24,091 nt of DNA from the IMG/VR virus record IMGVR_UViG_3300037071_000418, positions 1 through 24,091 of that record; one strand, 5' to 3'. Below, one piece after another: positions 1 through 24,091 of the stretch; positions within the stretch are counted from its first letter, which is position 1, and each line of letters opens with the position of its first letter. The translations under genes were made by a program, and so were the position numbers. The notes beneath the pieces were generated by a model. It worked only from the letters and a program-made list of their open reading frames with translations, was not told where the DNA came from and searched no databases. Source of the DNA: a virus.

Positions 1-37
1 AGAGGCGGTGCCCCATCGCATTCGCAAGAAAATTCTG

Positions 38-346
38 ATGGCCGAAGGCAAAAGCAAGCAGCATGGCGGCAGGCGAGAGCCTCCAGGCGGCAGGCCATCG
101 AGAGCGAGAATACTCGAGACCCGAGACCCAAAACCGACGCCGCTCGAGTACATGCTCGCGGTGATGAACGACAACGGCGCCGACATAACCCGTCGCGACC
201 GCATGGCCATCGCGGCCGCACCCTATGTTCACGGCCGCACGTTAGAGCTGCCATCCGGCAAGAAAGCCGAGCGCAAGCAGGCGGCTGAAAACATGGCGGG
301 CAAGTACACCGTTCCGCCGCCGCCCAAGCTGCCGTTGGTGCAGTGA
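38..346 (+). CDS. Terminase small subunit (probable)
   Basis: Probable DNA-recognition subunit of the packaging terminase. The segment reading TPLEYMLAVMNDNGAD followed by RRDRMAIAAAPYVHGR resembles the conserved block of small terminase proteins in rhizobial prophages (recalled resemblance), and the gene lies directly before the large subunit. The N-terminus is basic and rich in Gly and Arg, which fits DNA binding; the C-terminus ends in a Pro/Lys-rich tail. The start is uncertain. The frame is open to the window edge, a GTG lies at position 8, and the ATG chosen here gives 102 residues without a good Shine-Dalgarno sequence. The true start could lie upstream of the window. It is separated from the next ATG by one base, so translation is probably coupled. 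Confidence 0.7.
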   Translation: MAEGKSKQHGGRREPPGGRPSRARILETRDPKPTPLEYMLAVMNDNGADITRRDRMAIAAAPYVHGRTLELPSGKKAERKQAAENMAGKYTVPPPPKLPLVQ

Positions 347-347
347 G

Positions 348-2069
348 ATGATGCAGTGGACAACTGCATGTCCCGACTGGCGCGAAAGGATCCTCGCTAA
401 ACAATCGCTGGTGCCGTGCAAGCCGCTGTTTCCCGACCAGGCCGCAGCCGCGATGGAAGTGTTCAACTCGCTGAAGGTAGTCGATGCGGCCGGCGAGCCG
501 ACGATCGGCCAGTCGAGCCTGCCGTGGGTTACCGACTTCGCCGAGACGATCTTCGGGGCATACGATGCCGAGCAGGGACGTCGGCTGATTAGGGAATTCT
601 TCCTGCTGGTGTCGAAGAAGAACTCTAAGTCGACGATGGCCGCGGCGATCATGCTGACCGCGCTGGTCCGCAATTGGCGCAAGTCGGCCGAGTTCCTGAT
701 CGTGGCGCCGACGCTCGAGGTGGCGCAGAACTCGTTCAAGCCGGCCATGGACATGGTTGCCGCAGACGAAGAGCTGTCGGTGCTGCTGAAACCCAACGCG
801 CATTACCGGACGATCGAGCACCGGGTCACCGGCGCTGTGCTGAAGGTGCTGGCGGCGGACAAGGACACGGTCACCGGCAAGAAGGCGGCCGGCGTGCTGA
901 TCGATGAATTGTGGCTGTTCGGCAAGCGCGCCGATGCCGATTCCATGCTGCGCGAGGTGATCGGCGGCCTGGTATCGCGGCCGGAGGGGTTCGTGATCTA
1001 CCTGTCGACGCAATCGGACGAGCCTCCAGCCGGCACGTTCCGCACCAAGTTGAACTATTTCCGCGAGGTGCGCGACGGCACGGTGACGGATCCGCGCTCG
1101 CTGCCGATGATCTACGAATTCCCGGAGCCGATGGTGGCATCGGGCGCCTATCTCGACCCGGCAAATATCTACGTGACCAATCCCAATCTCGGCATTTCGG
1201 TCGACCGTGAATGGCTGGAGGACGAATTCCGCAAGGCGGAAGCAGCCGGCGATGCCGAGCTTAGGGTGCATTGCTCGAAGCATCTCAACATCCAGATCGG
1301 CATGGCGCTGTATTCCGACCGCTGGATCGGTGCCGACTTCTGGGAGGATGCCGGCGACGATTCGATCACGCTCGATGCGCTGATCGCGCGCTGCGACGTG
1401 GCGGTGGTGGGCATCGATGGCGGCGGCCTTGACGACCTGTTCGGCATGGCGGTGATCGGCCGCGACCGGGTCAACCGCGACTGGCTGCTGTGGGCGCATG
1501 CCTGGGCACAGCCGGAAGTGCTGGTGCAGCGCAAGATCATTGCCGGGCAACTGCGCGACTTCGAGGCTGACGGCGATCTCACGATGTGCGTGGATTCCAG
1601 GCAGGATCTGCATGAGGTGGCGGACATCGTCGAGCGGCTGGCCAAGGCCGGTTTGCTGCCGGAAAAGGGCGCGATCGGGCTGGATCCGCTCGGCATTGCG
1701 CAGCTGGTCGACGAGCTTGCCAGCCGCGGCATCACGGACGCGCAGGTGGTCGGCGTCGGCCAGGGCTACCGGCTGCACGGCGCGGTCACCGGCATGGCGC
1801 GCAAGCTGAAGGACGGCACGCTGTGGCATTCCGGATCTGGGCTGATGGCCTGGTGCGTCGGCAATGCCAAGGTGGAGCTGCGCGGCAGCGCCGAGCTGAT
1901 CACCAAGCAGACGTCCGGCAAGGCCAAGATTGATCCGCTTATGGCGGCCTTCGATGCGGTGGCGCTGATGAGCCGCAATCCGGAGCCGAAGCAGCTGCCG
2001 CAATATCAGATGATGATTTTCGGGGACGACGGTCATGTCGACAACAACGCATCGCATCGCCATTACTGA
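348..2069 (+). CDS. Terminase large subunit (ATPase and nuclease)
   Basis: Motor protein that cuts concatemeric DNA and pumps it into the prohead through the portal. At 573 residues it has the usual length for the HK97-type Terminase_1 family. Visible motifs: a deviant Walker A, SKKNSKST, at residues 89-96; Walker B VLIDEL at 183-188; a coupling motif IYLSTQSDEP at 217-226; RNase H-like nuclease strands VVGIDGGGLDDL at 353-364 (likely metal-binding Asp357) and a C-terminal Asp536 in DPLMAAFDAVAL. The first two codons are both ATG (348 and 351), so either may be used. Its 3' end overlaps the next gene by 35 bases. Confidence 0.96.
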   Translation: MMQWTTACPDWRERILAKQSLVPCKPLFPDQAAAAMEVFNSLKVVDAAGEPTIGQSSLPWVTDFAETIFGAYDAEQGRRLIREFFLLVSKKNSKSTMAAAIMLTALVRNWRKSAEFLIVAPTLEVAQNSFKPAMDMVAADEELSVLLKPNAHYRTIEHRVTGAVLKVLAADKDTVTGKKAAGVLIDELWLFGKRADADSMLREVIGGLVSRPEGFVIYLSTQSDEPPAGTFRTKLNYFREVRDGTVTDPRSLPMIYEFPEPMVASGAYLDPANIYVTNPNLGISVDREWLEDEFRKAEAAGDAELRVHCSKHLNIQIGMALYSDRWIGADFWEDAGDDSITLDALIARCDVAVVGIDGGGLDDLFGMAVIGRDRVNRDWLLWAHAWAQPEVLVQRKIIAGQLRDFEADGDLTMCVDSRQDLHEVADIVERLAKAGLLPEKGAIGLDPLGIAQLVDELASRGITDAQVVGVGQGYRLHGAVTGMARKLKDGTLWHSGSGLMAWCVGNAKVELRGSAELITKQTSGKAKIDPLMAAFDAVALMSRNPEPKQLPQYQMMIFGDDGHVDNNASHRHY

Positions 2070-2322
2070 GACGGCTTATACGAACGTTTCGAATGGCAAT
2101 CTCAACTGCACGCTGCTGAACGGCGAGAACCATTGCCGGCTGGTGGTCGGCGGCTCGGAGCCGAAGCCCGACACCGCCGATTTCGTTGCGATCAGGCAGT
2201 CAGGCATGGCCGCGGCGCACAATCTGGAAGCCGAAGACGACATCTGGGTGCGCGCCGAATCCGGGCCGATGGAAGTCATGGTCATTCGAGGGCCGGCCAC
2301 AATCGCGCTGGCGGCGGGCTAG
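2035..2322 (+). CDS. Small beta-rich protein of the head module, unknown function
   Basis: A 95-residue protein that I cannot assign to a named family. The N-terminal half, around ITETAYTNVSNGN, and the ending WVRAESGPMEVMVIRG look like a short beta-sandwich, of a type often found between terminase and protease genes in alphaproteobacterial phages. The start codon lies inside the terminase gene (35-base overlap, different frame), with a G-rich stretch about 8-14 bases upstream as a possible ribosome-binding site. Position in the head operon suggests a virion or assembly role (decoration or neck), but that is inference only. Confidence 0.75.
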   Translation: MSTTTHRIAITETAYTNVSNGNLNCTLLNGENHCRLVVGGSEPKPDTADFVAIRQSGMAAAHNLEAEDDIWVRAESGPMEVMVIRGPATIALAAG

Positions 2323-2336
2323 AAGGAGTTTTGACG

Positions 2337-4235
2337 ATGAATCGCGCCTATTCGCTGCTCGACGTCAAGTCGGTCGAGGAAGATGCCAGGATAATTCGCG
2401 GCGTGGCGACGACGGTCAGGGCCGACCGCATGGACGATATCGTCGATCCGGAAGGTGCCAAATTCGCGCTGCCGCTGCCGCTGCTATGGCAGCACGAAAG
2501 CCGCGAGCCGATTGGCCACGTCACTGAGGCGAAAGTAACCAAGGACGGCATCGAGGTCGTCGCGCAGATCGCCAAGGGCGTCAGCGCGGACATCGACGTC
2601 TATTGGGCGAAGATCAGGGCCGGGCTGGTGCGCGGCCTGTCGATCGGATTTCGCAGCATCGAGACGGAGCGGATCAAGGATTCGCGCGGCCTGCGCTTCA
2701 AGTCGTGGGAGTGGCTGGAGCTGTCGGCTGTGACGATTCCCGCCAATGCCGAAGCCAGCATTCTCACCATCAAGCAATTCGACACCGGCGCGCCGGCCTT
2801 CACTGGCCAGCAGCGCGACGGCGACGTGCCGCCCGGCGCCTCGGGCAAGACCGTAACCGTCAAACCCGAAAGGAAGAAACCAATGAACGCCAATGTTCCG
2901 ATCGCCGAGCAGATCTCGGCCTTCGAGGCCAGCCGCGCGGCCAAGACCGCCAGGCTGCTGGCCATCATGGCCGAGTCCGATGGCGCCACGCTCGATGAGG
3001 CGCAAAAAGAGGAATACGACTCCACCCGTTCCGAGTTGGTCGAGATCGACGAGCACCTGGTGCGGCTGGGCGAGATCGAGCGGCTGAACAAGTCCGAGGC
3101 CAAGCCGGTCGGCGACAAGATGCCCGAACCGGTGAAGCGGCTGACGCCGCGTATCGAGGTGCGCGGGACCAACCTGCCGAAAGGCACCGCGTTCACCCGC
3201 TATGCGATGGCCCTGGCGCGCAGCAAGGGCAATCTCGAATCGGCCGCCAACCAGGCCAAGGCATGGACCGATACGCCGGAAGTGGAAACCGTGCTGAAGG
3301 CGGCCGTCGCAGCAGGCACCACCAGCGATACGACGTGGGCCAAGCCGCTTGCGGAATATACGGCGATGGCATCGGAGTTCATCGCCATGCTGCAGCCCGC
3401 GACCATCGTTGGCCGCATGCCGGGACTGCACCGAGTGCCGTTTAGGATCAAGATCCCGCGGCAGACCGCCGGCGCATCGGCCGGGTGGGTCGGCGAGGGC
3501 GCGCCGAAGCCGCTGTCGAAGCAGGCGTTCGACACCATCCAGCTCGAAGCCTACAAGGTGGCCGTGATCGTGGTCATCACCGAGGAGCTGGCGCGGTTCT
3601 CGAATCCGTCGGCCGAGGCCTTGATCCGCACGGACCTGATCAGTGCGATCTCGAAATTCATCGACCAGCAGTTCCTCGATCCGGCCAAGGCATTGAGCGC
3701 GGGCACCTCGCCGGCCTCGATCACCAACGGCGTCGCCGGGCAGACGCCGTCCGGCACCACGCTGGCGGCGGCCTTCACCGATCTTGCCAAACTGGTAAAC
3801 CTGTTCGCGACCGCCAATCACCCGATGACATCGATGGCATGGGTGATGACGCCGGCCAGGGCGGCCACGCTCGGGCTGTCGCGCAATGTCATGGGCGTGC
3901 CGGAATTCCCCAGCCTCGGCGCCGATGGCGGCACGTTGATGGGCTTCCCGGTGATCACCTCGACCAACATCACGCCCGGCAGCAGCAGCGACCGCATCTT
4001 CCTGATCGAAACCTCAGAGATCCTGTTCGCTGATGATGGCGTAACGCTGGATATCTCACGCGAGGCCTCGTTGCAGATGAGCGATGCGCCGGACAATCCG
4101 GCCACCGCCACCACGGTGATGGTATCGCTGTGGCAGAACAACCTGGTCGGCATCCGTGCCGAGCGGTTCATCACCTGGCTGCCGCGCCGCACCGGCATCG
4201 TGCAGTGGATCGAAAACGCTGCCTACGTGCCGTAG
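2337..4235 (+). CDS. Prohead protease-major capsid protein fused in one reading frame
   Basis: The frame from ATG 2337 (preceded by AGAAGGAG) encodes 632 residues in two parts. Residues 1-182 look like an HK97 gp4-type prohead protease (S78/U35 family): probable catalytic His53 in LLWQH, Ser102 in RGLSIGF and Glu128 in WEWLEL. Residues 183-632 are an HK97-fold major capsid protein. They begin with a charged coiled-coil delta (scaffold) segment, about 183-255, followed by the shell domain with typical ASAGWVGEGAPKP and VVITEELARFS stretches. No stop codon separates the two, but a good ribosome-binding site precedes Met183 at 2883. Both the fusion and free capsid protein (450 residues) may therefore be made. 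The same frame is open upstream to 2133, but that part is a shadow of the preceding gene. Fused protease-capsid genes are known in some phages. Confidence 0.93.
   Translation: MNRAYSLLDVKSVEEDARIIRGVATTVRADRMDDIVDPEGAKFALPLPLLWQHESREPIGHVTEAKVTKDGIEVVAQIAKGVSADIDVYWAKIRAGLVRGLSIGFRSIETERIKDSRGLRFKSWEWLELSAVTIPANAEASILTIKQFDTGAPAFTGQQRDGDVPPGASGKTVTVKPERKKPMNANVPIAEQISAFEASRAAKTARLLAIMAESDGATLDEAQKEEYDSTRSELVEIDEHLVRLGEIERLNKSEAKPVGDKMPEPVKRLTPRIEVRGTNLPKGTAFTRYAMALARSKGNLESAANQAKAWTDTPEVETVLKAAVAAGTTSDTTWAKPLAEYTAMASEFIAMLQPATIVGRMPGLHRVPFRIKIPRQTAGASAGWVGEGAPKPLSKQAFDTIQLEAYKVAVIVVITEELARFSNPSAEALIRTDLISAISKFIDQQFLDPAKALSAGTSPASITNGVAGQTPSGTTLAAAFTDLAKLVNLFATANHPMTSMAWVMTPARAATLGLSRNVMGVPEFPSLGADGGTLMGFPVITSTNITPGSSSDRIFLIETSEILFADDGVTLDISREASLQMSDAPDNPATATTVMVSLWQNNLVGIRAERFITWLPRRTGIVQWIENAAYVP
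2871..2885 (+). promoter_or_regulatory. Internal ribosome-binding site and in-frame ATG for free major capsid protein
   Basis: AGGAAG at 2871-2876 lies 6 bases before ATG 2883-2885, which is in frame with the protease start (codon 183). The residues after this ATG (MNANVPIAEQ...) are a typical start of an HK97-type capsid protein with its delta domain. A preserved start signal suggests capsid protein is also translated separately, giving many more capsid subunits than protease. Inference from sequence only. Confidence 0.7.
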
Positions 4236-4249
4236 GTCCATAGGTGGCG

Positions 4250-4282
4250 GGCCGGTCGCATGCCTCCTCCCTGCGGCCGGCC
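4250..4282 (+). other. Strong stem-loop between capsid gene and next gene
   Basis: GGCCGGTCGCA at 4250-4260 can pair with TGCGGCCGGCC at 4272-4282 across an 11-base loop. This gives an 11-bp stem with one G-T wobble, extendable by a further G-T pair. No T tract follows, so it is not a classical intrinsic terminator. It lies just after the capsid stop codon and about 20 bases before the next start. Likely roles are protection of capsid mRNA from 3' decay or partial attenuation; neither is shown. Confidence 0.6.
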
Positions 4283-4303
4283 TCATTCGAAGGAAGCAAG
4301 CCA

Positions 4304-4525
4304 ATGAAAATCACTTTCACCGGCGACGTGAAGTTGGGGCTTAACCGCTTTGCGGCAGGCGACGAGCTGGACATTCCCGACGAGCGGTTTGCGCAGGCGC
4401 TGATCGCCGCCGGGCATGCCGAGGCGACCAGCGAGAAGAAACCGAAAAAGGCAGAGGTAAAGGAAGCGACGAAGGAGGAGCCGAAGACCTACAAAACCCG
4501 GCAGCTCAAGGCCGAGAAAAAGTAG
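4304..4525 (+). CDS. Small Lys/Glu-rich protein between capsid and portal genes
   Basis: 73 residues from ATG 4304, which has GAAGGAAG about 6 bases upstream; this start is preferred over an ATG-like extension (4244) that runs through the hairpin. Residues 1-38 (KITFTGDVKLGLNRFAAGDE...) look like a small folded domain. The C-terminal half is almost entirely Lys, Glu, Ala and Thr and probably disordered. Similar short proteins occur beside capsid genes in other phages, where they may be head-tail joining or minor head proteins. Function unknown. The stop codon TAG abuts the portal ATG directly. Confidence 0.8.
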   Translation: MKITFTGDVKLGLNRFAAGDELDIPDERFAQALIAAGHAEATSEKKPKKAEVKEATKEEPKTYKTRQLKAEKK

Positions 4526-5866
4526 ATGCGGATCTTCGGACTCCAGATCACCAAGGCGGCCACGAGCAATCCGCCGCAGCCGGTCGACGGTTTCCGCGGC
4601 TGGTGGCCGGTCATCCGCGAATCCTACACCGGCGCCTGGCAGCGCAACGACGAAATCCGCGTCGAGGACTGGCTGTCGTTCTGGCCAGTCAACAAATGCA
4701 TCAGCCAGATTTCGTCGGACGTGGCCAAGATGCGGCTGAAGCTGGTCAGCAAGGACGACGACGGCATCAAGACGGAAACCGATTCAGCGGCGTTCTCGCC
4801 GGTTATCCGCAAGCCGAACGCCTACCAGAATCGCATGCAGTTTTTTGCCTGCTGGGTGCAGTCGAAACTGATCCACGGCAATACTTACGTTTTCAAGCAA
4901 CGCGACCAGCGCGGAGTGGTGGTGCGGCTGCATGTGCTGGATCCGAGCCGGGTGACGGTGCTGACGGCGCCGGACGGCGCGATTTTCTACGAATTGCGCG
5001 GCAACTGGAATCTGGCCGGGTTCGGCGACGAGCAGGTGACGGTGCCACAGCGCGAGATCATCCACGACCGCCAGGACACGTTCTATCACCCGCTAGTCGG
5101 CCTCTCGAAAATGTATGCGGCCGGTGGCCCGGCGCTGCAGGGGCTGGCGATCCAAAAGAATGAAACCGCACTGTTCGCCAACGGATCCCGGCCTGGCGGC
5201 GTACTCACCGCGCCAGGAGCCATCGCCGACGAGACGGCGCGGCGGCTCAAGGATTATTTCGACCTGAACTATACCGGCAGCAACGCCGGCAAGACCGCGG
5301 TGCTGGGCGACGGCCTGAAATACGAGGCGATGGCCTTCAAGGCGGTCGATGCGCAGGTCATGGAGCAGCAGAAGTTTGCCGCCGAGGCGATCTGCGCGGT
5401 GTTCGGCGTGCCGCTGCACAAGATCATGAATACCCAGCTCACCGCCGGCAACGTCGAGGCGCTGGAGCAGCAATATTATTCCAATACCCTGCAGTCCTAC
5501 ATCGAGGCGATCGAGATTGGACTGGACGAAGGGCTGGAGCTGCCGGTGCCCTACGCGACCGAGTTCCATATCGACGACCTGATCAGGATGGATACGGCCA
5601 GTCACGTCAAGGCGCTGGCCGAGGCGGTCGGCGCCGGCATCATGTCGCCCAACGAGGCCAGGCGGCGGATAAACCTGGGGGCGGTCAAGGGCGGTGCCTC
5701 GCCATACCTGCAGCAGCAGAATTTCTCACTCGCAGCACTCGACAAGCGCGACCGTGACGATCCGTTTAGCAAGCCGGCGACGCCGGCAGTAGCACCGCCG
5801 GTCAACGACAATGCCGAGGCCGCCGCGAAGATGCTGGGAGGGGAGCGCTATGTCCGATCGCGCTGA
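4526..5866 (+). CDS. Portal protein (HK97 family)
   Basis: Forms the dodecameric ring at one capsid vertex through which DNA enters and leaves and onto which the tail is built. 446 residues, normal for the HK97 portal family (PF04860). Recognisable stretches: VNKCISQISSDVAKM near 55-69, LIHGNTYVF at 115-123, LDPSRVTVL at 138-146, NGSRPGGVLTAPG at 219-231 and VFGVPLHKI at 292-300. The C-terminus is Pro/Ala-rich and probably disordered. ATG 4526 follows the previous stop codon with no gap. The gene lies downstream of capsid rather than between terminase and protease, an uncommon order. Its 3' end overlaps the next gene by 17 bases. Confidence 0.95.
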   Translation: MRIFGLQITKAATSNPPQPVDGFRGWWPVIRESYTGAWQRNDEIRVEDWLSFWPVNKCISQISSDVAKMRLKLVSKDDDGIKTETDSAAFSPVIRKPNAYQNRMQFFACWVQSKLIHGNTYVFKQRDQRGVVVRLHVLDPSRVTVLTAPDGAIFYELRGNWNLAGFGDEQVTVPQREIIHDRQDTFYHPLVGLSKMYAAGGPALQGLAIQKNETALFANGSRPGGVLTAPGAIADETARRLKDYFDLNYTGSNAGKTAVLGDGLKYEAMAFKAVDAQVMEQQKFAAEAICAVFGVPLHKIMNTQLTAGNVEALEQQYYSNTLQSYIEAIEIGLDEGLELPVPYATEFHIDDLIRMDTASHVKALAEAVGAGIMSPNEARRRINLGAVKGGASPYLQQQNFSLAALDKRDRDDPFSKPATPAVAPPVNDNAEAAAKMLGGERYVRSR

Positions 5867-6419
5867 TGCCAAGGCCTGGGTCGATGCCGTCCGGAACTAT
5901 ATCGATCCGGCGCTGGATGCCGTCCATGAGCGCATCGACCGCATTCCCGTCGCGCGCGATGGCCGCGATGGCCGCGATGGGACGGACGGCAAGGATGGTC
6001 TCGGCGGCAACAGCGGCAGGGACGGCCTCGATGGCAAGGATGGGGCGGACGGCAAGGACGGCTTCGGCTTCGACGATCTGACGGTCGACTATGACGGCGA
6101 GCGCACCTTCGTCTTTCGCTTTGCACAGGGCGAGCGGACAAAGGAATTCCCGTTTCAGGTGCCGGTCATGATCTTTCGCGGCGCGTTCCGCGAGCAGGCC
6201 TATGAGCGGGGGGACACCGTCACATTCGGCGGCTCGCTCTGGGTCTGTAATTCAGCGACCGGCGACAAACCGGACGATGGCATCGAGGGATGGACAAAGG
6301 CAATACGGCGAGGCCGCGACGGCAAGAATGGCAAGGATGGCGAACGGGGCATGGCAGGACCACAGGGGCGCGCCGGACGCGACCTTACGCAAATGGCGGC
6401 GGACGGTTCAAAATGGTAG
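5850..6419 (+). CDS. Collagen-like protein with carbohydrate-binding-like segment (possible head fibre)
   Basis: 189 residues from ATG 5850, with a strong GGGAGGGGAG upstream inside the portal gene. Order of parts: a short N-terminal helix (1-34, likely virion anchor); Gly-X-Y collagen-like repeats rich in GRDG/GKDG (about 37-71); a beta-rich linker; a segment at about 109-151 (FRGAFREQAYERGDTV...LWVC...GWTKA) resembling small chitin/carbohydrate-binding modules; and a second collagen-like stretch (about 154-177). Collagen repeats in phage proteins usually build trimeric fibres. Location between portal and connector suggests a head or neck fibre that touches cell-surface or extracellular polysaccharide. 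Function is inferred. Confidence 0.75.
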   Translation: MSDRADAKAWVDAVRNYIDPALDAVHERIDRIPVARDGRDGRDGTDGKDGLGGNSGRDGLDGKDGADGKDGFGFDDLTVDYDGERTFVFRFAQGERTKEFPFQVPVMIFRGAFREQAYERGDTVTFGGSLWVCNSATGDKPDDGIEGWTKAIRRGRDGKNGKDGERGMAGPQGRAGRDLTQMAADGSKW

Positions 6420-6721
6420 CGCTCGTCAGCCTTGACGCCGCCAAGCGGCATCTGCGCGTCACGGTCGAGGCCGACGACGAGGACATCCAGCGCAAGATCG
6501 AGCAGGCCAGCGCGATCGTGCTCGACTACGTCAAGCAGCGCTATGCGATGTGGACGCCCGACAGCGTGCCGAAAGAGATCGAGGCGGCGGTAATGCTGAT
6601 GCTGACATCGCTCTACGACGACCGCGACGCCGGCAGCCCGGACGGCGCCGTGGCGCTGGGCTACCTGCCGCCGACCGTCACCGCCATCCTCCACCGCTAT
6701 CGCGATCCGGCGCTCGCATGA
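6413..6721 (+). CDS. Head-tail connector protein, gp6-like
   Basis: 102 residues. The N-terminal pattern VSLDAAKRHLRVTVEADDED followed by IQRKIEQASAIVLDYV is typical of HK97 gp6-like connectors (Phage_connect_1, PF05135), small helical proteins that form a ring beneath the portal. ATG 6413 overlaps the end of the previous gene by 7 bases and was chosen because it begins right at the conserved domain; a longer frame from 6290 only shadows the upstream gene. The last codons overlap the next start codon as ATGA. Confidence 0.88.
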   Translation: MVALVSLDAAKRHLRVTVEADDEDIQRKIEQASAIVLDYVKQRYAMWTPDSVPKEIEAAVMLMLTSLYDDRDAGSPDGAVALGYLPPTVTAILHRYRDPALA

Positions 6722-7065
6722 CGACGCCCGGCACATACCCGCTGACCATCTACCGTGGCGACAGCTACGCCTGGCAGTTCCATCTATGGGACGATGACGC
6801 CAAGACGGCGCCGACCGATCTCGCGGATGCCGTTGCCGCCGCAGAGATCCGCACCACCAATCCCGACAACGTGGCGCTGGAGTGCAGCATCACCGCGCCG
6901 AACATCATAGACGTTGTCCTGCCTGCCGATGACAGCAGCAACCTTGCACCGGGCAATGGCAGCTGGGATCTACAGGTCACCTATGCGAGCGGGGGAGTGA
7001 CGACCGTGCTGGCCGGAATGGTCATGGTGACACCTGATGTCACTGATGCCGGGGCGGCGTCATGA
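6718..7065 (+). CDS. Beta-rich phage protein, fibre-cassette member (BppU N-terminus-like)
   Basis: 115 residues, coupled to its neighbours by ATGA overlaps on both sides. Stretches such as PLTIYRGDSYAWQFHLWDDD and AAAEIRTTNPDN, and a C-terminal WDLQVTYASGGVTTVLAG, resemble the small beta-sandwich seen at the N-terminus of baseplate upper/fibre-anchor proteins, where it docks fibres to the particle. This is a recalled resemblance, not a proven match. As the first gene of a run of fibre-like proteins it could anchor them to the neck or head. Confidence 0.7.
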   Translation: MTTPGTYPLTIYRGDSYAWQFHLWDDDAKTAPTDLADAVAAAEIRTTNPDNVALECSITAPNIIDVVLPADDSSNLAPGNGSWDLQVTYASGGVTTVLAGMVMVTPDVTDAGAAS

Positions 7066-8543
7066 GCGTCGAGGTCATCGACGTCGTGGTACCGCCGACG
7101 CAGCCGGTTGTCGTCGATGTGTTTACCGGCGGCGTGGGGCCGCCTGGTCCGCCAGGACAGGAGGGCCCGGCCGGTCCGCAGGGGGATCCCGGCGAAGTTC
7201 CGGAGGCGCCGCTCGACGGCCAGCAATATGCTCGGCAGTCGGGCGACTGGTCGGTCGTCACCGGCGGCGGTGGCGGGACGGCCGATACGCCGGCCGAGAT
7301 CCTGGCCAAGCTGGTCGGGGTCGATGGCGCCGGGTCCAACCTCGATGCCGATCTGCTGGACGGCTTCGACAGCGCATATTTCGCGCCGTTGGCATCACCG
7401 GTTTTTAGCGGCAATCCGACCGCGCCGACCGCCGCGCCGGGAGACGCCGACCTGTCGATCGCCACGACGGCCTTCGTCGGCACGGCGCTCGGCGGCTACC
7501 AGGCGCTGACCCAGAAAAGCACGGCCAATGGCTACGCCAGCCTCGATGCCACCGGCAAGGTGCCGACCGGCGAACTGCCAGCCGCCGTGCTTGGCGCGGT
7601 GATCTATCAGAACACCTGGAACGCCTCGACCAACACGCCGGCCATTCCGGCAGCCAGCGCTGCCAACAAGGGTTGGTACTACCGCGTGAGCGTGGCCGGC
7701 TCGACCTCGATCGACGGCATCAGCGACTGGAAGATCAACGACTGGATCCTGTCCAACGGGACGATCTGGGAAAAGATCGACAACACCGACCAGGTGACAT
7801 CGGTGGCCGGCCGCCAGGGCGCGGTGACACTCACCGTCGCTGATGTCCCGGATGCCGCGCCGCTGGCTTCGCCGGCATTGACCGGCACGCCGTCGGCGCC
7901 GACCGCCGCCACGGCGACCAACTCGACGCGGCTGGCAACGACCGAATTCGTGCAGAACAACATGGCGCTGAAGCTCGGCGAGGCGCCGAACGACGGGCTG
8001 CAGTATGCCCGCAAGAACTTGGCCTGGGCCGAGGTCGTCGCGCAAAGCTATGGCAACCTGCAGAATTACCAGTTCAACGCCACCACCTCGGCGCCGCCGG
8101 CATCCGGCACGATACGCTTCAACAATGCCACGCAGGCCAGCGTTACCACGATCTGGTTCAACTACACGACCAACGATGCCGCCGCGGTCAACCTGAAAAC
8201 CTATTTCATCAATCGGGTAAAGGTCGGCGACACGTTCTATCTGCAGGACAAGGACGACAACTCGAAATGGCAGCTCTATCAGATCAATGCCGCATTCACC
8301 GATAGCGGCACCTACGCGACGATACCGGTCACCTGGCTGGCCGGCGGCAGCGCCATTACGGCGGCACGCATCATCGTCAGCCGGGAGGGTGCAAGCGTCG
8401 CGTCGCCGATCGGCGAAGCCCCGAATGATGGCACGACCTACGCGCGCCGCAGCCTGGGATGGGTGGGAATCCCGAAGATCACCGTGGCCTCGTCGGCGCC
8501 CGCCTCGCCTGCCACCAACGATGTCTGGATCGATAGCACCTGA
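7062..8543 (+). CDS. Tail-fibre-like protein with collagen stretch and repeated fibre motifs
   Basis: 493 residues. After a short beta N-terminus there is a collagen-like stretch at about 25-46 (GPPGPPGQEGPAGPQGDPG). Two copies of a fibre repeat of the form FxGxPxAPT...SxxIATTxFV occur near residues 110-145 and 266-300. Three copies of APxDGxxYARxxxxW occur near 48, 308 and 453. These are familiar building blocks of phage fibres. The C-terminus SSAPASPATNDVWIDST is nearly repeated at the end of the protein at 19515-19886. The protein probably forms a trimeric fibre or appendage. Start ATG 7062 overlaps the preceding stop as ATGA. The location in the neck region is unusual for a fibre gene. 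Confidence 0.85.
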   Translation: MSVEVIDVVVPPTQPVVVDVFTGGVGPPGPPGQEGPAGPQGDPGEVPEAPLDGQQYARQSGDWSVVTGGGGGTADTPAEILAKLVGVDGAGSNLDADLLDGFDSAYFAPLASPVFSGNPTAPTAAPGDADLSIATTAFVGTALGGYQALTQKSTANGYASLDATGKVPTGELPAAVLGAVIYQNTWNASTNTPAIPAASAANKGWYYRVSVAGSTSIDGISDWKINDWILSNGTIWEKIDNTDQVTSVAGRQGAVTLTVADVPDAAPLASPALTGTPSAPTAATATNSTRLATTEFVQNNMALKLGEAPNDGLQYARKNLAWAEVVAQSYGNLQNYQFNATTSAPPASGTIRFNNATQASVTTIWFNYTTNDAAAVNLKTYFINRVKVGDTFYLQDKDDNSKWQLYQINAAFTDSGTYATIPVTWLAGGSAITAARIIVSREGASVASPIGEAPNDGTTYARRSLGWVGIPKITVASSAPASPATNDVWIDST

Positions 8544-9832
8544 TGGCTGACGTCTACGTATGGACAGGCGGAAGCGGCACTGGCGCAAGCTGGGCGACCG
8601 CCTATACGACGCTGGCGGCGGCTTGCACGGCCAAGGCTGCCGGTGACACGTTTTACGTCGCCCACGACCATGCCGAGACGGCCGGGGCGGCGGTAACCAT
8701 CACCTCTCCGGGGACCGAGGCGGTGCCGTGCCGGATCCTGTGCGTCAATCGCGCCGGATCGGTGCCGCCGGTCTCGGCCGATCTCCGGACCACCGCCACC
8801 GTCACCACCACCGGCACTTTCGCCCTGACGCTGAATGGCACGGTGAGCGAATGCTACGGCATCACCTTCTCCGCCGCGAGCGGCGCCGGCAACGCCAACC
8901 TGGCAATCGGCGCGGTCGGCCGGTTGTGGCGCTTCGTCAACTGCGCGCTGCGCTGCGGCACGACCGGCGCCGTCACCCGCCTGTCGTTCATCGGGGCCAT
9001 CCTCGAGAACACGACGGTGCAGTTCGGCGGCACCTCGCAGGGCATCTCGCAAAGCAACAATGGCAAGCTCGTCTGGAAGAACACGGCGTCGGCCCTTACC
9101 GGCGCGACACTGCCGACTTCGTTGTTCGTCACAATCCTGGGAACCACCCTCGTGGAGGGTGTCGATCTCAGCGCGTTGACATCTGGCAAGGCGCTGATCA
9201 CCCACACGTCCTCTGGCGCGACGATGATCTTCAAGAATTGCAAGCTGTCGTCCACCGCGACGGTGATCTCCGGTGGCACTTCGTCGGCTGTGGGCAGCGA
9301 CATCCAGCTGATCGACTGCGACAGCGGCGATGTCCACTACCGCAACGAGCGCTACAATTTCATGGGGACGCAGACCGTCGAGACAACGATCGTGCTGACC
9401 GGCGGGGCCAGCGATGGCACAACGCCCGTCAGCTGGAAGATCGTGACGACGGCGGATGCCGAGCGGGAGATGCCTTTTGAGGCGCTGCCGATCTACATCT
9501 GGAACGAAACGACCGGCAGTTCGAAGACGCTCACGGTGCAAGGCATCTGGGGTGGTGGTGCGGTGCCGCTCAACGACGACATCTGGATCGAGGTCTACGC
9601 CAAGACGACGAGCGGGTTCCCGATCTCCACCCGGTACTCCTGCGGCAAGGCCACCACGCTGACCGCCGGGGCGGCGCTTTCGGCGGGGGCTGGAACGTGG
9701 GGCGGCAGCACGACCAAGTTTGCCATGAGCGTCACCTTCACCCCGGCCGAGAAGGGTTTGATCACCGTCTACGTCAAGGCGGCAGCGGCCAGCAGCACAT
9801 TCTACATCGATCCCAAGCCGGTAATCACATGA
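8543..9832 (+). CDS. Beta-helix-like fibre or spike protein
   Basis: 429 residues, start ATG 8543 sharing a base with the preceding stop (TGATG). The N-terminus MADVYVWTGGSGTGASWATAYTTLAAA... with GDTFYVAHDHAE is typical of phage and bacterial right-handed parallel beta-helix proteins. The rest is rich in short Gly/Thr/Ser/Asn beta repeats (for example LVEGVDLSALTSGKALITHTSSG, split here as repeats around residue 200). No catalytic residues of a polysaccharide lyase could be identified, so a structural or binding role is as likely as depolymerase activity. The final residues DPKPVIT match the end of the next protein (KPVIT). Confidence 0.8.
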   Translation: MADVYVWTGGSGTGASWATAYTTLAAACTAKAAGDTFYVAHDHAETAGAAVTITSPGTEAVPCRILCVNRAGSVPPVSADLRTTATVTTTGTFALTLNGTVSECYGITFSAASGAGNANLAIGAVGRLWRFVNCALRCGTTGAVTRLSFIGAILENTTVQFGGTSQGISQSNNGKLVWKNTASALTGATLPTSLFVTILGTTLVEGVDLSALTSGKALITHTSSGATMIFKNCKLSSTATVISGGTSSAVGSDIQLIDCDSGDVHYRNERYNFMGTQTVETTIVLTGGASDGTTPVSWKIVTTADAEREMPFEALPIYIWNETTGSSKTLTVQGIWGGGAVPLNDDIWIEVYAKTTSGFPISTRYSCGKATTLTAGAALSAGAGTWGGSTTKFAMSVTFTPAEKGLITVYVKAAAASSTFYIDPKPVIT

Positions 9833-10061
9833 GCAAGCCAAGCCTGAGCCAACCGATACAGACACAGCGGATGCCAGATATGGTGCGCGACAGGGACAAA
9901 ATCATCGATGAACTGGAGACCAAGCTGGTCGCAGCAGAGGCACGCGAGCGGGTACTACGTGAGGCGCTGGAATGGATGGACCGCAAAGGCGGGCTTGGGT
10001 TGGATGTCCATGATCGCATCCGCGCCGCACTCTCGGCCCACAAGCCGGTGATCACATGAGC
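9815..10061 (+). repeat. 20-bp direct repeats flanking a small gene
   Basis: AAGCCGGTAATCACATGAGC at 9815-9834 and AAGCCGGTGATCACATGAGC at 10042-10061 are 19/20 identical and 227 bases apart. Each copy holds the last codons of one gene (KPVIT), the ATGA overlap and the first codons of the next. Recombination between them would delete or duplicate the enclosed gene while leaving the translational coupling intact. Confidence 0.85.
9829..10059 (+). CDS. Small coiled-coil protein bracketed by 20-bp direct repeats
   Basis: 76 residues from ATG 9829 (ATGA overlap with the preceding stop). Residues about 16-45 (VRDRDKIIDELETKLVAAEA...) have a clear heptad pattern and should form a coiled coil. Its end, AHKPVIT, repeats the end of the upstream protein. 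The 20-base sequence at 9815-9834, which contains the start/stop junction, recurs at 10042-10061 with one difference, so the gene sits like a removable cassette between two direct repeats. Function unknown. Confidence 0.7.
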   Translation: MSKPSLSQPIQTQRMPDMVRDRDKIIDELETKLVAAEARERVLREALEWMDRKGGLGLDVHDRIRAALSAHKPVIT

Positions 10062-10286
10062 CGGGAATACGCCACGCCTGGAGGACTGGTCAGCGATGCT
10101 GAAGATCGCAATTTCGGGCTTCCTGGCGGCTACATCGGTGTCACGCCAGCGGCGACAGGCGGTGGCGGCAAGCCCGCCAAGATCTGGAACGGCAGCGCGT
10201 GGGTCGAGAAGCCCGCCAAGATCTGGAACGGCAGCGCGTGGGTCGAGAAGCCGGTGAAGATCTGGAACGGCAGCGCATGGGTGTGA
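10056..10286 (+). CDS. Small protein ending in three WNGSAWV tandem repeats
   Basis: 76 residues from ATG 10056 (ATGA overlap). The first ~38 residues are Gly-rich with no recognisable domain. The rest is three 13-residue repeats of the form KPAKIWNGSAWVE, and the protein ends exactly after the third AWV. The same motif (KVWTGSAWV) closes the LamG-type protein at 19897-20685. WxGxxW repeats of this kind occur at the C-termini of phage tail and capsid-associated proteins and may bind glycans or cap a fibre; the role is not established. The last 10 bases overlap the next gene. Confidence 0.75.
   Translation: MSREYATPGGLVSDAEDRNFGLPGGYIGVTPAATGGGGKPAKIWNGSAWVEKPAKIWNGSAWVEKPVKIWNGSAWV
10170..10286 (+). 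repeat. 39-bp tandem repeat, three copies
   Basis: Units at 10170-10208, 10209-10247 and 10248-10286. The first two are identical; the third differs at a few positions and ends in the stop codon. Each codes for KP(A/V)KIWNGSAWV plus one linker position. Identity of the first two units suggests recent duplication or slippage. Confidence 0.95.
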
Positions 10287-10654
10287 TCCAACTGCGCGAG
10301 TGGTCGGTGACGACGCTGGCCGCACATGGCGCGCTGGATGACGAACAGGTGACGGCGGCGCAGCGGTTCTGCCGCTCCTGGGAGGCCGTGCATGGCGTGC
10401 GGGCGGCTAACTGCTTCACCGAGCGCGTCGACAGCGGTCGGCCGGCGACCTCGTTCGCCGAGACCAGCATCAATGCGGCGGCTGATCTTCGGCATGCCAG
10501 GATCCTGCTCGGCGAGCATGGCTACGCCCTGGTCGGCAAGGTCTGCGGCGACGGCTACCACATCCGCGACCTCTACCGGACGCGCCGCGAGCGGGATACC
10601 GCCGCCGACATGCTCAAGGTTCATTTGACTGCCCTAGCGCGCATGTGGGCGTAG
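10277..10654 (+). CDS. Helical protein resembling DUF6456/antitermination-type domains
   Basis: 125 residues from ATG 10277; a GTG at 10283 is an alternative. The pattern AAQRFCRSWEAVHGVRA...ERVDSG near the N-terminus, then a helix pair and YALVGKVCGDGYHIRDL near the C-terminus with a final helix LKVHLTALARMW, recalls the DUF6456 proteins of alphaproteobacteria, which are compact helical domains of unknown role. Such proteins have been compared with phage late regulators, but this link is weak. The gene ends the fibre cassette and is followed by the only sizeable gap in the late operon, which carries a promoter-like sequence. A regulatory role is possible but not shown. Confidence 0.65.
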   Translation: MGVIQLREWSVTTLAAHGALDDEQVTAAQRFCRSWEAVHGVRAANCFTERVDSGRPATSFAETSINAAADLRHARILLGEHGYALVGKVCGDGYHIRDLYRTRRERDTAADMLKVHLTALARMWA

Positions 10655-10723
10655 AATGCCGCTGGCGTGGCAAAGGAAGCCCCTACAGCGCGTTCGTGGG
10701 TGTGGGTGCCAGAAAGTACCACA

Positions 10724-10753
10724 TTGACACGGGCGCGCGTCTGGGGGCTTAAT
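10724..10753 (+). promoter_or_regulatory. Candidate sigma-70-type promoter inside the late operon
   Basis: TTGACA at 10724-10729 (perfect -35) and CTTAAT at 10748-10753 (-10 like) are separated by 18 bases. They lie in the 130-bp gap 10655-10784, the only noncoding stretch over 100 bp before the terminator, and point toward the gp10-like tail genes. The gap otherwise holds only a 23-codon frame with no support. The -10 match is moderate. Confidence 0.45.
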
Positions 10754-10784
10754 GGCGCATTCCCAAAAATTGTGAGCAGCCGAG

Positions 10785-11267
10785 ATGCAGGTCACCGCAA
10801 AGGTGCGCGGAAGCCGTGAGACGTCGGCGGCGCTGCGTGCGCTGGCGAAGCAGGTGGCCGTACCGCTTAACGCGACGTCCCGCTTTGCCCTGCAGCCGAC
10901 GCTGACTGCTGCTCGGCGCAATGTGCGGGCGCTGCAGTTCGAGGAAAGCACCGGGGCGCTCGCCGCCTCGCTCACCATCAAGCGTCTGCCGAAATCCTCC
11001 AAGGTCAATCCGCGCTACCGCGTCGGGCCGGCCGCCGACTTCCAGCGGGGAGACCGCAAGCCGGTGAAATACGCGCACCTGGTGGAGTTCGGCACGGTGC
11101 CGAAAACACGGGCCGGCGGCATCGAGTGGCCCGGCTCGGCGCCGCATCCGTTCCTGACGCCGGCCTATTACGAGACGCGCGACGAGGTCGTGAAGCGGTT
11201 CGGTGCCAGGATCGGTCCCGAGATGGAAAAGCGGGCGGCCAAGTTGAACAAGAAAGTTCCGCGCTGA
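10785..11267 (+). CDS. HK97 gp10-like neck/tail-completion protein
   Basis: 160 residues. The hallmark KYAHLVEFGT at 95-104 and APHPFLTPAY at 119-128 identify the HK97 gp10 family, whose members join head and tail or complete the tail end. The N-terminus (MQVTAKVRGSRETSAALRAL) also fits. This restores the standard siphovirus order after the fibre cassette. ATG 10785 has only a weak upstream purine run. The stop codon overlaps the next start (TGATG). Confidence 0.88.
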   Translation: MQVTAKVRGSRETSAALRALAKQVAVPLNATSRFALQPTLTAARRNVRALQFEESTGALAASLTIKRLPKSSKVNPRYRVGPAADFQRGDRKPVKYAHLVEFGTVPKTRAGGIEWPGSAPHPFLTPAYYETRDEVVKRFGARIGPEMEKRAAKLNKKVPR

Positions 11268-11602
11268 TGCCCGAAGGCATCCCGTCGATCGGCGAACTCG
11301 ATCGTCGCATCGAGCTGCAGCACAACACGCCATCGGGGAGCAACGACTACAACGAGCCGATCGAGGTCTGGGCGACATACGACGAGGTCTGGGCCATGCT
11401 CGAATTCCACCGCTCGACCGAGAGCGAGGCATCGGCGCGCGAGTTCGCCGACTTCGGCGCCTACTTCACCGTCCGGTACCGCACCGACGTGCTGGCCGAG
11501 GACCGCATCGTCTACGAGAGCAATATCTACGAAATCATCGGGCGGCCTCGCGAACTTGGCCGGCGCCAATACCTCAAGGTGCAGGCGAGGCTGATCGAAT
11601 GA
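11267..11602 (+). CDS. Phage head-tail adaptor protein
   Basis: 111 residues from ATG 11267. IGELDRRIELQHNTPSGS at the start, WAMLEFHRSTESEASAREFA in the middle and YEIIGRPRELGRRQYLKVQA at the end are typical of the head-tail adaptor/head-closure family (SPP1 gp16, HK97 gp9-like), small beta-barrel proteins that close the connector. The size is normal for the family. It sits between the gp10-like and tail terminator genes, as expected, and its stop overlaps the next start as ATGA. Confidence 0.88.
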   Translation: MPEGIPSIGELDRRIELQHNTPSGSNDYNEPIEVWATYDEVWAMLEFHRSTESEASAREFADFGAYFTVRYRTDVLAEDRIVYESNIYEIIGRPRELGRRQYLKVQARLIE

Positions 11603-12000
11603 TCACCGCCGTTTCGCTCGCCATCAAGGCGCTGTCGGCACAGTCCAGCGTGACCGCCATCGTCGGCGACGTTTCGGGGACGCGCATCTATGTGTCGCCG
11701 CTGCCGCAGGGCACGGCGTTGCCGGCCATTGCCGTCGCGCTGACCGCCGAGGACGAGGCGATGCTGCTGGCCGGCTCGTCGCAATATCCGGAATCGTCGG
11801 TGCAGATCCATTGCCTGGCGGCCAAGGGATCGGCGGCGCTCGATCTCGGCGAGACGGTCAAGCTCGCGCTGCGCGACCTGCTGTTCACGTCGGGAGCGAT
11901 CAAGGCTTCGTTCACCAAGGAGCCGATCGATTTTCAGGACTTCGCCGACGACCAATCCACCGCTCGCCGCGTGATGTCGTTCGGCATCCGCTGGCGCTGA
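11599..12000 (+). CDS. Tail terminator protein (DUF3168)
   Basis: 133 residues. An N-terminal helix (AVSLAIKALSAQSSVTAIVG), the strand segment TRIYVSPLPQGTALPAIAV and a C-terminal ...ARRVMSFGIRWR are typical of DUF3168 proteins, which form the ring that ends tail-tube growth and docks the tail to the head. Position just before the tail tube gene agrees. Coupled to the previous gene by ATGA. Confidence 0.88.
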   Translation: MITAVSLAIKALSAQSSVTAIVGDVSGTRIYVSPLPQGTALPAIAVALTAEDEAMLLAGSSQYPESSVQIHCLAAKGSAALDLGETVKLALRDLLFTSGAIKASFTKEPIDFQDFADDQSTARRVMSFGIRWR

Positions 12001-12022
12001 TTTAACCTGAAAGGAAACTGCC

Positions 12023-12496
12023 ATGCCCGCAACAACTGGCTTCACTTCCATTGGCGCCCAATTGAAATTGGGCGACGGCACGACACCCACCGAAATCTTC
12101 ACCCACATCGGCAACACGACCAACTTCTCGCTCGAGCAATCGGCCGACCAGATCGATGCCACCCACCTGATGAGCACCAGCGGCTATCGGGAATATAAGG
12201 CCGGCTACAAGACCGCGACCGTGACGTTCGAGGGGCACTTTGATCCCGATAGCGCCCAGCAAGCGCCGCCCGACGGCATTCTCGGCATGTTCGAGTCCGG
12301 CGCACCCGCCAACTTCCAGGCGGACTTTTCCGGGGCCGATAATGGCGGCGTCGGGGCGCCGGCCACTCTGCCGATCTGCGCCTTCGCCGGCGTCGTGACG
12401 CAGTTCTCGATCACCGCGCCGGCCGGCGACATGGTGACGTATAGCGGCACGATCAGCATGTCATCCTCGCCGGTGTGGAGTGATGGGACGCCGTGA
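12023..12496 (+). CDS. Major tail tube protein
   Basis: 157 residues. The N-terminal stretch with IGAQLKLGDGTTPTEIFTHI and then DQIDATHLMSTSGYREYKAG is characteristic of lambda gpV/Phage_TTP-type tube proteins, whose stacked hexamers form the tail tube. AAAGGAAA about 6 bases before ATG 12023 is a good ribosome-binding site, one of the clearer ones in the operon, as expected for an abundant structural protein. A 22-base gap separates it from the terminator-protein gene. Confidence 0.92.
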   Translation: MPATTGFTSIGAQLKLGDGTTPTEIFTHIGNTTNFSLEQSADQIDATHLMSTSGYREYKAGYKTATVTFEGHFDPDSAQQAPPDGILGMFESGAPANFQADFSGADNGGVGAPATLPICAFAGVVTQFSITAPAGDMVTYSGTISMSSSPVWSDGTP

Positions 12497-12867
12497 TGGC
12501 CAACCGCTTCATTGCGGAAGTCGACGCACCAGAGTTCGGCGACGGCTTCACCATCCGGCTCGACATGGACGGGCATGCTCGCCTGGAATCGAAGGATGGT
12601 CCTTTCGATTTCGCGGCCAGGATGAGCGTCGGGCTGGCCGTCATGTCGTCGACCTATATCAAGCTGTTTCTTTCGGTGGCGCTTCGCGGCCCGGATGGCG
12701 CGGTCGTCAAATCGGTTCCGGAAATCACGCCGCCATTGCTGCCGATAGCAGAGAAATGCCTCGACGCATGGTGTCTCTTTCGGGAGGGGAAAGACGCCGA
12801 GACGGTGCGCGCCGATAATGAAAACAAGGCCACCGAGGCAAACCCTACGAAGGCCACGAAAGCTTGA
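12496..12867 (+). CDS. Tail assembly chaperone-like protein, first of pair (G-like)
   Basis: 123 residues from ATG 12496, sharing a base with the preceding stop; an in-frame GTG at 12493 would add one residue. It lies between tail tube and tape measure, the position of lambda gpG. It has an N-terminal beta region, a central helical region around PEITPPLLPIAEKCLDAW, and a disordered Lys/Thr/Ala-rich tail. The next gene is in the -1 frame and that frame is open back to 12822, so a lambda-like frameshift product is geometrically possible, but no XXXYYYZ slippery site was found in 12822-12863. Confidence 0.75.
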   Translation: MANRFIAEVDAPEFGDGFTIRLDMDGHARLESKDGPFDFAARMSVGLAVMSSTYIKLFLSVALRGPDGAVVKSVPEITPPLLPIAEKCLDAWCLFREGKDAETVRADNENKATEANPTKATKA

Positions 12868-13133
12868 CGGGCTATCTCCTGTTCTACGCTTTACGGGCCG
12901 GCATTACCGAACGCGACTTCTGGAAGATGACGGCGCACAACGTCATCATGGCATTCCGCGCTTCCGAGCAAAACATGTCGCGCCTTGCCTATCGCACGGC
13001 GGTCTACCAGCGGGGCGATCCTAAGAAACTTCCCAGGACCGAAGACGCGATCTTTGCCAGCGCCAAGCCGAAGCGGCAGACCCTGGCGCAGCAATACGCG
13101 ATGGCCCGGCTGATAACGAAAGTGATGCACTGA
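12864..13133 (+). CDS. Tail assembly chaperone-like protein, second of pair (T-like)
   Basis: 89 residues if translation starts at TTG 12864, which overlaps the preceding TGA (TTGA). GAAGG at 12849-12853, 10 bases upstream, is a possible ribosome-binding site. LLFYALRAGITERDFWKMTAHNV resembles the short helical chaperones placed just before the tape measure gene in lambda-like and gene-transfer-agent-like tails. The C-terminus is basic. It could instead be made as a frameshift extension of the preceding gene. It is followed by one base and then the tape measure start. Confidence 0.75.
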   Translation: MTGYLLFYALRAGITERDFWKMTAHNVIMAFRASEQNMSRLAYRTAVYQRGDPKKLPRTEDAIFASAKPKRQTLAQQYAMARLITKVMH

Positions 13134-13134
13134 C

Positions 13135-14988
13135 ATGGTCGCAACAGTCGGCAGTATCAGCATCGACCTCTCGACGAACACAGCGAAGTTCACGCAGGGC
13201 TTCAAGCAGAGCGCGAGCACGGTCGAGCGCGAATCCAAGCGCATGTCAAATGCGGTCAACGGATTCAGCAAGGCATCGAAGGCGGCGTCCGGTATCGTGT
13301 CGGGATTTGTCGGCGGCATTGTCGCCGGCGGATCACTTGCGGCAATCGGCTCGTTTTCTGCGGCGCTCGGCAAGGCGCGGCAATCGCTTTCCGACTTCGA
13401 AGAGATCGGCAACCGGGCCAAGGCCACCGGGCTGAACACCGACACATTCCAGGCGATCTCGCACGGTGCTTCGCTTGCCGACGTCGAACAGGAAAGTCTC
13501 AACAAGTTTCTCGAGATCTTTGCCAAAAACGCCGGCTTGGCCGAGCAGGGCACCGGCGCGATGTACGCCGGCCTCAAGAAGCTCAACCCGGAGCTGCTGC
13601 GGTCGGTTCTCCACGCCACCGACCAGGAGCAACGCCTCAAACTCGTCGCCAACGCCATGGCGGGCATGACGGATGCAACCGAGAAGGCCGCTCTTGCCAC
13701 TACGATATTCGGACGGGGCGGCGCCGAGATGGTCCGCGTGCTCGACAAGGGCGCGCAATCCATCGAGGCGATGAAGCGCCAGGCGCAGGAACTCGGCATC
13801 ATCATTCCCGAAGACCTGATAGCGCGGGCGGGCGAACTGGACGACAAGCTGACGACGCTTTCCAAGGTCGTCGATATCAATCTCAGCCAAGCGCTGGTCA
13901 AGGCTGCGCCGCTGCTGGTGGATGCCGCCCAAGCGACAGCCACGTTCGCCACGGAACTCAACGAGGTCACGACAGCCATCAACGCCTTCGTCGCCAATCC
14001 CAACATGGCTAAATTCGGCAATCTCATGAGCAGCAAATTTTTTAGCCTGAGTATTGCCGGGCATGATGTAGTGGATATCGTCAAAAACATTGCAGCCGCA
14101 TCCGATGATACGTTCGCGTCGGTCACCGCCGACATCAAGGAGGTCTCGGCCGAACTGGACTACCTGATAAAACAGGGCGAGGCCGGATTCGAAGTCAGGG
14201 TCGACGTCGACAAGGCGGTGGCTCATCTGGACGTCCTTCAGGCCAAGCTCACCAGCCTCCAGAACCAGGCCCGCGCCGATCTTGCCGAGGCCTTCCGCGC
14301 TTCCGAAAACGCATCGATGGCGGCGCTGGACGCGGCTAGCGGCGGCGGCTCTCTGCCTACCGTCACCAGCTACGGCAGCGACACGGGCAACATCGACGCC
14401 GACCTGGAACGGGAGCGCGCCGACGAGGCCCGATGGGGCGTCCACAAATCGCTGCTCGAGGGGCAGACCAACGCCACGACGGATGTGGGCGATGGCGTTG
14501 ACGAGGCCTCCGACACCATCAGCGACACTGTCGACAGCAGCGGTCATTACATCACCGGGCGGTTCGAGGATGCGACCACTGCACAGACCAGCGAACTGGT
14601 CTCGGCTTTGAACTCGCTGTCGCTCGGCGGAGGTGGCGGTGGAGGCGGAGGCGGCGGCGGATCGTCGTTTGCAGGGCCGTCAACCGCAACGACGCGTGCG
14701 TTCGACGCGCTCAGCAGCTCATTCAGTGGCCTCGGAAGCTCGTCGAGCTGGGGCGGCCGGCAATTCACCTACAGCGTCGGCGACGGCAGTAGCAGCGGCG
14801 GCTCCGTCACGGACGCCTCGTCGATCACCAGCGGCTCCGGCACCAGCGGCGAGGCCAACATCAACGTCAGTGTCGTGGTCAAGCCGGTGCTGGAGGGGCA
14901 GCGGCTGTCAGCGCAGAGCACTGCGGAAATCAAGCAGGCGGCGGCGGCCGGCGCCAATGCAGCCTTGAGGCAGTTCAATGGTCGATAA
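13135..14988 (+). CDS. Tape measure protein
   Basis: 617 residues. Starts with VGSISIDLSTNTAKFTQGFK, a typical tape measure N-terminus, then Gly/Ala-rich hydrophobic stretch 50-75 (GIVSGFVGGIVAGGSLAAIG), and long helices with TGLNTDTFQAISH and TTIFGRGGAEM, motifs common in alphaproteobacterial tape measures. Using the usual ~0.15 nm per residue it predicts a tail of about 90 nm, on the short side for a siphovirus. A run of 12 glycines at residues 498-509 and a Ser/Gly-rich stretch divide the protein from its C-terminal end. The 3' end overlaps the next gene by 11 bases. Confidence 0.93.
   Translation: MVATVGSISIDLSTNTAKFTQGFKQSASTVERESKRMSNAVNGFSKASKAASGIVSGFVGGIVAGGSLAAIGSFSAALGKARQSLSDFEEIGNRAKATGLNTDTFQAISHGASLADVEQESLNKFLEIFAKNAGLAEQGTGAMYAGLKKLNPELLRSVLHATDQEQRLKLVANAMAGMTDATEKAALATTIFGRGGAEMVRVLDKGAQSIEAMKRQAQELGIIIPEDLIARAGELDDKLTTLSKVVDINLSQALVKAAPLLVDAAQATATFATELNEVTTAINAFVANPNMAKFGNLMSSKFFSLSIAGHDVVDIVKNIAAASDDTFASVTADIKEVSAELDYLIKQGEAGFEVRVDVDKAVAHLDVLQAKLTSLQNQARADLAEAFRASENASMAALDAASGGGSLPTVTSYGSDTGNIDADLERERADEARWGVHKSLLEGQTNATTDVGDGVDEASDTISDTVDSSGHYITGRFEDATTAQTSELVSALNSLSLGGGGGGGGGGGGSSFAGPSTATTRAFDALSSSFSGLGSSSSWGGRQFTYSVGDGSSSGGSVTDASSITSGSGTSGEANINVSVVVKPVLEGQRLSAQSTAEIKQAAAAGANAALRQFNGR
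14626..14661 (+). repeat. Poly-glycine codon run (12 GGN) in the tape measure gene
   Basis: Twelve consecutive GGN codons using GGC, GGA and GGT, so not a simple mononucleotide run. It lies between helical and Ser/Gly-rich regions and probably forms a flexible linker. GGN repeats can vary in number by slippage. Confidence 0.9.
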
Positions 14989-15583
14989 CGTCATCATGGA
15001 CGAGCGCATGGCGCTCGGCTTCAAGGGCGGGCCGACCTTTTCGACCGACAAGCTGGCGATGGTCAACGGCCAGGAACGCCGGCTGCAGAACCGTTCGGTC
15101 GCCATCCATAACTATGTCTGGAGCTTCAAGAACACGACGCTGGCGCTGGAGGCCTCGCTCAAGGCCTTCTGGTTCGACCGGCGCGGCGACTTCAAGGCCT
15201 GGCTGCTGAAGGACTGGTCCGATTATTCCGGCACGCTGCAGGTCATCGGCGCCGGCACCGGCGCGCTGACCACATTCCAGATCATCAAGACCTATTCGGC
15301 GGCGTCCAACCCCTACGAGCGCACGATCCGGCATATCAAAACCGGCACGCTGTCGGTCTATGTCGACGGCGCCTTGGTGCCGGGATCCGGCTACACGGTC
15401 AGCGGCGCCGGGCTGATTACGTTTTCCGTCGCGCCGGCCGGTGGCAAGATCGTCACCGCAAGCTATGACTTTTATGTGCCAGTGCGCTTCGAGGGCGATC
15501 GCTTCACATCGATTGTCGACTACCAACCGCACATGGACATCATCTCGGTCGAAGACCTCACGGCGATCGAGATCGTCCCGTGA
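14978..15583 (+). CDS. DUF2460 distal tail protein (GTA gp12-like)
   Basis: 201 residues. The pattern NRSVAIHNYVWSF...LKAFWFDRRGDFKAWLL, then KDWSDYSGT and a C-terminal ...VPVRFEGDRF, is the signature of DUF2460, the distal tail (Dit-like) protein of alphaproteobacterial gene transfer agents and related phages. It would form the ring joining tail tube and hub. The position directly after the tape measure fits. ATG 14978 lies inside the tape measure gene (11-base overlap). Confidence 0.93.
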   Translation: MVDNVIMDERMALGFKGGPTFSTDKLAMVNGQERRLQNRSVAIHNYVWSFKNTTLALEASLKAFWFDRRGDFKAWLLKDWSDYSGTLQVIGAGTGALTTFQIIKTYSAASNPYERTIRHIKTGTLSVYVDGALVPGSGYTVSGAGLITFSVAPAGGKIVTASYDFYVPVRFEGDRFTSIVDYQPHMDIISVEDLTAIEIVP

Positions 15584-16395
15584 GAAGCTGGGATGCAACC
15601 CTGCTCACCATGCTCGGCGGCAGTGAGATCACCCGCTGCTTCCTGGCCGAGCTGACCAACCCGACCGGCCAGATCGTCCGCGTCACCAGCCACGATGTCG
15701 ACCGGGTCGTCGGCGCGGAAACCTATGTCAAGACGCCCGGCTTCGACCTGTCGCGCTACACCGTCAAGAACGGCGGCGAGGCGGCAACCATCGATTTCGA
15801 AATGTCGCTGTCGAACGACGGGCCGATCCTGATCGAGGACGTGCGCCGCGGCGCATGGCGTGGCGCGACGATCGTCGTGTGGGTCGCCCATACGGCCTCG
15901 CCGGCAAACCGCAACATCATCGCCCAGGGTTTCGTTGGGCGCACCGACTTCAGCGATCGCCTGCAGGGGCGCATAGAGCTCGTCACCTTGGCCGATGCGC
16001 TCAAGGACGTGGTCCTGCTGACGATCCAGCCGGCGTGCCCGTTCAAGTTTTGCGGCCGGGAATGCGGCGCCGATGAAGCGACATGGACGCGGGCCGCGAC
16101 AGTAACCGCCGCCATCAGCCGCAGGAAGTTCACTGCCACCATCACCAGTCCCGGCGTTCTCGACTTCACCCACGGCAAGGTTTCATGGACAAGCGGCGCC
16201 AATGCCGGCGCGGACGGCTGGGTGCGCCAATGGGACTCCGGCACGGGGACGGTCGCGATGGTGACCGACTTCCCGTTCGACATCGCGGTCGGCGACAATT
16301 TCAACGTGCTGGCCGGCTGCAAGAAGAACCGCGCCGACTGCGCAGCCTATGACAACATCGACCGCTATGGCGGCTTTGACTTCGTGGCGCTCTGA
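15580..16395 (+). CDS. Baseplate hub protein, phage BR0599/DUF2163 family (GTA gp13-like)
   Basis: 271 residues from GTG 15580, which overlaps the preceding TGA as GTGA. The family (DUF2163/TIGR02218) forms the tail-tip hub. Conserved cysteines are visible at 153, 158 and 162 (CPFKFCGREC) and at 247 and 254 (CKKNRADC). Related hub proteins, including lambda gpL, hold an iron-sulfur cluster through such cysteines, so metal binding is likely by analogy. In gene transfer agents a cell-wall peptidase gene follows; here the next gene is the tail-tip protein instead. Confidence 0.93.
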   Translation: MRSWDATLLTMLGGSEITRCFLAELTNPTGQIVRVTSHDVDRVVGAETYVKTPGFDLSRYTVKNGGEAATIDFEMSLSNDGPILIEDVRRGAWRGATIVVWVAHTASPANRNIIAQGFVGRTDFSDRLQGRIELVTLADALKDVVLLTIQPACPFKFCGRECGADEATWTRAATVTAAISRRKFTATITSPGVLDFTHGKVSWTSGANAGADGWVRQWDSGTGTVAMVTDFPFDIAVGDNFNVLAGCKKNRADCAAYDNIDRYGGFDFVAL

Positions 16396-17681
16396 TGGCG
16401 ATTACCTTAACCGGCGCAGGCTCCGCTTCGTTCGCCGCCTCGCAGGCAGCTTGGCTCAACCCTGGGCCGACGTCGTCGACCGAGGTCACGGTATCGCCGG
16501 CGGAGCTGACGGCCAGGACGGACACGAACACTGCGCAGCAGGGGCTCGGCCGGTCATTGCCTGTCGTCATCGGAACCGGCCGTGTCGACGGCGTCTATTT
16601 CGTTGGCGGCGTCGAGACGGTTTCAACCGTGACGACAGAGACGACGACGGAGCCGCCACCGGAACAGACCATCGTCGTCGTCGGCAGTACGGCGGGCGCC
16701 GCGTCGCAGGCCGCCTCGCAGTGGAATTGGTATAACGGCGGCAGCACCACCACGTCGACAAGCACGACGGAGACCGAAAACCGGACGATGGCCGGCTATG
16801 TGCTGGCCTATGACCCGTTCGAACGCGGCTATGACCTGATCCGGCTGGAGATCGACGGCGGTGTCGTCTACGACAGCGAGGCCGGGATTCCAGCCGCGAC
16901 GACCTTCCGCTTTTATGGCGGCCGGCATACGTCGACCGACGAGATCCTGACCGAGATCATCGGCGCCAATACCGGCGCCTACAAAAACTTCGTGATGGTT
17001 TTCATCGACGGCTATCCCGCAGATTCACCGCCGGGCGTGTCGGCCGTGATCTCGAATGGGCCGACGCTGATAGCGAGCCTGTTCATCGATTTCGTCAATC
17101 AATACGCTGAACTCAACAGTGCCGAAGTGCCGTGGGCCTCGCTGTCAACGATCTTCACGGGCGGCACCATCGACGCAGGCGGCTGGTATGGTGGTTCGGG
17201 GCTTGCTGGAGGTAACGGCTCGATAGTCGGCGATGCTCTGAACGTATTCACCAATGATGCAGGCATCACCATTGTCGAAGAGTATTCAATTGGCCAAACT
17301 TACAACCTCTCAGGCCAGCGTGTTCAGTTCAATACGAACGGCCTCAACGATCTTTTCATAAATCCAAAGCATCTCGGCGTGGAGATCCAGGACCAGACTG
17401 GGCCCGATGTCATATACGTTGGCAGTGATGTCGCCGGCATCTCCCGCATCGCTGTCTCGGTGGACAATACGAACTTCCACGGTTCGCAGAATGGCTCTGC
17501 CGTGGTGAGCGGCAACCTGGGATCGCCGCCACCATTCTCGACGGACAGCGGGACGTCCCAGGTCACTGTCTTCACTGCGAATAACACCGGCACCCTCGCG
17601 GAAGGCGCACGCCTCCGCTCAATCCGCGTCGGGCCGTTTACGGCACCGGCTGATCTTCCCTCACTTTCCACGGTGGGATAG
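16395..17681 (+). CDS. Tail-tip protein, N-terminal part
   Basis: 428 residues from ATG 16395. Residues 1-225 include SLPVVIGTGRVDGVYFVGGVE, a Thr-rich loop (VSTVTTETTTEPPP), a Ser/Thr segment, and YVLAYDPFERGYDLIRLEID with RFYGGRHTSTDEI; this resembles the N-terminal part of large rhizobial tail-tip (gpJ/megatron-like) proteins. From about residue 255 the sequence changes to a beta-rich region of unknown type coded by lower-GC DNA. The frame ends in TAG 17679-17681, after which the same frame stays open and continues as the next gene. One protein may have been split in two, or readthrough may occur. Confidence 0.82.
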   Translation: MAITLTGAGSASFAASQAAWLNPGPTSSTEVTVSPAELTARTDTNTAQQGLGRSLPVVIGTGRVDGVYFVGGVETVSTVTTETTTEPPPEQTIVVVGSTAGAASQAASQWNWYNGGSTTTSTSTTETENRTMAGYVLAYDPFERGYDLIRLEIDGGVVYDSEAGIPAATTFRFYGGRHTSTDEILTEIIGANTGAYKNFVMVFIDGYPADSPPGVSAVISNGPTLIASLFIDFVNQYAELNSAEVPWASLSTIFTGGTIDAGGWYGGSGLAGGNGSIVGDALNVFTNDAGITIVEEYSIGQTYNLSGQRVQFNTNGLNDLFINPKHLGVEIQDQTGPDVIYVGSDVAGISRIAVSVDNTNFHGSQNGSAVVSGNLGSPPPFSTDSGTSQVTVFTANNTGTLAEGARLRSIRVGPFTAPADLPSLSTVG

Positions 17682-17684
17682 ACC

Positions 17685-19511
17685 GTGCCGACAAAACGCG
17701 ACCTTAAGGATGTGATCATCGATGTCATGTCGCTGGCCGGCTTCGGGCCGGCCGATCTGACTTTCGAGGGGTTCGATGGCATCCAGACCTATGGCTTCGT
17801 CATCGCCAGCGACACCACGATCCAGAACGTGGCGCGCTCGCTGTCCGACATTTACGGCTTTACCTGGTGCGATACGGGTTCCGGTTTCTACTTCAAGAAG
17901 GCGGCGCAGGACGAGCTCTTCACGATCGATGCCGCGCTCGACGCGGTCGATATCGTGGAGCGCCCGCAGCCGGTGCTGTCGAGCGACGATGCAGACATCC
18001 GCACGCCGTCCTCCGTCGAGATGGAATACGTGTCCAAGGAGGGCGGCTACAAATCCCGGCCGGTCTCGTTCAACATGACCACCGGCGTCCTGAACTCGAT
18101 TACGACGCCGCGGCTGTCGACGCCGATCCTGTTAGACGATGCGGAAGCGCAGCGGGTCGTCACTGAGAAGTTCTTCGAATACCAGGAGAAACGCCGCGAT
18201 CACAGCCTGGTCGTGGCGCCCGAAAACATCGCCCTGCTGCCCGGCGACGTCGTTTCCTTCCCGTCCGGCGACATTACCTACATCACGCGAGTCGAGGGGG
18301 TCGGCATCGACCTCCGCAACATGGGCGTCGAGATCAGCGCACGCGACTTCCAGACCGAGGTCGCGACTAGCATCACGGCCGTCAGCAACCATCCACCGGT
18401 CTGGCAGGTGGTCTACCTTGCTAGCGTATATGTCCATCTCGACATGCCGCTACTGCGCTACGAAGACGATACCGCCGGCGCCGAGCTGGTCCAGTACGGC
18501 GCCCTGTTTTCGAGCGGCGCGAATCTGTGGTCGGGCGCCACGCTCTATCGCAGCCCGCTGACGACGGGCTATGCCGCAATCTTCGACCAGCTGCCGCATG
18601 CCGGCGTCCGCGGCGTCTGCCTGACGGTCCTGCCCGCGCCGGCCGACCCGTTTGCGCTCGACGATGGCTCGACCCTGACCATCCGCCGCATCACCGCCGC
18701 CGCCACCCTGCTGGTCGACGCCACCGAGGCAGAGGTGCTGGCCGGCGTCAACAATGCGCTGGTCGGCGTCAACGGCCGCTGGGAATGGGTCGGATACAAG
18801 ACGGTCGACGACCATGGCGACGGCACCTACACGCTCGGCGGGTTCACGCTGAGAGGCTATCGCGGCTCGGAAGTGTTCTGCGGCAGCCACGCGGTCGACG
18901 ACGTGTTCATCATGATCGACGACGGTTGGGTGCGGAAGATGCTGCACCCGATCGCCGCGCTCGACGGCACGTTCTACTACAAGGCGCCCGGCCTGGGCCA
19001 AAACCTGAACTACGTTGCGGCGACGACGCATACCATTCCCGGCACGGCCGAGACGCCCTATGCGCCGACCAGCCTCAAGGCCGATACAGGCAGCCCGGAC
19101 GGCATCGACATCAGCTGGGACTATCGGTCGAGGATAACGACCGGGTTCAATCCGGCCGAACACGGCGAGGCGACGCTGGCGTTTCAGGTCGATATCTATG
19201 ACACGGACGGCACGACCTACATCCGCACGCTGACGACGGCCACGAATTCCGTCCACTATGCCTCGGCGGATGTGATCACGGATTTTGGCTCGGATCCTCC
19301 GGCTGAATGTTTCTTCCGGGTCTTTATGATGTCGGCGCTGCCGATCTTCGTCGCTGGCCAGGATCGGCCCGTCGCGGGGCGCGGCTATGAAGCCCGCGGG
19401 CATTTCCCGACAGTTGCGCTGCTGCTGTCCGGCGACATGCAGAGCGGCACCGACCATGTCAAACTGTCTGGCGATGCGGCGCCCGGCAATCTGCTGCTGA
19501 CCGAGGGATGA
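17685..19511 (+). CDS. Tail-tip protein, C-terminal part (gpJ/megatron-like)
   Basis: 608 residues from GTG 17685, with GGTGGGA 6 bases upstream as a possible ribosome-binding site. The start KRDLKDVIIDVMSLAGFGPADL, followed by GYGFVIASDTT-like and SLSDIYGFTWCDTGSGFYF stretches, matches the central hub domain of tail-tip proteins, which normally continues from an N-terminal part in the same chain. C-terminal half: beta domains and a fibronectin-like segment (APTSLKADTGSPDGIDISW). It lies one codon after the previous stop in the same frame (TAG, ACC, GTG). It probably contacts the host surface together with the upstream part. Confidence 0.85.
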   Translation: MPTKRDLKDVIIDVMSLAGFGPADLTFEGFDGIQTYGFVIASDTTIQNVARSLSDIYGFTWCDTGSGFYFKKAAQDELFTIDAALDAVDIVERPQPVLSSDDADIRTPSSVEMEYVSKEGGYKSRPVSFNMTTGVLNSITTPRLSTPILLDDAEAQRVVTEKFFEYQEKRRDHSLVVAPENIALLPGDVVSFPSGDITYITRVEGVGIDLRNMGVEISARDFQTEVATSITAVSNHPPVWQVVYLASVYVHLDMPLLRYEDDTAGAELVQYGALFSSGANLWSGATLYRSPLTTGYAAIFDQLPHAGVRGVCLTVLPAPADPFALDDGSTLTIRRITAAATLLVDATEAEVLAGVNNALVGVNGRWEWVGYKTVDDHGDGTYTLGGFTLRGYRGSEVFCGSHAVDDVFIMIDDGWVRKMLHPIAALDGTFYYKAPGLGQNLNYVAATTHTIPGTAETPYAPTSLKADTGSPDGIDISWDYRSRITTGFNPAEHGEATLAFQVDIYDTDGTTYIRTLTTATNSVHYASADVITDFGSDPPAECFFRVFMMSALPIFVAGQDRPVAGRGYEARGHFPTVALLLSGDMQSGTDHVKLSGDAAPGNLLLTEG

Positions 19512-19514
19512 GAA

Positions 19515-19886
19515 ATGGCTGACAAAGAGATAAGCGCACTCACCGCCGCTTCGACGCTCGCCGGCACCGAACTCGCGCACGTCGTGCAGGGTGCCAACAG
19601 CCGCAAGGTCACCACGACAAGAGTGATCAGCGAGGTCACACATGCGGCTGCCGGCAAGACGACGCCGGTCGATGCCGACGAGATGCCCGTGGTCGACACT
19701 GCCGCTTCCGACGTGTTGAAAAAGGTGACGTGGGCGAACGTCAAGGCAACGCTGAAGACCTATTTCGACACGCTCTACACGCCGACTGGCGCTGCGCCCG
19801 ACGAGGTGGTCGGCGGCATCATCACCATTGCATCGACGGCGCCGTCCAGCCCGGCGACGGGCGACGTCTGGATCGATACGACGTGA
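19515..19886 (+). CDS. Short fibre-type protein with WIDTT terminus
   Basis: 123 residues; GAGGGATGAG precedes ATG 19515. The N-terminus (ADKEISALTAASTLAGTELA then HVVQG) is a very common phage fibre/appendage start that binds the tail tip, and the centre (DVLKKVTWANVKATLKTYFDTLY) is typical fibre shaft sequence. The C-terminus STAPSSPATGDVWIDTT closely matches that of the fibre at 7062-8543. It is short for a fibre and may be an anchor onto which the next protein is loaded. Confidence 0.8.
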   Translation: MADKEISALTAASTLAGTELAHVVQGANSRKVTTTRVISEVTHAAAGKTTPVDADEMPVVDTAASDVLKKVTWANVKATLKTYFDTLYTPTGAAPDEVVGGIITIASTAPSSPATGDVWIDTT

Positions 19887-19896
19887 GGAGGGACTG

Positions 19897-20685
19897 ATGG
19901 CTGACCCGTATCTCAGCAACGTCGTCCTGCTCTGTAGCTTTGACGGCGCTGACGGCTCGACCGCGCTCGTCGATCAAAGCCCGGTAGCGCGAACGCTGAC
20001 GGCCGTTGCACCCGCACAGATAGATACGGCGCAGTTCAAGTTTGGCACGTCGTCGCTGCTGCTGAGTGGCGCTGGCTATGTCACGGCAGCGGACAGCGCG
20101 GATTGGGATTTCGGCACAGGGCAGTTCACCATCGAGGGCTGGTTCCGCTTCTCGGTGGTGCCCTACGGCGCGGTCCTGGTGGCGCAGTGGTTTGGCGGCT
20201 TTGCATTCTACTTCGAGACTGGTGACTTGTATTTCCGCGGCTGGTCCGGCGGCATTAACGACACGGGCAGATACACATGGGCTCCCACCGTCAACACTTG
20301 GTATCACATCGCGGTTGATCGGGATGCGTCGAACGTGGCGCGCATCTATGTCAATGGCGCGATGGTCGTGAAGACCACGGGTTACACCGCGAATATCACT
20401 GGGAGCAGTGCGCTATTGGCGATTGGTTCCCTGGCGCCCGGAGGTTTTGGCACCACCTATGACCTGAACGGCTGGATAGATGATCTGCGCATCACGAAGG
20501 GCGTGGCCCGTTATGCGTCGGATGCCGGCTTTACCGTGCCGCCTGCTCTTGTCAGTCCAGCGCCGACCGGCCGCGCCAAGGTGTGGACCGGCAGCGCCTG
20601 GGTCATCAAGCCGACCAAGGTGTGGTCCGGCTCGGCGTGGGTGACCAAGCCAGCCAAGGTGTGGACCGGCAGCGCCTGGGTATGA
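19897..20685 (+). CDS. LamG-like jelly-roll protein with WxGSAWV repeats (probable receptor-binding)
   Basis: 262 residues from ATG 19897, preceded by GAGGAGGGAC. Residues about 8-214 form a laminin-G/concanavalin-like jelly roll: VVLLCSFDGADGSTALVDQS, FGTGQFTIEGWFRF, WYHIAVDRDASNVARIYVNG and WIDDLRITKGVARY are hallmark stretches. The C-terminus carries three KVW(T/S)GSAWV repeats, as in the protein at 10056-10286. LamG domains of phage tails commonly bind surface glycans, so this is a candidate receptor-binding protein, last gene of the tail-tip group. Function inferred from domain type. Confidence 0.85.
   Translation: MADPYLSNVVLLCSFDGADGSTALVDQSPVARTLTAVAPAQIDTAQFKFGTSSLLLSGAGYVTAADSADWDFGTGQFTIEGWFRFSVVPYGAVLVAQWFGGFAFYFETGDLYFRGWSGGINDTGRYTWAPTVNTWYHIAVDRDASNVARIYVNGAMVVKTTGYTANITGSSALLAIGSLAPGGFGTTYDLNGWIDDLRITKGVARYASDAGFTVPPALVSPAPTGRAKVWTGSAWVIKPTKVWSGSAWVTKPAKVWTGSAWV
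20578..20685 (+). repeat. 39-bp tandem repeat, about 2.8 copies
   Basis: Repeat units begin at 20578, 20617 and 20656 with a 39-base period; the third is cut by the stop codon right after GSAWV. Encodes AKVWTGSAWVIKPT-type units. Same period and same core residues as the repeat at 10170-10286, though the bases differ. Confidence 0.92.
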
Positions 20686-21153
20686 ATGACCGAGCAGCCG
20701 CCTCCGCAGCAGACCGGCGTCGTGGTCGCCGTGCTCAATGCCGTCAAGGGCATGAGCCTGACCAATGTGCTGGTCATCCTCGTCCTGGCGGTCGTGCTGC
20801 TGCCCAGCTATCTGATGTGGCGCATGCTCAACGACCCGGCCATGCTGGGGCGGTTCCTCAGTAGCTACGAGGAGGTCACCAGCGACAAGTGGCCGTGCAC
20901 GCTGCGCATCGCCAGCCTGCGCGGGGCCGGCGATACATTCTCGATCAGCGCCGGCTTCGCGTATCAGGGGTCGGATAGGTGGACGCTGGCCGTGCTGATG
21001 GACAGGGATCCGCGGCTGGATGAAAACGTCATGCAGTCCTACTGCGAGACGCTGCAGCTGCTGATCGACTACATGCGGGATCCGAAAGCCCACCCGCCAC
21101 CGTTTCCCAACAGTGAAGACCCGATGGTGCATATGTATCCTAATGGACAATGA
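20686..21153 (+). CDS. Single-pass membrane protein, unknown function
   Basis: 155 residues; ATG 20686 follows the previous stop without a gap. A hydrophobic segment at about 25-47 (LTNVLVILVLAVVLLPSYLM) is a clear membrane span, preceded by a short polar N-terminus (PPPQQTG). The remainder (about 50-155) is a soluble mixed alpha/beta domain with two cysteines (71, 129) and a Pro-rich end. No known family recognised. Its place after the tail genes and before a holin-like gene suggests a role in lysis or the late membrane, but this is only context. Confidence 0.75.
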   Translation: MTEQPPPQQTGVVVAVLNAVKGMSLTNVLVILVLAVVLLPSYLMWRMLNDPAMLGRFLSSYEEVTSDKWPCTLRIASLRGAGDTFSISAGFAYQGSDRWTLAVLMDRDPRLDENVMQSYCETLQLLIDYMRDPKAHPPPFPNSEDPMVHMYPNGQ

Positions 21154-21761
21154 AAACGATGATCGCCCTGACGCTGCTGCTGGCCTCGTCGGCTGCCCAT
21201 GCCGAACGGCCCGGCGACGTCGAATTTTCGGCCAGCCAATGCCGCGTCTTGCGACAGATGCGCGTTGATACGCGGGCGATCTGCGGCAAGAAAGAACCGG
21301 CGCGCAGCAGCACCGCAGCAGGAACGGATGTGGCCAGTCAAAGCCAGGGTATTGCAGGTGGTTCTCGTGGCCGCGGTAGTGCTGGCGCTGCTGGCGCTGC
21401 CGGTGCTGCCGGTGCTGCCGGTGGTCCTGCGGGCGCTTCCGGCGGCGGTCCTGGTGGTGCCAGTGGCGGTCCCGGCGGTGACTTCGCTGACCGCATCGGT
21501 TCCGCGCTTCCCAACCGGCCGCCATCGAAGCCGCCGAATTGGTTCGGCTGGGTGACCGGCAAGCCATCCCTGCCGGACCTCGGCAAGCCTGGCCGACCGC
21601 AGAGGCCAGACAAGGTTCCTGACTTCGGCCGGCCCGGCCGACCGGATTTCAAACCGCCCGATATCGGTAAGCCCGGCCGGCCGGACTTCAAGTCAGGCGA
21701 ACGCGGCAACCGCCGGCTCGGTGAAGCGATAGAAGAGGCCGCCGTAGGAGAAGAGCCATGA
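21150..21761 (+). CDS. Exported Gly/Ala/Pro-rich repeat protein
   Basis: 203 residues, ATGA overlap with the previous stop. A signal peptide is clear (Met1 to about Ala18, cleavage likely after AAHA). The mature part has a small domain with Cys31 and Cys45, then a Gly/Ala-rich stretch (GAAGAAGAAGAA near 79-91, then GGP/GAS repeats to about 110), an aromatic patch WFGW at 131-134, and three PD(L/F/I)G(K/R)PGRP repeats at about 142-180. It looks like an extended, low-complexity exported protein. No enzymatic motif. A periplasmic structural or lysis-accessory role (spanin-like) is conceivable but unsupported. Confidence 0.72.
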   Translation: MKTMIALTLLLASSAAHAERPGDVEFSASQCRVLRQMRVDTRAICGKKEPARSSTAAGTDVASQSQGIAGGSRGRGSAGAAGAAGAAGAAGGPAGASGGGPGGASGGPGGDFADRIGSALPNRPPSKPPNWFGWVTGKPSLPDLGKPGRPQRPDKVPDFGRPGRPDFKPPDIGKPGRPDFKSGERGNRRLGEAIEEAAVGEEP

Positions 21762-21952
21762 TTAATGCACTGATTGCACTGCTGATCACCGCGCTGGTGG
21801 TCGGCATCGTCGCGTGGATCATCATCTACCTGATCGACATGCTGCCGATCGAGGGCAACTTCAAGCAGATCGCCAGGGTGCTGGTTCTGCTGATTGCCGT
21901 GCTGGTGATCCTGGCCAGGGCGCTGCCGCTGCTCGGCGTGCCGGTGATGTGA
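21758..21952 (+). CDS. Thivi_2564-like two-span membrane protein (possible holin)
   Basis: 64 residues, start ATG 21758 with AGGAGAAGAG just upstream and ATGA overlap. Two hydrophobic spans at about 3-27 and 40-60 flank a short polar loop with PIEGNFKQIARV, the pattern of the small Thivi_2564-family membrane proteins often seen near phage lysis genes. Size and topology would suit a class II holin, but no endolysin gene is adjacent. Last gene of the late operon. Confidence 0.75.
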   Translation: MINALIALLITALVVGIVAWIIIYLIDMLPIEGNFKQIARVLVLLIAVLVILARALPLLGVPVM

Positions 21953-21995
21953 CGTTCCGGTAGTCCGCAAGCAGCCCAGCGGGCTATCGAAGAAT

Positions 21996-22021
21996 GGGGA
22001 GGCTTCGGCCTCCCCTTTTTT
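21996..22021 (+). terminator. Intrinsic terminator of the late operon
   Basis: GGGGAGGC (21996-22003), TTCG tetraloop, GCCTCCCC (22008-22015), then six T. A perfect 8-bp GC-rich stem with a very stable loop and a T tract, 43 bases after the stop codon of the holin-like gene. A weaker AGCCC/GGGCT hairpin lies just before it. Confidence 0.95.
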
Positions 22022-22022
22022 G

Positions 22023-22119
22023 TTGCCCGGCAATACCGATGCCCAGTATTTTCTGTTGACAAGGATACTGGCAGCACGTAAATGCATGGTGCGGGGCGGC
22101 AATGGTGCCGACCGGGCAA
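22023..22119. promoter_or_regulatory. Nested inverted repeats in the promoter region
   Basis: TTGCCCGGCAA (22023-22033) is a 5+1+5 palindrome. Its TTGCCCGG also matches, inverted, CCGGGCAA at 22112-22119, flanking the promoter below. Between them CGGCA-ATGG-TGCCG (22097-22110 region) can form a small hairpin in the leader. Such arrays suggest regulator binding or mRNA structure; no known operator is recognised. Confidence 0.5.
22043..22084 (+). promoter_or_regulatory. Promoter with operator-like dyad for the second rightward unit
   Basis: TTGACA at 22056-22061 is a perfect -35; TAAATG at 22079-22084 is a modest -10 after a 17-base spacer. The -35 lies in the centre of a perfect inverted repeat, CCAGTAT (22043-22049) and ATACTGG (22065-22071), 15 bases apart. 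A repressor bound there would block RNA polymerase. It follows the late terminator and precedes the gene at 22133, so it probably drives the small-protein operon separately from the late genes. Confidence 0.6.
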
Positions 22120-22132
22120 GGGGAATTTAGGA

Positions 22133-22309
22133 ATGGATAAGCTTCTTTATGTGATCGGCGTGTTGTTTGTTGGGACTGCCATTATGACGTTTCCGCAAGT
22201 CAAGAGCGCGATCCATCAGATTCTGGTCGGGCTCGATTTCGGCTTCGGCTTCATGATCATCGGAATAGGCGCCGTTGTGCAGGCCATCAAGCAGGTGAGG
22301 GCAGCCTGA
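22133..22309 (+). CDS. Small two-span membrane protein
   Basis: 58 residues from ATG 22133, with TTAGGA just before it. Two hydrophobic spans at about 4-20 (LLYVIGVLFVGTAIM) and 33-49 (FGFGFMIIGIGAVV). No family recognised. First gene of the unit that has its own promoter; an in-frame ATG at 22082 falls on the -10 region and is less likely. Small membrane proteins expressed apart from the late operon can act in superinfection exclusion or lysis timing, but nothing here decides this. Stop overlaps next ATG. Confidence 0.7.
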   Translation: MDKLLYVIGVLFVGTAIMTFPQVKSAIHQILVGLDFGFGFMIIGIGAVVQAIKQVRAA

Positions 22310-22611
22310 TGAAAAAACTACTCATGTTGATGCTGGTCCTGACAACGGCTCCGGCTTACGCCGGCGACAATCGGGCGCTGTGGATCTGGTACGGGTTGAA
22401 CGGCGCACCATCGCCGCAGCGGCATCAGGACAGGCAGCGGTACGACAACAATGACCCGTACAGGCGGCAGCACGAGCAGTGGAATTCGGGCAACGGCGAT
22501 TTCAAATATTCGGGCAACGATCTTACTCCGTGGCACCAGAAACGAGCGACCGGCACGATGAACTGCGCCCGTCTCAATGACGGGTCGACCGTTTGCGTGT
22601 CGCAGCAATAG
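22309..22611 (+). CDS. Exported small protein with C-terminal cysteine pair
   Basis: 100 residues from ATG 22309 (TGATG coupling). Signal peptide MKKLLMLMLVLTTAPAYA is classical, with likely cleavage after residue 18. The mature protein is very polar and rich in Gln, Asn, Arg, Asp and Tyr in the middle (PQRHQDRQRYDNNDPYRRQ), with aromatic patches (WIWYG) and Cys86 and Cys96 near the end (NCARLNDGSTVC), suited to a disulfide in the periplasm. No known family. May act on the cell envelope. Confidence 0.75.
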   Translation: MKKLLMLMLVLTTAPAYAGDNRALWIWYGLNGAPSPQRHQDRQRYDNNDPYRRQHEQWNSGNGDFKYSGNDLTPWHQKRATGTMNCARLNDGSTVCVSQQ

Positions 22612-22624
22612 GAGGCGCAAAGCA

Positions 22625-22828
22625 ATGGCCCTCATGCTTGGAGCCTTGCACCGCGCGCTGATCGGCGCCGGTGCAACCGAGGACGACGCCCGCAAGGCGG
22701 CCGAGGAGGTCGCCGGCTTCGAGAACCGGCTGGCTAAGGTCGAGGGCGACCTGATGCTGCTCAAGTGGATGGTCGGCACCAATATCGTTCTTAGCCTCGG
22801 CATTCTCGGAAAGGTGATCCTGATATGA
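22625..22828 (+). CDS. Coiled-coil protein with C-terminal membrane anchor (DUF1640-like)
   Basis: 67 residues from ATG 22625, with GGAGG 9 bases upstream. An N-terminal helical part (LGALHRALIGAGATEDDARKAAEE) leads to a short coiled coil (FENRLAKVEGDLMLLKW) and a membrane span at the end (MVGTNIVLSLGILGKVILI). This layout recalls short Bdr/DUF1640-type proteins found in many alphaproteobacterial prophages; function unknown. ATGA overlap with the next, similarly built gene suggests they work together. Confidence 0.75.
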   Translation: MALMLGALHRALIGAGATEDDARKAAEEVAGFENRLAKVEGDLMLLKWMVGTNIVLSLGILGKVILI

Positions 22829-23010
22829 CCGCTGCAACTGCAACTGACGCCGACGAGCAAATCGCTCGCACCATGAAACTGCAGGCCGAGATCAACAAGC
22901 TACAGGCCGAGGTCCGGTGGATGCCATGGCAGATCGTATCTGCCGCCGCGTTGGCCGTAGCCGCCTTGCTGGGTGCCGGTGCTGCGCTCGCCAAACTGTT
23001 TCTAGGCTGA
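22825..23010 (+). CDS. Small coiled-coil protein with C-terminal membrane span
   Basis: 61 residues, coupled by ATGA to the preceding gene. Residues about 10-31 (DEQIARTMKLQAEINKLQAEVRW) show a leucine-zipper-like heptad pattern; residues 36-58 (IVSAAALAVAALLGAGAALAKL, split by small residues) form a membrane span. It parallels the previous protein (coiled coil followed by membrane anchor), so hetero-oligomerisation is plausible. No family name assigned. Confidence 0.72.
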   Translation: MTAATATDADEQIARTMKLQAEINKLQAEVRWMPWQIVSAAALAVAALLGAGAALAKLFLG

Positions 23011-23021
23011 GGAGGCCAGCC

Positions 23022-23216
23022 ATGAACGCAACCGAACTCGCGCGCCAGGTGAAAGCCTGGCGCGGCAAGGTGCCGGCTAGGGTGGCCGCCGAGCAGATCG
23101 GCGTGCCACGGCGCACGCTGGAATGGATCGAGCAGGGCAATGGCTTCCGCTATCCGGAGCTGCTGCTGATCGCCCTCGAGGCCACAAGAGACCAGATCCG
23201 TGAGGGAAGCAAATGA
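23022..23216 (+). CDS. Short helix-turn-helix DNA-binding protein (XRE-like)
   Basis: 64 residues from ATG 23022, GGAGG 6 bases upstream. ARVAAEQIGVPRRTLEWIEQ at about 21-40 is a helix-turn-helix (AAxxIGVxxxTLxxIE), followed by GFRYPELLLIALEA as the packing helices. This is a minimal Cro/XRE-type fold without an extra dimerisation domain. It is a candidate regulator of the operon it belongs to, possibly through the dyad at 22043-22071; that is inference. ATGA overlap with the next gene. Confidence 0.78.
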   Translation: MNATELARQVKAWRGKVPARVAAEQIGVPRRTLEWIEQGNGFRYPELLLIALEATRDQIREGSK

Positions 23217-23431
23217 CTGAGGACACAGTCGCGATTGAATTCATGGGGCGCCAGCTCGACCGGGTCATCACCGAAATCTCTTCCCTGCGCGATGACATGA
23301 CCGTGCTGACGGCGATCGTCATGCGCATGGACGGGACCATGACCGGGCTGCTCACCGAAACCCGCGCGGTCCATTCGCAGATCAGTCGCATCGCCGAGCG
23401 CGTGCGCAAGATCGAGGAGGTGCGGCCATGA
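23213..23431 (+). CDS. Small coiled-coil protein
   Basis: 72 residues, ATGA-coupled on both sides. After the start VAIEFMGRQLDRVITEISSL the whole protein is a heptad-patterned helix (LRDDMTVLTAIVMRMDG, then SQISRIAERVRKIEEV). Similar small proteins occur in many rhizobial prophages, commonly beside lysogeny genes. No function known. Confidence 0.72.
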   Translation: MTEDTVAIEFMGRQLDRVITEISSLRDDMTVLTAIVMRMDGTMTGLLTETRAVHSQISRIAERVRKIEEVRP

Positions 23432-23565
23432 AGCATCCTGATTATCCCGGCGTCTCGTCGATGACCGATCGCCACGGCAAGCAGCGGTGGCGATTCCGGA
23501 AGGGCGGCAAGGTCGTGATGATGCATGGTGAACCTCACACGGTACGGTTCGACGAGGATTATCGG
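23428..23565 (+). pseudogene. 5' fragment of a tyrosine-type phage integrase
   Basis: ATG 23428 with GGAGG upstream and ATGA coupling looks like a genuine gene start. The first ~46 residues (DYPGVSSMTDRHGKQRWRFR, then HTVRFDEDYR) resemble the N-terminal arm-binding region of rhizobial phage integrases (recalled resemblance). After Arg46 (codon 23563-23565) the likeness ends abruptly. The frame runs on to 23853 but is then antisense to the excisionase-like gene and codes Arg/Pro-rich nonsense. The core-binding and catalytic domains (Arg-His-Arg-Tyr) are absent. A full integrase needs about 300 more residues. Confidence 0.6.
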
Positions 23566-23566
23566 C

Positions 23567-23674
23567 CTCAACCATCGTGTCGAAGGACACCGGCGAGACG
23601 CCGACATGGCGGGCCGCCTGCTCGCGCGACATGCCGATCGGCGGATAGGAGAGAGGATCAGGCTTCAGGGTCAT
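23567..23674 (-). pseudogene. 5' fragment of an excisionase-like helix-turn-helix gene
   Basis: Read leftward from ATG 23674. The residues MTLKPDPLSYPPIGMSREQA followed by ARHVGVSPVSFDTMVE are typical of the winged-helix excisionase/AlpA-like proteins beside rhizobial integrases: SREQAARHVGVSPVSFD is the helix-turn-helix. Likeness ends at about Glu36; beyond it the frame is antisense to the integrase fragment (open to 23150). The usual C-terminal part with a Trp-rich ending is missing. The start overlaps the end of the upstream minus-strand gene by 17 bases, so it belongs to that leftward operon. Confidence 0.6.
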
Positions 23675-23879
23675 GGCTTCTTTCGCGCCTCTTCAAACCC
23701 GCTTCGGTCAGATGCCAGATCAGATCGCCCTTCCGGACGATGTCCCGCCACTCGAATATGGAAATGATGGTGACGTCTCCGTCGCAGATTTTTGGCATGC
23801 CGTCCGATAAAGAGGTGTGGCCAACCCTAGCTCGCCCGCATTTGGCGCAGTAGTAAACGCGTTCATCCCGAGCAATCAC
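23658..23879 (-). CDS. Small zinc-ribbon-like protein
   Basis: 73 residues from GTG 23879, with GGAGG 5 bases upstream; a TTG at 23891 would add four residues but lies on that ribosome-binding site. YYCAKCGRARVGH gives a CxxC knuckle, with another Cys in PKICDGD, so a partial zinc-binding site is possible. The C-terminal half has a short helical WRDIVRKGDLIWHLTEAGLK. Lies between a small membrane protein and the excisionase-like gene in a leftward operon. No named family recognised. Confidence 0.7.
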   Translation of the reverse strand: MIARDERVYYCAKCGRARVGHTSLSDGMPKICDGDVTIISIFEWRDIVRKGDLIWHLTEAGLKRRERSHDPEA

Positions 23880-23880
23880 C

Positions 23881-23991
23881 TCAGCCTCCAAACACCAGCC
23901 ACCACGCGCCGGTCCATGCCGCCAGCGCCACGGCGAACGACACGCAGAACACCCACAGAAAGTCGAGCGCGGGACCGGGTCGGACGATCAC
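23881..23991 (-). CDS. Very small membrane protein
   Basis: 36 residues from GTG 23991, which overlaps the upstream stop as GTGA. After IVRPGPALDF comes one hydrophobic segment (LWVFCVSFAVALAAWTGAWW), enough for a single membrane span. The stop is 1 base before the GTG of the next minus-strand gene. Tight coupling on both sides is the main evidence that it is real. Confidence 0.6.
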   Translation of the reverse strand: MIVRPGPALDFLWVFCVSFAVALAAWTGAWWLVFGG

Positions 23992-24091
23992 TGCGCGCTC
24001 TCCAGGTATTTCGTGGCGGCCTTCGGCGTCAGTTCCTTGCGTACTACCTTGGCGGCGGTCGAGACCACGTCCTTGATGGTGTCGGCCGACA
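23988..24091 (-). CDS. C-terminal end of a gene entering from the right, unknown
   Basis: Partial. The last 33 residues are visible (ADTIKDVVSTAAKVVRKELT...KYLESAQ), a Lys-rich amphipathic helix. The start lies beyond the window. The stop overlaps the GTG of the next small gene. Too little is visible to name a family. Confidence 0.6.
   Translation of the reverse strand, partial: SADTIKDVVSTAAKVVRKELTPKAATKYLESAQ

Follow-up and report, generated by a model that had tools for sequence, protein, structure and literature searches.

Near one end of a viral contig, an integrase-like gene (int) on the plus strand and an excisionase-like gene (xis) on the minus strand meet tail to tail, each lacking its 3′ part. 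How did this arrangement arise, and is it a real feature of a phage genome? The contig, IMGVR_UViG_3300037071_000418, constitutes an entire IMG/VR virus record that is classified as linear; all of its 24,091 bp were analyzed and are referred to here as the window. In our opinion, the locus is probably the product of a recent, ordinary deletion of ~1.3 kb in a convergent int/xis pair, which left an integration-deficient phage or a grounded prophage.

Gene content of the record

According to PHROG matches, the plus strand runs from near a terminase gene at its start through head, portal, and tail genes, and then through small genes, to int. Likely genes tile 98% of positions 1–23431, and almost every late gene is open. 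Little of the early region is included in the record, which ends ~525 bp beyond the junction and carries no host flanks. No tRNA was found in the 24,091 bp, and no Rfam family matched the window or loci L010, L011, L014, and L023. The source element is best explained as siphophage-like and temperate, with an alphaproteobacterial (rhizobial) host. Features around the junction are collected in Table 1.

Table 1. Features at and around the int–xis junction, in window coordinates
Feature	Position	Strand	Remarks
Two small genes (100 aa and 68 aa)	22309..22828	+	Also upstream of int in L011
HTH protein gene	23022..23216	+	Left-hand synteny marker; 89% nucleotide identity to L011, where it immediately precedes int
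72-aa gene upstream of int	23213..23431	+	Absent from L011; 4-base overlap with int start
Tyrosine integrase 5′ remnant, 46 codons, without catalytic domain	23428..23565	+	tblastn, alignment, profile search
Deletion junction (probable), 7 bases assignable to neither gene	23563..23569		CGGCCTC; codon-level comparison with L011
Excisionase-like HTH 5′ remnant, 36 codons, without RMPxP...VWD part and C-terminus	23567..23674	-	Alignment, tblastn
Small membrane protein gene and 3′ end of RecT-like gene	23881..24091	-	Right-hand synteny markers; adjoin xis in L011 and L023

The 72-aa gene that precedes int has one viral relative, in L021. Between xis and the membrane protein gene lies a 77-aa ORF with a CxxC motif (23658–23891, minus strand), for which no relatives were found in the viral contigs searched. 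Elsewhere in the record, a single tail-tip gene (phrog_4271) is divided by an in-frame TAG into two ORFs of the same frame (16395–17681 and 17685–19511). This gene is uninterrupted in L010 and L012–L015; in L011 a stop occurs close to where the window has its TAG, whereas L014, which is almost identical in this part, has none. Between these phages, the tail-tip protein differs in its middle part (swapping of a domain at a single site). The TAG could be a nonsense lesion, could be followed by a GTG restart, or could be read through.

Both genes lose their family resemblance at the junction

The N-terminal parts encoded by the two genes match full-length integrases (~375 aa) and excisionase-like proteins of 76–82 residues. 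The ATG of int at 23428 overlaps the stop codon of the preceding gene as ATGA, and the ORF begins MKHPDYPGVSSMTDRHGKQRWRFRKGGKVVMMHGEPHTVRFDEDYR. It corresponds to the first 46 residues of ~375-residue integrases from four viral contigs and two alphaproteobacterial genomes (L002, L003, L005, L007, L008, and L011), with 57–70% identity (tblastn, E 1e-12 to 6e-18). These residues, which comprise the N-terminal arm region, align to all six full-length integrases with a gap of at most one residue. The integrase profile matches the window with E 2.6e-28, but over model positions 1–59 of 374 only, and the last invariant residue is Y45, whose codon ends at 23562. Thus, the loss of integrase resemblance after codon 46, which an earlier note on this DNA had described, is borne out. 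The catalytic domain with its R...HxxR...Y residues is missing: a search for PF00589 across the whole record gave no match up to E 10. Nor was another tyrosine or serine recombinase, integrase, or resolvase domain detected in the 24-kb record, from which the early region is mostly absent.

On the minus strand, the ORF that starts at 23674 begins MTLKPDPLSYPPIGMSREQAARHVGVSPVSFDTMVE and represents the first 35–36 residues of complete 76–82-residue proteins encoded near those integrases (about 49–77% identity). The first helices of the HTH are retained, since SREQAARHVGVSPVSFDTMVE aligns to all relatives. The second half of the protein (RMPKP...VWDR...DIAF) is missing from the alignment after codon 36; a position occupied by D in all aligned relatives is not D at codon 37 of the window (23564–23566). 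The claim of the earlier note that this gene lacks its 3′ end therefore holds as well. Intact relatives have a match to phrog_25900 (regulator) and a weaker one to phrog_66 (excisionase and regulator); the family match, together with the position near int, points to a putative role as an excisionase.

Family resemblance stops at int codon 45/46 and at xis codon 35/36, which are 2–7 bases apart. Codon-level comparison places the join within the 7 bases given in Table 1, in agreement with the earlier estimate; these ambiguous bases may include the short microhomology that the earlier note proposed. Neither remnant has a stop of its own; both frames run open past the join as each other's antisense, producing ORFs of 141 and 174 aa, the antisense tails of which have no significant Pfam or PHROG match. 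A 19-nt imperfect inverted repeat surrounds the junction (23448–23466 and 23585–23603), where int codons 8–13 resemble xis codons 25–30. It was considered as an aid to the deletion and set aside: the L011 sequences at these places are unlike by eye, so that the repeat is probably due to chance.

Could the two ORFs be functional short DNA-binding proteins, for example decoys, maintained by selection? The frames are open and conserved residues are kept at both, as such proteins would be expected to show. No relative with the same ends was found, however, and all are full length; moreover, the HTH protein would lack its second half, and the tails of the two ORFs are antisense to each other. Of 71 viral loci that carry xis together with int, 70 have an int that matches 90% or more of the model, and the exception is cut by a contig end. 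Because int is near full length in all 70 relatives not so cut, the short ORFs are remnants rather than a conserved mini-pair, a reading that was rejected; the earlier note had named homologues with the same short ends as grounds for abandoning its proposal, and none of the relatives has such ends. We consider selection for short functional proteins here barely credible.

Relatives with an intact module

The closest relative, found via a tail protein search, is L011 (IMGVR_UViG_3300037119_005152), a 20.5-kb contig with ~82% nucleotide identity over the late genes. It contains a complete int at 10104–11240 (plus strand; 378 aa; PF00589 with E 1.1e-12, phrog_1 with E 8e-26) and, facing it at a distance of ~190 bp, a complete xis at 11433–11660 (minus strand), with attP-like repeats between them. 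The flanks of this module are those of the window: the genes for the HTH, 100-aa, and 68-aa proteins on the left, and the membrane protein and RecT-like genes on the right. The 72-aa and 77-aa genes are absent from L011. Relative to L011, the window lacks approximately 10239–11558, i.e., ~1.32 kb comprising int codons 46–378, the intergenic region, and the xis codons after ~35; int codon 45 ends at 10238 of L011, and the retained part of xis starts near 11559.

A second relative, L023, has a convergent int/xis pair in the same order as L011 and, in addition, a second xis directly after int. The right-hand markers are 73% identical in nucleotide sequence to L011 11666–11876, and 23993–24091 is 91% identical to L023; overall, the identity of the window flanks to this lineage is 82–91% to the left and 73–91% to the right of the junction. 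The join is not one between unrelated phages, a possibility that we rejected because both of its sides belong to the same lineage. These closest syntenic relatives, intact and convergent, agree with the proposal that a single deletion in a convergent pair cut both 3′ parts. The convergent ancestor assumed in that proposal is present in L011 and L023, but it is not the usual state: of 71 viral loci with both genes, 66 are co-directional, with xis upstream of int, three are convergent, and two are divergent. L011 belongs to the convergent minority. Inversion plus deletion of a co-directional xis–int module, of the kind seen in L002, L003, L005, L007, and L008, was also considered and was dropped, as L011 and L023 are convergent.

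The sequences closest to the int remnant at the N-terminus, with 70% identity over 46 aa, are prophage integrases of Aquamicrobium defluvii and a member of Rhizobiaceae (L007 and L008). Unlike the gene in the window, these are full length, have xis upstream on the same strand, and adjoin a pdxH-like host gene. The nearest annotated integrase of an isolated phage is the tyrosine integrase of Agrobacterium phage Rivra (PV764937), which is 45% identical to that of L011; the gene is complete, and its neighborhood differs from that in the window.

The int locus of L023 has been repeatedly rearranged. In the reverse complement of that contig, an int 5′ remnant and an unrelated ORF (3153–3407) precede the real int, and the second xis occupies 4555–4788. 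The second xis, the 8-codon int remnant (MKHPDYPGG) upstream of the real int, and the variable int/xis layout among relatives would all suit an int cassette that is a rearrangement hot spot subject to swapping, in which case the window would represent a replacement in progress, and the element would use a different recombinase, encoded by the absent early region. The lack of any other tyrosine or serine recombinase in the 24-kb record speaks against such a replacement, which we regard as very improbable.

The intergenic region missing from the window

The intergenic region of L011 contains repeated GGTTATCCA motifs and a 17-nt inverted repeat, whose arms (GCCTCGTAAGCCTTTGA and TCAAAGGCTTGCGAGGC) are separated by 50 nt. 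The region folds more stably than shuffled sequences (z -3.0). L023 shares 92% identity with L011 over L011 positions 11263–11657, a segment that takes in the intergenic region and xis. The CGTAAGCCTTTGA core of L011 recurs in L054, the third and divergent convergent locus (intergenic region at about 5229–5460), which suggests that convergent modules may share an att core. Judged by their sequence, the L011 repeats resemble core and arm sites and would constitute attP; no attB, attL, or attR was identified. In the window, these attP-like motifs do not occur above chance. The earlier note had ascribed the absence of a terminator between the converging genes to the deletion. Indeed, no terminator-like site lies between the remnants, but the proposed cause is not borne out, since the single terminator-like match in the L011 intergenic region is no better than chance and attP-like repeats are found there instead.

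Origin and age of the junction

The ancestor of the window would have resembled L011, with int ending the late strand, xis ending the early operon on the opposite strand, and the attachment region between them. A single deletion of ~1.3 kb would then have fused the two genes tail to tail, at codon 45/46 of int and codon 36/35 of xis; the core-binding and catalytic domains of the integrase would have been lost along with the second half of Xis and the probable attP. The event looks recent, with no sign of long decay at the locus, because both remnants keep their start codons, open frames, and conserved residues. The dN/dS values fit a recent deletion or an artefact and argue only against a long-decayed locus: they are ~0.15–0.65 for the int remnant against relatives with computable dS (0.15 to L008) and 0.44–0.88 for the xis remnant (0.74–0.88, close to neutral, against L011 and L023), and over 46 and 36 codons, respectively, they are weak evidence on age.

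It counts against a deletion that the junction is present in one contig only, at ~525 bp from its end. The junction 21-mer occurs in no other viral contig searched, and 397 genomes of the order, searched at the DNA level, yielded short partial matches only. A library or assembly event, e.g., a local template switch in amplified DNA, might have skipped int, attP, and xis of a phage that is in reality intact. Chimeric joins are common at the ends of contigs, the contig is linear, and the good conservation of the remnants would be expected of such an artefact. A random chimera, however, would not be expected to unite two sides that come from one phage lineage and are correctly ordered and oriented. 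The join shares at most a few bases, and a k-mer assembler needs real reads across a join of this kind; furthermore, a skip of 1.3 kb exceeds a normal short-read insert. On balance, an artefact, although the main alternative to the deletion, appears unlikely, and we infer that the deletion is present in natural DNA.

If it is, the element most likely no longer integrates or excises by its own recombinase, and it would be a derivative that is integration-deficient or obligately lytic, or else a grounded prophage. In grounded (cryptic) prophages, loss of the recombinase or of an att site blocks excision (PMC6379469). The window shares this loss, its int being truncated and the attP-like repeats absent; it differs in that its late genes are nearly all open and that it is known from a viral contig alone, without host flanks. 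The lesion is of a familiar type, an ordinary loss of the lysogeny module, and a search of the literature on spontaneous deletions of such modules found no direct rhizobial case.

A wider interpretation, which we consider improbable, is that phage populations of the rhizobial lineage carry int–attP–xis deletions as a standing variant, giving rise to lytic-only or recombinase-borrowing phages, convergence being what allows int, xis, and attP to disappear together in one short deletion. Whatever its frequency, the deletion at this locus, if real, means that integrase, attachment site, and excisionase are removed together by one small event, because the genes converge on attP. In that case, it would also be a mistake here to infer a temperate phage from nothing more than a piece of the integrase gene.
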